Origin: Rhodoferax sp.
GTDB taxonomy: Bacteria > Pseudomonadota > Gammaproteobacteria > Burkholderiales > Burkholderiaceae_C
Assembly: GCA_008015235.1 (NCBI GenBank)
Contig: SSFF01000018.1
Location: forward strand, 1-64,000
Direction: 5' to 3'
DNA length: 64,000 nucleotides
Below are positions 1 to 64,000 of the stretch, in pieces (positions within the stretch are counted from its first letter, which is position 1; each line of letters begins with the position of its first letter). The notes below the pieces were generated by a model that was not told the origin of the DNA, did not search any database, and was given only the letters and a program-made list of their open reading frames with translations. A program made the position numbers and the translations under genes.

Positions 1-779
1 ACCACGTGCTGACCAAACCGGTCACCCCTTCGACCCTGTTGGAGGCCATAGGCGACACCCTGCACAAAGGCGTGGAAATCACCACCCGCAGCGAAGAGCG
101 GGCCGAGAGCCACAGCGAAGCCATGGCCGCCTTGAAGGGCGCGCGCGTGCTGCTGGTGGAGGACAACGACATGAACCAGGAACTGGCCCTCGAATTGCTG
201 GCCAATGCGGGCGTGGAGGCCACGCTGGCGGTCAATGGCCAGGACGCGCTGGACAAGCTGGCGGCCAACCCACAGTACGACGGCGTGCTGATGGACTGCC
301 AGATGCCGGTGATGGACGGCTACACGGCCACGCGCGAGATCCGCAAGAACCCGCGCTACAAGGACTTGCCCATCCTGGCGATGACGGCCAACGCGATGGC
401 GGGCGACCGGGAGAAGGTGCTGGATGCGGGCATGAACGACCACATTGCCAAGCCGCTCAATGTCAATGCCATGTTCACCACCATGGCGCGTTGGATCCGG
501 CCCGGGGTGGCCCAGCGTGCCAAGCCAATCGCTCCTGATTCAGGAGCTACTCACGCAGCAAACACGGGGGATGGTACCCAGTTTGATCTGAAAACTGCAC
601 TGGCGCAGCTCGAAACCTTGCTGCGCGACAGTGATGCTGAAGCAGCCGATCTGCTGGACACCATCCGCGTCCACAGTATTGGAACGCCTCTGGACGCCAT
701 CCTCCAGCAGGTCGCCATTGCAGTGGATTCGTTTGACTTTGATGCGGCGCTGGAGGCTTTGCTGGACGCAAGGCTTTGA
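1..779 (+). CDS. C-terminal part of a hybrid sensor histidine kinase (two receiver domains), cut by the window start
   Basis: Open from the first base, so the gene begins outside the window. The first visible residues (LTKPVTP) are the Lys-Pro end of one receiver domain. A complete second receiver follows at visible residues ~42-165: acidic patch in LLVEDNDMN, phospho-acceptor Asp in VLMDCQMPVMDG, Thr in MTAN, Lys in IAKPLN. A short linker containing SGAT is followed by a ~60-residue helical tail with DAEA and FDFDAALEALL. The same tail ends the large kinase at 3268-7494, where an Hpt domain lies between receiver and tail; here that Hpt is absent. The linker DNA (527-570) matches the interspersed repeat of this window. 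The stop lies 13 bases from the stop of the convergent binding-protein gene. Probable role: phosphorelay output of a membrane or cytosolic hybrid kinase; the input domain is not visible. Confidence 0.9.
   Translation, partial: HVLTKPVTPSTLLEAIGDTLHKGVEITTRSEERAESHSEAMAALKGARVLLVEDNDMNQELALELLANAGVEATLAVNGQDALDKLAANPQYDGVLMDCQMPVMDGYTATREIRKNPRYKDLPILAMTANAMAGDREKVLDAGMNDHIAKPLNVNAMFTTMARWIRPGVAQRAKPIAPDSGATHAANTGDGTQFDLKTALAQLETLLRDSDAEAADLLDTIRVHSIGTPLDAILQQVAIAVDSFDFDAALEALLDARL
527..570 (+). repeat. Interspersed repeat copy inside a coding region (linker of hybrid kinase)
   Basis: The stretch from ATCGCTCCTGATTCAGGAGC through ACACGGGGG follows the same order as the intergenic repeats (GCT..., AGCTGC..., GCGCA, ACGCGGGCT), in diverged form. 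It is translated in frame as part of the linker after the second receiver domain (APDSGATHAANTG). The copy in topB (60779-60828) is read in the same frame and also gives SGAT. Confidence 0.5.
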
Positions 780-792
780 AGCTGCCAGGGTG

Positions 793-1605
793 TCAGGGAG
801 CCGGTCGCTCCGGCCCCTTGTCAAAGCCGTAGCGGGCCTGGATGCGCGTCAGGCTGCCGTCGCGCTTCATTTCCAGCAAGGTCGCGTCGTAGCGTGCAAT
901 CAGGTCGGCCATGCGCGGGTAGCTGGAGCTTTTGACAAAGGCGTTGAAGTAGGGCCGGTCCTTGATCGGGTTGGGCAGGTAGCTGATGCGCGGCAGGATG
1001 CCACGCGCGCGCGCTTCCCACAGGGTCGATTTGGTATTGAGTGGCACCAGGTCGAAGCGCTTGGCCAGCAGCTTGTCGAGCTGCACCTTGTTGGTGGCCA
1101 CCACGTCCACCGTGAGCGGTACTTCGGTGATGGCGCGCAGGAACTCATCCGAGTAGGCAAAGCCGCGCGTCACCCCTATGGGGATGCCAGCCAGGTCGCT
1201 GTAGCGGTTGAACACGAACTTGCCTTCGTCTTCCTTGCGCAGGAAGAAGTTCCAGTGGAAGCGCACATGCGACTGACCCGGATAGCGCAGGTACTCGACC
1301 CGGTCGTGGGTATAGGAGTGTGAGAACACCATGTCGTAGGGGGACGGCTTGGCTTGGGAATTGCGCACCAGCCGGGCCGGCGAGTCCACCAGTTCTATGC
1401 GGTACGGGATGTGCAGTCGCTTCATGATGTGGTCGATGATTTCCACGTCATAACCCTTGAACTGGCCATCGTTCGCCTGCCAGCGCAACGGAGCCTCCGG
1501 GATGCCGCCGATGACCAGCTCCCTTTTCTGCGCCAGTGCACTGCCGGCGACCAGCACCAGCGCCCAGGTGCTGCAGTACTTCAATGCGCGCAGGAAACTC
1601 GGCAT
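793..1605 (-). CDS. Periplasmic substrate-binding protein, family 3 (amino-acid-binding type)
   Basis: 270 residues. The start at 1605 is chosen because AAAGGGAG lies just upstream and the next ~24 residues (MPSFLRALKYC...AGSALA) form a clean signal peptide with cleavage after ALA. The mature protein starts QKRELVIGG and has the SBP_bac_3 pattern: an early FKGYDVEIIDHIMKRL segment, and a C-terminal LLEMKRDGSLTRIQARYG typical of the family. The family binds amino acids or related solutes in the periplasm, either for an ABC transporter or as a sensor partner. No ABC permease or ATPase lies next to it. It is the last gene of the minus-strand run containing the transporter-kinase, 58 bases after the FAD-protein stop, so a sensory role is possible (inference). 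The ligand cannot be assigned. Confidence 0.85.
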   Translation of the reverse strand: MPSFLRALKYCSTWALVLVAGSALAQKRELVIGGIPEAPLRWQANDGQFKGYDVEIIDHIMKRLHIPYRIELVDSPARLVRNSQAKPSPYDMVFSHSYTHDRVEYLRYPGQSHVRFHWNFFLRKEDEGKFVFNRYSDLAGIPIGVTRGFAYSDEFLRAITEVPLTVDVVATNKVQLDKLLAKRFDLVPLNTKSTLWEARARGILPRISYLPNPIKDRPYFNAFVKSSSYPRMADLIARYDATLLEMKRDGSLTRIQARYGFDKGPERPAP

Positions 1606-1663
1606 GCCACTCCCTTTGTGAAGCCGCCAGTATTGCATGCCCAGTGTGGCCTGGGTGCGCGCC

Positions 1664-3271
1664 TCATGCCGTACCACGGCCTGCAGCGTGCCCGCTGGCA
1701 AAGGCCTCCTCAAAGATCGAGTACCCCGACCAGTCACTGTGGGCGAAAGTCAGGCGCTTTGTTTTTGGTAGCGTACTGTCTTTGTTCCATGCGGGCTGCA
1801 GCCCCATTTGGCTTGCAAACCCGGGCGCCGGGCAAGCCATGGCGTGGCCGTAGCGGGTGATGTCGAGACGGCGCAGCTTGGATGGCAGGTCAGGATGGGC
1901 CTGCGTCAGCTCGGCCAGCACGGTGTCGCGCCAGTGCTCCCACGGTGCTTGCAGCAGCTGTGCGCGCGCCTGCTGGGCGACTTGGTGCGGGGGGATGCCA
2001 TTGGCGTCGGACATGAGCGTGCGGTAGTGGGTCAGCACGGTGGCGCCGGGTACGCTGTGCAGCTGCTGGTGCATGGCGTCCACATAGCCCAGTCCAGCAG
2101 TGCCGTAGAGCACATTGTCCCAGCTGGGCGCGGCACCGGCACGGTCGCGCAAGGCGGCATCGAGCTGCAGGTTGGCTACCAGCCAGGGGGCGTGCACCAC
2201 GGCGGCTGCCGCATGCCGCAGGAAATCGGGCGGCGCTTCCATCACGCGCAGGGCCACATGCAGGGGGAGCGCCACGATGGCGTGCTGGCCCTGCCAGCGT
2301 TCGAATTGCTGGGCATGGCTGTCCCACGCATCCACGGTGACGCCGTGGCGCTGTTCGACGACACGCAGCACCACCCGGCCCGTCCGTAGGCGACCGCCCA
2401 CGGGTGCGGCCAGACGCTGCGTGAGCCAGGCATTGCCTTCAGGCCAGGTCAGCACGGCCTCGCGCTCGCCCCCTTCCGTGCCCGGCGCCGAGAAGCCGTG
2501 GCGGCTGGCGAAGTAGTGCACACCGGCCCAGGCCGACACGGTGGCGAGACCGGCGCCATAGTCGTCACGGCAGCAGTAGTCCAGGTACCAGCGCAAGTGC
2601 ACATCGGTGAGACCTTGCCGGTCCAGCCATGCTTTGAAAGTGATAGCGGTCAACGCAATGTCTTCGAGGGCCAGACGGCTTTTTTTCACTGGAATGGCCC
2701 AGTGTGAGCGTTTGCGGGCCTCGGCCACCAGCCCCGCAAAGCGCCGGTACTGGGCCAGGGTGTCGGCGCCTACGCCCTGTACGGGCAGCAGGCCATCCTG
2801 CCATTGGCCGTTGAACAGCAGCCGTTCTTGCGGGCTGTGGCACAGGTGGCGTTCGTCGTACACCCAGCGTCCGGCCACACGGCTGCGCAGGCCCAGTTCT
2901 TCGAGCAGGTCCTGCACTTCGGGGGCATCGTCACCGGGCAGGGGCAGGTAGTGCGCACCCAGGGGGTGGGCCATGCCGCCCAGCACACCGGCGCGGGCAT
3001 TGCCACCGGCGTTGTCTTCCAGTTCCAGCACGGCAAAGTCCTCGTGGCCGCGCTGGCGCAAGGCCCGTGCTGCGGCCAGGCCCGTGACACCGCCACCCAG
3101 GATGAGTGTGTGGACGGTGCGCGTGCGCGCCGGAGCGCCGGTGGGCACCGGTTCCCGCAGCCGGTGGCCGCGTTCGGGTTGCGTGCCGCTGAAGCCGCCT
3201 TCCAGCGCCGGTGGCGGCTGGCAGCCCCACAGTGGCAAGGCAGCCGAGGCCAGCAGCGTGCGCCGCCTCAT
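1664..3271 (-). CDS. FAD-dependent amine-oxidase-like protein, exported or lipid-anchored
   Basis: 535 residues. The N-terminus [20 protein letters not shown] is a signal sequence with Arg-rich start and a Cys in a lipobox-like position, so export (possibly by Tat) and lipid anchoring are likely. A dinucleotide-binding motif follows at ~55-85 ([16 protein letters not shown] ... [12 protein letters not shown]). The C-terminus ([19 protein letters not shown]) is the FAD-contacting end of the flavin amine oxidase/protoporphyrinogen oxidase fold. The substrate is unknown; amines or polyamines are possible given the aminopropyltransferase-like gene upstream in the same run, but that is inference. 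The start codon overlaps the stop of the upstream kinase as ATGA (3268-3271), indicating translational coupling. Confidence 0.8.
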
Positions 3272-6200
3272 GCTGGGTGTTGCGCCAGCAGTGATTGCAG
3301 GGACTGTGCAGCGCTTTCGAAGTCAAATGCGCCCACCGCACGGCGCAGGGGCTCCAGGCTGGCGGCTGCGGGCGAGCCAGTGCACGCGGCCAGCAGGGCC
3401 GCCGTGGCCTCTTCCGCTTCGGCGTCACCACTTTGCAGTTGCGCCAGCAGGCTCACGGCCAGGGCGTGTGCGGACGCAGTGGGCCAGAAGGTGCCAGTCG
3501 GCAGCGGGGCCTCGGTTACGACAGCGTTGCCAGCGGGGCCTGCTGCCTGCAAAACCTGTTGCAAGGCGGCAATCAGACCGGCAAGTGGGGCCTCCACCTG
3601 TTCTTTCTGCATTTGCAGCACCACCGGAATGGCTGCGGTTCTGCAGGCCTGTTCCAGATCGGTGGCCAGCCTGGCCAGCGCGTGGGCGCCAATGCTGGCG
3701 GCCTGTCCTTTGAGGGTGTGGGCCAGGCGTGCCGGCAATTGGGTGTCATTGCCATCGAGGGCGGCTTCGAACGCTTGTCCGAATGACGCGAAGGCTTCGA
3801 CAAACCGATGCAGTTGGCGTTCATACAGTTGCGGATCGCCTGCGGTGGTCAAGAGACCGGCGCGGGTGTCCAAGCCGGGAATCGCTGCCAATTGCGGTCG
3901 CACCCTGGCTGCCGGTGCGACCTGCACGGCTGCCACGGCGGCTGGAACACCGGATTCGACCGCGCGTTGCGGATGCGGTGCAATCCAACGCGCCAGGGTG
4001 GCGAACAACTGGCCCACGTTCAGTGGTTTGGCTATATGGTCTACCATGCCAGCGGCTTGGGCCCGCTCCCGGTCGGCTGCCATCACATCCGCCGTCATGG
4101 CGATGATGGGCAGGTCGGCACACCGCGGCAACTGGCGGATGGCGTGCGTGGCCTGGTACCCATCCATGACCGGCATCTGGCCATCCATCAGCACCGCATC
4201 GAACACGGCGTCACTGCGCAGGCGCTCCAGTGCCTGCAATCCGTCTTCGACCACCTCGACCCGCAACCCCGCGTTCTGCAGCAACTCCACGGCCAACTCG
4301 CGATTCATGGCGTTGTCTTCTGCCAGCAGGATACGTGCCCCGCGAATCCGTGCGATGTCGGCCTGCATCTGTTCGGATACCTGACCAATGCGCAGCTTCG
4401 ATTCCAGCACGTCACCGCCACCCGCCAATTGCTGCAGCGTGCGCTCCAGCACCAGCAGGGTCATCGGCTTCGTCAGCACCGTGCGCACAGTGGCTGCGAG
4501 TGCAGGCGGAACCTGCGCCATGTGATCCATGCCATAGGCTGTGACCAGAACCACCGGCGGGGTGGCATCGCCCCAACGATCGCGCATGGCGGTCGCGCAC
4601 TGCAACCCGTCCAGGCCCGGCATCTGCAAGTCCATGAACACCACACTGTAAGCTTGTCGATGCTCCATTGCAGCCTCCATCAACTGCATGGCCTGGGCGG
4701 CATCCACCGCCACGTCCGGGATCAGCGCCAGTTCCGAGAGCAGAGCACTGTGTACTTCACGCGCATTGCGGTTGTCGTCCACAACCAGGGCTCGCCAGCC
4801 TTCGAAACTGTGGATCGTGGAATGGATGCGCTCCTGTTGCGCCTGCAGCTTGAATGGCAATGTGAAATGGAACGTCGATCCTTTGCCCGGTGCGGAACGC
4901 ACCCCGATCTGCCCGCCCATGAGTTCCACCAACTCCTTCGATATGGCCAGCCCCAATCCCGTGCCACCGTATTTCCGTGTCGTCGAGGCGTCGGCCTGAC
5001 TGAACGACTGGAACAGGCGCGACTGCTGTTCGGGTGTCATGCCGATGCCGGTGTCGCGCACTTCAAACTGCAACGTTGCCTGGCCATCACGCTGCGACTC
5101 CAGACGCACCACCACCACCACTTCACCGTTCTCGGTGAACTTGACCGCGTTGTTGCCCAGGTTGATGAGCACCTGGCCCAGGCGTAGCGGGTCACCGACC
5201 AGGGCCTGGGGTACATCGGCATGCACTTCGAACAGCAATTCCAGGCCCTTGTCCTGGGCCTTCAGTCCCACCAGATTGGCCAGGTTGTCGAGCACGTCTT
5301 CCAGGTAGAAGTCGGTGTGCTCGACCGTGAGCTTGCCGGCCTCGATCTTCGAGAAATCGAGAATGTCGTTGATGATGCCCAGCAGGTTCTCGGCCGAACG
5401 GTGCACCTTCTCAACGTAGTTGCGCTGGCGTGACGTCAGCTCGGTCTGCAAGGCCAGGTAGGACATGCCGATGATGGAGTTCATGGGTGTGCGGATTTCA
5501 TGGCTCATGTTGGCCAGGAAGTCGCTCTTGGCGCGTGTGGCGTCTTCGGCGCGCTCCTTGGCAGTGCGCAGCTCGCCTTCGGCAAGGTCACGGCTTTCGC
5601 CCACCAGCACGATCCACCAGGTGGTCAGGCTCGACAGCAAGGCCAGCCCCAGGAACGCACGCAGCACAAAGCTGCGCACCAGCTCGGCGGCTTCGGGGGT
5701 AAATACCTTGTCGGCCACAGGTTGCGTCGCCCACAGCGCCAGTGCCAACGTGATCAGCATGGCGCTCCAGATCAGCAGGAAGTTGGCCACCCGCAGTGTG
5801 GTGCGCGTTGTCAGGGGGCGCGGCCACAGCCGGTTGAGCAGTCGGTGTACCAGGTCGCGGTAGTGGTCGACAGGCCCTTTGATGGTGGGCTTGCAGCTGT
5901 CGTGGCAGGCAGATTCGAGGGTGCAGCACAGTGAGCAGATGGCACCACCATGGTGGGTGCAATGGGCCGAGTCGGCGACCTCGTAGTCCTGCCCGCACAC
6001 GGTGCAGGTCACCAAGGTCTTCACAGGGACGGGGAAGTGGCTTTGGCGCGCGATGTAGTAGCGGCCCTGGGTCCACCAGGCCATGAAAGGGGACAGCACA
6101 AAGGCCACCACTGCGGCAATGAGCCAGGAGTAGGCCTGGGCCATTTCACCCCAGAGTCCGGCAAAGGCCACCGTCGCTGCAATCGATCCTGCCACCATGC

Positions 6201-7494
6201 TGACCACACCCACGGGGTTGACGTTGTAGAGGTGGGCCCGCTTGAATTCGACAATGGGTGGGCTCAGCCCCAGCGGCTTGTTGACCGCCAGGTCGGCCAC
6301 CACGGCGCAGATCCAGGCCACCGCAATGTTGGAATACATGCCCAGCACGCTGTTCATGGCCTCGAACAGGTCCATCTCCATGAGCAGCAGGGCAATGCCG
6401 CAGTTGAACACCAGCCAGACCACGCGCCCAGGGTGGGAGTGCGTGAGCCGTGAGAAGAAGTTCGACCAGGCCAGCGAGCCGGCGTAAGCGTTGGTGACGT
6501 TGACCTTGAGCTCGGACACGATCACCAGCAAGGCACTGAGCAGCAGGGCCGTATCGGGGTTGGCAATGGCGAACCGGTAGGCGTGGTCGAATATCTGGAT
6601 CGGCTCCTTGGCGTCGGCAATCGCCAGGCCGGCCACCACGGCCGATGCCGCCAACAGGGCGCCGCCGAGCTGCTTGATGAAGGCAATAAGAATCCAGCCC
6701 GGCCCGCCCGTGAACATGTTGAACCACCAGCTGGCACGGTTGTGCTTGCCGCGCTCCGGCATGAAACGCAGGTAGTCGACCTGTTCACCGATCTGCGCGA
6801 TCAGTGAAAAGGAAATGCCCGCGGCAATGCCGAAATGCATCCAGTCGAACTCGCGGCTTTTCGAGACATCGCCGCTGAAATTAACCAGGGCCTGCAAGGC
6901 GTCAGGCTGGCGGGTGAACACGAAGTAGAACGGAGCCACCAGCAGGCCGATCCATATCACCTGGGTCCACTGGTGAAAGCGGTTGATGGCCGTGACGCCA
7001 TAGAACACGATGGGAATGACCACCACGGTGCACAGGATGTAGCCCAGCCACAGCGGTATGCCGAAGCACAGCTTGACCGCCTGGGCCATGATGGCGGTTT
7101 CCAGCGCCAGGAAGATGAAGGTGAACGATGCGTAGATCAGCGAGGTGAAGGTCGAACCCACGTAACCGAAGCCGCTGGCCCGGGTCAGCAGGTCCATGTC
7201 GATGCTGTGCTTGGCCGAGTAATGGCAGATCGGCCAGCCCACCGCCAGGATGATGACTGCCGAAAACACCAGCGCCCAGATCGCATTCTGGAAACCAAAG
7301 TCGAGCAGCAGCAGCGCACCGATGGCCTCGTAGGACAGGGCGGAGTTGGTGCCGATCATGGTGGCGCCGATGACGGCGGGAGACCATTTGCGAAAGCTGG
7401 CCGGGGAGTAGCGCAGCGCGTAGTCCTCGATCGACTCGGTCGCCACCCATTTGTTGTACTGGCGCCTTTGCGCGTCGACGGTCTGTGCATCCAT
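3268..7494 (-). CDS. NCS1-type permease fused to hybrid histidine kinase (two receivers and Hpt)
   Basis: 1408 residues from ATG at 7494, the first codon giving [16 protein letters not shown]. Residues ~1-490 are a polytopic membrane domain resembling nucleobase:cation symporter-1 (cytosine/purine/hydantoin permease): [37 protein letters not shown] and repeated hydrophobic segments. Residues ~495-535 are Cys/His-rich (CTVCG, CTHHGG, CSLCC, CHDSC). Two further membrane segments (~570-640) precede the kinase: HisKA with SHEIRTPM (His665), HATPase with [19 protein letters not shown] and [10 protein letters not shown]. Then come receiver 1 ([18 protein letters not shown]), receiver 2 ([19 protein letters not shown]) and an Hpt domain (AHTLKGQA, His1259). 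The gene lies 14 bases after the HD-GYP regulator stop and overlaps the FAD gene, so the three form an operon. The permease part may transport, or only sense, its ligand. Confidence 0.92.
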
Positions 7495-7508
7495 GCTTGC
7501 GGGCTCCC

Positions 7509-8666
7509 TCAGTTTTTCAGTCGGTCCATCTGTGCGGCTTTGGCGTGCAGTTCGGCATCGCTGTCGGCGTAGCGTTGCGCGACGGCCCGGAACTCTTCCT
7601 GCACGTCCAGGAAGGCATCGACCAGGTCCGGATCGAAATGCGTGCCACGGCCCTCGCGGATGATGTCCACCGCCTTCTCGTGGGGCATGCCGTCCTTGTA
7701 GACCCTGCGGCTGATCAGCGCGTCGTAGACATCGGCCACGGCCATCAGGCGCGCCGAGATCGGAATGGCATCCCCGGACAGGCCTTCGGGGTAGCCCGAG
7801 CCGTCCCACTTCTCCTGGTGGTAGAGCGCAATGTCCTTGGCGTGCCGCAGAAAGTCCACCTCTTTGCCCAGCTGCTTTTCGGCGGCGGCAATGGCGTCGC
7901 GTCCCAGTGTGGTGTGGGTTTTCATGACTTCGAACTCTTCCGGAGTGAAGCGTCCGGGCTTGAGCAGGATGCGGTCCGGGATGCCCACCTTGCCGATGTC
8001 GTGCAACGGGGCCGACTTGAACAGCAATGCGATGGTGGCGTCGTCGAGAAAGTAGCCGAAGCGCGGATGCTCCTGCACCTGGCGTGCCAGCACCCGCACA
8101 TAGTGCTGGGTACGGCGAATGTGGTTGCCGGTGTCGCTGTCGCGGGTTTCGGCCAGGGAGGCCATGGCCAGAATGGTCACGTCCTGCAAGGCCCCGAGCT
8201 CGACCGTGCGGCTGGCCACCTCGTTCTCGAGAAAGCTGGCCTGGTCGCGCAGGAAGTCCGCGGCAGCCTTGTTCTCCAACTGGGTGCGCACCCGCGCCAG
8301 CACCACGGCGGGGGTGATGGGCTTGGTGATGTAGTCGGCTGCGCCGAGCTCCAGGCCCACGGTTTCGTCTTCGGTGGAACTCATGGCGGTCAGGAACACC
8401 ACCGGGATGTGCCGCGTGGCCACTTCGGCCCGCAACTGCTTGATGACGTCATAGCCCGACATGCCTGGCATCATGATGTCCAGCAGGATCAGGTCCGGCA
8501 TGGGCGCCATGCGCGCCAGCTCCAGCGCCTTTTCGCCGCCGTTGGCGACCTTGACGCGGTAGCGCCCCTTGAGCAGGGAGGTCATGAGCGAGAGGTTGGC
8601 GGGGGTATCGTCGACCACCAGGATGGTGGGTTTCTGGGTGAAGTCCAGGGGCTGTGAATCTGTCAT
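7509..8666 (-). CDS. Response regulator with HD-GYP phosphodiesterase domain (RpfG type)
   Basis: 385 residues. The receiver domain (residues ~14-130) has the acidic pair in LVVDDT, phospho-acceptor Asp63 in LLDIMMPG and Lys in ITKPIT. A helical linker is followed by an HD-GYP domain (~165-365) with catalytic HD at 222-223 (LHDIGK), downstream His residues, and the signature [10 protein letters not shown]. Such proteins hydrolyse c-di-GMP in the cytoplasm, controlled by phosphorylation. It is the first gene of the three-gene kinase operon and the obvious partner of the permease-kinase fusion. The 70-base gap upstream to the aminopropyltransferase-like gene has no visible terminator, so readthrough from the polyamine cluster is possible. 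Confidence 0.93.
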
Positions 8667-8736
8667 GGCGCAGCACTATGCGGATGGCAACGGTCTTTGG
8701 CAATAGGGGCTTGCAAACCGGTGCGGGTATGCCTGC

Positions 8737-10305
8737 TCATCGGGCCACCGCCACCCGCCCCCACTCCTGTTCGTAGGTCTGCACCAGCACCTGGTTGGAC
8801 AGGCGGTTGACTTCGGCGCTCACGCGCGCCATGTCGGGAGGGAAGTTCAGCAGCGACGGCAGGGACAGTGGGGTGAGAAACCGCAGGCCCTCGGGCAGCT
8901 GTTCCGGTGCCGACCAGGGCCGGCGGCTGGCGATGACAAAGCCCCATTCGCCAAAGCTGGGCACATGGGCGTGGTAGGGCGTGGTCCGCAGCCCTGCGGC
9001 TTCGATGGTCTGCACCACGGTCCAGAAACTCTGGCGCGCCACCAGCGGGCTGGTGGTCTGGACGACGGCGAAGCCGCTGGCGCTGAGGTGCTTGTCCAGC
9101 AGGGCGTAGAACGACTGCGTGTAGAGCTTGCCGATGGCAAAATTGGTCGGGTCCGGGAAGTCCACCACCACCACGTCGAAGGTTTCGGTGCTCTGCTCCA
9201 ACCAGCCGAAGGCATCGGCATTGACGACCCGCACCCGCGGGTCGGAAAGGGCCTGGTCGTTGAGTGCGGTAAGCATGGGCTGCTGGGTGAAGAGCTGCGT
9301 CATGACCGGGTCCAGGTCCACCAGCGTGACGCTGTCCAATGCTGGGTATTTCAGTATCTCGCGTACCGCCATGCCGTCACCCCCGCCCAGCACCAGCACC
9401 TTTTTGGCGCCTTGGGCGTGGGGAGCGAAGGCGGCCATGGCCGGGTGCACCAGGGCTTCGTGGTAACGGTACTCGTCGCGCTGGGCAAACTGCAGGTTGC
9501 CATTGAGAAACAGGCGGTAGCCCACGCGTCCCTCGCCCGGCGCATGGGTGAGGACGATGCGCTGGTACGGGCTGGTGCTGGCCAACACCACGCGGTCCTG
9601 GTAGAGCTTGTCTTCGGCCCAGGTGGTCAGGTGGTCGGCCCCGGCCATGCACGCCAGAAGCACCGCAATGACCGCTGCGCACGCCATGGCATGGGCCGGC
9701 AGGCGCCGCAGCTCCTGGCGGAAAAGCCACAGCGCCCACACGGCCACGGCGGCATTGAGCAGGCCGAAGAACAGCCCGGTGCGCACCAGACCCATCTGCG
9801 GCACGAAGAACAGCGGGAACGCCAGCGAAACCGCCAGCGCCCCCAGGTAGTCGAAGGTCAGTACCTGCGAGACCAGGTCCTTGAGTGCCACGTTCCTTTT
9901 CAGGATGCGCATGACCAGCGGAATTTCCAGCCCCACCAGCATGCCCACCAGCAGCACCAGCCCGTACAGCAGGGTACGGAAGGAGCCGGGGACCATGGCA
10001 TTGGCCACAAAGAGCAGGGCTGGAAGCAGTCCACCGACCAGGGCCACCAGCAATTCGACGCGCAGGAAATGGCCCGGCAGTTGGCGCTCAAAGAAGCGTG
10101 ACAGCCAGGAGCCCACACCCATGGCGAACAGGTAGGTGCCGATGACCGTGGAAAACTGCAGCACCGAGTCGCCCAGCAGGTAGGACGCCAGGGCACCGGC
10201 CGCCAGTTCGTAGACCAGCCCGCAGGCCGCCACCACGAATACGCTGGCCAGCAGTGCTACATCCAGCGGCGCGGGCGCCGCCTTGGAGGTATTCGCCGGA
10301 CTCAA
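8737..10305 (-). CDS. Membrane-embedded spermidine-synthase-like aminopropyltransferase
   Basis: 522 residues from the proposed TTG start at 10305, which overlaps the DUF350 stop as TTGA; no ATG gives the expected N-terminus. Residues ~10-215 contain about six to seven membrane segments (VALLASVFVVAACGLVYELA, TVIGTYLFAMGVGSWLS). Residues ~235-500 are a spermidine synthase fold: RDEYRYHEALVHPAM, the nucleotide motif VLVLGGGDGMAVREIL, the acidic VDLDPVM and the active-site-like VVVDFPDPTNFAIGKLYT. The family transfers aminopropyl groups from decarboxylated AdoMet, and membrane-fused versions occur beside DUF350 genes. Whether this one makes a soluble polyamine or modifies something at the membrane is not known. 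No AdoMet decarboxylase gene is present in the window. Confidence 0.88.
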   Translation of the reverse strand: MSPANTSKAAPAPLDVALLASVFVVAACGLVYELAAGALASYLLGDSVLQFSTVIGTYLFAMGVGSWLSRFFERQLPGHFLRVELLVALVGGLLPALLFVANAMVPGSFRTLLYGLVLLVGMLVGLEIPLVMRILKRNVALKDLVSQVLTFDYLGALAVSLAFPLFFVPQMGLVRTGLFFGLLNAAVAVWALWLFRQELRRLPAHAMACAAVIAVLLACMAGADHLTTWAEDKLYQDRVVLASTSPYQRIVLTHAPGEGRVGYRLFLNGNLQFAQRDEYRYHEALVHPAMAAFAPHAQGAKKVLVLGGGDGMAVREILKYPALDSVTLVDLDPVMTQLFTQQPMLTALNDQALSDPRVRVVNADAFGWLEQSTETFDVVVVDFPDPTNFAIGKLYTQSFYALLDKHLSASGFAVVQTTSPLVARQSFWTVVQTIEAAGLRTTPYHAHVPSFGEWGFVIASRRPWSAPEQLPEGLRFLTPLSLPSLLNFPPDMARVSAEVNRLSNQVLVQTYEQEWGRVAVAR

Positions 10306-10514
10306 TGGATCGCGGCAGCGACGATGATGCAAATGCCCAGCGACATGGCCGCCACGACCATCCCCAGGGCCTTGTTCTGCTTCTCGACGATTTCTTCCCA
10401 CAGGTTGTAGGGGGTGAGCTTGTCGATCACGATGAAGCTCAGCCAGAAAACCGCCACGCCCAGCAGGGCGTAGACCACCGAGGCCAGCAAGGCTCCGTTA
10501 CGCAACCATTCCAT
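10302..10514 (-). CDS. DUF350 family small membrane protein
   Basis: 70 residues. Two in-frame ATGs lie close together; the one at 10514 (MEWLRNGALL) is preferred because AAGGAG sits 7 bases upstream, while the codon at 10520 leaves only one base after it. Two membrane helices (residues ~6-28 and ~48-68) are separated by a polar loop with TPYNLWEEIVEKQNKALG, the conserved part of DUF350. Function is unknown; the family recurs beside polyamine synthesis genes, DUF4178 and SPFH/PspA proteins in envelope-stress-like clusters (E. coli YjfL is a relative). Its stop overlaps the start of the aminopropyltransferase-like gene, so the two are probably translated together. Confidence 0.85.
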   Translation of the reverse strand: MEWLRNGALLASVVYALLGVAVFWLSFIVIDKLTPYNLWEEIVEKQNKALGMVVAAMSLGICIIVAAAIH

Positions 10515-10541
10515 ATGCATGCTCCTTGTTGAAATGCCGAT

Positions 10542-12104
10542 TCATTTGTGTCCGCCACCGCCGGAGTAGCCGCCGAACGAGCCGCCCGAGCTGCGGTAGC
10601 TGCTGCTGGTGCAGTTTTCCACCTGCGGGTCGCAGCTGGAACATTGGCTCACGGCCAGAACCACCAGCGCAAACACCACGAAGATCAGGAATTCGGGCTT
10701 GGAGAAAGGACTCTGGTTGGGCACAAAAGGGCCAACGTCGCTGCGTGCCAGCAGTTCCTTCTTGTCTTCCAGCTTGAATGCCTTGGCGACCAGGGCACTG
10801 TCGATCTGGGCCCCCACCGACCAGGTGAGTTCCTGTGGGGTCTGTTCCAGCGAGAGCAGGTTCTTGCCGGACGCGTAATCGCGGTTCAGGGTCTTCTGCC
10901 CGCGCGCCACCTGCCAGTAAAACTCGCCGACCACGTAGTTGGTTTCGGCGTTGTAGCTTTCCTTGAGGGTGTAGCGCGTGCCCAGGTAGGTGGCCGACTG
11001 CAGGTTCTCAGACACCACCGGGGTGCCTGTGGCCGGCTTGACCATGCTCCAGCCTTCGGTGGAGTCCACCAGAAAGCTGAAACCCCGCTTGGCATTGAAC
11101 AACAGGTACTCGTCCCAGCCGAAGTGCTCGTCGGGGTCGCTGGGCTCAAAGCCCATGCGGTGCTGGTAGCCCACCACCTGCCATGCTACGCCTTGAAGTT
11201 GGCCAGTGCTCCCTAGCGGAATCAAGGGTTGTATCGGTTCGTCCTGCTCTGCATGGCGCAGCTCCCCACCGATGCCATTGCTCAGGTCGATGATGCTGTG
11301 GCAGCTGGCGCAGGTCATGCTCTTGCTTTGCGCCAGCTGCACTGTCAGGCTAGCGCCGCAGTTGGGGCAGGCAAACTGGCGGCCTTTCTCTTCCTTGGTC
11401 TGTTCGCTGCGCAGGCCGGTGAGTGCCAGGTCGTCGAGTAAGACCGGCACGCCGCGTGTGACCGTGGGCGGCGTGCTGCCGTAGTCCAGCGACAGCACTT
11501 CCTGGGCTTCGGGTGTACCTTGACCGATGGCGCTACCGATCTGGGAACCGGCCGCAGCTCCTTGGCTGCGCAGTTCCACCATGGCGTGCTGCACGCCCAA
11601 TGCCGGCAGGCGCGGCAACTCGCCCTGCGCCGCGATCAGCGCCACGGTCTGGTGGCTGGTGACGGTATAGGTCTTGCCGTTGATGGCGGTGCTGGCCCCG
11701 ACGCGAAAGCGCCCGGCTTCGGGCAGGGCTTGCTGCGTGGCCTGGGCCTGCACCCAGACGTAGGCGCCGTTGTCTTCGCTCAGGAACGCGCTGGATCCGT
11801 CGTCGTCCATCAGCGCATGCCACTCGGTCCAGCTGCCTTCGGGGTACTTGTACTGCAGCCTCCCCACCAGCGTGAAGGCACGGCCCTGGTACTTGCCGCT
11901 GGCCGTCAGCTGCAGCGGGCTGTGGTCGTCGAAGAGCTCGGCCATCTTGCCGATGCGCTTCAGGACCTCGCCTTCGCGCACCACGGTGCTGCTGCAGTAG
12001 GCGCAGACGGCGTGGGTGGACTGGGCGCTGCGGAACTCGACCGGGGCGCCGCAGCCGGGGCAGGGTGCGCGGTAGGTGCGTTGGTTTTGTGGTGCCGTTG
12101 CCAT
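10542..12104 (-). CDS. DUF4178 protein with two zinc-ribbon-like motifs and C-terminal membrane helix
   Basis: 520 residues from ATG at 12104 (MATAPQNQRTYRAPCPGCG). Upstream in-frame codons run into repeat-rich DNA and are disregarded. Two Cys4 ribbons are visible, CPGCG...CAYCSS near the start and CPNCGASL...CASCHS near residue ~235. Each precedes a DUF4178-like beta-rich unit (YKYPEGSWTEWHALMDDDG; GFEPSDPDEHFGWDEYLLF), so the protein looks internally duplicated. Near the C-terminus are one membrane helix (FLIFVVFALVVLAVS) and a Ser/Gly-rich tail ending GGYSGGGGHK. Function is not established; it lies 27 bases upstream of DUF350 and probably forms part of the same membrane-associated complex (inference). 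Confidence 0.82.
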   Translation of the reverse strand: MATAPQNQRTYRAPCPGCGAPVEFRSAQSTHAVCAYCSSTVVREGEVLKRIGKMAELFDDHSPLQLTASGKYQGRAFTLVGRLQYKYPEGSWTEWHALMDDDGSSAFLSEDNGAYVWVQAQATQQALPEAGRFRVGASTAINGKTYTVTSHQTVALIAAQGELPRLPALGVQHAMVELRSQGAAAGSQIGSAIGQGTPEAQEVLSLDYGSTPPTVTRGVPVLLDDLALTGLRSEQTKEEKGRQFACPNCGASLTVQLAQSKSMTCASCHSIIDLSNGIGGELRHAEQDEPIQPLIPLGSTGQLQGVAWQVVGYQHRMGFEPSDPDEHFGWDEYLLFNAKRGFSFLVDSTEGWSMVKPATGTPVVSENLQSATYLGTRYTLKESYNAETNYVVGEFYWQVARGQKTLNRDYASGKNLLSLEQTPQELTWSVGAQIDSALVAKAFKLEDKKELLARSDVGPFVPNQSPFSKPEFLIFVVFALVVLAVSQCSSCDPQVENCTSSSYRSSGGSFGGYSGGGGHK

Positions 12105-12207
12105 GTCTATTGGCCTTCGGTCGCTGGGGGGAGCCATGGGGCAGTGCCGGGGTTCAGAGGCAATGCTGGGTTTTGTTTTTTCCTCACTCCACCTCCATAC
12201 CCCCCCG

Positions 12208-12262
12208 CCCCTTTCCACCCTCGCCAGGGCGGAAAGGGGTGCCGAACAGCCACATTTGGCCG
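12208..12262 (+). repeat. REP-like hairpin element, copy 1
   Basis: A 14-pair stem with one mismatch (12208-12221 against 12226-12239, loop CGCC) is followed by a 22-base tail at 12241-12262 beginning GCCGAACAGCCACATTTGG. The tail is repeated without mismatch, inverted, at 12486-12507, next to another hairpin. Confidence 0.75.
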
Positions 12263-12333
12263 TCGCGGTAAACGAAGGAAGTGCACGTGCGACGGGCGCG
12301 TCGGGGTGGTGCAGGTTGAGAGGGTGCTTGTGC

Positions 12334-12382
12334 TGCTATGAATTTGGTAGCTGTTTGCGCAACGTATACGCGGGCTAGATGG
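12334..12382 (+). repeat. Interspersed Comamonadaceae-type repeat, intergenic copy
   Basis: Reads TGCTATGAATTTGGTAGCTG, then TTTGCGCAACGTATACGCGG and GCTAGATGG. It matches the core of the copies at 21674, 27301, 40581 and (inverted) 39796, 48203 and 54939. It lies between the two inverted REP-like hairpins. Confidence 0.75.
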
Positions 12383-12410
12383 CGATTTGGCACGAAAAAT
12401 CCCCAACCCC

Positions 12411-12434
12411 AAACCAAAACCAAAACCAAAACCA
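12411..12434 (+). repeat. Short AAAACC tandem repeat
   Basis: About four units of AAAACC in tandem inside the repeat-rich gap. It is too short and too simple for a CRISPR array; it is a possible slippage site. Confidence 0.7.
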
Positions 12435-12485
12435 ATCCCCTGTCCCAACGCCAATCGGCGCGTGCACTGTCCTTGTTCGCATACG

Positions 12486-12536
12486 CGGCCAAATGTGGCT
12501 GTTCGGCTCCCTCTCGCCCGGCGGGGCGAGAGGGAG
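12486..12536 (-). repeat. REP-like hairpin element, copy 2 (inverted)
   Basis: A perfect 13-pair stem (12507-12519 against 12524-12536, loop GGCG) adjoins the inverted copy of the 22-base tail at 12486-12507. It lies about 90 bases beyond the SPFH stop on the minus strand, but no T-run follows, so it is not a classical terminator. It could still protect the 3' end of the SPFH mRNA. Confidence 0.72.
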
Positions 12537-12626
12537 GGGGGTGAGTGGGGGTTGTGAGGAAAAAAAGGACTCAAGCAATGTCTCCGAGCGACCACCAATG
12601 CCACACGAATGAACAAGCCAACAAAC

Positions 12627-13655
12627 TCAAACGAGCTTCTTCAACAACTCCGCCTTCTTTGCCGCGAACTCTTCCTCGGTCAATATCCCCTTGGCCTTCA
12701 GATCACCGAGCTTCTCCAACGTTGCCATCACTTCCTCGGGTTTGATCCCAGAAGCTGCTGCAGCCGGTGCTGCCGCAGGTTGCAAGCCAGCCGCCAGATT
12801 CTGCGCCAGGACCTGCCCCAGCGCGACACCCGCGCCCAGCCCCATCGCATCCCCGGCAATGCCACTGCCGCCCCCTGCGCCTTCGGCCATTTTCGGAATC
12901 GCCTGCGCCGTCTGGTACTGCATGAACTGGCCCATGTCCTTGCCGACCATGCCCATGCCGATCTTCTGGTCCAGCACCTTCTGCAGCTCTTCGGGCAGGG
13001 ACACGTTCTGCACCGTCATGGCCTCCAGCTTGAGGCCGATCTTCTCGAATTCGGGCGCCAGCTGGCGTTGCAAGGCCTGGGCAAAGCTCAGCTGGTTGGC
13101 CGCCAGGTCCAGGAAGGCGATGCCGCTGGAGGCAATGGCGTTGCTGATGTTCTGCAGTACCAGGCCGCGCAGCTGGCCGTCGATGTCGGCCACGGTGTAG
13201 CTTTCGCGCGTGCCCGAGATCTCGGTGTGGAACAGCTTGGGGTCGGCAATGCGGAAGGCGTAGTTGCCAAAGGCGCGCAGGCGCACGGCACCAAAGTCGG
13301 CATCGCGCACGGTGATGGGCTGTGGTGTACCCCATTTGCAGTCGAGCTGCTGGCGCGTGCTGAAGAAGTAGACATCGCTCTTGAAGGGCGACTCGAACAG
13401 CTTGTCCCAGTTCTTCAGGTAGGTCAGCACCGGCAGGGTTTGCGTGGTGAGCTTGTGGGTACCGGGGCCGAACACGTCGGCCACCTTGCCTTCGTTGACA
13501 AACACCGCCAGCTGCGACTCGCGCACCACCAGCTGAGCGCCATTCTGGATTTCCATGCCGGCCATGGGAAAACGCCAGGCCAGGGTACCGTCGCCTTCTT
13601 CCGTCCACTGGATGACGTCAATAAACTGCTTCTTGATGAAGTCCATCAGGGCCAT
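12627..13655 (-). CDS. SPFH/band-7 family protein with C-terminal SHOCT motif
   Basis: 342 residues. The start at 13655 (MALMDFIKKQFIDVIQW) has a good ribosome site (AAGGAG, 7 bases upstream). The SPFH-like core spans ~25-220: DGTLAWRFPMAGMEIQNGAQ, VRESQLAVFVNEGKVADVF, KSDVYFFSTRQQLDCKWGTP, ADFGAVRLRAFGNYAFRI. This is the YdjI-like 'virion core' subgroup, which lacks an N-terminal membrane helix. A Gly/Ala-rich linker follows, then a SHOCT-type helical hairpin at ~308-342 (MATLEKLGDLKAKGILTEEE). The subgroup may scaffold membrane or cytosolic complexes. Its association with DUF4178 and DUF350 is seen directly here; a role in envelope stress is inference. Confidence 0.85.
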   Translation of the reverse strand: MALMDFIKKQFIDVIQWTEEGDGTLAWRFPMAGMEIQNGAQLVVRESQLAVFVNEGKVADVFGPGTHKLTTQTLPVLTYLKNWDKLFESPFKSDVYFFSTRQQLDCKWGTPQPITVRDADFGAVRLRAFGNYAFRIADPKLFHTEISGTRESYTVADIDGQLRGLVLQNISNAIASSGIAFLDLAANQLSFAQALQRQLAPEFEKIGLKLEAMTVQNVSLPEELQKVLDQKIGMGMVGKDMGQFMQYQTAQAIPKMAEGAGGGSGIAGDAMGLGAGVALGQVLAQNLAAGLQPAAAPAAAASGIKPEEVMATLEKLGDLKAKGILTEEEFAAKKAELLKKLV

Positions 13656-13773
13656 GCTGTGCTCCTTGAAAAGGTGGGTCGGCGCATGATACAGACTCCT
13701 GGTGACCGTGCAGCTTGTACCATTGGCAGTTGCGCCCCTGTCGCTTCCATCAACCCCAAGTGAGTCGAGACCC

Positions 13774-14448
13774 ATGGATACCGCCGTCATCATTGGCCTT
13801 GCCGTTGCAGTTTTGTGCGCCGCCGGCGTTTATGTGGTCATGGAGTACCTCCATTTCGGTGAGCGCCAGAAAGTGGGCAACCAGCTGCTCAAGCACCAGA
13901 CCGAAGCCGCCGCCGTGCGCAAGGAGCTGGAGGGCTACACCAAGTACGCCACCTACCTGGGGGCGGCCAAAACGCACCTCGTCGACAACGCCAAGAGCCT
14001 GCAGGTCAAGGTGGTGCGCGAGTACACCTATGCCGAAACCTTCAACCGCGATGCCAAGACACTCAAGGCGCCGGTGACCATCCTGCAGCGCTACAACGTC
14101 GAGGCCCAGTTCAGCTTTGACCTCAAGGCCGGTAGCTTCGAACTGATTGCGGCCCCAACGGCGCTGGAAGTCCATATGCACGGCAAGCCCAGCCTGCAGG
14201 GCATCGCCAATGCCCGCCCCGTAGCCCACGAGATCACCAACGAAGGTGTGCTCGACAACGAACCGGTGGCGGTGAAGCAGATCCAGCAGAAGCTCATTGC
14301 CATCGCGCAGAAGCAGGCCGAAGCCATTGGCGCCGAGGATGCGACCACGGTGCTGTGCGAACGCAAGGTGGCCGATGCCCTGCGCTCCCTGCTCATCACC
14401 CAGGCCGGTGTGCGCCAGGTCCCCTACATCGCCTTCCTCTACAAGTAA
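13774..14448 (+). CDS. Membrane-anchored protein of unknown function
   Basis: 224 residues from ATG at 13774. One N-terminal helix (residues ~4-24, VIIGLAVAVLCAAGVYVVME) anchors a ~195-residue soluble domain, probably periplasmic or cytoplasm-facing. A helical stretch (KHQTEAAAVRKELEGYTKYA) is followed by beta-rich sequence (VKVVREYTYAETF, RYNVEAQFSFDLKAG) and a C-terminal helix pair. The layout loosely recalls DUF4230 proteins, but I do not recognise it with confidence. It is divergent from the SPFH gene (118-base gap) and only 3 bases upstream of the murU-like gene, so it leads a four-gene operon. Confidence 0.75.
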   Translation: MDTAVIIGLAVAVLCAAGVYVVMEYLHFGERQKVGNQLLKHQTEAAAVRKELEGYTKYATYLGAAKTHLVDNAKSLQVKVVREYTYAETFNRDAKTLKAPVTILQRYNVEAQFSFDLKAGSFELIAAPTALEVHMHGKPSLQGIANARPVAHEITNEGVLDNEPVAVKQIQQKLIAIAQKQAEAIGAEDATTVLCERKVADALRSLLITQAGVRQVPYIAFLYK

Positions 14449-14451
14449 GCC

Positions 14452-15273
14452 ATGACCACCACTGCCGCTGTTCCTGCCATGCTGCTGGCCGCCGGGCGCG
14501 GCGAGCGCATGCGTCCGCTCACCGACACCTGCCCCAAGCCCCTGCTGCAGGTGGCGGGCAAGCCGCTGATGCAGTGGCCCCTTGAAGCCCTGGCGCGTGC
14601 CGGTTGCCAGCGCGTTGTCATCAACACGGCCTGGCTGGGGGAACAGATCAGCGGTGCTTTTGGTGAGCATTTCGGCCTGACGCCCGAATCCGTGTGGCCC
14701 GAAGCCCTGCCCACGCTGGAGCAACTGCCAAAGGCCATGGTGCTGGAGTATTCGCACGAAGGGCGCGATTTCGGAGCCGCGCTGGAGACGGCGGGCGGCA
14801 TTGTGCGCGCACTGCCCACCCTGTGCCCGAAGGCCGCCGTGGGCCAGGGACACGATGTGTTCTGGGTGCTGGCCGGTGACGTGTTTGCCCCCGATTTCGC
14901 CTTCGATGCCGCCGAGGTGCAGCGCTTTGTCGCCAGCACGGCCCTGGCCCACATCTGGCTCGTGCCCAACCCCGCGCACAACCCGAAGGGTGATTTCGGT
15001 TGGGAGCCTGCCACCGGCCTGGCCCAGAACCTGCACCCCACCAGCGACGCCCCGCGCTATACCTACAGCACCATCGGGCTGTACCGCGCTGCCCTGTTCG
15101 CGCCACCTTTTTGCCATATTGCCCACGGCAATCCACGCGGGGAGAAGGCGGCCCTGGCCCCCCTGCTGCGCGCCGCCATGGACCAGGGCCGTGTCACGGC
15201 CTCGCTCTACACCGGGCGTTGGACCGATGTCGGTACGCCCGAGCGCTTGGCCCAGCTCAATCTTTCCGTTTGA
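14452..15273 (+). CDS. murU: Nucleotidyltransferase, probable MurNAc-1-phosphate uridylyltransferase
   Basis: 273 residues. The N-terminal motif LLAAGRGERMRPLTDTCPKP and VAGKPLMQW are the nucleotide-binding loop and Lys of the sugar-phosphate nucleotidyltransferase fold; an Asp follows in WVLAGDVF. The closest family I know is MurU of the anhydro-MurNAc recycling route, which makes UDP-MurNAc from MurNAc-1-phosphate. It is longer than Pseudomonas MurU (~225 residues) because of an insert at ~75-140. Its expected partner, amgK, is 24 kb away at 38624 rather than adjacent. It starts 3 bases after the preceding gene. Another sugar substrate remains possible. Confidence 0.75.
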   Translation: MTTTAAVPAMLLAAGRGERMRPLTDTCPKPLLQVAGKPLMQWPLEALARAGCQRVVINTAWLGEQISGAFGEHFGLTPESVWPEALPTLEQLPKAMVLEYSHEGRDFGAALETAGGIVRALPTLCPKAAVGQGHDVFWVLAGDVFAPDFAFDAAEVQRFVASTALAHIWLVPNPAHNPKGDFGWEPATGLAQNLHPTSDAPRYTYSTIGLYRAALFAPPFCHIAHGNPRGEKAALAPLLRAAMDQGRVTASLYTGRWTDVGTPERLAQLNLSV

Positions 15274-15280
15274 ATCACCC

Positions 15281-16687
15281 ATGACCATAGTCCCTGCACC
15301 CGACTACCGCGCCCGCCGTGCCGCCCTGGCCCGTCAGATCGGTCCCGGCGGCATCGCCATCGTGCCCACCGCCCCCGAACGTCAGCGCAACCGCGACAAC
15401 GACCACCCCTACCGCTTCGACAGCTACTTCCACTACCTTACTGGCTTTGGTGAACCCAGTGCATGGCTGGTGATTGAGGGCAGTGGCCGCAGCAGCCTGT
15501 GGTGCCAGCCCAAGAACCTGGAGCGCGAAATCTGGGACGGCTACCGCCTCGGCCCCGACGCCGCCCCGGCCGCTTTGGGCGTGGATGCCGCCTTTTCCAG
15601 CGACACGCTCGACACCCAGCTGCCGGCCCTGCTCGACGGCAAGGACACGGTCTGGTTTCCCTTCGGCGTGCACGAGGGGCTGCAGGCCCGTGTGGAAACC
15701 TGGCTGGCCAGCGTGCGCGGCAAGTCACGCCAGGGTGCCCTGGCACCCCAGACCCAGCGTGACCTGTGCCCCCTGCTCGACGAGATGCGCTTGGTCAAGG
15801 ACGCCAGCGAACTGGCCACCATGCGCCGTGCTGGCGTCATCAGTGCCGGTGCCCATGTGCGTGCCATGCAGCAAAGCGCGCGCTGGCTGCGCGAAGGCCG
15901 TGAATTGCGCGAATACCACCTCGACGCCGAGCTGGCCCACGAGTTCCGCCGCCACGGTGCCCAGGGCGTGGCCTACGGCAGCATCGTCGCTGCCGGGGCC
16001 AATGCCTGTGTGTTGCATTACCGCGCCGATGCGGCGCCTGTCCAGAGCGGTGATCTGGTGCTGATCGATGCCGGTTGCGAACTCGACGGCTACGCCAGCG
16101 ACATCACCCGCACTTTCCCGGCCAACGGCCGCTTCACCGGGCCACAACGCGCCCTGTACGACCTGGTGCACGCGGCGCTGCAAGCCGCGGTAGGAGCCAC
16201 CCGTGCCGGGGCCCGCTTCAACGACCCGCACGATGCGGCCGTGCGCGTGCTCGCGCAAGGCATGCTGGACCTGCGCCTGCTCGATGCGAACCAGGTCGGC
16301 AGCCTGGACGACGTGATCGAAAAGCGCGCCTACAACCCGTTCTACATGCACCGTACCAGCCACTGGCTGGGCATGGACGTGCACGACTGTGGCGACTACA
16401 ACGAGCCTTCGGAGCTGGCGCAGGTCCAGCAGAAGACCGACCCGCTGAGTGGCAACACCGTAGTGCAGCGCCCCAGCCGCATCCTGCGCGAGGGCATGGT
16501 CATGACCCTGGAGCCCGGCATCTATGTGCGCCCGGGACCGGGTGTGCCCGGACAGTTCCACCACATCGGCATCCGCATCGAAGACGACGCCGTGGTCACC
16601 GCCCAGGGCTGTGAACTCCTCACCCGTGGCGTGCCGGTGGAGGCCGATGCCATCGAAGCCCTGATGCGCGAGGACGCTGGTCACTGA
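15281..16687 (+). CDS. pepP: Xaa-Pro aminopeptidase (aminopeptidase P)
   Basis: 468 residues from ATG at 15281; upstream in-frame codons lie in the murU-like gene. The N-terminal creatinase-like domain (~1-175) includes HPYRFDSYFHYLTGFGEP, the typical AMP_N motif. The pita-bread metallopeptidase domain carries the dimetal ligands: two Asp in LIDAGCELDGYASDITRTFP, His in HRTSHWLGMDVHD, Glu in MTLEPGIYV and Glu in GIRIEDD. It removes N-terminal residues preceding proline in the cytoplasm, using Mn or a similar metal. It starts 7 bases after the preceding stop in the same operon. Confidence 0.92.
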   Translation: MTIVPAPDYRARRAALARQIGPGGIAIVPTAPERQRNRDNDHPYRFDSYFHYLTGFGEPSAWLVIEGSGRSSLWCQPKNLEREIWDGYRLGPDAAPAALGVDAAFSSDTLDTQLPALLDGKDTVWFPFGVHEGLQARVETWLASVRGKSRQGALAPQTQRDLCPLLDEMRLVKDASELATMRRAGVISAGAHVRAMQQSARWLREGRELREYHLDAELAHEFRRHGAQGVAYGSIVAAGANACVLHYRADAAPVQSGDLVLIDAGCELDGYASDITRTFPANGRFTGPQRALYDLVHAALQAAVGATRAGARFNDPHDAAVRVLAQGMLDLRLLDANQVGSLDDVIEKRAYNPFYMHRTSHWLGMDVHDCGDYNEPSELAQVQQKTDPLSGNTVVQRPSRILREGMVMTLEPGIYVRPGPGVPGQFHHIGIRIEDDAVVTAQGCELLTRGVPVEADAIEALMREDAGH

Positions 16688-16692
16688 ACACC

Positions 16693-17154
16693 ATGTCTGC
16701 CGTGGTGCACCTGAGCTTCGACGCCGACGCGCTGACCTTGCGCACGGTGCGCTCCGGCCAGATCGACGATGTGCAGCGGCTGCCGCTGGGCAGCGCTGCC
16801 TTGGTGGCGCGCTTTTTCAAGCGCCTGCCGCCCAGCGCCTACGCGCTCGAAGAAGCGATTGCGTGGGTGGAAGATGCGGTGACGCCGCTGGCCGCCCAAC
16901 TCCCTACAGATGCCCTGTGGTGTAGCGACAGTCCTGCGGTGCGCGACCTCGACCTAGGCGCCCAGGCGGCAGAGCTGGACATCGACACCGTGGAGCAGCT
17001 TTTCAATGCCCTGGCCGACTGGGTGCAAGGCCACCCAGCCGCCTTGGCGGGCATCCCCCAGGACGCGCACTGGTGCGCCGCCCTGCTGGTGCTGCGCGAG
17101 TGCATGCACCACTGGCGCTGCCCGGTTTTGGTGTTGGGCACTGGCGCAGATTAG
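16693..17154 (+). CDS. Hypothetical protein, last gene of the murU-pepP operon
   Basis: 153 residues beginning MSAVVHLSFDADALTLRTVR, starting 5 bases after pepP. No signal peptide, membrane helix or motif I recognise; mixed alpha/beta composition, rich in Ala, Leu and Trp. Composition fits a real coding gene, and the tight spacing supports it. Its stop TAG overlaps the stop TAA of the convergent hydrolase gene (17151-17154), so no intergenic terminator exists. Confidence 0.7.
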   Translation: MSAVVHLSFDADALTLRTVRSGQIDDVQRLPLGSAALVARFFKRLPPSAYALEEAIAWVEDAVTPLAAQLPTDALWCSDSPAVRDLDLGAQAAELDIDTVEQLFNALADWVQGHPAALAGIPQDAHWCAALLVLRECMHHWRCPVLVLGTGAD

Positions 17155-17942
17155 GGCGCCACGATCCACGCAGCTATCTGCCGCACCACTTCGGCGTCGA
17201 GGCCGTTGAAGCCGTGGTAGGCCATGGCCTCGCAGGGGTCACCGCGGCTGACACCGCCGCTGAAGCTGAGCAACTGCTTGCGCGGTGCGTTCACCAGCTT
17301 AGGCACGATGGCCTGTGCGTCCCCAAACGCACAGAGGCTGCAGCCGTCCTGTTCGTGGTGCACCACCAGCACCGGGATGCGGATCTTGTCCAGCGCCATG
17401 GCGTTGACCGAGCGCCCTTTCGGGTCGGTGGCGATGCTGGATGTCAGCACGATGCCATCGGGCCCGTCCGTGCCCTGGAGTTCGGTGGCCAGGTAGGCCA
17501 CCGATTGGGTGCCTCGGCTGGTGCCCACCAGCCAGACCGGCAGTTGGTATTTCTTCCGCGCCCAGGTCATGGTGGCGCCGATGTCGGCTGCATGCTCAGG
17601 TATCTGGCGCTTGCCCGACAGGAATGGGGATGATTGCTTGTCGGAAGGTGCATCGACCACGACCACCACCAGACCCTGTTCGGCAAAGAGCTTGCGCGTG
17701 CGCACCACGAAATTGCCCTCGCCCCAGGCGATGGCGCCGCTGGGGTCGATCTGCAGGCCACCGTGGCCGCCTGCGAAGTTCAGCACCACGGCTTTGGCTG
17801 GCGTGGCAGGCTCCAGCACCAGCAGGCGCTGGGTGACCCCCGCGCGCGTGGGCAGGTCCACCACCTGCTGGGGGCTTTGGGCCAGTGCGTTGCCGCAGGC
17901 GGCAATCGCCAGTCCGGCACACAGAATCATTGAACGCAGCAT
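17151..17942 (-). CDS. Exported alpha/beta hydrolase
   Basis: 263 residues from ATG at 17942, with GGGAGG about 10 bases upstream. The signal peptide MLRSMILCAGLAIAACGNALA ends at an ALA cleavage site. The mature domain has the hydrolase features: VVLNFAGGHGG (oxyanion strand), a nucleophile elbow in WLVGTSRGTQS, an Asp in VHHEQDGCSLC and a late His in AYHGFNG. Two cysteines in DGCSLCAFG suit an oxidising compartment. The substrate is unknown. It begins 2 bases after the Lon-like protease stop, and its ribosome site lies inside that gene. Confidence 0.8.
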   Translation of the reverse strand: MLRSMILCAGLAIAACGNALAQSPQQVVDLPTRAGVTQRLLVLEPATPAKAVVLNFAGGHGGLQIDPSGAIAWGEGNFVVRTRKLFAEQGLVVVVVDAPSDKQSSPFLSGKRQIPEHAADIGATMTWARKKYQLPVWLVGTSRGTQSVAYLATELQGTDGPDGIVLTSSIATDPKGRSVNAMALDKIRIPVLVVHHEQDGCSLCAFGDAQAIVPKLVNAPRKQLLSFSGGVSRGDPCEAMAYHGFNGLDAEVVRQIAAWIVAP

Positions 17943-17944
17943 TT

Positions 17945-20374
17945 TCAATTTCCTCCCAATCGGTGGCGGCGTGGCATGCCTGGCTGGCAGGCGCGGCGGA
18001 ATTCGCGCAGGCGCTCTTCGGCACGGCCCAGCACGGTGTCGGGGGTGTAGGGGCCGCTGGTCGGGTCTTCGCCCAGGCCGCTGGCGTGGCCGGTGAGCAG
18101 TTCCAGCCCGTCGCGCACGTGGCTGGCGGTGTAGACCGTGAACAGGCCCTGCTCCACGGCTTCGCGCACGCTGGCGTCGAGCATGAGGTGGCGCGCATTG
18201 CGCTGTGGAATCAGCACGCCCTGCTGCCCGGTCAGCCCCTGCGCTGCGCACACGCGGAACCAGCCTTCGATCTTCTCGTTGAGGCCGCCCACCGGCAGCA
18301 CCTCACCGTGCTGGTTCACGGCGCCAGTCACGGCAATGTCCTGGCGCAAGGGCAGACCCGAGAGTGCGGAGAGCACGGCATAGAGTTCGGCGCAGGATGC
18401 CGAGTCGCCCTCCACGCCCATGTACTCCTGCTCGAACACCACCGAGGCGCTCAGCGCCAGCGGGGCGATGTGGGCGAACAGGGCGCGCAGGTAGGTCTGC
18501 AGAATGAACACGCCCTTGTCGTGGATGGGGCCGGACATGCGCACCTCGCGCTCGATGTTGAGCAGGCCTTGGGTGCCGGCAAAGGTGCGTGCGGTCAGCC
18601 GCACCGGCAGGCCAAAGCGCCAGTCGCCCAGGTCGATTTGCGTGAGGCCGTTGATCTGGCCCACTTGTTCGCCCTGCAGCGAAATGATGCAGTCGCCCTG
18701 GGCGATGGATTCGCGCAGGCGCTCTTCGGGGTAGTCGTGGCGCAGGCGGCGGGCCTGCAGGGCAGCGGCCACGTCCTGCGGCTCGACCAGGGTGTCGCCG
18801 CGTTGGCGGCACTGGCGCGCGCTCTCGGCCACCAGGGCTTCGGTCTGGGCAAAGACGGCGCTCTGGCGCGTCTGGTCGTCCACGGCGCGGTGCGACTCTT
18901 CGATGACGGCGGCCACGGCGGCAGCGCTGAACTGCGGCAGGCCCAGGCTGCGGCAGGTGTGGGCCACCAAAATGGCGGTGCCACGGCGGGTTTCGTCGGT
19001 GGCGGCAAAGCTTTCGGCAAAGTCCACCTTGACGCGAAAGCGCCGCGCAAACTCGGGGTCGGCTTCCTGCAGCTCGTAGTACTGCTCAACCGAGCCGATG
19101 AGCACCAGCTTGACCTCGGCATCCACCGCCTCGGGCACCATGGCGACCGAAGCCATGGGCATGACGGCGCTGCCGGGCTCTTCGATCTGCACCCGGCCAC
19201 TGCGCAGGAAGCGGCGCAGCTTCTCCCACACCAGTTCGTCGGCCAGCAGGTCGCGCAGGTGCAGCATCAGAAAGCCGCCATGGGCCTTGAGCAGGCTGCC
19301 AGCGCGGATGCGGGTGAAGTCGGTGACCATCACGTCTTCTTCGGCCTGGTAATCGATGCCACCGAACAGGGCGCGCACCACCGGGTTCTGCTCCACGATC
19401 ACGGGTGCGCCGGTGCGCGCGGCGTTGTCCACCACCAGGTTCACGGTGTAGCGCTGCAGCAGCGCCTGCAGGGCTTCGCGCCGGGCCGACTCCAGCTCTT
19501 CGTCTTCGAGTGTGGTGAACAGCTCCAGGTGGCCCAGTACGTCGTGCTGCACCTGGTCGAGGTAGGCGCCGAGTTTGAACGTGTCCTTGATCTGTTTTTT
19601 CAGGCCGACGCGGATTTCCTGCATTTCACGCTCCAGCAGCGGCTTGGCCAGCTGGCGGCGCAGGGCCACGAGCGCATCCATCATGGTGCGCTCCAGGGGG
19701 CGGATCACTTCCAGAAAGCGGTCGATCTCGGCGCGCAGGGCCTGTTCGTCGCGCTCCATTTCCTGGCGCCGTTCCTTGGGCAGGGTGCGGGCCTCGCCTT
19801 CGGTGAGCGATTTGCCGTCGGCGTCCACCAGTGTGAACACCAGGTGCCCAGATTCGCGGTACAGGGAAAAGTGGCGCGCCTCGGCAAAGGCGTCCAGGGC
19901 CTCGTAGGCCTTGGCTTCGCTGGCCTTGTAGGCGGCCTGGATGCGTTCGCTCTCGGCCTTGTAGCCCTCGCCGCTCAGGCGCTGCGGAATTTCGCGCTGC
20001 AGGGTCTGACACAGCGCGGCCATGCGCTCGCGCAGTTCGCGCCCTTGGCCCGGCGGCATGCGCAGGGCGCGCGGGCGCTCGGGTACGTCGAAATTGTGCA
20101 GGTAGCACAGGTCGGCGGGGACGGCACGCGTGCTGGCAATGCCCTGCATGAGCTGCAAGAGCAGCGTCGAGCGGCCACTGCCGACTTCGCCGAGCACGAA
20201 CAGGTTGTAGTCGCTCTGCTCCATCGCCAGGCCGAAGCGGGCGGCTTCCTGGGCGCGTTCCTGCCCGATCCAGGGGACGGCTTCGTCCACCAGTTCACTG
20301 GTATCGGAAAACCCCAGGGTGCTGGGATCGATGACCCGGCGCAGGGCCGGGCCGGGAAGGACGTGGGCGCTCAC
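17945..20374 (-). CDS. Lon-like (S16 family) ATP-dependent protease
   Basis: 809 residues from GTG at 20374, chosen because GGAGGAG lies just upstream; earlier ATG options lack a ribosome site. This is the LonB/YcbZ-like type, with an N-terminal AAA-like domain, a long coiled-coil insert (~130-290) and a C-terminal Lon protease domain. The P-loop reads LGEVGSGRSTLL, with Arg where Lys is usual. The protease dyad is Ser658 (GVEGDSASCAE) and Lys701 (LNEKIEG). Cytosolic degradation of specific or damaged proteins is likely; whether ATP hydrolysis is retained cannot be told from sequence. It forms a pair with the downstream hydrolase. Confidence 0.88.
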   Translation of the reverse strand: MSAHVLPGPALRRVIDPSTLGFSDTSELVDEAVPWIGQERAQEAARFGLAMEQSDYNLFVLGEVGSGRSTLLLQLMQGIASTRAVPADLCYLHNFDVPERPRALRMPPGQGRELRERMAALCQTLQREIPQRLSGEGYKAESERIQAAYKASEAKAYEALDAFAEARHFSLYRESGHLVFTLVDADGKSLTEGEARTLPKERRQEMERDEQALRAEIDRFLEVIRPLERTMMDALVALRRQLAKPLLEREMQEIRVGLKKQIKDTFKLGAYLDQVQHDVLGHLELFTTLEDEELESARREALQALLQRYTVNLVVDNAARTGAPVIVEQNPVVRALFGGIDYQAEEDVMVTDFTRIRAGSLLKAHGGFLMLHLRDLLADELVWEKLRRFLRSGRVQIEEPGSAVMPMASVAMVPEAVDAEVKLVLIGSVEQYYELQEADPEFARRFRVKVDFAESFAATDETRRGTAILVAHTCRSLGLPQFSAAAVAAVIEESHRAVDDQTRQSAVFAQTEALVAESARQCRQRGDTLVEPQDVAAALQARRLRHDYPEERLRESIAQGDCIISLQGEQVGQINGLTQIDLGDWRFGLPVRLTARTFAGTQGLLNIEREVRMSGPIHDKGVFILQTYLRALFAHIAPLALSASVVFEQEYMGVEGDSASCAELYAVLSALSGLPLRQDIAVTGAVNQHGEVLPVGGLNEKIEGWFRVCAAQGLTGQQGVLIPQRNARHLMLDASVREAVEQGLFTVYTASHVRDGLELLTGHASGLGEDPTSGPYTPDTVLGRAEERLREFRRACQPGMPRRHRLGGN

Positions 20375-20443
20375 AAAACTCCTCCGGAAACTGACATGGC
20401 TGCAGTATGCACCCATGCACAGCCGTTGCCGAAGAAGGCGGCT

Positions 20444-21544
20444 TCAGACCAGCGTAGCCAGGTCGGCGGGCGAGAAGCTCGAGAGTTCGCTGTTGCGGCC
20501 GTCGCGCACCTTCTCGGCCCAGTGGGGGTCGCTGATGAGGGCGCGGCCCACGGCCACCAGGTCGAAGTCACCGCGGTCGAAGCGGCGCAGCAGTTCGTCG
20601 AGCGAAGCCGGCTGGCTCGATTCGCCGCCAAAGGCGGCAATGAACTCGCCGCTCAGGCCCACCGAGCCCACGGTGATGGTGGGCACGCCGGTGAGCTTCT
20701 TGGCCCAGCCGGCAAAGTTCAGGTCCGAGCCATCGAATTCGGGTTCCCAGAAGCGGCGCTGCGAGCAGTGCAGGATGTCGGCCCCGGCGTCCACCAGCGG
20801 CTGCAGCCAGGCCGCCATCTCCTGCGGCGTCTGGGCAATGCGGGCCGTGTAGTCCTGCTGCTTCCACTGCGACAGGCGCAGGATGATGGGGTAATCCGCC
20901 CCCACTTCGGCACGCACGGCCTTCACGATGTCGGCCGCGAAACGCCCACGCGCCACCAGGTTTCCACCGTACTGGTCGGTGCGCTGGTTGGTGCCTTCCC
21001 AGAAGAACTGGTCAATCAGGTAGCCGTGGGCGCCGTGCAGCTCCACCGCTTCGAAGCCCAGGCGCTTGGCGGCACCGGCGGCACGCGCGAAGGCGGCAAT
21101 GGTGTCGGCAATGTCGGCGTCGCTCATCGGTTCGCCAAAGGCCTTGCCCGGACGCGACAGGCCCGAGGGCGAGTCCACCGGGGGCGGGGCGGTCCAGGTC
21201 GAGCGCGGGTTGCGCGCCGCGCCCACGTGCCACAGCTGGGGCGCCATCACGCCACCGGCGCCGTGCACGCTGTCGATCACTTTCTTCCACCCGGCCAGGG
21301 CTTCGTCGCCCCAGAAGAAGGGCACGTTCTGGTCGTTGCGGCTGGAGGGGCGCTCGACCACAGTGCCTTCCGACACGATCAGGCCCACGGCCGAAGCCGC
21401 ACGCTTGCGGTAGTACTCGGCCACATTGACACCGGGCACACCGTTGGGGGAGAAGGAGCGCGTCATGGGGGCCATGACGATGCGGTTGGCCAGCTTCAGG
21501 CTCTTGTGCTGGAAGGGCTGGAACAAAGGGGTGGCATTGGACAT
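20444..21544 (-). CDS. NADH:flavin oxidoreductase, Old Yellow Enzyme family
   Basis: 366 residues from ATG at 21544 with GGAG 8 bases upstream. FMN-barrel features: LANRIVMAPMTRSFS near the start, the substrate-binding VELHGAHGYLIDQFF, NQRTDQYGGN, and a C-terminal phosphate-binding DLVAVGRALISDPHW. This is the classical class with Thr in MAPMTR. It reduces activated double bonds or nitro compounds using NAD(P)H; the physiological substrate is unknown. It is separated from the Lon-like gene by 70 bases and shares strand with it. A second, YqjM-type member lies at 49589. Confidence 0.88.
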   Translation of the reverse strand: MSNATPLFQPFQHKSLKLANRIVMAPMTRSFSPNGVPGVNVAEYYRKRAASAVGLIVSEGTVVERPSSRNDQNVPFFWGDEALAGWKKVIDSVHGAGGVMAPQLWHVGAARNPRSTWTAPPPVDSPSGLSRPGKAFGEPMSDADIADTIAAFARAAGAAKRLGFEAVELHGAHGYLIDQFFWEGTNQRTDQYGGNLVARGRFAADIVKAVRAEVGADYPIILRLSQWKQQDYTARIAQTPQEMAAWLQPLVDAGADILHCSQRRFWEPEFDGSDLNFAGWAKKLTGVPTITVGSVGLSGEFIAAFGGESSQPASLDELLRRFDRGDFDLVAVGRALISDPHWAEKVRDGRNSELSSFSPADLATLV

Positions 21545-21673
21545 GCGGGTCTCCAGGGTATTGCAAGGGGAGGATGGCGCCCGCCGGGCGGTCGCCAAAG
21601 TTTGAGTGTAGGGCGCTGCCCCCGCTGCCTTTGCTGCTCCCTGTCACCGAGGTGATTGGCCGCTGATTGATGG

Positions 21674-21730
21674 TCGCTATGCCTTTTGTAGCTGTCTGCG
21701 CAATATCTGTGCGGGCTGGGGGCTGATTTA
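21674..21730 (+). repeat. Interspersed repeat, intergenic copy
   Basis: Forward copy (TCGCTATGCCTTTTGTAGCT, then GTCTGCGCAATATCTGTGCG, then GGCTGGGGGC) between the divergent OYE and ogt genes. The gap of 212 bases contains nothing else I can identify. Confidence 0.72.
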
Positions 21731-21756
21731 TTTTGCAATCTGGGCCACAATGGGTC

Positions 21757-22326
21757 ATGCTGCATACATCCCCTGATACCCTGGGTCTGGCCCTGTTCCC
21801 CACTGCGCTGGGCGACTGCGGCATGGCCTGGGGCCCCCAGGCCATCACCGGTGTGCAGTTGCCCTACCCCCAGCGCGACGACACACTGGCCGCCTTGCAG
21901 GCGCGTTTCCCCGGCTGTGCCGAGGTTCCTCCACCGGGCTGGGTCCAATCCGTGATGGCCGATGTGGCGGCCATGCTGCACGGCGACCCGCAGGCAGGGG
22001 CGCGTCTGGCTGCGGTGCCACTGGACATGACCCAGGCCCCGCCGTTTCACCAGGAAGTCTGGCAGGCGGCACGGCACATTCCTATGGGTGAGACCTTGAC
22101 TTACGGCGAAATGGCCGCCCTGCTGGGCCAGCCCGGTGCGGCGCGGGCTGTGGGGCAGGCCTTGGGGGCCAACCCTTTCGCCCCCATCGTGCCCTGCCAC
22201 CGCATCCTTGCCAGGGGCCAGGGCGGCGGAGGCTTTTCAGCCCTCGGCGGTGTCGACACCAAGTTGCGCATGCTGCAGACCGAGCAGGCGCGTTTTGGGG
22301 CACCGGGGCTGTTTGACGCCCTGTAG
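21757..22326 (+). CDS. ogt: Methylated-DNA-protein cysteine methyltransferase
   Basis: 189 residues from ATG at 21757 (MLHTSPDTLGLALF); a TTG further upstream is less likely. The C-terminal domain shows AARHIPMGETLTYGEMAALL, the helix-turn-helix region GAARAVGQALGANPF and the active site IVPCHRIL with acceptor Cys147. It removes alkyl groups from O6-alkylguanine by irreversible transfer to its own cysteine. No Ada-type regulatory domain is present, so it is the Ogt class. It converges on the BNR lipoprotein gene with a 36-base gap. Confidence 0.9.
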   Translation: MLHTSPDTLGLALFPTALGDCGMAWGPQAITGVQLPYPQRDDTLAALQARFPGCAEVPPPGWVQSVMADVAAMLHGDPQAGARLAAVPLDMTQAPPFHQEVWQAARHIPMGETLTYGEMAALLGQPGAARAVGQALGANPFAPIVPCHRILARGQGGGGFSALGGVDTKLRMLQTEQARFGAPGLFDAL

Positions 22327-22362
22327 CCATACCGACCGGGGCGCACCCAGGTCAGATGGTGT

Positions 22363-24483
22363 TCAGGGCAAGGTGACCGATTTCACGCCGCCCACGGTGA
22401 CCACCCGGTCCGCCGAGGCAGCGATGCCAGCCAGGCTGGCGTTGCCGGAGACGGTGGCGTCGTGCACGGTGGTCCAACTGGCACCGGCGTCGGTGGACTT
22501 CAGGATCTTGTGCTTGTTGCTCAGATTGTCTGCTGTCGCGTAGAGTGCCCCGCCGTGGGCCAGTACCGCCTGGAGCGGGAAACCGGCTGCAATTTCAGTG
22601 TCCGCCAGTACGCGTTTGGTCCAGGAGACGCCATCGGCAGAGGTGGCGATGATGGCGTTGCCCAGACCGGCGCCTGATGCGCCCACCGCCACGAATTCCG
22701 AGCCAGTCCAGACCACGTCGTTGGGTACAAATCCGCTGATGCCACTGACGAGCGTCCATCCGCTGCCGCTGTTGTACAGGATCACGCCGTTGTAGCCGCT
22801 GTCCTTGCCCACGGCCACGCGTGTGCTGGAGCTGCCAGCAAAGCCGGTGAATTCACTGATGTAACTTTGGCTTTCCTGGGTCCAATTGAGGCCGCCATCG
22901 CTCGATGTTGCCAGTACGCCATTCTGGGTTCCCACCATGAGCTTGGAGGCTCCCATGCCCACGGCGGTGACGCTGTCGTAACTGGTGGAGCTTGTCCAGG
23001 CCCGGCGGGTCCAGGTGATGCCATCCGCAGAGGTGGCCACGGTAGGGATGTTGCCGCCACCGCTGAGCATGTCACCCACGAGGACGAACTCGGATCCCGT
23101 CCATGCCACGGATTTGGTGCTGGTGTAGTTGCTGTCCGGCGCGCTGCGACTGGTCCAGGATATGCCATCCGTCGAAGTGAGGATGGTGCGGTTGTAGCCC
23201 ACCGCCACGAATTTTCCTCCGCCGTACGCCAGTCCCGCCAGCACATAGCCCGAGGGCGAGGCCCGGCTGGTCCAGGTCGTACCACCGCCTCCGCCCCCAG
23301 CAGACACCGAGAAGCTGGAGGCACTGGTGGCCGAGGTGCTGGTCAGGGTGTTGGTCACGGTGATCGTTCCGGTGACCGCACCGGCCGGCACGGTGACCAC
23401 GACGCTGGTGGCGGTGCTGCTGACCACCGTAGCGGCGACGTTGTTGCTGAATTTCACCTGCATGTGAAACGGGTCGGCGTCGAAGCCCGTGCCGCTGATC
23501 GTCACGGAGGTTCCGACCGCACCACTGGTCGGGCTGAATGCTGTCACGCTGGTCGTCACACTGGCCGCGCTGGTGGAGGCACTGGTTTCGGAGGAGGCGG
23601 TACCAGCGGTAACTACCGTGTTGGTGGGAACCACCTTGTAATAGTACGTTGTGGAAGGATCCAGTCCGGCGTCGCTGTAGGACGTGCTGGTGCTGGTTCC
23701 GACGGCTGAACCGGAAACCACGACCCCGGTGCTTGTGCTGCGGTAGACCTTGTAGCCAGTGGCCCCCGGCACGGCCGACCAGCTCAGGTTGATGGCCGTG
23801 CTGCTGCCGGCGCTGGCAGTCAGGCCGGCGGGCGCGGCCAGGTAGGCCGGCACGGTACCGGTCAATGTGGCCCCGGTCTGGGCCTGGGTGCGCAAATCGG
23901 TCTGGGTCTTGCCTGCAGCAGACAAAGCATTGCCCAGTGCATCGAGCACCTTGTCGTCGGCATCGCCCACGGTGAAGGCCCCGCTCAGCGGGTCGGCAAT
24001 GCTGGCGCCGGTGATGGCGCTGAGCTGGGTAGCGACGTAGGTCTTGGCAGCGTTCAGGCCAGTTTCCACGGTGGCACCCTGGGTGGCGTCATAGGCAGTG
24101 AAGGCAGCGGCCGGGTCCGCGCCCAGTGCTTTGGCCACGATCAGGTCCGTGACCGGGGTGATGTTGACGCGCCCTGCGGCCTGCGCAAAGCTGTGCAGCG
24201 TCACCGACGGGGTGCCGCCCGTGACCTGCACCATGCACGGCAGGGTGCGCCCGTCCAACACCAGGGTGTAGCTGCCGTTGGCATCGGTGGTGCCGCTCAG
24301 GGGCGAGCCGCTGGCGCATTTGGCGGTGACGCTGGCGTTGGCAATGCCCGCACCGGTGGCGGCCAGGCCGCTGAGTGTGAGGCTGGTGCTGCCACTGCTG
24401 CCGCCCCCGCCCCCACCACAGGCGGCCAGCAGGCTGGCCACGCCTCCCAGAATCCAGTGTTTCCAGTGCACTCCCTTTTCCAT
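22363..24483 (-). CDS. Surface or periplasmic lipoprotein with FN3, IPT/TIG and BNR-type repeats
   Basis: 706 residues from ATG at 24483 (GGAG six bases upstream). The signal ends in a lipobox, ASLLAAC, followed by six Gly. After a carboxypeptidase-regulatory-like domain (~30-115) and a helical part (~115-205) comes an FN3 domain (~205-300; INLSWSAVPGATGYKVYRS), an IPT/TIG domain (~305-390; SPTSGAVGTSVTISGTGFD) and a C-terminal propeller-like region (~395-706). The latter has repeated Asp-box units such as TSTDGISWT, TSADGITWT, SSDGGLNWT, TSADGVSWT and STDAGASWT. Such proteins bind glycans or other partners at the cell surface; no sialidase active site is evident. Small residues (Ser/Thr/Gly/Ala) dominate, as in secreted adhesins. 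Confidence 0.82.
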   Translation of the reverse strand: MEKGVHWKHWILGGVASLLAACGGGGGGSSGSTSLTLSGLAATGAGIANASVTAKCASGSPLSGTTDANGSYTLVLDGRTLPCMVQVTGGTPSVTLHSFAQAAGRVNITPVTDLIVAKALGADPAAAFTAYDATQGATVETGLNAAKTYVATQLSAITGASIADPLSGAFTVGDADDKVLDALGNALSAAGKTQTDLRTQAQTGATLTGTVPAYLAAPAGLTASAGSSTAINLSWSAVPGATGYKVYRSTSTGVVVSGSAVGTSTSTSYSDAGLDPSTTYYYKVVPTNTVVTAGTASSETSASTSAASVTTSVTAFSPTSGAVGTSVTISGTGFDADPFHMQVKFSNNVAATVVSSTATSVVVTVPAGAVTGTITVTNTLTSTSATSASSFSVSAGGGGGGTTWTSRASPSGYVLAGLAYGGGKFVAVGYNRTILTSTDGISWTSRSAPDSNYTSTKSVAWTGSEFVLVGDMLSGGGNIPTVATSADGITWTRRAWTSSTSYDSVTAVGMGASKLMVGTQNGVLATSSDGGLNWTQESQSYISEFTGFAGSSSTRVAVGKDSGYNGVILYNSGSGWTLVSGISGFVPNDVVWTGSEFVAVGASGAGLGNAIIATSADGVSWTKRVLADTEIAAGFPLQAVLAHGGALYATADNLSNKHKILKSTDAGASWTTVHDATVSGNASLAGIAASADRVVTVGGVKSVTLP

Positions 24484-24579
24484 TTTTTTCTCCACGCAAT
24501 ACCCCATGGGCGATGTTGTGGATGCTAGGAACATGCAGCGGTTTTGTGACCCCCGTGTTCGGGGGGGCTGTGCGGCTGC

Positions 24580-26433
24580 TCAGGTGACGTGGCGCAGCGG
24601 CAGGCAGACATGGACATGGCAGCCCGAGGGCGTGCCCGCGCTGCGCTCGAACTGTCCGCCCATGGCCTGTGCGCGGGCCTGCATGTTGCGGGTTCCGCGC
24701 CCTTGGCGCTGCAGAACCTGGGCGGTGGCGCTGCCGTTGTCAACGATGTGCAGGTGCAGGACCGCGCCCTCCAGTCGCAGTTTCACCTGCACCTGGCTGG
24801 CCTGGGCATGGCGCAGGATGTTGCTGATGGCCTCGCGCAGGATGCGTCCCAGGTTGACGCATTGCTGGGGTTCCAGCCGCAGCTGTTCGACCTGGCTGTC
24901 TTGCTCCCACTGCAGGTCCACGCCGGCACTGCCCAGGCGTTGTTCGCACTCGCTGCGCCAGTCGCCCAGGGCGTACTCCAGGGCCTGGTCCGCGGCGGTG
25001 GGGCTGGAGACCACATCGCGCAGTTCCTGCAGGGCGGCGCGGGCCAGTTCGGCATGTTCGGGGGTCGGGGCGCGGTACACCAGGGTGAGCAGCTTGGCGC
25101 CGACATCGTCGTGCAGGTCGCTGTGGATGCGCTCGCGTTCCTCCTGGGCGGCACGTTCGCGCTCCAGCTGTTTCAGGCGCGCAAAGCTGTCTTCCAGTTG
25201 GGCCGACTTGGCCTGGACCCGCTGGTCCAGCTCCTGGCTCAGGGCTTCGAATTCGTTGAGCACGCGCACGAAGCGCACCGTCATGATCCAGCCGATGGCC
25301 AGGAAGATGAAGGGCGCGCTGTACTGCAGCAGGTACAAATCCCCGGGCAACCAGTGCAAGAGCTGTTTAGGCAGGATGTGCTGGCTGTGCAGCAACCAGT
25401 CGTGCAGTGCGAACAGCACGATGGCACACAACACGACCAGCAGCAGCCGGGCGTCTGTGTTGGCACACCGCACGGCAGACCAGGTCAGCATGCCCAGCAC
25501 GGCCAGTGTGGCTGCCAGGGTGAACATGTGTGCCATGGCGGTCAACTGCAGGAAGTGGTCGGCTGCTACGAGCACCATGGCCAGTGGCGAAACAAAGCAT
25601 GACAGGCCCAAGGCCAGGTTCAGCGGTCGCCAGTGCAGCCCGACGAAGCGCAGCATCGACAGCAGCAAAAGGGCAGAAAAAATCTGGAAGCTGGCGTTGA
25701 CAAATATTTCCCATCTGGCGGTATCGACGGGGGGTTGAAGGACAAACAGGTTGGTCGACTGCAGCGACCACACCATGGCCGAGAGTGCCAGGTAGCCGTA
25801 GGCCACATCCTTGCGGCGGCGCAGCCACAGGCTCAGCATCAGCAGGCTCACGGCGGTGATGAGCAGGGTGGCAATCTGGTTGAGGGTGATGCGCCAGAAG
25901 TAGGCCTGTTCGTATTCGGCGCGCAGCGGTGCTTCGGAGCCGAGCTTGGGAGGGTAGAAGCTGGCCTGGGTGTAGGCATGGCCCTGGACCCGCACCAGCA
26001 CGGTGTTGCTGTCGTTGAGCAGCTGCGCAGGCGGCAGCAGGTACAGGCGCGGATGGTTCCAGGTACGCGCCAACGGTTCGGTGTCCGCACCGGCGCGGCC
26101 AATCTCGTGGCCATTGAGAAACACCGTTGCATTGACACTGGCGTGCGGGATGTAGACCGCCTGTATCCCTGCGTCCAGGGCCGAGCGCTCGAATTGCAGG
26201 CGGTACCAACCGGTGCCGTTCTCGCCGGGGTGGGTTTCCCGCCAACGGTCGGGCAGGGCTACGGTGTGCCAGGACAGTCCGGACACGGCGTCGGCCTGCG
26301 CTGGACCGAATGCGAAGTCGGCCTGGGCAAACTCCAGTATCTGGGCGCGCGCCGTGCAGGCCAGCAGCAGACCCACCGCGGCCAGGGCGAAGGTGCGAAG
26401 TCCACTTTTCCAGTGTTTCATTGCATGCAGCAT
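24580..26433 (-). CDS. Membrane sensor histidine kinase, 7TM-DISM plus NarX-type kinase
   Basis: 617 residues from ATG at 26433 (a second ATG at 26421 is also plausible; neither has ideal spacing). A signal peptide (LAAVGLLLACTARA) precedes a periplasmic jelly-roll domain (~30-175; WYRLQFERS, NATVFLNGHEIG, SNTVLVRVQGHA). About seven membrane helices follow (~195-385), a coiled-coil linker, and a HisKA_3 kinase with His441 in IHSDLHDDVGAKLL. The ATPase domain has EAISNILRHAQAS and IVDNG, but the G2 box reads GRGTRNMQARA. This matches LiaS/NarX-family kinases that pair with LuxR-type regulators. The regulator is divergent at 26524. Confidence 0.9.
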   Translation of the reverse strand: MLHAMKHWKSGLRTFALAAVGLLLACTARAQILEFAQADFAFGPAQADAVSGLSWHTVALPDRWRETHPGENGTGWYRLQFERSALDAGIQAVYIPHASVNATVFLNGHEIGRAGADTEPLARTWNHPRLYLLPPAQLLNDSNTVLVRVQGHAYTQASFYPPKLGSEAPLRAEYEQAYFWRITLNQIATLLITAVSLLMLSLWLRRRKDVAYGYLALSAMVWSLQSTNLFVLQPPVDTARWEIFVNASFQIFSALLLLSMLRFVGLHWRPLNLALGLSCFVSPLAMVLVAADHFLQLTAMAHMFTLAATLAVLGMLTWSAVRCANTDARLLLVVLCAIVLFALHDWLLHSQHILPKQLLHWLPGDLYLLQYSAPFIFLAIGWIMTVRFVRVLNEFEALSQELDQRVQAKSAQLEDSFARLKQLERERAAQEERERIHSDLHDDVGAKLLTLVYRAPTPEHAELARAALQELRDVVSSPTAADQALEYALGDWRSECEQRLGSAGVDLQWEQDSQVEQLRLEPQQCVNLGRILREAISNILRHAQASQVQVKLRLEGAVLHLHIVDNGSATAQVLQRQGRGTRNMQARAQAMGGQFERSAGTPSGCHVHVCLPLRHVT

Positions 26434-26523
26434 AGGTCCTGGATGGTACAAAAGTGGGCCCAGGGAGCCCCCCCCCGCGTTCATGGGGTGCCTGCTGTGG
26501 CTGCTGCCAGTACGATTGGGGGC

Positions 26524-27168
26524 ATGCAGCACCCGACCTACACCCGCGCCTTCATTCTGGAGGACTTGCCCGAGTCGCAGGAATGGCTGACTCAGGCACT
26601 GGCGCAGGCCTTTCCCGGCATTACGGTCGAGGTGTGTGCCAGTGTCGGCGATGCCCGTGTGCACCTGGCCCAGTGCGAGGCACCGCAGATTGCGCTGATC
26701 GACCTGGGCCTGCCCGATGGCTCCGGTGTGGTGGTCATCGAGGAGATAAAGCGCTGCTTTCCAGCTTGCCTGTGTGTGGTTGCCAGCATCTTCAACGACG
26801 ACGCCCACGTGTTTCCGGCCTTGCGCGCCGGGGCCATGGGCTACCTGCTCAAGGACCAGCCGGTGCAGGCCATTGTGGCGGCCATGCAAGGCATCGCTGC
26901 GGGCACCCCGCCGATCTCGCCCGCCATTGCCCGACGCATGCTGGCCTTCTTCCAGCCCAGCACGACCGAACAACTGCCCGAACTGACCGAGCGCGAAACC
27001 GAGGTGCTGCGTTTCATCGCCAAGGGCGTGACCCAGGCCGAGTGCGCGCGGCTGCTGGGCCTGTCGCCACACACGGTGCCCGGGTATGTGAAGGACATCT
27101 ACCGCAAGCTCAACGTCTGCAGTCGGGCCGAAGCCGCGCTGCTGGCCCGCGACATGGGCCTGGTCTGA
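26524..27168 (+). CDS. LuxR/NarL family response regulator
   Basis: 214 residues. The receiver domain has Asp60 in IALIDLGLPDGSG, acidic residues in FILEDLPES and Lys in YLLKDQPV. The C-terminal helix-turn-helix (~145-210) reads LTERETEVLRFIAKGVTQAE, then SPHTVPGYVKDIYRKLNV, the LuxR signature. It is divergent from the histidine kinase with a 90-base gap, so the two genes probably share control and form one two-component system. Target genes are not evident; the adjacent BNR lipoprotein and glutamine synthetase are candidates by position only. Confidence 0.92.
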   Translation: MQHPTYTRAFILEDLPESQEWLTQALAQAFPGITVEVCASVGDARVHLAQCEAPQIALIDLGLPDGSGVVVIEEIKRCFPACLCVVASIFNDDAHVFPALRAGAMGYLLKDQPVQAIVAAMQGIAAGTPPISPAIARRMLAFFQPSTTEQLPELTERETEVLRFIAKGVTQAECARLLGLSPHTVPGYVKDIYRKLNVCSRAEAALLARDMGLV

Positions 27169-27300
27169 GCACGGTGAAACCGTCCATGCTGGAACTGGGT
27201 GGCACGCAGTGGCCCCCCGTGCGCGGGGCCAGGTGGCCTTGCTGCCCCATGGTTTTGCTGCGCACAATGGCCACTGGTTGGCGGAGCCCAATCGGCAGAT

Positions 27301-27360
27301 TGCCTATGCTCTGTTTTTCATAGCTGCTTGTGCTTGTTTTATGCGGGCTGGCGGCATTTT
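27301..27360 (+). repeat. Interspersed repeat, diverged copy upstream of glutamine synthetase
   Basis: Reads TGCCTATGCTCTGTTTTTCA, then TAGCTGCTTGTGCTTGTTTT, then ATGCGGGCTGGCGGC. It ends 12 bases before the proposed glnA-family start, so any promoter must lie in or upstream of the repeat. Confidence 0.65.
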
Positions 27361-27371
27361 TTATTACTTTT

Positions 27372-28721
27372 ATGCCACTGAATACCGCTGCTGGACGCCA
27401 GGCCTTTTTTGCCCAACACGGGGTCCGCGATGTCGAATGTCTGTTCCCCGACGTGTCCGGCTACCCGCGCGGCAAGCTCATGCCAGCGGGCAGCTTTGCC
27501 GCTGGCGCCGAGCTGCGCATTGCCCAGGCCATTCCCATGCAGTGCGTGACCGGGGACTATTCCTACGACCCGATCTTCCCCGACTCCGACCCCGATGTGC
27601 GCCTGGTGCCGGACTACGCCACGCTCAAGCTGGCGCCCTGGTCGCGCTCGCCGCGTGCCTTCGCCATCCACGACTGCATCGAGCTCGACGGCCAGCACTG
27701 CGCCTTTGCCGTGCGCTCGGTGCTCAAGCAGGTGGTGCAGCGCTATACCGACCAGGGTCTGACTCCGGTGGTGGCGCCCGAGATCGAGTTCTACCTGACT
27801 GCCGCCTGCGCCGATCCGGCCCAGCCACTGCAGATGCCGCAGGCCCGCAACGGCCGCGCCGAGGTCGGGCAGTCCGCGTTCAGCACCAATCTGCTCAACG
27901 AGCACAGCGCTTTCTGGGACGAGTTCCGCGATGCGCTCGATGCCTTGGGCGTGCGTGCCGACACCTGGATCCACGAAGTCGGCCCGACCCAGTTCGAGAT
28001 CAACCTGCTGCACGGTGACCCGGTGGAAGTGGCCGACCAGGCCTTCCTGTTCAAGTACGCAGCCAAGGAAATCGCCATCAAGCACGGCCTGAATGCGGTC
28101 TTCATGGCCAAGCCGATCGCAGGGGAAGCCGGTAGTTCCATGCACCTGCACCAGAGCGTGGTCGATGCCCAGGGCGTCAACATCTTCAGTGACGCCGATG
28201 GGGGCGAGACTGCGGCCTTCCGCCACTTCATCGGCGGCCTGCAGGCCTATGTGCCGGACATGATGTTGGTGTTTGCGCCGCACGTGAACTCCTACCGCCG
28301 TTTCGTCACTGGCAGCCAGGCGCCCATTCACCTGGGCTGGGGCTACGACAACCGCACCAGCGGCCTGCGTATTCCGCATTCGGGTCCGGTGGCGCGCCGG
28401 GTCGAGAACCGCATTGCCGGGGCCGATGCCAACCCCTACCTGGCCATCGCCGCCACCCTGGCCGCCGGATTGGCCGGCATGGACGAGAAGCTGCAACCCA
28501 GCACCCCCATGGCCGAGCGCAGCAATGGCTACGACCAGGGCTTCGGTCTGGCGCGCAGCTTTATGCAGGCGCTGGAGCAGCTGCAGCGCAGTGAAAGCGC
28601 GCCGCGACTGATGGGCGCGGGTTTTGTGCAGGCCTACACCGCCGTCAAGGCGCTGGAATACGACAGCTACCTGACCGAAATCAGCGCTTGGGAGCGCCGC
28701 TTCTTGTTGCCACAGGTCTGA
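27372..28721 (+). CDS. Glutamine synthetase family protein, PuuA/gamma-glutamylpolyamine synthetase-like
   Basis: 449 residues from ATG at 27372 (MPLNTAAGRQAFFAQHG); upstream in-frame codons fall in the repeat. Motifs: VECLFPDVSGYPRGKLMP (beta-grasp domain), PEIEFYL (metal-binding Glu), GPTQFEINLLHG, the ATP-site region VFMAKPIAGEAGSSMHLHQS, VNSYRRF, and the Glu-flap/Arg region RVENRIAGADANPYLA. It is closer to PuuA (gamma-glutamylputrescine synthetase) than to GlnA by the loop sequences I recall, but substrate choice cannot be settled by eye. No strong ribosome site is visible. A polyamine substrate would fit the polyamine cluster at 8-13 kb (inference). Confidence 0.85.
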   Translation: MPLNTAAGRQAFFAQHGVRDVECLFPDVSGYPRGKLMPAGSFAAGAELRIAQAIPMQCVTGDYSYDPIFPDSDPDVRLVPDYATLKLAPWSRSPRAFAIHDCIELDGQHCAFAVRSVLKQVVQRYTDQGLTPVVAPEIEFYLTAACADPAQPLQMPQARNGRAEVGQSAFSTNLLNEHSAFWDEFRDALDALGVRADTWIHEVGPTQFEINLLHGDPVEVADQAFLFKYAAKEIAIKHGLNAVFMAKPIAGEAGSSMHLHQSVVDAQGVNIFSDADGGETAAFRHFIGGLQAYVPDMMLVFAPHVNSYRRFVTGSQAPIHLGWGYDNRTSGLRIPHSGPVARRVENRIAGADANPYLAIAATLAAGLAGMDEKLQPSTPMAERSNGYDQGFGLARSFMQALEQLQRSESAPRLMGAGFVQAYTAVKALEYDSYLTEISAWERRFLLPQV

Positions 28722-28856
28722 CGCCTGTCCAGGTGTTTGCGCTGAGTCCCATGGGCGTTGGGCTGCAAGGACATTGCAGGGTCGCTAGAATACTGCCAAG
28801 GGTATAAATTCCATGGGAGCTGAAGCTCCGACAATTCCTTGCCAGACCAAAGGACC

Positions 28857-29150
28857 ATGACCATGCAAGCTTCCACTGTGGCCACACAGGCCGTGATCAT
28901 TGATGTACGCTCCGCAGCGGAGTTCGAGGGCGGCCATGTCGAAGGCGCTGTCAATCTGCCACTCGATCGTTTTGTCGACGGCTACCCGCGGGTGGCGCCC
29001 GACAAGCAGCAACTGGTGGTGCTGTACTGCGCTTCAGGTGCGCGTTCGGAACAGGCGGTGCAGTACCTGAAGGCCCAGGGTTACGCCCAGGTGGTCAACG
29101 GCATCTCGGCCCGCAATGTGGCCGCCCAGTTGGACAAGGCCGTGGTGTAA
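28857..29150 (+). CDS. Single-domain rhodanese
   Basis: 97 residues from ATG at 28857; the ATG at 28863 is equally possible and is better spaced from AAAGGA. The rhodanese fold is clear: IIDVRSAAEFEGGHVEGAVN and the active-site loop YCASGARS with Cys58. No signal peptide, so it is cytosolic. It would act as a sulfurtransferase or thiol carrier. A second, membrane-anchored rhodanese starts 3 bases after its stop. Confidence 0.87.
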   Translation: MTMQASTVATQAVIIDVRSAAEFEGGHVEGAVNLPLDRFVDGYPRVAPDKQQLVVLYCASGARSEQAVQYLKAQGYAQVVNGISARNVAAQLDKAVV

Positions 29151-29153
29151 GGC

Positions 29154-29519
29154 ATGACCAACCTCGACTTCTCTCAATTGCTTCAGGAATACTGGCCACT
29201 TGTGTTGCTGGTGGCCTGGTTCGGACACAAGTGGTTGCGGGCCCGGCGGGTGGTTGCACTGCTGCCATCGCTGCGCCAACAGGGGGCGGTGCTGCTGGAC
29301 GTGCGCTCAGCGGCTGAATTTGCCAGTGGCAATGCGCCGGGAACACGCAATATTCCATTGTCGGAACTCGCCGCGCGGCTGGGTGAATTGCCGCGCAATG
29401 TGCCCGTGGTGGTGTGCTGTGCCAGCGGCACCCGCAGCGGCATGGCCGCGCTGCTGCTGAAGAAAAATGGCTTTGTGCCGGTGTACAACGCGGGCAGCTG
29501 GACTGCCTTGAACGCCTAG
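29154..29519 (+). CDS. Membrane-anchored rhodanese
   Basis: 121 residues. An N-terminal hydrophobic segment (~12-25, YWPLVLLVAWFG) is followed by a rhodanese domain: LLDVRSAAEFASGNAPGTRN and the active loop VVCCASGTRSG with Cys89. Its likely position is at the cytoplasmic membrane. It is the second of a tandem pair with the preceding gene. The stop TAG shares the palindrome CTAG (29516-29519) with the stop of the convergent parA-like gene. Confidence 0.87.
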   Translation: MTNLDFSQLLQEYWPLVLLVAWFGHKWLRARRVVALLPSLRQQGAVLLDVRSAAEFASGNAPGTRNIPLSELAARLGELPRNVPVVVCCASGTRSGMAALLLKKNGFVPVYNAGSWTALNA

Positions 29520-30295
29520 CGCTTTTTGGCAGCGCGCAACCGGTCGTGCAGGGCCACGTATTCCTGCGTGAGCTTATGCTTGGGGTCGAGGTGCACCATG
29601 GGCGTGGCCTGCTCGTGCGACTCGCGCACTTTGACCGAGGCGCTCAGGTAGGGCTGCAGCACCGGCAGACCCTCTTCAATCAGCTCTTGCACCATGCGCT
29701 GGGGCAAGTTGGCACGGGGTTGGAACTGGTTGACGATGATGCCGGCCACGTGCAGGTTCTCGTTGTGGTCGGCCTGGATTTCCTGCACGTTTTCCAGCAG
29801 GGTGTAGAGCGCGCGGCGAGAGAAGTCATCGCAGTCAAACGGTATCAGGCAAGCCTGGGCGGCAATGAGGGCGCAGCGGCTGTAGAAATTAAGCGCCGGT
29901 GGCGTGTCGATGAAGATCTGGTCGTAGTCCTTGCCCAGCGCTTCCAGTGCATCGCGCAGCTTGTAGATCTTGTGGCGCGATTCCAGCTTTCCATGCAATT
30001 CGTCGAGCTCAGGGCTGGAAGGCAGCACGTCCAGGTTGTCCCAGGGTGAGCTGACGATGAACTCCTCCGCGCCCTTGTCGCGGATGGTGAACTTGAGGCT
30101 TTGCTCAAAGAACTGCGCGGCGTTGGGCAGGTCTTCCGGCAGGTCGTGGCCGAGCAGGTAGCGGGTGGCATTGCCTTGCGAGTCGAGGTCAATGACCAGG
30201 GTGCGCAGGCCTTGGGCGGCACTGATGGCAGCCAGGTTGCAGGCGATGGTCGATTTGCCGACCCCGCCCTTTTGATTGAACACTACGTATTGCAT
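29516..30295 (-). CDS. ParA/MinD family ATPase, without a neighbouring parB
   Basis: 259 residues from ATG at 30295 (a GTG lies two codons upstream). The deviant Walker A is FNQKGGVGKST near residue 10; switch residues appear in LVIDLDSQGNATR and IFIDTPPALN. It resembles the ParA-like group found as single chromosomal copies. No parB, parS-like sites or chemotaxis genes are nearby, so the cargo is unknown. It is divergent from maeB with a 177-base gap that holds two dyad sequences. Confidence 0.88.
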   Translation of the reverse strand: MQYVVFNQKGGVGKSTIACNLAAISAAQGLRTLVIDLDSQGNATRYLLGHDLPEDLPNAAQFFEQSLKFTIRDKGAEEFIVSSPWDNLDVLPSSPELDELHGKLESRHKIYKLRDALEALGKDYDQIFIDTPPALNFYSRCALIAAQACLIPFDCDDFSRRALYTLLENVQEIQADHNENLHVAGIIVNQFQPRANLPQRMVQELIEEGLPVLQPYLSASVKVRESHEQATPMVHLDPKHKLTQEYVALHDRLRAAKKR

Positions 30296-30324
30296 GGCCA
30301 CCCCGCAGGAAATGAAGTGTTCCG

Positions 30325-30339
30325 AGTGTAATTTGCACT
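30325..30339 (+). promoter_or_regulatory. Near-palindrome between parA-like gene and maeB
   Basis: AGTGTAATTTGCACT equals its own reverse complement at 12 of 15 positions. A related arrangement (TTGCACT, 7-base spacer, AGTGTAA) recurs after maeB near 32793-32813, ahead of the barnase-like gene. A shared operator is possible. Confidence 0.4.
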
Positions 30340-30362
30340 TAATCCCATAATATAAAAAGACA

Positions 30363-30382
30363 GTTTACTTTGTGGAGTAAAC
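30363..30382 (+). promoter_or_regulatory. Perfect inverted repeat upstream of maeB (operator candidate)
   Basis: GTTTACT-TTGTGG-AGTAAAC is a perfect 7-base dyad with a 6-base spacer, about 90 bases before the maeB start. It overlaps a possible promoter: TTTACT, 16 bases, TAAAAT at ~30386-30391. A dimeric repressor or activator site is a reasonable reading. Confidence 0.5.
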
Positions 30383-30472
30383 GCCTAAAATCGCGCTCCC
30401 CGCCGCCAGGCCGCGCCGACTCCATGGCACAGTCTGATTCTTCGGAAGTCCTCCCAGCATACGGATACCACG

Positions 30473-32779
30473 ATGACAGCCTCCTACTCCCACCAGAACA
30501 AACGCGCCGAACTGCGCCAGGCCGCACTCGACTATCACCAGCTCCCGACACCCGGCAAGATCGCCGTCGCCGCGACCAAGCAGCTGGTCAACCAGCACGA
30601 CCTGGCCCTGGCCTATTCGCCCGGCGTGGCAGCACCGTGCGAGGAAATCGTCAAGGATCCGAACAACGCCTTCAAGTACACCAGCCGCGGCAACCTGGTA
30701 GCCGTGGTCACCAACGGGACCGCCGTACTGGGACTGGGCGACATCGGCCCGCTGGCCGCCAAGCCGGTGATGGAAGGCAAGGGGGTGCTGTTCAAGAAGT
30801 TTGCTGGCATCGATGTGTTCGACATCGAGATCAACGAAAAGCACGACCTGGACAAGCTGGTGGACATCATTGCGGCCCTGGAGCCCACCTTTGGCGGCAT
30901 CAACCTCGAAGACATCAAGGCGCCCGACTGCTTCTATGTGGAGCGCAAGTTGCGCGAGCGCATGAGCATCCCGGTGTTCCACGACGACCAACACGGCACG
31001 GCCATCTGCGTCGGCGCGGCCATCCTCAATGGCCTGAAAGTGGCGGGCAAGGACCCGGCCAAGGTCAAGCTGGTGACTTCGGGTGCTGGCGCCGCCGCCC
31101 TGGCCTGCCTGGGCCTGCTGGTGAAACTGGGCATTCCGCGCGAAAACATCTTCGTGACCGACCTGGCCGGTGTGGTCTACGAGGGCCGTACCGAACTGAT
31201 GGATGACGACAAGGCCCAGTTCGCGCAGAAGACAGACAAACGCACCCTGTCCGAGGTGATTGAGGGCGCCGACGTGTTCCTGGGGCTGTCGGCCGGCGGT
31301 GTGCTCAAGAAAGACATGGTTGCCAAGATGGCCGATCGGCCGCTGGTGTTCGCGCTGGCAAATCCGACGCCGGAAATCATGCCCGAGGAAGTCAAGGAAG
31401 TGCGTTCTGATGCCATCATCGCCACCGGCCGCTCCGACTATCCGAACCAGGTCAACAACGTCCTGTGCTTTCCCTATATCTTCCGCGGCGCCCTCGACGC
31501 CGGTGCCTCGACCATCACCATGGAGATGGAAATTGCCGCCGTGCACGCCATTGCTGAACTGGCCCAGGCCGAGCAAAGCGATGTGGTGGCCGCCGCCTAT
31601 GCGGGTGAGAAGCTGGCCTTCGGCCCCGAATACCTGATTCCCAAGCCCTTCGATCCGCGCCTGATGATGAAAATCGCCCCGGCCGTGGCCCAGGCGGCGG
31701 CCGACAGCGGCGTGGCCTTGCGCCCGGTGGAAGACCTGGCGGCCTACCGCGACAAGCTGCAGACCTTCGTCTACGCCTCGGGCACCACCATGAAGCCGAT
31801 TTTTGCCGCCGCCAAGCGCGCGCTCAAGAAGCGCGTCGCTTACTCGGAAGGCGAGGACGAGCGCGTCTTGCGCGCAGCCCAGATCGTGGTGGACGAAGGC
31901 GTGGCACTGCCCACCCTGATCGGACGCCCGACAGTCATTGCCCAGCGTATTGAAAAGTTTGGCCTGCGCCTGCGCGAGGGTGTGGACTACGAAGTGGTCA
32001 ATGTGGAGCAGGACGAGCGCTACCGCAACTTCTGGCAGACCTACCACCGCATGACCGAGCGCAAGGGCATCACCGAGCAGATGGCAAAGATCGAAATGCG
32101 CCGCCGCCTGTCGCTCATTGGTTCCATGCTGCTGCACAGCGGCTATGTTGATGGGCTCATCTGCGGCACCTGGGGCAACCATGCCCTGCACCTGAACTAC
32201 ATCGACCAGGTGCTGGGACACCGCGAAGGCGCCAGCATCTACGCCTGCATGAACGGTCTGATGCTGCCGGGGCGCCAGGTTTTCCTGGTGGACACCCACA
32301 TCAACTACGACCCGACCGCGGCCGAGCTGGCCGAAATCACCATCATGGCAGCGCATGAGTTGCAGCGTTTTGGCCTGAACCCCAAGGTGGCGCTGCTTTC
32401 ACATTCCAACTTTGGCAGCAGCAATGCACCCAGCGCCGTCAAGATGCGCCAGACCCTGGAGTTGCTGCGCCAGCAAGCGCCATGGCTGGAAGTGGATGGG
32501 GAAATGCACGGTGACGTGGGCCTGGACGGTGCTGCCCGTACTGCGCTCATGCCCAATACCACCCTGCACGGCGATGCCAACCTGCTGGTCATGCCCAACC
32601 TGGATGCCGCCAATATTGCCTACAACCTGCTCAAAATGGCAGCGGGCGGCAATATCGCCATCGGTCCGGTGTTGCTAGGCTGTGCAAAACCTGTGCATAT
32701 CTTGACGCCCAGCACCACAGTACGCCGGATTGTCAATATGACTGCCTTAACGGTTGCCGATGCAAACGTTGTCAGATAA
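30473..32779 (+). CDS. maeB: NADP-dependent malic enzyme with phosphotransacetylase-like domain
   Basis: 768 residues, the usual MaeB length. The malic enzyme part (~1-430) shows [36 protein letters not shown], the catalytic/metal region [16 protein letters not shown] and the nucleotide motif [16 protein letters not shown]. The C-terminal part (~440-765) is a phosphate acetyltransferase-like domain, usually regulatory in this family. It decarboxylates malate to pyruvate, producing NADPH. It stands alone with a long leader containing two dyads; the ribosome site is weak. Confidence 0.95.
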
Positions 32780-32930
32780 GCGATTTTTGAATAGTTTGCA
32801 CTTACTAACAGTGTAATTTGATGCGAATTGATTGCCTCATTTTTGTGCAGGCTATTGCTTTTTAGACCCAAATCATCGACACTACACCACTTGGAAATTT
32901 CGGGTTTACCCGAATACAGCAAAGGGTTTC

Positions 32931-33323
32931 GTGGTGCGCTGGGGTACGTCAAAGTTAGCACTCTCCTGCCTGCTGGTACTGGCCGCTCTGGTCGGTTCAG
33001 CGGTTGGGGCCAGGGGGGTCGGCAAGGCTGAAAATGCCGATCCGCTGCCACTGCATGCGCTACCTATTCAGGGCCAGGAAACCTACCAGTTAATTCACCG
33101 CGGCGGTCCTTTTCCTTACGAGAAGGACGGCTCGGTCTTTGGCAATCGCGAACGCTTGCTACCTGGGAAAAAGCGCGGGTTTTACCGGGAATATACGGTA
33201 AAGACGCCGGGTGAGCGTGACCGTGGTGCCAGGCGCATCGTGTGCGGGGGCCTCGCTACCACGCCGGAAGTTTGTTATTACACGGCCGATCACTACGATA
33301 GTTTTCGCAGGATCGTCCCCTAG
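32931..33323 (+). CDS. Barnase-type secreted ribonuclease
   Basis: 130 residues from the GTG at 32931 (another GTG at 32934), chosen because AAAGGG lies upstream and a signal peptide follows (LALSCLLVLAALVGSAVGA). The mature domain matches microbial RNases of the barnase group: LPIQGQETYQLIHRGGPFP, FGNRE, catalytic Glu in GFYREYTVKTPG, Arg in GARRIVCGG and catalytic His in YYTADHYDSFRRI. It would cleave RNA outside the cytoplasm or in competitor cells. The next gene encodes the inhibitor barstar, which would protect the producer. Confidence 0.85.
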   Translation: MVRWGTSKLALSCLLVLAALVGSAVGARGVGKAENADPLPLHALPIQGQETYQLIHRGGPFPYEKDGSVFGNRERLLPGKKRGFYREYTVKTPGERDRGARRIVCGGLATTPEVCYYTADHYDSFRRIVP

Positions 33324-33356
33324 GGTTTGATTTGTTTTTTGGAGTGTGAGGGGGAA

Positions 33357-33806
33357 ATGAATATGCCACTTCGTCAGGATGTAGCGCCAGCAGGCGCCCC
33401 TGCAGCGGATACACCGCTCAAAAATGTACGCACCAATATTGTGCAATCGATCCGCGCGTTCCGCGTACAGGACCTGCAGGATGCCGGTAAAGCGCTGGGC
33501 CACCACTTCCTGTACGCCAACCTGTCGGCCGCCCAGAGCAAGCAGGACGTGCTCGACCTGATCGGCCAGCAATTCATGCTGACCATCAACCAGGGCAAGA
33601 ATTTCGACGCCCTGTACGACAGCCTGACCGACCCGGTCTACAAGTCGGGCCCGCAGCCCGGCTTCATCGTGGTGCTGGAGCACATCCCGGCCAACGTCAA
33701 GTTCGACAAGGAAGCCCGCGAGCAGCTGCTTGACATCTTCCGTGATACCGCCGACTACTGGGGAGACCGGAAGATACCGTTCAGGTGCTTCTATTCTTTT
33801 CTGTAG
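33357..33806 (+). CDS. Barstar family ribonuclease inhibitor
   Basis: 149 residues from ATG at 33357, with GAGGGGG just upstream. After a ~45-residue extension, the barstar domain is recognisable: HHFLYANLSAAQSKQDVLD, FDALYDSLTD, GFIVVLEHIPAN and DTADYWGDRKIPFRCFY. It is cytosolic with no signal peptide, as expected for an inhibitor that blocks the RNase before export. It follows the barnase-like gene by 33 bases. A 10-pair hairpin begins right after its stop. Confidence 0.87.
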   Translation: MNMPLRQDVAPAGAPAADTPLKNVRTNIVQSIRAFRVQDLQDAGKALGHHFLYANLSAAQSKQDVLDLIGQQFMLTINQGKNFDALYDSLTDPVYKSGPQPGFIVVLEHIPANVKFDKEAREQLLDIFRDTADYWGDRKIPFRCFYSFL

Positions 33807-34000
33807 CCCGTTCTGCACAAGCCAGCCAAGCAGAACGGGCGAACGAGGCTACCACCGCTGCAGCAGCCGCACCTGCCAGCGCCGAGATGACCGACGACAA
33901 CGGGGAAAAGATGCCCACCGACAAATTGTTGGATGTATCCCCGCTGGCACTGCGCATGAGCAGTCCCTTCAATTCGGGTTATTGGCTCACCGCGGCCTGA
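33785..34000 (+). CDS. Possible small ORF overlapping the barstar end
   Basis: 71 residues from GTG at 33785, overlapping the barstar gene by 22 bases in another frame. The product is Ala/Ser-rich (ANEATTAAAAAPASAEMTDD) and ends MSSPFNSGYWLTAA, with no family I recognise. No ribosome site is evident, and the first part is encoded by the hairpin. It may be the remains of a gene or chance coding between barstar and the terminator at 34048. Confidence 0.25.
   Translation: MLLFFSVARSAQASQAERANEATTAAAAAPASAEMTDDNGEKMPTDKLLDVSPLALRMSSPFNSGYWLTAA
33807..33839 (+). repeat. Hairpin directly after barstar stop
   Basis: CCCGTTCTGC (33807-33816) pairs perfectly with GCAGAACGGG (33830-33839) across a 13-base loop. 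There is no T-run after it, so it is not a typical intrinsic terminator; it may stabilise or attenuate the mRNA. Confidence 0.6.
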
Positions 34001-34047
34001 CCCCACGCACCGGGAGCAGAGCTTAGCAACAAGCGGGCCCTGCAAGT

Positions 34048-34087
34048 AAAAACCGACCTCTGCTGCATGCATTGGTCGGTTTTTTTT
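34048..34087. terminator. Bidirectional intrinsic terminator
   Basis: AAAAACCGACC pairs with GGTCGGTTTTT around a 15-base loop, with a T-run on both strands. It can end the barnase-barstar transcript (plus) and the lptD-surA-ksgA transcript (minus). Confidence 0.88.
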
Positions 34088-34108
34088 ATGGTGCCAGGGT
34101 GTTGGGGG

Positions 34109-34870
34109 CTATAGCTGCTGGGTCAGGGCTACGTATTCGGCCACCGGGACCTCTTCCGCGCGGCGCTGTACGTCGAAGTGGCCGCCATAACCCTGTTCCT
34201 GCAGCCAGTGGCCCAGGGTGTGGCGTAAGAGCTTGCGGCGTTGGCTGAAGGCCACTTGCACCACGGTTTCGAGGCGTTTCACATCGAGCGCAGGCGGTGT
34301 GGCCAGCGGCACCATGCGCACCACGGCGCTGTCCACGCGTGGCGGTGGGTCGAAGCTCTCGGGTGGCACGAAGAGGAAATCTTCCATGGCATAGCGCCAC
34401 TGCAGCATCACGCTCAGGCGTCCGTAGTCGGCGGTGGCGGGCTGGGCCACCATGCGGTCGATGACTTCCTTTTGCAGCATGAAATGCTGATCAGCGACCA
34501 CGTCCACGTACTGCAGCAGGTGGAACAGGATGGGTGTCGAGATGTTGTAGGGCAGGTTGCCCACGATGCGCAGCTTGCCAACCGCGTTCAGGTCGTTGGC
34601 GACTTCGGCGAAGTTCACGCGCAGCACGTCGGACTCAATGACGCGCAGCTGGGGGTGTTCGCGCAGGCGTTTGGCCAGGTCGCGGTCGAGCTCGACCACG
34701 GTGAGTTGGCCCAGGCGTTCGACCAGAGGCTGTGTCAGTGCCGCCAGTCCGGGGCCGATCTCGACCATGGCGTCGCCCGGGCGTGGTGCAATGCCGTCCA
34801 CGATGGCGTCGATGATGCCGCCATCGCACAGGAAGTGCTGGCCGAAACGCTTGCGTGCAATGTGCTTCAT
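34109..34870 (-). CDS. rsmA: 16S rRNA dimethyladenosine transferase
   Basis: 253 residues, also known as KsgA. Motifs: [10 protein letters not shown] at the N-terminus, AdoMet-binding [15 protein letters not shown], acidic VVELDRDLA, the catalytic [10 protein letters not shown] and the C-terminal [12 protein letters not shown]. It dimethylates two adjacent adenosines near the 3' end of 16S rRNA during 30S maturation. It lies 13 bases after surA; pdxA, which separates the two genes in enterobacteria, is absent here. The transcript ends at the terminator at 34048-34087. Confidence 0.96.
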
Positions 34871-34883
34871 GCGGATTCAGGCC

Positions 34884-36194
34884 TCACTGCGGGGCATCCC
34901 GGTATTCGACGAAGGCCCGCGCCCGTACTTCCTGGGCCCAGCTTTCGAAGGCCTTGTCGTAGCGGGAGGCACGCAGTTCCATGCGGGCCATTTCGCGCAG
35001 TTCGCGGGGTGTGAGTTCGACCCGGCGTCTTTCCATGACTTGCACCAGGTGCACGCCAAAGCGGGAAACCAGCGGTGCGCTCACGGCCATTTCGTCGAGT
35101 TTGTTCATGACTTCTTCAAATTCCGGCACAAAGGTTCCGGGATTGGTCCAGCCCAGGTTACCGCCCTGTTCGGCACTGCTGTCCTGTGAAATCTCGCGGG
35201 CAGCAGCGGCAAAGCTGGTGGCCCCGGACTGGATTTGCTTCCTGACACCGGCCAGGCGCTCGACGGCTGCGGTAGTACTCAGCGTTGGACCCGTGCGCAG
35301 CAGGATGTGGCGCGCGCGCGTCTGCACCACCGAACGGGTAAGTTGCTCGGGAGCCCGTCGTTCCAGCACCTTCAGGATATGAAACCCGGCACCGGAGCGC
35401 ACGACCTGGGAGTAAGCGCCCACAGGAATGTCGCGGGTGGCCTCGACAAAGATGGCCGGGTAACGGTCCCCCTTGCGCAACCCGAGCTGGCCTCCGTTGC
35501 TGCGGTCGGCGGCTGAATACTGCTGTACCAGTGCCTCGAACGATTCCCCGTTGCGGATGCGGTCGAGCAGTTTCTGGGCCTGCACAAACAAAGCTGCCGC
35601 CTGCTCTGCGCTGGCTTTTTCAGGGAGGGGCACGAGCAGCTGGGCCAGGTTGATTTCCTGCGCAAAGGGGTCCTTGTTGTTGGCATGCAAGTCCGCCAGG
35701 TACTGGTCCAGTTCCTGCTCACTGACACGATTGCGGCTGCCCACTTCGCGTTCATACAGCCGCTCCAGTGTCTGCTGGTCCCGCAAGCGCGCACGGAAGC
35801 TTGCGACATCGATGCCGTCCTGGGCCAGTCGCTTGTGCAGTTCGGCCACTTCGATGCCACCTTGCCGCGCTACCGCCTGTTCGGCCATGTCCACCGAGGC
35901 TGGGTCGGTACGGATGCCGATTTCCTGTGCCAGTTGCAACTGGGCCCGCTCATTGATCAGCCGCTCCAGCACCAACTTGCGCAATTCCGTGGCCGGCGGC
36001 GGTGTCTGCTTCTGCTGCTGCATGGTGCGCGTGATCCGCTGCACCTCGGCATTGAGTTCGGAGTGGGTGATGGGTTCGGAATTGACCACGGCCACGATGT
36101 AATCGGCTGGGCGTGCCGTCTGCGCCTGCACGCCACACACTGGCAAAACACTCAACACAAGGGCAAGGGCCCAGGTTCCATAGCTTCGAATCAT
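34884..36194 (-). CDS. surA: Periplasmic peptidyl-prolyl isomerase and chaperone SurA
   Basis: 436 residues from ATG at 36194. A signal peptide (LALVLSVLPVCGVQA) precedes the SurA N-terminal domain (ADYIVAVVNSEPITHSEL), then two parvulin domains (~175-280, AGFHILKVLERR; ~285-395, ARHILLRTGP...RFGVHLVQVMERR). It assists folding of outer membrane proteins in the periplasm, including LptD, whose gene ends 5 bases upstream of this start. The spacing indicates a single lptD-surA-rsmA transcript. Confidence 0.95.
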   Translation of the reverse strand: MIRSYGTWALALVLSVLPVCGVQAQTARPADYIVAVVNSEPITHSELNAEVQRITRTMQQQKQTPPPATELRKLVLERLINERAQLQLAQEIGIRTDPASVDMAEQAVARQGGIEVAELHKRLAQDGIDVASFRARLRDQQTLERLYEREVGSRNRVSEQELDQYLADLHANNKDPFAQEINLAQLLVPLPEKASAEQAAALFVQAQKLLDRIRNGESFEALVQQYSAADRSNGGQLGLRKGDRYPAIFVEATRDIPVGAYSQVVRSGAGFHILKVLERRAPEQLTRSVVQTRARHILLRTGPTLSTTAAVERLAGVRKQIQSGATSFAAAAREISQDSSAEQGGNLGWTNPGTFVPEFEEVMNKLDEMAVSAPLVSRFGVHLVQVMERRRVELTPRELREMARMELRASRYDKAFESWAQEVRARAFVEYRDAPQ

Positions 36195-36199
36195 GGTCT

Positions 36200-38578
36200 T
36201 CAATCGTAGTTGCTGAATCGGCTGTGGCTGGTGCCAGCGTCGCGCAGATTCTGGTAGCGTGAAATATGCGATGTCAAGGTGCGCTGCGGGCTGATCCCGA
36301 GCTTGGTGAATCCGACGAATTCGAGCTGGAACATGATGCGCTGGTTTTCCGAGTTCACGCTGGTGGAGGTGCGTTCCAGCACCACGCGCCCCAGCCAGCA
36401 ACCCGCATCGTACTCAACGCCCAGCACGGTATCGACCAGCCGGCTCTCGTTCATGCTGTAGTTCATGCGGCCCACGGCATAGTAGCGGCCTTCGCCCTGG
36501 CCGCGTCCATAGCCCAGGTCCTGTCCCTTGTCGCCCCACAGGTCATTGAGCGGCCATTGCCAGCTCACATCCATCTGCTCACTCTGGTTGCGCGCAAAGC
36601 GGTAGGCCATGTTGAGCACGCGGTAGTGCCCAGGGTTGTAGCGTGCCGACACGGTGGAGCGTTCGGACAAGCCCGTCAGGGCGTTGTATTGGGCGACCGA
36701 GTCCAGTGTCCAGCGTTCGTTGACATTGGCCGACGCCCCCAGCAGCACGTCGCTGAAGCCGGCCTTGGCAGGTGCCGTGGTCGGGGTGTAGGTGACTTGC
36801 TGGTCTTCGAACCGGAAGCGTTGGGCCACGCCGAGCTTGAGTACCTGGGCTCCGCTGTCCGGATCGAGCAGGCGACTGGTCACGCCCAGTGTCAGCAGGT
36901 TGTTGTCGGAAATCTTGTCGTGGCCGACAAAGGCGTTCTCTGTATAGATGCTGGCAAAGTTGAAGTCCTTGATGCCGGTATCAAAATTCGGCAGCAGGCC
37001 CTGGTTGCGGTAAGGCGTGTAGACGTAGAACGCGCGCGGTTCCAGGGTCTGCACGAAAGCGGAACCGAAATAGCTGGTGTCGCGCTCGAACACCAGGCTG
37101 CTGTCGAGACTGAATGTCGGCACGACCGCGCTTTGGCTGGTGGCGCCATTGATGGCCAGTGGCGTGTCAAACTGGTAGGCCGCCGCATGCAATTGCAGCT
37201 TGGGGGTGATGTAACCGGCCGCTCCGACAAAAGGCCTTGCTGCCTGCGCCAGCGTATACGCGCGTTGGGCGTTGGGTTGCAGCGTCTTGGTGGGGTCCGA
37301 CTCGAAGCGCGTCATGTCGCCTTCCACGAACCAATCCACTCCGTGGTCGTTGTACTGGGTGTGGCGCACCACCACCTGCGGCATGCGGTCGTAGGGCGGG
37401 GTGATGGGTGAAGTGGCACTTTGGAGTGTCTGGTACTGCTGCACATTGGCTGTCACCGTCCAGGGGCCCCGGCCCCACGTGGTACTTACCTGGCTGGGCA
37501 GCAGGCGTTGTGTCAGGGTGCCGCTGCGAGTGAAGTCGGTCCAGTAGTCGTTGTCGCTCACATGGTTCAGGCTGACCGACAAGGCCACATCGCCGACATC
37601 CTGGATGCCTGTGTCCACCGTCCCGGTATGGGTCAGCGAATAGCCCCAGCGGTCCATCCCGCGCAGGCGGTCCGAGGACATGTAGTTGGCGCGCAGCGTG
37701 CCCTGGTACCGTGGCTCCAGGTAGCGGAACTCGGCCCCCATGTCGATACCCCGTGCCGTCATGATCGTCGGGGTGATGGTGGCGTCGCGGTTGGGGGCGA
37801 TGTTCCAGTAGTACGGCAGCAGGATCTCGGTGCCGCTGTTGCTGTCGGCTCCGATGGTGGGTGGCAGGAAGCCTGAGCGCCGCTTGTCGCTCAGTGGGAA
37901 GGCAAGTGCGGGCACCGGCAGCAGCGGCACGCCCTTGAAGCTCAGCACGGCACCGTGGGCTACCCCGCTGTCGTCTTCGTTGTCGAGCTCGAGCTTGTCC
38001 GCGCGCAAGATCCAGTCCGGCAACCAGTCGGGGCCCGGCTTGCGCTTGCAGGTGGTGTAGGTGGCCTTGTGCACCACGGTGTGGTTCTCGTCCACGAACT
38101 CGGCCCGGCTGGCCTCGCCGTGCGCGTCGTTCTGCAGGAACTGGTAGCGCGGTGCTTCGAAATGGCCACTGAATTTTTCCAGCTGCACATCCAGCGACGG
38201 GCCTTCGTAGACATTGCCGGCACGGTTGACACGCACAGCGCCGGTGGCACGGGCACGGTCGGCTTGCTGGTCGTATTCCAGCCGGTCGGCGCGGATGGTG
38301 GTGCCAGCGCGCCGCAGCACAGCGGCCCCTTCGATGACGGTGTCTTTTTCGGGGCGCCCCTGCAGATGGTCGCCTTCCAGGAACACCGGGCTTTGCTGAA
38401 CCTGCGCGTTGTCCAGGGCCTCGGGCAGCGCCGCGGTCGGGCGCAGCGCCGTGGGCGCTGCATCGTCCTCGGGCTGCACCGTTTCGGTCTGGGCGTGCAG
38501 CACCGAAGACCACCAGAACAGGGTGGCAGCGAGTGCAAGGGGGACAGGAAGTCGCGGCGGGCGCGGCGGTAAACGCAT
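36200..38578 (-). CDS. lptD: LPS-assembly outer membrane protein LptD
   Basis: 792 residues. A signal peptide (LALAATLFWWSSVLHA) is followed by an OstA/LptA-like jelly roll (~65-190; DTVIEGAAVLRRAGTTIRAD) and a large beta-barrel (~220-790), with DKRRSGFLPPTIGADSNSG at the start of the barrel. Two cysteines stand out, Cys177 (TYTTCKRKPG) and Cys727 (YDAGCWLGRVVLE). These match one of the two long-range disulfides known in E. coli LptD; the other pair is missing. With LptE it inserts LPS into the outer leaflet. First gene of the lptD-surA-rsmA operon, divergent from amgK with a 45-base gap. Confidence 0.95.
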   Translation of the reverse strand: MRLPPRPPRLPVPLALAATLFWWSSVLHAQTETVQPEDDAAPTALRPTAALPEALDNAQVQQSPVFLEGDHLQGRPEKDTVIEGAAVLRRAGTTIRADRLEYDQQADRARATGAVRVNRAGNVYEGPSLDVQLEKFSGHFEAPRYQFLQNDAHGEASRAEFVDENHTVVHKATYTTCKRKPGPDWLPDWILRADKLELDNEDDSGVAHGAVLSFKGVPLLPVPALAFPLSDKRRSGFLPPTIGADSNSGTEILLPYYWNIAPNRDATITPTIMTARGIDMGAEFRYLEPRYQGTLRANYMSSDRLRGMDRWGYSLTHTGTVDTGIQDVGDVALSVSLNHVSDNDYWTDFTRSGTLTQRLLPSQVSTTWGRGPWTVTANVQQYQTLQSATSPITPPYDRMPQVVVRHTQYNDHGVDWFVEGDMTRFESDPTKTLQPNAQRAYTLAQAARPFVGAAGYITPKLQLHAAAYQFDTPLAINGATSQSAVVPTFSLDSSLVFERDTSYFGSAFVQTLEPRAFYVYTPYRNQGLLPNFDTGIKDFNFASIYTENAFVGHDKISDNNLLTLGVTSRLLDPDSGAQVLKLGVAQRFRFEDQQVTYTPTTAPAKAGFSDVLLGASANVNERWTLDSVAQYNALTGLSERSTVSARYNPGHYRVLNMAYRFARNQSEQMDVSWQWPLNDLWGDKGQDLGYGRGQGEGRYYAVGRMNYSMNESRLVDTVLGVEYDAGCWLGRVVLERTSTSVNSENQRIMFQLEFVGFTKLGISPQRTLTSHISRYQNLRDAGTSHSRFSNYD

Positions 38579-38623
38579 GAAGGGTACAGGTCGGCAGGGT
38601 CGGCTTTGTAAAATGGATTATCC

Positions 38624-39787
38624 ATGAGTGCCACCACCCCTTCCTCTACCCCCGCCGCCATTCCGCTCGAATGGTCCGACCCATCCCGCCAGGCCCTGTT
38701 TGTCCAATGGCTTGCCGCCATTGCCCCGCAGCACGGCCTGCACGTGCAAACAGTGCGCCTGGCGTCTGCCGATGCCAGCTTTCGCCGCTACCTGCGCGTG
38801 GATTCTGCCGCCGGCACCCGCGTCATCATGGACGCGCCGCCGGACAAGGAAAACTGCCAGCCCTTTGTCCAGGTGGACCGGCTGATGGCGCAGGCGGGGC
38901 TGTGCGTGCCCGAGATCCTGGCCTGGGATGAAGCCCACGGCTTCATGCTGCTGTCTGACCTGGGTACCCAGACCCTGATGCAGACCATCAACCCCGACGC
39001 GGCCCCGCCACTGGCGGCCTACCTGGAAGCCGTGGACCTGCTGGTGCAGTGGCAAAAGGCCTCGCAGCCAGGGGTATTGCCCGCCTACGACGAAGCCCTG
39101 CTGCGCCGCGAGCTGGAACTGTTCCCGGAGTGGTACATCGGCCGCCACCGGGGTATGACCCTGAGCGAGGCCCAGCGCAAGACCCTGGACGAGGCCTTTA
39201 CCCGCATCGTGCGCGCCAACCTGGCCAGCCCCAGCGTCTATGTGCACCGCGACTTCATGCCGCGCAACCTGATGGTCGCGAATGTGGCCCCCACGCTCGG
39301 CGCTGGAGCGTCCTCGCTGCCCCCCGAGGGGGCCCTCGCGGCTCGGGGCGGCCCAGCGCTGCTCACGCAGAAGCTGAACCTGGGCGTGCTCGACTTTCAG
39401 GACGCTGTCTACGGCCCCATCACCTACGACATTGCCAGCCTGCTGCGCGACGCCTTCCTGAGCTGGGACGAGGAGTTCTGCCTGGACGTGACCATCCGCT
39501 ACTGGGACAAGGCGCGCAAGGCCGGGCTGCCCGTGGGCGACGACTTCGGCGAGTTCTACCGTGCTGTGGAGTGGATGGGCCTGCAGCGCCACCTCAAAGT
39601 GGCCGGCATCTTTGCGCGCCTGACCCTGCGCGACGGCAAACCCCAGTACCTGGCTGACACGCCGCGTTTCATCCACTACATCCGCGCCACCTGCAGCCGC
39701 TACATCGAGCTTAAACCGCTGCTGCGCCTGGTGGAAAGCATCGAAGGCATTGAAGCCCCCAGCGGCTACGCCTTTGGCCGGGTTTGA
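38624..39787 (+). CDS. amgK: Anomeric MurNAc/GlcNAc kinase of the aminoglycoside phosphotransferase family
   Basis: 387 residues. Kinase features: ASFRRYLRV and RVIMDAPPDKENCQPFV (nucleotide loop and Lys-equivalent region), catalytic VYVHRDFMPRNLM and metal-binding VLDFQDAVYGP. The position divergent from lptD matches Pseudomonas, where AmgK phosphorylates recycled MurNAc for MurU. Between the two catalytic motifs a ~30-residue segment (APTLGAGASSLPPEGALAAR and following) is encoded by GC-rich DNA with a CCCCCGAGGGGG hairpin (39285-39366). It looks like an inserted repeat that keeps the frame. Confidence 0.85.
   Translation: MSATTPSSTPAAIPLEWSDPSRQALFVQWLAAIAPQHGLHVQTVRLASADASFRRYLRVDSAAGTRVIMDAPPDKENCQPFVQVDRLMAQAGLCVPEILAWDEAHGFMLLSDLGTQTLMQTINPDAAPPLAAYLEAVDLLVQWQKASQPGVLPAYDEALLRRELELFPEWYIGRHRGMTLSEAQRKTLDEAFTRIVRANLASPSVYVHRDFMPRNLMVANVAPTLGAGASSLPPEGALAARGGPALLTQKLNLGVLDFQDAVYGPITYDIASLLRDAFLSWDEEFCLDVTIRYWDKARKAGLPVGDDFGEFYRAVEWMGLQRHLKVAGIFARLTLRDGKPQYLADTPRFIHYIRATCSRYIELKPLLRLVESIEGIEAPSGYAFGRV
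39285..39366 (+). repeat. Probable GC-rich repeat inserted in frame in amgK
   Basis: Contains CCCCCACGCTCGGCGCTGGA, then GCTGCCCCCCGAGGGGGCCC and GGCTCGGGGCGGCCCAGCGC. I recall very similar sequence as an interspersed intergenic repeat of Burkholderiales. It adds about 28 residues between the HRD and LDFQD motifs without a stop. Confidence 0.5.
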
Positions 39788-39795
39788 GGGTCAAA

Positions 39796-39847
39796 ATGGC
39801 CTCCAGCCCGCGTATCCATTGCGCAAGCAGCTACTGATTGCATAGCA
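39796..39847 (-). repeat. Interspersed repeat, inverted copy between amgK and rsmE
   Basis: Plus-strand GGCCTCCAGCCCGCGTATCC, then ATTGCGCAAGCAGCTACTGA, then TTGCATAGCAA. It fills the whole gap between the amgK stop and the rsmE start codon; a forward copy overlaps the rsmE stop. Confidence 0.8.
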
Positions 39848-39848
39848 A

Positions 39849-40598
39849 ATGCCACGCATCCACTGTCCCTTGCCCCTTTCGGAAGGCGCTGCGCTGAGCC
39901 TGCCGCCCGGTGCTGCGCGCCATGTGCAGGTGCTGCGCATGCAGCCTGGCCAGACGCTGACCCTGTTCACGGGCGACGAGGCCACTGGCGGCGAATTCAG
40001 CGCCACCATCACCCGCATGGGGCGCTCGGACGTCGAGGTCGAGGTCGGCACTTTCCACCCGGTGCAGCGCGAGGCCGGTCTGCGCATCCACCTGGCCGTG
40101 GGCATGCCCGCCAACGAACGCATGGACTGGCTGGTGGAAAAAGCCACCGAACTCGGTGTGGCCAGCATCCAGCCGCTGATGACCGAGCGCAGCGTGTTGC
40201 GCCTGTCCGGCGAGCGCGCCGACAAGAAGTTGGCCCACTGGCACAGCGTGGCGGTCTCCGCCTGTGAACAGTGTGGCGGCAACCGCGTGCCCGTCATCCA
40301 CCCGGTGCAGACGCTGGCGCGCTGGCTGGCCCAGCCACTGCAGGCTGACACGGGCGTACGCCATGTGCTGTCGCTGGCCGATGGCAGCCAGCCGCTGTCG
40401 ACCCGGCTGCAGGCCCTGGCCGCGGGTGATGGGGCGGGCTGCTTCCTGCTCGGGCCCGAAGGCGGGCTGGGCCCCGACGAAGAACAGCAGGCGCTGGAGC
40501 GCGGTTTCGTGCCTACCGGTCTGGGGCCGCGCGTGCTGCGCACCGAAACGGCGGCACTGGCGGTGCTGGCCAGTGCCGTGTTGCTACCAATAGCGTAG
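39849..40598 (+). CDS. rsmE: 16S rRNA (uracil-1498-N3)-methyltransferase
   Basis: 249 residues. The N-terminal PUA-like part (ARHVQVLRMQPGQTLTLF) is followed by a SPOUT/trefoil-knot methyltransferase domain: AVGMPANERMDWLVEKATEL, EQCGGNRVPVI, and the knot region FLLGPEGGLGPDEEQQA with GLGPRVLRTETAAL. It methylates U1498 of 16S rRNA. Interspersed repeats lie at both ends in inverted orientation, and the last five codons plus stop (LLPIA) come from the downstream copy. There is no normal ribosome site: the repeat immediately precedes the ATG. Confidence 0.93.
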   Translation: MPRIHCPLPLSEGAALSLPPGAARHVQVLRMQPGQTLTLFTGDEATGGEFSATITRMGRSDVEVEVGTFHPVQREAGLRIHLAVGMPANERMDWLVEKATELGVASIQPLMTERSVLRLSGERADKKLAHWHSVAVSACEQCGGNRVPVIHPVQTLARWLAQPLQADTGVRHVLSLADGSQPLSTRLQALAAGDGAGCFLLGPEGGLGPDEEQQALERGFVPTGLGPRVLRTETAALAVLASAVLLPIA

Positions 40599-40632
40599 CT
40601 GCTTGCGCAATGTTTACGCGGGCTTAGGCCCT
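40581..40632 (+). repeat. Interspersed repeat, forward copy overlapping the rsmE stop
   Basis: Reads TTGCTACCAATAGCGTAGCT, then GCTTGCGCAATGTTTACGCG, then GGCTTAGGCC. It supplies the rsmE stop codon and abuts the stop of the convergent cytochrome gene at 40631. Confidence 0.82.
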
Positions 40633-41302
40633 ATTCCATGCCTGAAATGTAGGCCGCCAGGGCGTCGACATCGGCGTCGCTGAGCAGGCTGGTGGCGGCG
40701 GCCATGAGCGGGTCGCTGCGCTGCACGCTACCGGCGCGGTAGCGCTTGATGGTCTTGGTCAGATAACCGGCCTGCTGGCCGGCAATGCGGGCGAACTTCT
40801 CGTTGCCGCGCCCATTCTCGCCATGGCAGCGGAAGCAGTTTTTGCTGAACAGGTCCCGACCCTTGGCCACCTGGGCCGGGTTCGTGCCGGCCCGGTGTGG
40901 CAACACCGTCTGGGCGCCGAAGTACACCACCATCCCGATGGTTTCTTCCGGGTTGAGTGCGCGGATCATGCCTTCCATGAACTCGTTCTTGCGCCGACCT
41001 TCGGCAAACTGGCGCACCTGGTCGAGCAGGTAGCCGGGGTTCTGGCCGGCCAGGTTCGGGATGTCGGGGTTGGTGCTGTTGCCGCCCTCCCCGTGGCAGT
41101 TGGCGCAGAAGCCGGCCACGCGGCGCCCGACTTTCATGGCATCTTCCAGCGCCTTCGGTGTGGCCTGCGCCTCCTTGAGCTTGGCGGCATAGTCCACCTC
41201 GGCGCGGGGCTTGGGGTTTTGTGCCATGGCGCCCAGGCAGCATGCCCAGCCCAATACCAACGCAGCGACAACACGAGAACAGCGGTCCATGGTCAAACCC
41301 AT
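40631..41302 (-). CDS. Dihaem cytochrome c (c4-like)
   Basis: 223 residues from ATG at 41302 (a second ATG at 41290 is possible). The signal peptide VVAALVLGWACCLGAMA precedes two class I haem domains with CXXCH sites: FCANCHGEGG and CFRCHGENG. Each has a later Met ligand candidate (EFMEGMIRAL; DPLMAAATSLL). Such periplasmic cytochromes carry electrons to terminal oxidases or reductases. A perfect FNR-type box lies ~90 bases upstream (41385), so expression probably responds to oxygen. Confidence 0.9.
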   Translation of the reverse strand: MGLTMDRCSRVVAALVLGWACCLGAMAQNPKPRAEVDYAAKLKEAQATPKALEDAMKVGRRVAGFCANCHGEGGNSTNPDIPNLAGQNPGYLLDQVRQFAEGRRKNEFMEGMIRALNPEETIGMVVYFGAQTVLPHRAGTNPAQVAKGRDLFSKNCFRCHGENGRGNEKFARIAGQQAGYLTKTIKRYRAGSVQRSDPLMAAATSLLSDADVDALAAYISGME

Positions 41303-41384
41303 CTTGAAGAAGTGGGCATTCTAGATTTGCATCAAGACTTCACGGGTTAACCCCGGGGCGTTCTCCGGCCTAGCCGCAGTTTTT

Positions 41385-41398
41385 TTGATGCAGATCAA
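41385..41398 (-). promoter_or_regulatory. FNR/Anr-type binding site
   Basis: TTGATGCAGATCAA matches the consensus TTGAT-N4-ATCAA perfectly. It lies in the 141-base gap between acyl-CoA dehydrogenase (end) and the cytochrome c gene (start), centred about 90 bases from the cytochrome start codon. Control by an oxygen-sensing CRP/FNR regulator is likely. Confidence 0.75.
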
Positions 41399-41443
41399 CT
41401 TCAACCGTGCGCTGGGGCTGGATTGGCCCCTTGGCTGGCGGTG

Positions 41444-42733
41444 TCAGGCGCGAATGCGTGGTGCCGCTGCCAGCTGCTCGGGCAGGGTGAAGTAGGCGGC
41501 GCTTTCTCCCAGGTGGGCGCGGGTCTGGTCCAGCACATGGCGTGCGACCGTGCGCAGGTGCACTTCGTCGGGCCCGTCCATCAGGTGCATGGCGCGGCCC
41601 CAGGTCCACAGGTAGGCCAGCGGCGTGTCGGGGGACAGGCCCATGGCGCCAAAGACCTGCATGGCGCGGTCGACCACGCGGGTCTGCAGCCTGGCCGCCA
41701 CCACCTTGATGCCGGCCACATCGGCGCGGCTCTGGTGTGGGTGCTGCTGCATGCCACCCTGGTCCAGGCGCCAGGCCGCCTGCAGCACCAGCAGGCGCGC
41801 CTGGTCGATCTCCAGCCGCGACTCGGCGATCCACTCCTGCACATTGGCAAAGTCGGCCAGGTACTTGCCGAAGGTCTGGCGTTCCAGCGCACGTGCGCTC
41901 ATCAGCTCCAGCGCCAGCTCGCACTGGCCGATGGTGCGCATGCAGTGGTGGATACGCCCCGGCCCCAGGCGCGCCTGTGCCATGGCAAAACCGGCGCCGC
42001 GCGCCCCCAGCACCTGGTCGGGCGCCACGCGCACGTTCTCGAAACGGATTTCGCAGTGCCCTTCAGGGGCCTGGTGCTGCATCACCGGGATGTTGCGCAG
42101 CACCTGGACGCCGGGCGTGTCCATGGGCACCAGCACCATGCTGTGCTGGGCGTGGGGGTCCTCACCTGCATCGTTGTCGCGGCACATCACGATCAGTAGC
42201 CGGCACGCCGGATGGGCAGCACCGGTGATGAACCACTTGCGCCCATGAAGCACCAGTCCCTGGGGGCTATCGCGCAGCACGGTCTGCAGGTTGGTCGGGT
42301 CGCTGGAGGCAACGTCCGGCTCCGACATGGCAAAGGCGGAACGTATCTCGCCCCTCAAAAGCGGGTAGAGCCACTGCTGTGCCTGCGTTGGCGTGGCAAA
42401 ACGCTGCAGCAGCTCCATGTTGCCGCTGTCGGGCGCGCTGCAGTTGAACACCTCGCTGGCCCAGGGCAGTCGCCCCATCACTTCGGCCAGGGCGGCATAG
42501 TCCACATTGCACAGGCCCTGGCCGGGCACGCCGGGCGGCAATTGGGGCAGGAAAAAATTCCACAAACCTTCCTCGCGCGCCAGGCACTTGAGATCCTCCA
42601 CGAAGGGCGGGGGGTAGACGCCCTGTGCCACGGCCAGGTGCCAGGCGGGGTTGTAGGGCAGCAGGTAGGTGTCCATGAAGCTGCGTACGCGTGCACGCAG
42701 TGCCACAGTGGCGGTAGAGAAATCGAAGTCCAT
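41444..42733 (-). CDS. Acyl-CoA dehydrogenase family protein
   Basis: 429 residues from ATG at 42733 (MDFDFSTATVALRARVRSFM). Typical features: FAMSEPDVASSDPTNLQT (FAD/substrate loop), GRKWFITGAAHP, VRVAPDQVLGARGAGF, RIHHCMRTIGQCELALELM, AESRLEIDQARLLVLQAA, and the C-terminal VFGAMGLSPDTPLAYLWTWG. It is FAD-dependent and oxidises an acyl-CoA thioester; length and motifs are closest to the ACAD10/11-like group. No other beta-oxidation gene is adjacent. It is followed by an FNR-type box and the cytochrome gene, and preceded by the hybrid kinase on the same strand. Confidence 0.9.
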   Translation of the reverse strand: MDFDFSTATVALRARVRSFMDTYLLPYNPAWHLAVAQGVYPPPFVEDLKCLAREEGLWNFFLPQLPPGVPGQGLCNVDYAALAEVMGRLPWASEVFNCSAPDSGNMELLQRFATPTQAQQWLYPLLRGEIRSAFAMSEPDVASSDPTNLQTVLRDSPQGLVLHGRKWFITGAAHPACRLLIVMCRDNDAGEDPHAQHSMVLVPMDTPGVQVLRNIPVMQHQAPEGHCEIRFENVRVAPDQVLGARGAGFAMAQARLGPGRIHHCMRTIGQCELALELMSARALERQTFGKYLADFANVQEWIAESRLEIDQARLLVLQAAWRLDQGGMQQHPHQSRADVAGIKVVAARLQTRVVDRAMQVFGAMGLSPDTPLAYLWTWGRAMHLMDGPDEVHLRTVARHVLDQTRAHLGESAAYFTLPEQLAAAPRIRA

Positions 42734-42807
42734 GGTGTGCGGCCCGCCGCGCCAAGCAGCCAAGGCCGGGCGCCAGTCTGCGCCTGTGTCGGCTACCTGT
42801 CTGTCAC

Positions 42808-44730
42808 CTAGGCGGCGCGGGGCACCCTTGCCAGCGCTGCAGTGAGCAGATCCTTGCGCAGCGGCTTGCTCAGAAAGTCGTTCATGCCCGCGCCCAGGCA
42901 CTCCAGGCGGTCCGACTCCATGGCATTGGCGGTGAGGGCGATGATCCAGCAGTCGCGGTTGATGCCCGCCCCTTGGCGGATGGTGCGTGCCGCATCGAGC
43001 CCGTTCATCACCGGCATCTGCATGTCCATGAGGATCGCGTCGTAGCGCCGCTGTGCTGCCATGTCCACGCCCTGGCGCCCGTCACCCGCCACGTCCACGG
43101 CATAGCCCATGCGCTCCAGCAGCGTAGAGGCCAGTTTCTGGTTCACCAGGTGGTCCTCCACCAGCAGTACCGTGCCCGCCGTTGTCACGTCTTGCACGGC
43201 GGCCGGGCCGGTGGGTGCCGGCAGTGTGGCCGGCGCCTCGGTGCAGTGGGGTTCGGAGGGGGCCTCCGGCTGCAAGGTGGCCGCTGGCCGTGAGGGGTCA
43301 AGCGCCAGTGGCAAGGTGAACCAGAATTCCGTGCCCATGCCCTTCTGGCTGCGCACGCCGATGCTGCCGCCCATGCCTTCCACCAGCTTCTTGGAAATGG
43401 CCAGGCCCAGACCGGTGCCACCGAAGCGGCGCGTTGCCGAACCGTCCACCTGCGTGAAGCTCTGGAACAGCTGGGCCAGGTCTGGTTCTGACATCCCGAT
43501 GCCCGTGTCGCGCACGGCGAAGTGCAGCAGCGCCTTTTCCCGCTGGACCAGCACCTGCACCGTGCCCTGGTCGGTGAACTTCACTGCATTGCTCACCAGG
43601 TTGAGCAGCACCTGGCGGATGCGCAGCGCATCCCCCACGAAGCAGGCGGCACTTCCTGCGTCCAGCGCGAAGGAAAGCGCCACCCCCTTTTGCTGCGCCC
43701 GCACGCGCAGCACCGCATGCACGCCCTGCACCAGCGCGGGCAGGTCGAAGCTGGCCTGGTCGAACTCCATCTTGCCGGCCTCGATCTTCGAGATGTCGAG
43801 GATGTCGTTGATGATCGCCAGCAAGGCTTCCCCCGACTGCAGGATGTCGCGCACATAGCTCTGCTGCACCGGCGTCAACGGCGTACCTTCGAGCAGACCC
43901 GCCATGCCCATCACGCCGTTCATGGGCGTGCGGATTTCGTGGCTCATGGTCGCCAGGAACTGCGACTTCATGCGGTTGCCCTGCTCGGCAGCGAGTTTGG
44001 CGGCCTCGTTCTGCGCAGCCAGTTGGCGCAGGGATTCGGCATGGCGGCGCCGCGCCACCTCGTTGCGCCAGAAGAAGAACAGCATGGTCAGGTACAGGAC
44101 CAGGTAGATCGTGGTCAAGCCGAACAGCAGCTTGCCCTGCTGCGAACGCGTGTGCGCAAATTCCTTGGAGCGGTCGGTGTAGATCTCCAGTACCGCCACC
44201 TGCCGCAGCCCGTCCTCCACCGGCACGTACGAGGACACCAGGTTCACGTCCTCGAGCGTGCGCCCGAAGCTCTCGAAACTCTGGCGGTAACTCAGCTCGC
44301 TCGAAGGCACACCACGCGCCGCGTTGATGAAACCGGCCGACTCGGCCTTGCTCTCGCCCACCTGGGAGAAGGTCGACGAATACCGGGTCACGCCGCGCGG
44401 GTCGAAGATCTTGACCTTGACGATGTCGGTGCGGCGCACGAAATGGCGCACCACCGCGTCGATCCGGGCCAGTTGCGGATTGGCGCGGATGGCCTGCACC
44501 GAAGTCTCTTCGAGCGTAAGCAGTGGTTGCAGCTCCTTCCAGGTCTCGGATACCAGCACCTCGGCCACGGCAATGTTGGCCGCCTGTGTGGTGCGCACGA
44601 TTCCTTCCTCGGTGGATTCGATCACGAGCTGCCACGTTGCCACCAGTGCCAGCGAAAGCACCACGAAGGACAGCACCGCAAAGGCACGGGTGGTGTAGCT
44701 TTCGAGCGTGGAACGGAGGTAGGCCAGCAT
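42808..44730 (-). CDS. Hybrid sensor histidine kinase with one receiver domain
   Basis: 640 residues. Two membrane helices (~16-37 and ~203-222) enclose a periplasmic sensor domain of about 165 residues. A coiled linker leads to HisKA with [10 protein letters not shown] (His264), an ATPase domain ([29 protein letters not shown]) and a C-terminal receiver with LLVEDHLVN and Asp569 in LMDMQMPVMNG. No DNA-binding regulator or Hpt gene is adjacent, so the phosphorelay partner is elsewhere. Upstream lies the PepSY/53-residue pair on the same strand with a 66-base gap. Confidence 0.93.
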   Translation of the reverse strand: MLAYLRSTLESYTTRAFAVLSFVVLSLALVATWQLVIESTEEGIVRTTQAANIAVAEVLVSETWKELQPLLTLEETSVQAIRANPQLARIDAVVRHFVRRTDIVKVKIFDPRGVTRYSSTFSQVGESKAESAGFINAARGVPSSELSYRQSFESFGRTLEDVNLVSSYVPVEDGLRQVAVLEIYTDRSKEFAHTRSQQGKLLFGLTTIYLVLYLTMLFFFWRNEVARRRHAESLRQLAAQNEAAKLAAEQGNRMKSQFLATMSHEIRTPMNGVMGMAGLLEGTPLTPVQQSYVRDILQSGEALLAIINDILDISKIEAGKMEFDQASFDLPALVQGVHAVLRVRAQQKGVALSFALDAGSAACFVGDALRIRQVLLNLVSNAVKFTDQGTVQVLVQREKALLHFAVRDTGIGMSEPDLAQLFQSFTQVDGSATRRFGGTGLGLAISKKLVEGMGGSIGVRSQKGMGTEFWFTLPLALDPSRPAATLQPEAPSEPHCTEAPATLPAPTGPAAVQDVTTAGTVLLVEDHLVNQKLASTLLERMGYAVDVAGDGRQGVDMAAQRRYDAILMDMQMPVMNGLDAARTIRQGAGINRDCWIIALTANAMESDRLECLGAGMNDFLSKPLRKDLLTAALARVPRAA

Positions 44731-44796
44731 GGTTCAGCAAGGGCAAGACCCTCCATTGTGCGGGCAAAGCCGCCCCAACCATGCCAAGCGCGATGT

Positions 44797-44958
44797 TCAG
44801 GTCATATGCACGGGCTCGTTGGGCTGCGTCGGGTGCATGTCGCCGGGATGCTGGCCCAGGCTCAGCGGAATGGTGGCAAAGGCCGCGCTGGCCACGAAGA
44901 ACACGGTGGCGGCCACGGTGATGCCGAACTGCAGGAAGAAGACGGGGATCTTGGACAT
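44797..44958 (-). CDS. 53-residue secreted or membrane-anchored small protein
   Basis: A small gene supported by a strong ribosome site (AAGGAG, 6 bases before ATG at 44958) and good codon use. The product starts MSKIPVFFLQFGITVAATVF and continues FVASAAFATIPLSLGQ, a hydrophobic helix with a possible AFA cleavage site. A short polar tail follows, ending NEPVHMT. I do not recognise a family. It follows the PepSY gene by 36 bases and shares its presumed PmrA-type control. Confidence 0.7.
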   Translation of the reverse strand: MSKIPVFFLQFGITVAATVFFVASAAFATIPLSLGQHPGDMHPTQPNEPVHMT

Positions 44959-44994
44959 GGGAAGCTCCTTGGGTTGTCGAAAAAGTCGGCGGAC

Positions 44995-45339
44995 TTACCG
45001 GGCGACGTTGAGCCGCACCAGGCGGGTCGTCACCGGATCGAAATAGGCTTCCACGATCTGGTTGCTGCTGTCGAAGCCATACACCTCATAGCAGTTGCCA
45101 TTGGCCACCTTGAAGGTCTTGATGCGGTAGCCGCGGTGCTGGGCCAGCAGCTGCATTTCTGCTGCATCGATCCATTCGCTGCGCGGTGCCTGGGTGCAGA
45201 TCTCGCTGGCCTTGTCGCGGGCGCTGCTGGTCAAGGGCTTGGTCGGCTCGCGCGGTGCCACCGGTTCTTTGCCCGACTGGGCGTGTACGGCGAGCGGCAA
45301 CAGTGCGCTGGCGGCCCAGAGTACTAGGTGGTTTGCCAT
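44995..45339 (-). CDS. Periplasmic PepSY-domain protein
   Basis: 114 residues with AGGAG 6 bases before the start. The signal peptide LVLWAASALLPLAVHA is followed by a single PepSY-type domain: AEMQLLAQHRGYRIKTFKV, GNCYEVYGFDSSNQIVEAYF, DPVTTRLVRL. Two cysteines could form a disulfide in the periplasm. Small PepSY proteins often accompany sensor kinases or inhibit proteases; its role here is unknown. The gene is divergent from the exported protein at 45444, and both face the PmrA-type box at 45413. Confidence 0.82.
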   Translation of the reverse strand: MANHLVLWAASALLPLAVHAQSGKEPVAPREPTKPLTSSARDKASEICTQAPRSEWIDAAEMQLLAQHRGYRIKTFKVANGNCYEVYGFDSSNQIVEAYFDPVTTRLVRLNVAR

Positions 45340-45412
45340 GGTTTTCTCCTGTGAAGGCCTGCATTGTTCGTGCGGGGGGCTTAGGGTTTTCTTAAATTCA
45401 AACTTGCGACTT

Positions 45413-45429
45413 CTTAAGGTGGATTTAAG
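45413..45429 (+). promoter_or_regulatory. PmrA/QseB-type response-regulator box
   Basis: CTTAAG-GTGGA-TTTAAG fits YTTAAK-N5-YTTAAK exactly, the site known for OmpR-family PmrA/QseB regulators. A further half-site CTTAAA is at 45391-45396. It lies between the divergent PepSY gene (start 45339) and exported-protein gene (start 45444), so either or both may be controlled. Confidence 0.65.
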
Positions 45430-45443
45430 CTGGCAGCCGCAAG

Positions 45444-45938
45444 ATGGGTCCCATGCGTACCACGACCTTTTCCTCCCCCTCGCACGCCGTGCGCGGTGTA
45501 CTCACTTCGCTGGCCCTGGCCTGTGGTGTTGGTGCCCTGCCTGCCATGGCGCAGACGGCCCCCGCCGCATCCCCCACCGCTTCGGCGGCCAAGGCTCCAT
45601 CGCGCTTCGCCACCGATGCTCCGGTGCGCGATGGCATGTTGGCCATTCGCCAGAAGATGGCGGCGGCCGAGACCGGCATCGCCAAAGACCAGTTGGACGC
45701 GCAGGACTATGTGGCCCTGGCGAAGTCCATCGACGTCGACATGCAGGCCCACCTGGCCCGTCGCAGCCTGCCCAAGGCGGCGGCTGTGGCCTTCAACGGC
45801 AGCATCTGGCAGGACCTGAGCTATTGCGTGGGCCTGATGCGCGACGGCCGCAGCGTGGCCGTGCAGCGCACCGGTGCCCTGGGCGTACAGCAGGCCCTGC
45901 GCAACTACGCCGAATACTTCGACCATCCGGGCTGGTAA
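45444..45938 (+). CDS. Exported hypothetical protein
   Basis: 164 residues from ATG at 45444 (ATG at 45453 is also possible). The signal peptide VLTSLALACGVGALPAMA is followed by an Ala/Pro/Ser-rich linker and a helical domain of about 110 residues, with YVALAKSIDVDMQAHLARRS and QQALRNYAEYF. I do not recognise the family. It is periplasmic by its signal. The start lies only 15 bases from the PmrA-type box, so that box would overlap its promoter or leader. Confidence 0.75.
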   Translation: MGPMRTTTFSSPSHAVRGVLTSLALACGVGALPAMAQTAPAASPTASAAKAPSRFATDAPVRDGMLAIRQKMAAAETGIAKDQLDAQDYVALAKSIDVDMQAHLARRSLPKAAAVAFNGSIWQDLSYCVGLMRDGRSVAVQRTGALGVQQALRNYAEYFDHPGW

Positions 45939-45984
45939 GGTCCTTGCCCCGTAGGTGCGGGGCCGTTGCTGCAATGCACAAAAG

Positions 45985-45998
45985 TTGATCTGCGTCAG
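45985..45998 (+). promoter_or_regulatory. FNR-like half-conserved site upstream of the acyl-ACP-reductase-like gene
   Basis: TTGATCTGCGTCAG keeps TTGAT and 3 of 5 bases of ATCAA, with the correct 4-base spacing. Its centre is about 68 bases from the start codon at 46060. Confidence 0.4.
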
Positions 45999-46059
45999 CT
46001 TGTCGGCGGCGCGCTCCGAAATAATGGGCGGCATAGCACATGCTTTCAGGGAGTCGACC

Positions 46060-48171
46060 ATGCAGACGGTTTTGGGGTTGAGTCTGGGTGCCAGCACGCA
46101 AGATTACGCGTTCAGCACCACGTTTCTGGGTAAACGCCTGCAGGTGCAGCGCACCGGCACCAACGGCAGCACGGCGCAGGCGGCCAAGCTGCTCAAGCAC
46201 CACAGCGCTGACGCCGTCGGCCTGGGGCTGGAAAAAGAGCACTACGGTACGGGTCGGCACAAATTCACCGACAAGGACACGCAAAAGCTCAAGGCCCTGG
46301 TACACGACGTGCCGGTGACCACGGGTGCGCGCCTGGGCGACATCCTGCAGGAGTGGGCCGTACGCCACGCCCAGATTGCGCTGGGCAGCTACTTCAACAA
46401 CGCGCGCGTGCTGTTCCTCTCGGGCCTGTCCAACTACAAGCTGGCCATGTCCTTGTCGGAATACACCCCCAACCTGCAGTTCGCCGACCCGCTGCTGCAG
46501 CTGGGCGTGCCCAAGCTGCTGTCCTCGCTGGAGACCTTGCAGCACTACGCCACCGGCGCCCACTATGTGAAAGACTGGAGCCTGCCGGCCAAGTTCAGCC
46601 ACGGGCCGGTGAAGGAGTGGGGCGGTTTTGTACTGCGTCGTGCCCTGCAGAAGGCCACTGTGCTGGTGGCCGCACCGCATGAGCTGGACGACTTCGGCAT
46701 CGAGGAGTTGGCAGGCAAGACCATCATCACCCTCGGTCTGAGCGATGCGCGCCTGGCCGAGCTCAAGGACAAAGGTGTGCACATGGTGGTCGATGGCGCG
46801 CCGGTGTTGCACGGCCACGTCATCGGCCCCTACCTGCTCGACGCCATGATCCTGGCCGCCCTGGGCAAGCGCAGCGAAGACATGCTGGAGGACGACTACC
46901 TCGACATACTGACCACGCTGAACCTGGAGCCGCGCATCCTCTACCCCAACGGCTTCAAGCGCGTGAACCGCTTTGCCTTCGTCATCCACCCGCTGTCGCA
47001 GGAATACTTCAAGAAGGTCAAACCCATCGAGCTGCTGTCGCAGGTGTCACCGCCGGTGTTCATGAACTCGCTCGAAAAGATCATGGCCTACGCGCCGCCC
47101 TTCGTGTATTCCAAGGTCTCCGGCATCCAGTCGCCCACGGGCGTGGAGGCCGAAGGCTGGCTCATCTCGGTGGGGGGCACGCCGCGCGAGATCATGGCGC
47201 ACAGCCCCGAGTTCACCTACAAGCGCCTGCTCGATGCCGCTGCCATGGCCCGAAAGCTCGGTGCACAGATCATGGGCCTGGGGGCGTTTACCAAGGTGGT
47301 GGGCGACGCGGGCCTGACCGTGGCCAAGCGCGCACCGCTGCCCATCACCACCGGCAACAGCTACAGCGCTTCGGGCGCCCTGTGGGCCGCGCACGACGCG
47401 CTCCTGCGCATGGGTTTGCTGCCCAAGCCCAAAGGCAAGGAACGCGTGGCCTTCAAGGCCATGGTGGTCGGGGCCACGGGGGCCATCGGCTCGGTCTGCG
47501 CACGGTTGCTGGCCAAGGCCGCGCAGGAGGTCTACATGGTGTCGCCCGAAACCGCCAAGCTGTTGGCGCTGAAAGAGTCGATCCTGCAGGAAACCCCCGA
47601 CGCCAAGCTCTTCCTCTCGGCCCAGGCCGACAAGGACATTGCCGCGATGGACATGATCGTGACCGCCACCTCGGGCGCAGGCAAGAAGGTGCTGGACATC
47701 ATGAAAGTGAAACCCGGTTGCGTCATTACCGATGTGGCCCGCCCGCTGGACCTGCCGCCGAGCGAAGTGGCCAAGCGCCCCGACGTGCTGGTCATCGAAT
47801 CGGGCGAAATCCGCCTGCCCGGCAAGGTGGAAATGAAGAACATCGGCCTGCCGCCCAACGTGGCCTATGCCTGCCTGGCCGAAACCATTGTGCTGGCGCT
47901 CGAAGGCCGCTTCGAGAACTACACCGTGGGCCGCGCCATCGAGTGGGAAAAGGTGCGCGAGATCTACCAGCTCGGCCTCAAGCACGGCATGCAGCTGGCA
48001 GAAATCTCGGGCGTGAACGGCCCCTACAGCGACGAGGACATCGCCCGGGTGCGCGACCTGGCGCTCGCGGCGCGGGCACGGCAGGGGCGTGCAGCGCCCG
48101 CGAAAGAGTCCAAGCCGACGAAGGTGGCGGCACGGACCGCACGCAAGCCGCGCAGCCGTACGGCCCCCTGA
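46060..48171 (+). CDS. Large dehydrogenase-like protein with acyl-ACP-reductase-type C-terminal half
   Basis: 703 residues from ATG at 46060, with AGGGAG 6 bases upstream. The first ~310 residues are unfamiliar (alpha/beta, with GASTQDYAFSTTFLGKRLQV). Residues ~315-660 resemble cyanobacterial long-chain acyl-ACP reductase: AQIMGLGAFTKVVGDAG, LPITTGNSYSASGALWA, the NADP motif MVVGATGAIGSVCARLL, then the cysteine region VAYACLAETIVLALEGRFEN (Cys605) and GLKHGMQLAEISG. In the cyanobacterial enzyme the matching cysteine forms the acyl-thioester. A basic tail ends the protein (KPTKVAARTARKPRSRT). Reduction of an acyl thioester to aldehyde is plausible but unproven. No aldehyde-deformylating oxygenase gene is nearby. 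Confidence 0.7.
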   Translation: MQTVLGLSLGASTQDYAFSTTFLGKRLQVQRTGTNGSTAQAAKLLKHHSADAVGLGLEKEHYGTGRHKFTDKDTQKLKALVHDVPVTTGARLGDILQEWAVRHAQIALGSYFNNARVLFLSGLSNYKLAMSLSEYTPNLQFADPLLQLGVPKLLSSLETLQHYATGAHYVKDWSLPAKFSHGPVKEWGGFVLRRALQKATVLVAAPHELDDFGIEELAGKTIITLGLSDARLAELKDKGVHMVVDGAPVLHGHVIGPYLLDAMILAALGKRSEDMLEDDYLDILTTLNLEPRILYPNGFKRVNRFAFVIHPLSQEYFKKVKPIELLSQVSPPVFMNSLEKIMAYAPPFVYSKVSGIQSPTGVEAEGWLISVGGTPREIMAHSPEFTYKRLLDAAAMARKLGAQIMGLGAFTKVVGDAGLTVAKRAPLPITTGNSYSASGALWAAHDALLRMGLLPKPKGKERVAFKAMVVGATGAIGSVCARLLAKAAQEVYMVSPETAKLLALKESILQETPDAKLFLSAQADKDIAAMDMIVTATSGAGKKVLDIMKVKPGCVITDVARPLDLPPSEVAKRPDVLVIESGEIRLPGKVEMKNIGLPPNVAYACLAETIVLALEGRFENYTVGRAIEWEKVREIYQLGLKHGMQLAEISGVNGPYSDEDIARVRDLALAARARQGRAAPAKESKPTKVAARTARKPRSRTAP

Positions 48172-48202
48172 GGGCGGTTTGCGGGCTGATCTTCAGACAA
48201 AA

Positions 48203-48256
48203 CAGGGTCTGAGCCCGCGTAAATAGTGCGCAAGCAGCTATGAAATGCATAGCGAT
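48203..48256 (-). repeat. Interspersed repeat, inverted copy
   Basis: Plus-strand CAGGGTCTGAGCCCGCGTAA, then ATAGTGCGCAAGCAGCTATG, then AAATGCATAGCGAT. It sits 32 bases after the stop of the reductase-like gene, in a 183-base gap that otherwise shows nothing but the next ribosome site. Confidence 0.8.
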
Positions 48257-48354
48257 TGGCGTTGCCTTGATTCCTGCCCCTGCCTTTGACAAAGGCCAGG
48301 GCGCCGGGTTCCAATCCAGGGCCGTCCCCGCCATCCCTTGCCAGGAACATCTGC

Positions 48355-49587
48355 ATGCCATCCAACCAGCCGCTTGAACCCGCCCCGCTGCCGCTGCAGG
48401 GCCATTGCGCCCCCGCCTTTGCCCCGCTGGCCCAGCACTTTGCCCGCTCTTTTGCACAGGGCGAAGAAATCGGCGCGGCCCTGTGCGTCTACCACCGGGG
48501 CGAGTTGGTCGTGGATCTGTGGGGAGGCTGGGCCGATCAAGCGCAGCAAAGGCCGTGGCAGGCCGATTCGCTGATCGTGGTGTTCTCCGTGACCAAGGGG
48601 CTGGCCGCCATGGCGCTGAACCTGGCCGCAGAACGCGGCGCCTTCGACTGGGACGCACCCGTGGCGCGCTACTGGCAGGGTTTTGCCCAGAACGGCAAGG
48701 GGGCGATTACAGTGCGCCAGCTCTTCAACCACCGCGCCGGTCTGGCCGCGCTGACCACGTCGTTGACGCTGGCGCAGTGCTGCGACCCGGCCCAGCGCGA
48801 CGCCGTGCGTGCCGCCCTGGAGCAACAGGCCCCAGCCTGGACGCCGGGCCAGGACCAGGGCTACCACGCCCTGAGCTTTGGCTTGTATGCGAGCGAATTT
48901 TTCCAGCAGGCCGTGGGCGAACCCTTGCAGGACTTTCTGCAGCGCGAGTACCTGGGCCCGCTCGGAGCCGATGTGCACCTGGGGACTCCGGCTTCGGAGG
49001 ATGCGCGCATCGCCACGCTGTACCCGGGCTCGGATGTGGCCCGCGTAGGGCGCATGGTCTGGGCCGCCTTGCGTGGGGGCAGCACCGAGTCCAAGGTGGC
49101 GCGCTCCTTCCTGTCAGGTCAGGACGCCAAGGGCGCGTTCTCCAACCCGCCATCGCCCCAGGGCTTCGGGGTCTACAACCAGCCGCCGGTGCGCCGCGCA
49201 GCCCTTGCCTGGGCCTCGGCTACGGCCAGTGCGCGCGGCCTGGCCCGCGCCTATGTGCCGTGGTCGGTGGGCGGCACCTGGCAGGGGCGCCAGTGGGTGA
49301 AACCTGAAACCATCGCGCCGCTGCTGCCGCGCCAGGGCTGGGCCGAGCCCGACCGCGTGCTCGGCAAGCCACTGGGCTGGTCGCAGGGTTTTCTCAAGGA
49401 GGAAGGTACGGTGTTTTCACCGAACCCCGAGTCCTTTGGCCACAGCGGCATCGGTGGCACGCTGGGCTGGTGTGACCCGAAGGCGCAGCTGGCCATTGGC
49501 TACGTGATGAACCGCAGCGACTGGCGGGTGCGCTCGCCGAGGGCCCTGGCACTGTGCCGGGCTTTGTACCAGTGCGACCTGGCCTGA
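48355..49587 (+). CDS. Serine hydrolase of the class C beta-lactamase/esterase EstB family
   Basis: 410 residues from ATG at 48355 (AGGA upstream). The catalytic SXXK is in VVFSVTKGLAAMAL, the Tyr motif region is DQGYHALSFGLYAS, and the third motif lies near SFGHSGIGGTLGW. There is no signal peptide, so the enzyme is cytosolic, which favours an esterase or peptidase rather than a periplasmic beta-lactamase. The substrate is unknown. It converges on the OYE gene with one base between stops. Confidence 0.88.
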   Translation: MPSNQPLEPAPLPLQGHCAPAFAPLAQHFARSFAQGEEIGAALCVYHRGELVVDLWGGWADQAQQRPWQADSLIVVFSVTKGLAAMALNLAAERGAFDWDAPVARYWQGFAQNGKGAITVRQLFNHRAGLAALTTSLTLAQCCDPAQRDAVRAALEQQAPAWTPGQDQGYHALSFGLYASEFFQQAVGEPLQDFLQREYLGPLGADVHLGTPASEDARIATLYPGSDVARVGRMVWAALRGGSTESKVARSFLSGQDAKGAFSNPPSPQGFGVYNQPPVRRAALAWASATASARGLARAYVPWSVGGTWQGRQWVKPETIAPLLPRQGWAEPDRVLGKPLGWSQGFLKEEGTVFSPNPESFGHSGIGGTLGWCDPKAQLAIGYVMNRSDWRVRSPRALALCRALYQCDLA

Positions 49588-49588
49588 G

Positions 49589-50710
49589 TCAGCGCATCCC
49601 TACCGACACCTTGCCGAATACCTGCGCCGCCTCGCGCGGCAGGCAACGCCAATAGGCGGGAAAGCCTGGTACCTCGCCGCCCAGTGCGGCAGCGGCGTGC
49701 CAACCCCAGCGCGGGTTGTACAGAAAGGCACGGGCCAGCGCCACCAGGTCGGCATCGCCTTGCTGCAGTACACCCTCGGCCTGGGCGGGGTCGGTGATGA
49801 GGCCCACTCCCATGGTTGCCAGACCGGTGGCAGCCTTGATCTGGCGTGCAAAGGGCAATTGGTAGCCGGGACCCAGCGTGATTTTCTGCAGTGGCGAGAC
49901 GCCGCCGCTGGAGACGTGGATGAAGTCGCAGCCCGCGGCCTTGAGTGCATGGGCCAGTGCGGTGCTCTGCTCCACATCCCAGCCACCTTCGACCCAGTCG
50001 CTGGCGGAAATGCGGATGCCGAGCGTCAGTGGGGTGGCTGCGCGCATTGCGGTGAATACTTCCAGCACATAGCGCATGCGGTTCTCCAGCGATCCCCCGT
50101 AAGCATCGGTGCGTTGGTTGGACAGTGGCGAGAGGAATTCGTGCAGCAGGTAGCCGTGGGCGCCATGGAGCTCGATGGCGTCCACGCCAATCGCTTCGGC
50201 ACGTTTCGCAGCGGTAACAAAGGCTTCCTTCACCCGCGCCATGTCGTCGAGTGACATGGCGGTGGGCGGCGTTTCGTTGGGCAGGTGCGGCAGGGCCGAG
50301 GGGCCAAAGGTTTCCCAGCCACCTTGTGCTGGCGACAGCAGCTGCGCGCCTTCCCAGGGCAGGGCGCTCGACGCCTTGCGCCCGGCATGGGCAAGCTGTA
50401 TGCACACAGCGGTGTGGGGTGCCAGCTTGCGGGCACGTTGCAGGGTACTGCCCAGCGCGTCTTGCGTGGCGTCGTCCCAGAGACCCAGGCAGGCTGGTGT
50501 GATGCGGCCTTCGGGCACCACGGCGGTGGCTTCGATGGTAAACAGCGCGGCACCACTGTTGAGCAGGTTGCCCCAGTGCATCAGGTGCCAGTCGCTGGCG
50601 CAGCCGTTCTGGGCCTGGTACTGGCACATGGGGGCGACGACGATGCGGTTGGGCAGCGTCAGGCCGCCGCGGGGAGAGGGCAGTGTGAAGGGCGAAAACA
50701 GCAGGCTCAT
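49589..50710 (-). CDS. NADH:flavin oxidoreductase, YqjM-like Old Yellow Enzyme
   Basis: 373 residues. FMN-barrel features: LPNRIVVAPMCQYQAQNG, with the Cys typical of the YqjM (thermophilic-like) class; CIQLAHAGRKAS; AIELHGAHGYLLHEF; SNQRTDAYGGSLENRMR; and LVALARAFLYNPRW. It reduces activated alkenes with NAD(P)H. It differs from the member at 20444 by this cysteine and by the SLENRMR motif. It stands alone, divergent from tkt with a 128-base gap. Confidence 0.9.
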   Translation of the reverse strand: MSLLFSPFTLPSPRGGLTLPNRIVVAPMCQYQAQNGCASDWHLMHWGNLLNSGAALFTIEATAVVPEGRITPACLGLWDDATQDALGSTLQRARKLAPHTAVCIQLAHAGRKASSALPWEGAQLLSPAQGGWETFGPSALPHLPNETPPTAMSLDDMARVKEAFVTAAKRAEAIGVDAIELHGAHGYLLHEFLSPLSNQRTDAYGGSLENRMRYVLEVFTAMRAATPLTLGIRISASDWVEGGWDVEQSTALAHALKAAGCDFIHVSSGGVSPLQKITLGPGYQLPFARQIKAATGLATMGVGLITDPAQAEGVLQQGDADLVALARAFLYNPRWGWHAAAALGGEVPGFPAYWRCLPREAAQVFGKVSVGMR

Positions 50711-50838
50711 GGTGTCAAGGTAGCGGGGTGAACAAGAAGGTACGCAGCATGATTGCGCAAACGTAAGCGGCGTTTATTTTGCACCCCGGTAAAATGCAGG
50801 GTTTTCCCCATCACCAACCCAACCCGGAGTCGCCCTTG

Positions 50839-52920
50839 ATGGCCACCACCCCCAACACCCAACAAATGGCCAGCGCTATCCGCGCCCTGGCAATGGACGC
50901 TGTTCAACAAGCCAACTCCGGTCACCCCGGTGCTCCCATGGGCATGGCCGACATGGCCGTGGCGCTGTGGGGTGAACACCTCAGCCACAACCCCGCCAAC
51001 CCGAACTGGGCCAACCGCGACCGTTTCGTGCTCTCCAACGGCCACGGCTCCATGCTCATTTACGCCTTGCTGCACCTCACCGGCTACAAGCTGCCCATGA
51101 GCGAGCTGAAGAATTTCCGCCAGCTGCACAGCAAGACCGCCGGCCACCCCGAAGTGGGTATCACTCCCGGCGTGGAAACCACCACCGGCCCGCTGGGCCA
51201 GGGCATCACCAATGCCGTGGGCATGGCGCTGGCCGAGAAGCTGCTGGCTTCCGAGTTCAACCGCGAAGGCCACACCGTCGTCGACCACAACACCTACGTG
51301 TTCCTGGGTGACGGTTGCATGATGGAAGGCATCAGCCACGAAGCGGCGGCCCTGGCTGCGAGCTGGAAGCTGAACAAGCTGATCGCCCTGTACGACGACA
51401 ACGGCATCTCCATCGACGGCCAGGTCGGACCCTGGTTCTCCGAGCAGGTGTCGCTGCGTTTTGTGGCCTACGGATGGAACGTGCTGGGCCCGATCGACGG
51501 CCACGACACTGCCGCCGTGTCTGCCGCCATTGCCCAGGCCAAGACCTCGGCCGACAAGCCCACGCTGATCGTCTGCAAGACCCACATCGGCAAAGGCAGC
51601 CCGAACCGCGCCAACACCGCCAAGGCCCACGGCGAACCCCTGGGTGCCGAAGAGATCAAGCTCACCCGCGAGTCCATCGGCTGGAGCCATGCACCGTTCG
51701 TAATCCCCAAGGACGTGTACGCCGACTGGGACGCCAAGGCCAAGGGCGCTGCCGCCGAGAAAGCCTGGAAAGAGAAGTTCGAGGCCTACAAGGCCGCCCA
51801 CCCTGCACTGGCCAAAGAGCTGCTGCGCCGCCTCAAGGGCGAGCTGCCCAAGAACTTCGTGCAAGTGGCCGTAGACACAGTTATTGCCGCCCACGAAAAG
51901 GCCGAGACCGTGGCCAGCCGCAAGGCCAGCCAGCTGGCGCTCGAATCCTTCACCGCCGCATTGCCCGAGCTGCTGGGTGGATCGGCCGACCTGACCGGAT
52001 CGAACCTCACCAACACTAAGGCGACACCGAATCTGCGCTTTGACAGCATGACCGGTGCCGTGGTGAAGAACGAGGCCGGTTTCGGTGGTCGCCACATCAA
52101 CTACGGCGTGCGCGAGTTCGGCATGGCCGCCATCATGAACGGCGTGGCCCTGCACGGCGGCTTCATTCCCTACGGCGGTACCTTCCTGACCTTCAGCGAC
52201 TACAGCCGCAACGCCATCCGCATGGCCGCGCTGATGAAGCAGCGCGTGATCCACGTGTTCACCCACGACTCCATCGGTCTGGGCGAAGACGGCCCCACGC
52301 ACCAGTCGATCGAGCACGCAGCCTCCTTGCGCCTGATCCCGAACCTGGATGTCTGGCGCCCCGCCGACACGGCCGAAACCGCCGTGGCCTGGACCGTGGC
52401 CCTGCAGAATGCCAACAAGCCGACCGCCCTGTTGCTGAGCCGCCAGAACATCAGCTACGCCCCCAAGGGTGACTCTGCCGTGGCGCCCGACGCCTGTGGC
52501 CTGGACGCCATCACCAAGGGCGCCTACGTGCTGTCCGAGCCTTCCGACATCGGCATGAAGAAGAAGGCCCAGGCCGTCATCATCGCCACCGGCTCCGAAG
52601 TGCAGCTGGCATTGGCGGCACAGAAGCAGCTGGCCGAACGCAAGATCGCCGTGCGCGTGGTGTCCATGCCTTCCAACACCACCTTCGACGCCCAGAGCGC
52701 CGCCTACAAGACCATGGTCCTGCCCGCCGGCCTGCCGCGCGTGGCCGTGGAGATGGGCTCGACCGACGGCTGGTGGAAGTACGGTGTGTCCGCCGTGGTG
52801 GGCATCGACACCTTCGGTGAGTCCGCCCCCGCGCCCGTGCTGTTCAAGCATTTCGGCTTCACCCCAGAGAACGTGGCCGACACCGTGGAAGCGGTGCTGG
52901 CCAAGGGCCGCCGCAAGTAA
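50839..52920 (+). CDS. tkt: Transketolase
   Basis: 693 residues from ATG at 50839 (GGAG nine bases upstream). Thiamine diphosphate enzyme motifs: [36 protein letters not shown], the cofactor-binding [20 protein letters not shown] and [10 protein letters not shown]. Catalytic residues lie in [12 protein letters not shown] and [15 protein letters not shown]. It transfers two-carbon units between sugar phosphates in the pentose phosphate or Calvin cycle. gap follows after 42 bases, so the two form a central-carbon operon ending at the terminator at 53992. Confidence 0.97.
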
Positions 52921-52944
52921 GCCGCACAGATTTCAGTGTTTTAA

Positions 52945-53961
<1,017 letters not shown>

Positions 53962-53991
53962 ACTGGACCGACCTTTCCGTCGCTCTTAAAG

Positions 53992-54016
53992 ACGCGCCCC
54001 AAGAGGGCGCGTTTTT
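53992..54016 (+). terminator. Intrinsic terminator after gap
   Basis: ACGCGCCC pairs with GGGCGCGT (8 pairs, loop CAAGA) and is followed by TTTT. It ends the tkt-gap transcript and lies directly before the proposed rarD start. Confidence 0.9.
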
Positions 54017-54017
54017 C

Positions 54018-54941
54018 ATGGGGCGTAACTCTTCCTCACCACTGGAACCACGCGTGCAATCGGGCATTCTTTACGGCGTACTGGCCTACACCGCCTGGGG
54101 CTTGTTCCCCCTCTTCTTCAAGCAGATCGCTGCGGTCGACGCCTTCGAGGTGGTGCTGCACCGCACCGTGTGGTCCATGGTGTTTGTGGTGGGCGTGTTG
54201 TCGATTCGGCGCCAATGGAGTTGGTTGTCGACGGTCCTGCGCCAGCCGCGGGTGCTGGCCACTTTTGCCGCCTCGGCGGCCTTGCTGGCATGCAACTGGC
54301 TGGTGTACGTGTGGGCCATCGCCAACGACCACGTGCTCGATGCGTCGCTGGGCTATTTCATTCTGCCGCTGATGAACGTGGCCATGGGCTATGTGGTGCT
54401 CAAGGAGCGTCCACGCCGGGGCCAGTGGCTGGCGGTGGCGGTGGCCACTTGCGGTGTGCTGTGGCTCACCTGGCAGGGCGGGCGCATGCCCTGGGTGGCG
54501 CTCATTCTGGCCACTACCTTCGGCATCTACGGGCTGCTGCGCAAGCTGGCGCCCTTGGGCGCGCTGGAAGGGCTGACGCTGGAGACCCTGCTGCTGACCC
54601 CCATTGCCGCCGCCGTACTGGCGTTCTGGACACACCAGGGACGCGGTGTGATGGCTGCGGAGCCTTCCATGCTGTGGTTCTGGTTGCTGCTGGCCGGCCC
54701 CATCACCGCGGTTCCGCTGCTGCTGTTTGCCGCCGGGGCACGGCGTGTGCCGCTGTCGACCATGGGGGTGCTGCAGTACATCTCGCCGAGCCTGCAGCTG
54801 CTGCTTGGCGTGGCGCTGTACGGTGAGCCTTTTGCCGGCGCCCGTGTTCTGGGATTCTGCCTGATCTGGCTGGCGCTGGCGATCTACACCCTGGAGGGTT
54901 GGTGGTGGAGCCGCAGTCACACCACTTTGAATGCCAAATAG
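54018..54941 (+). CDS. rarD: EamA-family permease RarD
   Basis: 307 residues from ATG at 54018; a GTG at 54054 (MQSGILYGVLAYTAWGLFPL) would give 295 residues and is closer to the N-terminus of homologues I recall. Ten membrane helices are visible, including AYTAWGLFPLFFKQIAAVDA, VLHRTVWSMVFV, ASLGYFILPLMNV, WVALILATTFGIYGLLRKLA and PLSTMGVLQYISPSLQLLLG, the RarD hallmarks. It is an inner-membrane drug/metabolite-type transporter of unknown substrate. If the 54018 start is used, it begins one base after the gap terminator's T-run. Confidence 0.88.
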   Translation: MGRNSSSPLEPRVQSGILYGVLAYTAWGLFPLFFKQIAAVDAFEVVLHRTVWSMVFVVGVLSIRRQWSWLSTVLRQPRVLATFAASAALLACNWLVYVWAIANDHVLDASLGYFILPLMNVAMGYVVLKERPRRGQWLAVAVATCGVLWLTWQGGRMPWVALILATTFGIYGLLRKLAPLGALEGLTLETLLLTPIAAAVLAFWTHQGRGVMAAEPSMLWFWLLLAGPITAVPLLLFAAGARRVPLSTMGVLQYISPSLQLLLGVALYGEPFAGARVLGFCLIWLALAIYTLEGWWWSRSHTTLNAK

Positions 54942-54994
54942 GCCTCCAGCCCGCAAATACATTGCGAATAAAGCTATAAATTAAATAGCAATTC
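54939..54994 (-). repeat. Interspersed repeat, inverted copy after rarD
   Basis: Plus-strand TAGGCCTCCAGCCCGCAAAT, then ACATTGCGAATAAAGCTATA, then AATTAAATAGCAATTC. It begins at the rarD stop codon and is more diverged (AATAAAGC for AAGCAGC) than the other copies. Confidence 0.75.
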
Positions 54995-55020
54995 CGGTGC
55001 TTTGCAGTGCGAGCGCAGGT

Positions 55021-58000
55021 TCAGGGCGGAAGCTGGTAGCCACGCGTGCGCACCATGTCGACGACGGTGTCGACCACGGTGGTATCGAACCACAGGCCTT
55101 TGTGGCTTTCGAGTTCCTGCAAGGCCTGGTCCATACCCAGTGCCGGCCGGTAAGGACGGTGCGAGGCCATGGATTCGAGCACATCGGCCACGGCCAGTAT
55201 GCGCGCTTCGGGCAGGATCTGATCGCCCTTCAGTCCCAGCGGGTAACCGCTGCCGTCCAGGCGTTCGTGGTGCTGGCGGATGATGTCGGCAATCGGGATC
55301 GGGAAGGCCACGTCCTTGAGAATTTCGTAGCCCTTTTCGACATGGGTCTTGATCATCTCGTACTCGAGCGGGGTCAGGCGGGTGGGCTTGGACAGCAGCT
55401 CGGCCGGGATGGCAATCTTGCCGATGTCATGCACCAGGCCCATCAGTTCCAGGTTGCGACAGCGCTCGGGCTCCCAGCCCATTGCGCGGGCGATGTCCGA
55501 GGCAATGGTGCCCACGCGCTTTTCGTGGCCCGAGGTGTAGGGATCGCGCAGGTCGACCATGCGTGCCACCGCCTGCAAGGTGCCCTGCATGGTGCCTTCC
55601 AGTTGCTGGATGTAGGCGGCTATCTTTTCTTCGGCACGCTTGCGCTCGGTCAGGTCCTGCGCCATCACCATCAGAGCCGGTTGGCCGTCCCACAGGCCCA
55701 TGGAGGGCTGCAGGCCGATGGTGATGTAGTGCCCGTCGCGGTGGCGGAAGGGCAGGGACAACAGCTCACCCACCCCGACGTTGCGGGCCTGGGCCCGGGC
55801 ATGCAGCACCGCGCTCTTGTCCTGGTCGTCACGGCCGATGAACTGCAGGGAGTCCTGTCCGATCAGGTCTTTGTGCGACCAGCCCACGATTTCACAGAAC
55901 CGGGGGTTGACGTAGACGATGCGCTCGTTCTGCGTGACGTACATGCCCAGCAGGGACTGTTCCACCAGGGAGCGGAAGCGCTCCTCGTCCTGGCGCAGGC
56001 GCGCCTGCGCCTGCACGGTCTCTGTCAGGTCCTGCCATTGGATGATGATTTCGTCGCCGACCACGCTCATGGAGCCGCGCACCACCTTGTCGCTGCCATC
56101 CTTGCAGCGCAGGGACATTTCGGGTGACGTCACGACCGCGCCAGGCCCTTGTCTGCGGGCCTGGGGCAGCGCTTCTTCGGTCCACATGCGCACCAGTTCG
56201 GCCCGCTGTACGGGATCGGGGTAGACCTGCGTGAACCAGGCTTGGTCGTCGGGTATGTCGGCGGCCGTGTAGCCGAAGACGCGTTCCATGGCCTGGTTCA
56301 CTGCAACCAACTTGTGCGACCCGTAGGAATAGATCTGCATGGGCAAGGGGGACACTTCGAACACGCGTGCGAAGCGCTCTTCGCTTTCGCGCCGGGCCGA
56401 TTCGGCGGCCTGCTTCTGCAGCTTGAATTCCAGGGCCTGCAGGGCCAGCGAGATGTTGGAGGCGGTTTCGGTCAGCAGCGCGCGCATCTCGGTGTTGAAG
56501 TAGTGTTTCTGGGGGGCGTAGAAATTGACCACGGCCACGGCTTCGTCGGCCACCAGCACCGGGACGGCGGCCGACGACTGGATGCCGACCGGGCTGGCCA
56601 CCGTATGCCAGGGCAGCGTGCGTGGATCGGTTTCGAAGTCGTCGATGGTCTGGATCGACTGCTCCACCATGCAGCGGCGCGTGGGTCCTTGGCTGGTGGG
56701 CAGGGCCGGGTCGGTGGTGATGACGATGCGCTGGACGTAGTCGGCGGCCGTGCCTTGCACCGCCACCGGCACGATGCGCCCGGCCTGGCGGTCTTCAATG
56801 CCGACCCAGGCCAGCAGGAAACCACCGTGGCGCACGGCCTGAACGGCCACGGCGTCGAAAATCTCGCTGCGGGTGTGGGCGCGGTGGATGGAGGCATTGA
56901 GCGCGCTGAGAAACTCGTACAGCTGGCGCAGGCGCCGTTCGTGTTCCAGGCGCTGACGCTCAGGGCCAATGTCGCGAATGTAGGCCTGGACAAAGCCGGC
57001 ACCGGCGTTTTGCAGGTAGGTGGCGCTGATTTGCAGGTCCAGCGCGTGGCCATCGCGGTGGCGCCACTGGGAGTTGAACACCGCCGCCTTGCCATCGCGC
57101 AGTTTGGACATTTCCTCAGCCACCACGGTTGGTGTCTTGTCGATGTCGACCTCGGTCAGGTGCTTGCCCAGCAATTCTTGCGCGCTGTAACCGGTAAGCT
57201 GGGTCAGCGCCGGGTTGGTTTCCAGAATGTGGCCGCTTTCGTCGATCAGCACATAGCCATCGGCGCTGATGTTCTTGGCCGCGGCAAAGGCCGCTTCGCG
57301 TTCCAGGGCGTGCTCGTGCTCCTCGGCACGGCGGGTGCGGTTGGCAAGCCAGGTCGCCCATGCCAGCAAGAAGAGGAAAAGGACCGACCCAAAGGCGAGG
57401 CGCCACTGCAGGGCGTACAAGGGCTCCTGGATGACGGCCTTGTCCTTCTGCACCACGAGGTACCAGGGTGTACCCCGGATGCGGGTGACGGCACCAATGA
57501 CGGCTGTCCCCACATAGTCCTCACCTTCCATCGTTTGCACGTCCTGGGTCTGCAGCGCAGAGGCGTCGACAAAGCTCAAGCCAGGCACGGGCTGGTGAAC
57601 ACCCAGGGGCGGGGCCTTGGGCAGATGCTGCAGCGGTGTCAGGTAGGTCAGCTCGCCGGCATCGTTGCGCACCAGCATGGCTTCCGGGGAGACGGCCTCC
57701 TGGGGCCAGACCGGCAAGAGTCGGTAAAGGTCCCGCTGTGCACTCAGCTCCAGGTAGAGTGCTCCGACGACCGGCCGGGTACGGTCATTGCCGGCCCATA
57801 CCGGCTGGACAAAACCCATGCAGGGTTGGCAGTCGGCACGCACATGCAGGTCGACCAGCTGGGCCTGCCCGGTTGAGATGCCCAGTTGGATGGCCGTGTT
57901 TTCCAGCTCCTGCAACACACGGGCTTGCTCACCGGCCACGGCCCGCAGCTTGTCGTCGATGAGGCGAATGGCATGGTAGCCATAGGTCTGCTGTGTCTGA

Positions 58001-58326
58001 AACAGTGCTGTCTGGACGGCCCGCAGCGGCGCACCGGCGCGGGCAGCCGCTGGGCTGGCCAGCAAATCGACAATCTCGGAGCGGCTGGCCAGCACCCGCG
58101 CGTCCTTGCGCCGTTCGTCCAGGTAGCTTTCTATCTGCGTACGGGTATTGGATGCGATCTGGGTCAGATCGGCCTTGTTGCGACGTTCCAGTTCAGAGGC
58201 GGTCTGGGTCAGCGTGATGGCGGCCGCCACCAGCAGGGCGGCCAGGCCCGCCGTCCACACCAGCCACAGCGAAGTGATGGAAAGTGCCCCACGCAGGATG
58301 GGGCGGCGGGCCGTCCAAGCGGACAT
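55021..58326 (-). CDS. Multi-domain sensor with HD-GYP phosphodiesterase output
   Basis: 1101 residues. N-terminal helix (~20-42), periplasmic double-Cache-like domain (~45-320; TRTQIESYLDERRKDARVL, VGALYLELSAQRDLYRLLP), second helix (~328-346). PAS domains follow at ~370-480, ~680-790 and ~800-920, with a GAF domain at ~500-655 between the first two (VAVQAVRHGGFLLAWVGIED). The HD-GYP domain (~935-1095) has HD at 966-967 (LVHDIGKIAIPAE) and LDGSGYPLGLKGDQ. It should degrade c-di-GMP in response to periplasmic and cytoplasmic cues. It starts 30 bases beyond the slyD-like stop on the same strand. It is the second HD-GYP protein of the window. Confidence 0.93.
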   Translation of the reverse strand: MSAWTARRPILRGALSITSLWLVWTAGLAALLVAAAITLTQTASELERRNKADLTQIASNTRTQIESYLDERRKDARVLASRSEIVDLLASPAAARAGAPLRAVQTALFQTQQTYGYHAIRLIDDKLRAVAGEQARVLQELENTAIQLGISTGQAQLVDLHVRADCQPCMGFVQPVWAGNDRTRPVVGALYLELSAQRDLYRLLPVWPQEAVSPEAMLVRNDAGELTYLTPLQHLPKAPPLGVHQPVPGLSFVDASALQTQDVQTMEGEDYVGTAVIGAVTRIRGTPWYLVVQKDKAVIQEPLYALQWRLAFGSVLFLFLLAWATWLANRTRRAEEHEHALEREAAFAAAKNISADGYVLIDESGHILETNPALTQLTGYSAQELLGKHLTEVDIDKTPTVVAEEMSKLRDGKAAVFNSQWRHRDGHALDLQISATYLQNAGAGFVQAYIRDIGPERQRLEHERRLRQLYEFLSALNASIHRAHTRSEIFDAVAVQAVRHGGFLLAWVGIEDRQAGRIVPVAVQGTAADYVQRIVITTDPALPTSQGPTRRCMVEQSIQTIDDFETDPRTLPWHTVASPVGIQSSAAVPVLVADEAVAVVNFYAPQKHYFNTEMRALLTETASNISLALQALEFKLQKQAAESARRESEERFARVFEVSPLPMQIYSYGSHKLVAVNQAMERVFGYTAADIPDDQAWFTQVYPDPVQRAELVRMWTEEALPQARRQGPGAVVTSPEMSLRCKDGSDKVVRGSMSVVGDEIIIQWQDLTETVQAQARLRQDEERFRSLVEQSLLGMYVTQNERIVYVNPRFCEIVGWSHKDLIGQDSLQFIGRDDQDKSAVLHARAQARNVGVGELLSLPFRHRDGHYITIGLQPSMGLWDGQPALMVMAQDLTERKRAEEKIAAYIQQLEGTMQGTLQAVARMVDLRDPYTSGHEKRVGTIASDIARAMGWEPERCRNLELMGLVHDIGKIAIPAELLSKPTRLTPLEYEMIKTHVEKGYEILKDVAFPIPIADIIRQHHERLDGSGYPLGLKGDQILPEARILAVADVLESMASHRPYRPALGMDQALQELESHKGLWFDTTVVDTVVDMVRTRGYQLPP

Positions 58327-58356
58327 GGTGAAGGGCGTGTGCTGGCGAATGGCCGC

Positions 58357-58833
58357 TCAGTGGTGGTGTCCGTGGGCCCCGTGGGCGTGGCCGTGGGCCA
58401 CTTCTTCGGCCGTGGCCGCGTGCACATCGGTGACCTGGATCCAGAACTTCAGGTCCATGCCTGCCAAGGGGTGGTTGGCATCGAGCAGGACCACCGGGCC
58501 CTTGATCTTGACCACGCGGTAGTGCTGCGTATTGCCCTGGTCGTCCGTCCCCTCCAGATAGCCGCCGACCTTCACGCCGGGCGGGAAGCTGGTCTTGGGA
58601 ATGGTGCGGCACAGGCTCTCGTCGCGCACGCCGAAGGCGTCGGCTGCACTCAGCGAAAGGGTCGTCTGAAAGCCCTTTTCCTGGCCTCGCAGGGCCTCTT
58701 CGATCTTGGGCAGGGTGTTGCCATAGCCGCCATGCAGGTAGGACGTGGGCTCCTTGGGAGCCTCCACGACAGCGCCCTTGGCGTCGGTGACTTTGAACTG
58801 GATGGTGACGACGGTGTCTTTGTCGATTTTCAT
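58357..58833 (-). CDS. slyD: FKBP-type peptidyl-prolyl isomerase, SlyD-like
   Basis: 158 residues from ATG at 58833. The N-terminal FKBP half is VTIQFKVTDAKGAVVE with SYLHGGYGNTLPKIEEAL. The insert-in-flap domain occupies ~70-125 (DAFGVRDESLCRTIPKTSFP, DANHPLAGMDLKFWIQV). The C-terminus is His-rich (HGHAHGAHGHHH), as in metal-binding SlyD that can supply nickel. It is a cytosolic folding catalyst. Its neighbours are a CDF transporter and an acyltransferase on the same strand. Confidence 0.93.
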   Translation of the reverse strand: MKIDKDTVVTIQFKVTDAKGAVVEAPKEPTSYLHGGYGNTLPKIEEALRGQEKGFQTTLSLSAADAFGVRDESLCRTIPKTSFPPGVKVGGYLEGTDDQGNTQHYRVVKIKGPVVLLDANHPLAGMDLKFWIQVTDVHAATAEEVAHGHAHGAHGHHH

Positions 58834-58859
58834 GGTGTTTCGGTGGGAGGGATAAATGT

Positions 58860-59450
58860 TTATTCGGCGTTGTACTGATCCGGATTCTTGCCGCGGATGG
58901 GGGCGTAGAAGGCCTTGATTTGTACCATGTCGGCCTCCAGGTCGCCACTGGGCACGAGCACCGGGCCCAGGCCCAAGCGCTTGGTGCCGAAGTCCAGGTA
59001 CGACAGGATGATGGGCACATTGGCCGCCTGGGCAATGTGGTAGAAGCCCGACTTCCAGTAGCGCACCTTGGAGCGCGTGCCTTCGGGGGGGACCACCAGC
59101 TGCATGGGGCGGGTCGCATTCTTCAAGGCCTGGGCCGATTCGGCCACCAGGTTGTTGCTTTGCGAACGGCGCACCGGCACGCCACCGAGCCACATCATGA
59201 GCCCGCGAAAAGGCGGTTTGAAGATCTCTTCCTTGCCCATCCAGTAGATGTCCAGGCGCAGCGCAAAGGCGGCCATCAGCGTGAAGGGCAGGTCCCAGTT
59301 GCTGGTGTGGGGGGCTGCAATGAAGACGCTGACCCGCGCTTGCTCAGGCAGTCGCCCCTCAATCTTCCAGCCTGCCAGTTTCAGGTAGGCCAGCGAGAAC
59401 CAGCGCATGAGCGTGCTGATGACGGGGGTGGAAAAAATGGTGTTGTGCAT
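58860..59450 (-). CDS. 1-acyl-glycerol-3-phosphate acyltransferase-like protein (PlsC family)
   Basis: 196 residues. The acyltransferase motifs are FIAAPHTSNWDLPF (HX4D), VPVRRSQ and VVPPEGTRSKVRYWKSGF. An N-terminal hydrophobic stretch suggests membrane association. Short members of the family of this kind acylate lysophospholipids or related acceptors; the substrate is unknown. It lies 18 bases downstream of the CDF gene and 26 bases upstream of slyD, suggesting an operon. Confidence 0.88.
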   Translation of the reverse strand: MHNTIFSTPVISTLMRWFSLAYLKLAGWKIEGRLPEQARVSVFIAAPHTSNWDLPFTLMAAFALRLDIYWMGKEEIFKPPFRGLMMWLGGVPVRRSQSNNLVAESAQALKNATRPMQLVVPPEGTRSKVRYWKSGFYHIAQAANVPIILSYLDFGTKRLGLGPVLVPSGDLEADMVQIKAFYAPIRGKNPDQYNAE

Positions 59451-59468
59451 GGGAAATGTGTCGGGACA

Positions 59469-60419
59469 CTAGGGCGCGGTCGGGCGCGCATCGTGGTCGT
59501 GGTCCGGCCGGTGCGCCGGGTCCACGTGGGTCATGAGGTTGAGTACGCGGTGGCGCTGCATCACGGCAGCACGTGCCGCGACGGCAATATTGTGTCCAGC
59601 TTCCACGGTGAGGTTTGCGTCGACTTCGATGTGGGCATCGACAACGATCATGTCGCCCATCTTGCGCGTGCGCACGTCGTGGACACCGGCCACGCCGGGG
59701 GTGGCCACTAGGGTAGCGCGGATGGCAGCCACTTCCTCTTCGTCGACGGCGCGGTCCATCAGGTCGTGGATCGCGTCCCAGCCGAATTCCCAGCCCATCT
59801 TGCCAACCATGAAGCCCACGATCAGCGCTGCGATCGGGTCCAGCAGCGGAAAACCGGCCATGTTGCCGACCAGGCCGATGGCGACCACCAGGCTGGAAGC
59901 CGCGTCCGAACGTGCGTGCCAGGCATTGGCAATCAGCAGGCTCGACTTGACGCGCTTGGCCACGCCCAGCATGTAGCGGAACAGCAGTTCCTTACTGACA
60001 AGTGCGGCCAGCGCCACCCACAGCGCAATGCTGTGCACGGTGCCGATGGTTTCGGGCGCTTCGAGTTTTTTGAGCGCCGCCCAGACCATGCCCACACCCA
60101 CCGACAGCAGGATGGCGCCGAGCACCAGATTGGCCGCGGTCTCGAAGCGCTGGTGGCCGTAGGGGTGGTCCTCGTCCGCATCCTTCTGGCTGTGGTGGCT
60201 GGCCAGCAGCACCACAAAGTCGGACACCAGGTCGGACAGCGAATGGATGCCGTCGGCGATCAGGGCCTGGGACTTGGCCAGCACGCCCACCACCACCTGC
60301 AGCGTGGCCATGACCACGTTGACGCCCACGCTGACCCAGGTGCTGCGCTGGGCTGCTGCGGCGCGTTCCGAGGCGCTGTGGCTGGCGTGTTCGGAGTCGT
60401 CGTCGATTTCAAAATTCAT
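59469..60419 (-). CDS. Cation diffusion facilitator family transporter
   Basis: 316 residues. About six helices; metal-site motifs LIADGIHSLSDLVSDF (helix 2) and NAWHARSDAASSLVV (helix 5), which is the H/D-rich site typical of Zn/Cd/Fe/Mn exporters, with SHHSQKDADEDHPYGHQRFE between helices 2 and 3. The C-terminal cytoplasmic domain (~225-300; GVAGVHDVRTRKMGDMIVVD) and a His/Asp-rich tail (HRPDHDHDARP) bind metal. It exports divalent metal from the cytoplasm. It is the first gene of the run with the acyltransferase and slyD. Confidence 0.93.
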   Translation of the reverse strand: MNFEIDDDSEHASHSASERAAAAQRSTWVSVGVNVVMATLQVVVGVLAKSQALIADGIHSLSDLVSDFVVLLASHHSQKDADEDHPYGHQRFETAANLVLGAILLSVGVGMVWAALKKLEAPETIGTVHSIALWVALAALVSKELLFRYMLGVAKRVKSSLLIANAWHARSDAASSLVVAIGLVGNMAGFPLLDPIAALIVGFMVGKMGWEFGWDAIHDLMDRAVDEEEVAAIRATLVATPGVAGVHDVRTRKMGDMIVVDAHIEVDANLTVEAGHNIAVAARAAVMQRHRVLNLMTHVDPAHRPDHDHDARPTAP

Positions 60420-60475
60420 GGTGTCTTGCCAAGTGCAAAAAGACGCCAGCCTAGGGGCGCCGTCTTAATGCTTTC

Positions 60476-63424
60476 TTAGCTTAGGTGCTTGCCTGCAATG
60501 CCGGCCAGTTCGAACATGGACACCTGGGGCTTGCCGAATACCGGCAGCAGCTTGGCGTCGGCGTTGATGGCGCGCTTGTCCTTGGCGTCCTGCAAATTGT
60601 GGGACTTGATGTAGTCCCACAGCTTCTTCATGACCTCGGTGCGGGCCACCGGCTCGGCGCCGATGACCGCGGCCAGTTCGGGACTGGGGGCCTTGCCGCT
60701 GGCAGCCGTGGTCTTGCGCGGGGCCTTAGGCTTGGCTTCCTTGGTGGCGGCTGCCTTCTTTACAGGTGCTTTTTTGGCTGAAGCCCGCGTAGAGGTTGAC
60801 GATGTAGCTCCTGATTTCGTAGCAGGTGCCTTGCCTGCGGTTTTGCGCGGCGGGAACTTGCTGGGGGCAAACTCGAAGTTCACCTTGCCGGCCTCGGCAT
60901 CCCAGGCCAGCATGGCCTTGAAGGCGCGCCGGGTGCGCATGGAAACAAACTTCTCCAGCATGTCGGTCTTGCCCGTGGCCAGCAGCTTCTGCATCTGCTC
61001 GCGTTCGATCGGCTGCTGCAGGATGATCTGGCCGCTCTTGAAGTCGCAGCTCGGTGTGGCCTGGGCGTGCGTGGGCACGGATTTCTCGCAGACGTAGTTC
61101 TTGCCGTGCTCAAACACGGCGCCACCGCACTTGGGGCAGGCGCCCAAGGACTCCTGGGTGCTGAAGTCCACCAGCTCGCCCGATTCCTCGTCGGCCTTGT
61201 CGTCGCCGAAGTCGAATTCGAGCTTGTAGTTCTTGGCCTCTTCATCGAACTTGAGCACGATCTCGGCCACGAAGGGCCAGCCGGCCTTGGAGCGGAAACC
61301 GTCCAGGGGGCCGATGTGTTTGTCGCGCAGGAAGGCTTCGACCTCGGCCGGTTCGAAGGTGCGCCCTGCGGGCGACTTTCCGAACGAGAAGCCGCAACCG
61401 TCCTCCGCACCGGTCTTGCCGGTGCAGCTGTAGCGACGGTAGTTTTCCTTCACCATCCCGCCGCAGTTGGGGCAGGGCGTTTGCAGCGTGGCGTAGTCGC
61501 CAGGGACTGTGTCACGGTCGTATTCCTTGGCCTTCTTCACCATGCGCTCGGTCATGGTGGCAATCTCGGCCATGAAGGCGGCGCGGCTGAGCTTGCCGTG
61601 CTCCATCTGCGAGAGCTTGTACTCCCACTCGCCCGTCAGTTCGGGCTTGCTGAGGTCGTCAATGTCCAGGCCGCGCAAGAGCGTCATGAGCTGGAAGGCC
61701 TTGGCGGTCGGGATGATTTCGCGGCCTTCGCGCAGCATGTACTTTTCGGCGATCAGGCCTTCGATGATGCTGGCGCGCGTGGCTGGCGTACCCAGGCCTT
61801 TTTCCTGCATGGCTTCGCGCAGCTCGTCGTCTTCGACCAGCTTGCCCGCGCCTTCCATGGCGCCCAGCAGCGTGGCTTCGGAGTAGCGGGCCGGCGGCTT
61901 GGTCTTGAGGCCGCGGGCTTCCACCGGGTCGCCGTGCACCTTCTCGCCGGCCTGCACGGGAATGAGGTTCTGGCCCTTGTCGCCTTCCTTGGCGTCTTCC
62001 ACCTCGGCGGCGGCTTCCTTGCCGTAGATGGCCAGCCAGCCCGGGTTCATCAGCACCTTGCCTTCGGTCTTGAAGCTGTGGCCCGCCGCCACGGTAATGC
62101 GTGTGGTGACCTGGTATTCGGCACTGGGGAAGAACACGGCCAGGAAGCGGCGCACCACCAGGTCGTAGAGCTTCTGCTCGGCATCGGACAGGCCCGAGGG
62201 TGCCTGCAGCGTCGGGATGATGGCAAAGTGGTCGCTGACCTTGCTGTTGTCGAAGACACGCTTGGTCGGCTTCACATAGCCCTTGTCGAGGCCGGTCTGG
62301 GCAAACGGTGCCAGATGGCGCATGCCGGAGTCGGCCAGCATGCCGAAGGTGTTCTTCACCACGCCCAGGTAGTCCTCGGGCAGGTGGCGCGAGTCGGTAC
62401 GTGGGTAGGTCAGGGCCTTGTGGCGCTCGTACAGGCTTTGCGCCAGCGCCAGCGTGGTCTTGGCCGAGAAGCCGAACTTGCCGTTGGCCTCGCGCTGCAG
62501 GCTGGTCAGGTCAAACAGCCCCGGTGCAGCCTGCGTGGTGGGCTTGCTTTCTTCAGAAACCGTGGCCGGTTGGCCCTGCACGGCGCGCGCGATGGCCTGG
62601 GCTTCTGCAGCGCTCCACACGCGGTCGGCTTTCTTCTCGGCGTCGTCGGCGTCTTTCTTCCAGGCCGGGTTGAACCATTTGCCAGGGTACTGCCCCGCCT
62701 GGGCGTGGAACGTGGCGTGCACTTCCCAGAAGTCGCGGCTCACGAACTTGCGGATCAGCTCTTCGCGCTCCACCACCACGGCCAGCGTCGGGGTCTGGAC
62801 CCGGCCCACGGTGGTCAGGAAGAAGCCGCCGTCGCGCGAGTTGAAGGCGGTCATGGCGCGTGTGCCGTTGATGCCCACCAACCAGTCGGCTTCCGAGCGG
62901 CAGCGCGCGGCGTCGGCCAGCGGCTGCATCTGCTTGTCTGTGCGCAGGTTGTCGAATCCGTCGCGGATGGCCTGCGGCGTCATGCTTTGCAGCCACAGGC
63001 GCGACACCGGCTTGCCCAGTGGCTTGGCGCCGCCGGCGTATTGCTCGATCAGGCGAAAGATCAGCTCCCCTTCGCGGCCCGCGTCGCAGGCGTTCACCAG
63101 GGCCCCCACGTCCTTGCGCTTGGCCAGTTTGACCACGGCGTTCAGGCGCGATTTGGTCTTGTCCACCGGCTTGAGGTCAAAGTGCGGAGGGATGACGGGC
63201 AGGTGCGCAAAGCTCCATTTGCCGCGCTTGACGTCATAGGCCTCGGGGGCCTGGATCTCGACCAGATGGCCCACGGCGCTGGTCACGACATAGCGCTCGT
63301 TTTCGAAGTGGTCGTCGTGTTTTTCGAACTTGCCGGCGCTGGGCGTCAGGGCGCGCACGATGTCCTGCGCTACCGAAGGCTTTTCTGCAATGACCAGAGT
63401 CTTGGCTGTAACTGCGTTATTCAT
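60476..63424 (-). CDS. topB: DNA topoisomerase III with C-terminal SWIB domain
   Basis: 982 residues from ATG at 63424 (MNNAVTAKTLVIAEKPSVAQ). Toprim domain at ~10-145 (LVIAEKPSVAQD, ALVNACDAGREGELIFR), type IA core with active Tyr340 in ALTYPRTDSRHLP, then three zinc-ribbon-like motifs (CPNCGGMVKEN...CSTG-type region, CPKCGGAVFEH). A Lys/Ala-rich linker leads to a SWIB domain at ~925-982 (VARTEVMKKLWDYIKSHNLQ; FELAGIAGKHLS). The linker contains SGATSSTSTRAS, encoded by the interspersed repeat at 60779-60828. It relaxes and decatenates DNA. The SWIB tail is known from some betaproteobacteria and Chlamydia. Divergent from the SET-domain gene. Confidence 0.94.
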   Translation of the reverse strand: MNNAVTAKTLVIAEKPSVAQDIVRALTPSAGKFEKHDDHFENERYVVTSAVGHLVEIQAPEAYDVKRGKWSFAHLPVIPPHFDLKPVDKTKSRLNAVVKLAKRKDVGALVNACDAGREGELIFRLIEQYAGGAKPLGKPVSRLWLQSMTPQAIRDGFDNLRTDKQMQPLADAARCRSEADWLVGINGTRAMTAFNSRDGGFFLTTVGRVQTPTLAVVVEREELIRKFVSRDFWEVHATFHAQAGQYPGKWFNPAWKKDADDAEKKADRVWSAAEAQAIARAVQGQPATVSEESKPTTQAAPGLFDLTSLQREANGKFGFSAKTTLALAQSLYERHKALTYPRTDSRHLPEDYLGVVKNTFGMLADSGMRHLAPFAQTGLDKGYVKPTKRVFDNSKVSDHFAIIPTLQAPSGLSDAEQKLYDLVVRRFLAVFFPSAEYQVTTRITVAAGHSFKTEGKVLMNPGWLAIYGKEAAAEVEDAKEGDKGQNLIPVQAGEKVHGDPVEARGLKTKPPARYSEATLLGAMEGAGKLVEDDELREAMQEKGLGTPATRASIIEGLIAEKYMLREGREIIPTAKAFQLMTLLRGLDIDDLSKPELTGEWEYKLSQMEHGKLSRAAFMAEIATMTERMVKKAKEYDRDTVPGDYATLQTPCPNCGGMVKENYRRYSCTGKTGAEDGCGFSFGKSPAGRTFEPAEVEAFLRDKHIGPLDGFRSKAGWPFVAEIVLKFDEEAKNYKLEFDFGDDKADEESGELVDFSTQESLGACPKCGGAVFEHGKNYVCEKSVPTHAQATPSCDFKSGQIILQQPIEREQMQKLLATGKTDMLEKFVSMRTRRAFKAMLAWDAEAGKVNFEFAPSKFPPRKTAGKAPATKSGATSSTSTRASAKKAPVKKAAATKEAKPKAPRKTTAASGKAPSPELAAVIGAEPVARTEVMKKLWDYIKSHNLQDAKDKRAINADAKLLPVFGKPQVSMFELAGIAGKHLS
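60779..60828 (-). repeat. Interspersed repeat copy inside topB
   Basis: Plus-strand TGAAGCCCGCGTAGAGGTTG, then ACGATGTAGCTCCTGATTTC, then GTAGCAGGTG. It follows the inverted intergenic copies (compare 39796-39847). It is translated in frame as part of the linker before the SWIB domain. Confidence 0.6.
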
Positions 63425-63535
63425 CTGACTACAATTCCCTTTCACGCGTGCGCGCTCGCGCGCATCTGCGTGTGCATACGCGGGCGCGCCCATGCACGCC
63501 CATACGATTGACCATACCAAACTTTCTCCTCCCCC

Positions 63536-64000
63536 GTGGCCTCCTCCCCTCCGAAATCTGCACAACGACGCATCCAGACCCGCCGCTCCGGGGTTCATGG
63601 CAAGGGCGTGTTTGCCTTGCAGGACATCGCCGAAGGCGAAACCATCATCGAATATGTGGGAGAGATCATCAGCTGGGAAGAGGCCCAGGAGCGGCACCCG
63701 CACGATCCGAAGGATCCTAACCACACCTTCTATTTCTCTCTGGAGGATGGGCGCGTGATCGACGCGCTGCATGGCGGCAACTCCTCGCGCTGGATCAACC
63801 ACTCGTGCAACGGCAACTGCGAGGCCGACGAGGTCGATGGCCGGGTGTTCATCAAGGCCCTGCGCAACATCGCCGCCGGGGAAGAGCTTTGCTACGACTA
63901 CGGCCTGGTGCTGGAAGAGCGCTACACGCCCAAACTCAAGGCCGAGTACCCGTGCTGGTGTGGTGCAGACGAGTGCCGCGGGACCCTGCTTGCGCCCAAG
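63536..64000 (+). CDS. SET-domain protein-lysine methyltransferase, cut by the window end
   Basis: 155 codons visible from GTG at 63536, the only start codon between the upstream in-frame stop (63509) and the conserved domain; no clear ribosome site. The SET domain is complete: GKGVFALQDIAEGETIIEYV, the pseudoknot motifs SSRWINHSCNGNCEAD and EELCYDYG, then a post-SET Cys cluster (YPCWCGADECRGTLL). It uses AdoMet to methylate protein lysines; the target is unknown. It is divergent from topB with a 111-base gap of GC-rich alternating purine/pyrimidine sequence. Confidence 0.9.
   Translation, partial: MASSPPKSAQRRIQTRRSGVHGKGVFALQDIAEGETIIEYVGEIISWEEAQERHPHDPKDPNHTFYFSLEDGRVIDALHGGNSSRWINHSCNGNCEADEVDGRVFIKALRNIAAGEELCYDYGLVLEERYTPKLKAEYPCWCGADECRGTLLAPK

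Follow-up and report, generated by a model that had tools for sequence, protein, structure and literature searches.

An NCS1-type permease domain at the head of a Rhodoferax histidine kinase places it in a family linked to urea and amide genes

What does a permease do at the head of a sensor kinase? The question is raised by a reverse-strand gene (3268–7494) in a 64,000-nucleotide stretch of Rhodoferax sp. contig SSFF01000018.1, hereafter the window, which a sequence-only reading had described as an NCS1-type permease fused to a histidine kinase within one 1408-residue frame. The frame is single and intact, 1408 codons followed by a stop, and the kinase domains listed in that reading all scored above the curated Pfam cut-offs: HisKA (residues 655–720; 5335–5532), HATPase_c (767–882; 4849–5196), two receivers and Hpt (1230–1314; 3553–3807). 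Response_reg matched in two stretches, the better of them being the second receiver (1055–1167; 3994–4332); the limits of the first (about 902–1020; 4435–4791) were judged from motifs. Phospho-site motifs are present at H665 in HisKA, D955 and D1104 in the receivers and H1259 in Hpt, and the protein carries the full, intact set of elements of a hybrid-histidine-kinase phosphorelay.

Residues 1–498 matched no Pfam family, even at E≤1. An AlphaFold2 model of residues 1–638 was good (pLDDT 84.0, pTM 0.83), and by our own reading it has 12 transmembrane helices in a LeuT-type arrangement that extends to about residue 474. We place this domain at about residues 20–485 (6040–7437); its conserved core comprises E56, E132, Q234, E237, Q238, R243, K330, N332, T334 and N335. 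It is followed in the model by a strand-rich cysteine module at 494–526 and two further helices (563–588 and 600–637) ahead of the kinase, which together with hydropathy define two more transmembrane segments at about residues 563–626 (5617–5808). Across an alignment of 93 rows the module (497–534; 5893–6006) has eight cysteines, C497, C500, C512, C520, C523, C524, C530 and C534, each invariant in 93 of 93. It has no Pfam name, a scan of 47 family members found nothing convincing for it, and it may perhaps form two metal sites. Permease core, eight cysteines, two helices and kinase together make up the family architecture, which the window protein shares. Neither the cysteine module nor the extra helices had featured in the sequence-only reading.

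We saw no sign that the fusion is an artefact of assembly, a concern which that reading had itself raised. Locus L019, from a separate assembly, encodes a 1394-residue frame with 86% identity over the first 638 residues and 67% along the whole protein, and L021 encodes a 1378-residue frame with the Pfam domains of the window protein. Because these full-length relatives exist, a sequencing join of two genes is very unlikely, and we discarded it. Nor is the protein rare: a genome scan gave at least 596 matching stretches, the best 80 of which were retained, and in a plasmid collection, some of whose records are chromosome-sized, 513 of 72,556 records had a single match spanning 80% or more of residues 1–638, kinase-bearing and kinase-free relatives pooled. 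The 93-row set excludes two weak matches (L003 and L004), the second piece of L014 (L018) and a contig-end fragment (L016, genome G038); L015 was retained solely as an outside NCS1 protein. The excluded fragment shares its contig with UreE and UreG genes (L112).

Which transporter family supplied the permease was decided by profile and fold comparison. When the domain was aligned with hhalign against five NCS1 proteins the probability was 98.8 over 418 columns, compared with 2.6 against 15 SSF proteins; NCS1 against SSF itself gave 34.3. The best folds found by Foldseek were CodB (5.7e-10) and Mhp1 (8.7e-10), with ranks 1–5 all occupied by CodB or Mhp1 chains. A stand-alone NCS1 protein bridges the gap, being 25% identical to the domain (E 5.8e-13) and itself matching PF02133 at 30.2 bits. 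These results support an NCS1-type domain, as first proposed, and not an SSF domain; its 12-helix LeuT-type fold is closest to CodB and Mhp1. The profile check suggested earlier gave a mixed outcome: the SSF model (PF00474) matched neither the window protein nor the 47 members, but the Transp_cyt_pur model (PF02133) also missed the window domain, was among none of the families matched by the 47 members and had no match in the genome of origin. We attribute the failure of PF02133 to the divergence of the domain. The SSF-type (PutP/CbrA) assignment that would have overturned the earlier proposal was ruled out by Pfam, hhalign, the fold search and the 47-member scan. Searched by sequence against solved structures, the domain matched no permease; the hits were weak ones to zinc fingers and unrelated proteins. 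A PHROGs search gave nothing useful.

Mapping of the substrate and sodium sites onto CodB and Mhp1 relied on sequence alignments at about 17% identity. We take A309, S312 and T313 to be the sodium ligands of Mhp1; for CodB, the roles of T278, T279 and N275 at the Na2 site were taken from passages of PMC9379551. In TM8 we used the hhalign and Mhp1-anchored mapping, which puts K330 at CodB N275 and V333 at CodB T278; it displaced an alignment by eye that had put K330 at T278. By this alignment one of the two TM8 hydroxyls of the Na2 site is kept (V333/T334 at CodB T278/T279), and across the whole alignment position 333 carries V, M, L or I, with lysine at 330. The two aromatics that sandwich the substrate ring in NCS1 proteins are likewise not both retained by the family: the TM3 position is F128 in the window protein and F or L in other rows, and the TM6 position, 231, at which CodB and Mhp1 carry the ring-stacking aromatic, has Leu or Met in every one of the 93 aligned sequences.

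The surroundings of the family point to a different kind of ligand. With neighbours named by NCBIfam, urease, urea-transporter or formamidase genes were found in the stretch around 60 of the 93 members, and a second derivation of these labels agreed throughout. The members are related sequences, so that p-values from such counts are overstated. This linkage is concentrated outside two side groups (59 of 72, some of the 13 exceptions lying on short contigs), and falls to 1 of 7 in a cyanobacterial/myxobacterial-type group and 0 of 14 in the window's own group; several side-group stretches are short (L026 4.1 kb, L028 5.1 kb, L019 7.8 kb). At the genome level, 11 of 12 kinase-bearing genomes had UrtA above cut-off, compared with 33 of 173 that lack the kinase; for urease alpha the counts were 10 of 12 and 36 of 173, the host being included in both comparisons. 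Amide or urea genes also surround five of six kinase-bearing matches in the plasmid collection (Burkholderia vietnamiensis, Acinetobacter baumannii, Klebsiella michiganensis, Sinorhizobium fredii, Azospirillum and Methylovirgula). In the A. baumannii record a kinase-free permease adjoins the kinase and regulator genes; only permease and regulator were seen there, and no amide or urea gene.

Kinase-free permeases of the same subfamily show a similar association, with a urease, formamidase or amidase gene adjacent in 8 of 12 records, three of which are near-alike Acinetobacter plasmids. No urea, formamide or amide gene was found in the other four (S. angustmyceticus, S. chartreusis, Arthrobacter NicSoilB11 and StoSoilB13), the S. 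chartreusis and StoSoilB13 stretches being unannotated and checked by tblastn alone. The closest kinase-free relatives found are the ‘cytosine/allantoin permeases’ of Klebsiella and Acinetobacter urease operons, and our results suggest that these labels are wrong. They share the core residues of the kinase forms, but have no kinase and differ in TM1 at four neighbouring positions (51, 52, 55 and 56), with Y52/D55/F56 (F56 in 10 of 11) compared with F52/L55/E56 in the sensors. The recurrence of urea and amide genes beside family members suggests that the family senses urea-like compounds. Gene linkage does not separate urea from formamide or other amides.

We give a probability of roughly 0.6 to the reading, drawn from sequence comparison, that the family comprises receptor kinases for urea or short amides and that the window copy is a member whose ligand and output have changed. 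The N-terminal domain would derive from a diverged branch of NCS1 in which the proteins without a kinase probably serve as permeases for urea or short amides. Fusion to a histidine kinase, by way of the cysteine module and the helix pair, would have made it a receptor, and perhaps a transporter too. Most relatives would sense urea or a short amide and control ure, urt or fmd genes, often through a LuxR-type regulator. The RR_LuxR label given to neighbours is unsafe at or below about 45% identity; at 41–43% it was also attached to HD-GYP and kinase-like partners in L019, L021 and L029. In the window protein, binding of a small polar solute would shift the state of the permease domain, move helices 13–14 and so set autophosphorylation of H665. 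Phosphate may then pass via D955/D1104 and H1259 to the receiver of an adjacent HD-GYP protein and alter cyclic-di-GMP. This presumed partner (7509–8666, reverse strand, 385 residues), identified by Pfam and neighbour comparison as a receiver with an HD-GYP type domain, ends 14 bases before the kinase start. The L019 and L021 kinases also have an HD-GYP regulator gene next to them, and none was present in the stretch examined around L020.

If the domain were a true transceptor, its import cycle would itself drive the kinase. This is among the mechanisms considered for CbrA, which is reported to transport histidine (PMC13022988). The complete 12-helix core and the retained charged residues E56, E132 and K330 would suit such a cycle. 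However, the loss of one Na2 hydroxyl position and the lysine at 330, together with the TM1 differences from kinase-free forms, fit it poorly; many clusters already carry UrtABCDE or a separate permease, and the ammonium sensor kinase Ks-Amt5 illustrates, in parts of PMC5764959, that such a domain can bind its ion without moving it efficiently. We consider a transceptor possible but unlikely.

The case for a changed ligand comes from the window copy's own branch, a clade of four members. At nine otherwise near-constant positions a new residue is fixed in 4 of 4 members and does not occur at that position in 93 other kinase forms; nine other clades, examined in the same way, have 0–2 such positions each. 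Six of the nine lie in TM1, TM3, TM6 or TM8, the helices that form the NCS1 site, compared with 60 of 188 near-constant positions. Because the clade sits on a long stem, some of the nine may reflect drift. At one of them, 302, the clade's phenylalanine is what kinase-free permeases usually carry. F52A, L55Y, F129L and Q328E are among the fixed changes, and because these positions in TM1, TM3 and TM8 lie near the NCS1 substrate site, the ligand of the window protein is probably another small polar solute, related to that of the other forms but distinct from it. The changes argue against a window protein that still senses urea and has had only its output rewired to cyclic-di-GMP. The genomes of L020 and L021 point the same way, with no UrtA above cut-off and urease alpha unmatched. 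A tblastn reference set found no urea genes in the 64-kb window. What speaks for retained urea sensing is that the core polar residues are unchanged and that urease and Urt genes occur in the host, accompanied by a urea-linked paralogue of the kinase (L099) elsewhere in the genome, between ureA–G and urtAB; urea is thus relevant to the host cell. We judge this reading rather improbable. The sister group retains the F52, L55 and Q328 of urea-linked forms, but UrtA or urease exceeded the cut-off in none of its nine genomes (eight reached via loci, plus G137); it either senses urea without using it, or these positions are not markers of urea.

Immediate neighbours offer another candidate function. 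Downstream, a flavin amine-oxidase-family gene (1664–3271) overlaps the kinase stop with its start codon (ATGA), and is followed by a gene for an SBP_bac_3 solute-binding-type protein (796–1605, its start chosen inside a longer frame, 793–1737). Upstream of the regulator lies a membrane spermidine-synthase-like gene (8737–10401), identified by domain scan and in kin genomes, where the flavin oxidase gene is close to it or immediately adjacent; all are on the reverse strand. The kinase and regulator lie between two genes that are neighbours in kin genomes, and in G204 their place is taken by a different histidine kinase that has an HD-GYP region. The pair might therefore serve an SPFH–DUF4178–spermidine-synthase-like–flavin oxidase operon and sense a polyamine-related or oxidised amine product. 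However, 10 of 11 kin regions with both genes showed no homologue of the pair between them, and the L020 and L021 kinases lie in other surroundings, which makes this quite doubtful. Least probable of all, to the point of being hard to sustain, is the earlier suggestion that purines, pyrimidines or hydantoins are what the domain senses or transports: its NCS1 fold and kinship would fit such a ligand, and A52 of the window clade, smaller than CodB Phe33 or Mhp1 Gln42, would leave room for a ring, but the TM6 aromatic is replaced throughout, the genes that recur beside family members concern urea, formamide and amides, and the seven neighbour proteins scanned in the window include no purine, pyrimidine or hydantoin enzyme.

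Transporter-type domains precede histidine kinases in known systems, and the resulting fusions serve in studies of how receptors arise from transport folds. The SLC5/STAC kinases CbrA, CrbS and RpuS share this layout, and their known targets, according to passages of PMC9100948, PMC5715377, PMC7096432 and PMC13022988, include nutrient-utilisation genes. The window protein differs from them in having an NCS1-type and not an SSF domain, in the urea and amide genes linked to its family, and in a linker of eight cysteines and two helices in which no STAC domain was recognised; in the window protein and the 47 members the permease–kinase interval had no match to a Pfam library that may lack a STAC model. 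Ks-Amt5 (Amt-HK) likewise recruited a transporter fold as a receptor before a kinase, but its fold and ligand are unrelated. CodB, Mhp1 and MetT share fold and superfamily with the window domain, which differs in lying below PF02133 detection, lacking the TM6 aromatic, having an altered Na2 site and being fused to a kinase; MetT illustrates, in parts of PMC9379551 and PMC13390362, that NCS1 substrates can include a guanidine compound without a ring.

Permeases without a kinase, sensors linked to urea genes and a sensor clade with an altered pocket are all represented in this family, and a small set of positions tells them apart. The family also points to direct sensing of urea or amides by a protein encoded next to urease and Urt genes across many Proteobacteria. 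More tentatively, urea or short-amide NCS1-type permeases may have given rise to a separate, widespread class of receptor kinases, the third transporter fold so used after SLC5 and Amt. Its main branch would then sense urea or amides directly on behalf of urease and urea-transport genes, a role so far unrecognised, and the window branch would be a natural specificity switch in which about nine substitutions, with the core kept, link cyclic-di-GMP to a new ligand of ureido or amine type. Among titles and abstracts of the open-licence literature we found no description of an NCS1–histidine kinase fusion or a urea-sensing histidine kinase, and the parts of PMC8467165 and PMC4558063 reached by term searches held nothing on an NCS1–kinase fusion. 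Table 4 of PMC2907700 lists a 1131-residue kinase and a 308-residue receiver protein adjoining UrtA, and an excerpt of PMC13296017 lists a histidine kinase and regulator beside urt genes, both without interpretation in those passages; these kinases probably belong to the NCS1-type sensor family.

The minus-strand frame at 7494-3268 encodes a single protein of 1408 aa, in which Pfam recognized HisKA, HATPase, two receivers and Hpt within residues 655-1314, with the phospho-sites H665, D955, D1104 and H1259 present. The permease-histidine kinase fusion proposed by the sequence-only reading is borne out. Within residues 1-498 no family was recognized by Pfam. An AlphaFold2 model of residues 1-638, built from an alignment (A2) of the window protein and 46 relatives (47 sequences), was good (pLDDT 84.0, pTM 0.83) and is read as 12 predicted transmembrane helices followed by a small strand-rich module and two helices leading towards the kinase. 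Eight cysteines in the module (497, 500, 512, 520, 523, 524, 530 and 534) are each constant in 93/93 rows. A Pfam scan of the module in 47 members gave no convincing match; weak RING/FYVE-like matches hint at zinc but prove nothing.

Because PF02133 matched nothing across the whole host genome, assignment of the permease domain to the NCS1 type required distant methods. Profile-profile comparison of the window domain with five NCS1 proteins from other genomes gave a probability of 98.8 over 418 columns, compared with 2.6 against 15 sodium/solute symporter-type (SSF) proteins and 34.3 for NCS1 against SSF itself. Among solved structures, Foldseek placed CodB and Mhp1 chains at ranks 1 to 5, with other LeuT-fold transporters below. 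A stand-alone protein in genome G120 links both, being 25% identical to the window domain and above the PF02133 cut-off. The permease domain is NCS1-type, as had been proposed.

The window domain had a match in 13/185 genomes of the class, host included; 12 encode a kinase-type protein (one, G038, counted by a contig-end fragment) and the thirteenth match is the G120 protein. A scan of the genome collection returned at least 596 matching stretches, the best 80 of which came from Beta- and Gammaproteobacteria, Sulfurimonas, cyanobacteria and Polyangium. In the plasmid collection 529/72,556 records matched, of which 513 covered ≥80% of the query at a single place; these counts pool relatives with and without a kinase, and include chromosome-sized records. 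The Moraxella kinase-free permease matched 19 records at ≥60% identity. We found no description of an NCS1-histidine kinase fusion in the open-licence literature searched, which fits the earlier impression of a little-known fusion, but the protein itself is common.

Substrate-site residues were mapped from the window domain through L113 to Mhp1, with positions read from the alignments by us and CodB site residues taken from PMC9379551. F128 aligns with the TM3 tryptophan, E132 with Mhp1 Q121, L231 with the TM6 aromatic, K330 with CodB N275, V333/T334 with the sodium-site threonines T278/T279, and position 52 with CodB Phe33 and Mhp1 Gln42 in the substrate site. Over 108 rows Q234, E237, Q238, R243, K330, N332, T334 and N335 were invariant and E132 changed once. 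Since the predicted pocket lacks the ring-stacking TM6 aromatic and is rich in acids and amides, a small polar ligand would fit it better than a nucleobase.

Open frames flanking the family loci were clustered to find recurring neighbours. One response-regulator cluster lay directly downstream of the kinase in 29 loci, and both regulators from urea-linked loci scanned with Pfam (L080 and L099) were of the receiver-GerE, LuxR type. The remaining clusters tested were identified by NCBIfam as UrtA, UrtB, UrtC, UrtD, UrtE, UreC, UreG and formamidase FmdA. When urea and formamide genes were mapped by tblastn and counted over 93 rows, within the sequence available for each locus, they occurred near the kinase in 1/7 rows of a cyanobacterial/myxobacterial-type side group, 0/14 of the side group containing the window gene, and 59 of the remaining 72, which are a remainder and not a proven clade. 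Together with the pocket, this makes the purines, pyrimidines or hydantoins suggested previously probably wrong as ligands at family level. Across the 185 genomes UrtA exceeded its cut-off in 11/12 with the kinase versus 33/173 without (Fisher P = 4.7e-7), and urease alpha in 10/12 versus 36/173 (P = 1.8e-5), both P values ignoring kinship. In G137, the sole kinase genome without UrtA, every copy belongs to the window's side group. On annotated plasmids of B. vietnamiensis, K. michiganensis and Azospirillum the kinase adjoins a urea/amide ABC transporter and formamidase. The best reading is that the family comprises putative urea/short-amide receptor kinases, with a diverged and presumably c-di-GMP-coupled member in the window.

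Kinase-free relatives occur in similar surroundings. Permeases of the same subfamily lie near formamidase in Moraxella (547 aa) and Tsukamurella (562 aa), adjoin urease genes in A. ursingii, A. lwoffii, A. johnsonii and K. pneumoniae and an aliphatic amidase in Arthrobacter sp. U41, and accompany a kinase, formamidase and amidase in Methylovirgula; in 4/12 records no urea, formamide or amide gene was found nearby. Subfamily members in urease and formamidase clusters are labelled 'cytosine permease' or 'allantoin permease' (L204, 4989-6596; L203, 4959-6566; L179, 5944-7587), and these labels are probably misleading. In the tree 11 kinase-free permeases grouped as a single clade apart from 97 kinase forms (support 99). 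Consistent differences between the two groups fall at 23 positions, including a TM1 cluster of four (51, 52, 55 and 56), a possible signature of the change from permease to sensor. In the A. baumannii record L177 a kinase-free permease and a permease-kinase (7153-8727 and 9001-12390) are adjacent and divergent, followed by a LuxR-type regulator match, an arrangement that sets a sensor beside a transporter of its own kind.

Within the 14-row set lacking urea genes, the window gene forms one clade with its relatives at L019, L020 and L021 (support 100). M46, A52, Y55, L129, A271, I301, F302, E328 and V331 occur in 4/4 members and 0/93 other kinase forms, F302 being the usual residue in kinase-free permeases; nine control clades of 3 to 7 members had 0 to 2 such positions. 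Six of the nine changes fall in TM1, TM3 or TM8; 60/188 near-constant positions lie in TM1, 3, 6 or 8. The clade has a long stem, so drift can explain part of these changes. At positions 52, 55 and 328 its sister group has the common residues, yet neither UrtA nor urease was found over cut-off in the sister-group genomes, which weakens a simple tie of these positions to urea. In the L019 genome one contig carries both a partial UrtA match and a second Cys-module match, and the host genome carries a urea-linked paralogue (54% identical; L002/L099). Window-type and urea-linked copies can therefore coexist, as expected if they have different tasks.

The gene upstream of the window kinase (7509-8666) encodes a receiver and an HD-GYP-type domain, and 14 bases separate its end from the start of the kinase gene. 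An HD-GYP regulator also adjoins the kinase in L019 and L021; no such regulator was seen in the sequence available around L020. Downstream, the kinase stop codon and the start codon of a flavin amine-oxidase-family gene overlap in an ATGA. This flavin oxidase gene (1664-3271) and the spermidine-synthase-like (8737-10401), DUF4178 (10542-12218) and SPFH (12627-13793) genes make up a cluster at 1664-13793 that recurs, whole or in part, in kin genomes. The oxidase gene is present in 20/30 genomes of the host's family. Of 12 kin regions compared, 11 have the oxidase and spermidine-synthase-like genes near each other and lack an NCS1-type kinase between them (in L168 the sequence stops too close to the oxidase gene to judge), and in 10 of these 11 no homologue of the kinase/HD-GYP pair was seen in the interval. 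This suggests that the pair was inserted into a gene cluster that predates it. In L171 (G204:C1:3411000-3428000) the same slot holds a 1597-aa frame (3531-8324) with, by eye, a histidine kinase and a receiver, then low-complexity sequence and a second receiver carrying HD-GYP motifs, which is either a fusion or a frameshift. At the contig edge, window positions 6-779 encode part of another hybrid kinase (receiver), whose tail resembles by eye the C-terminal tail of the 1408-aa protein.
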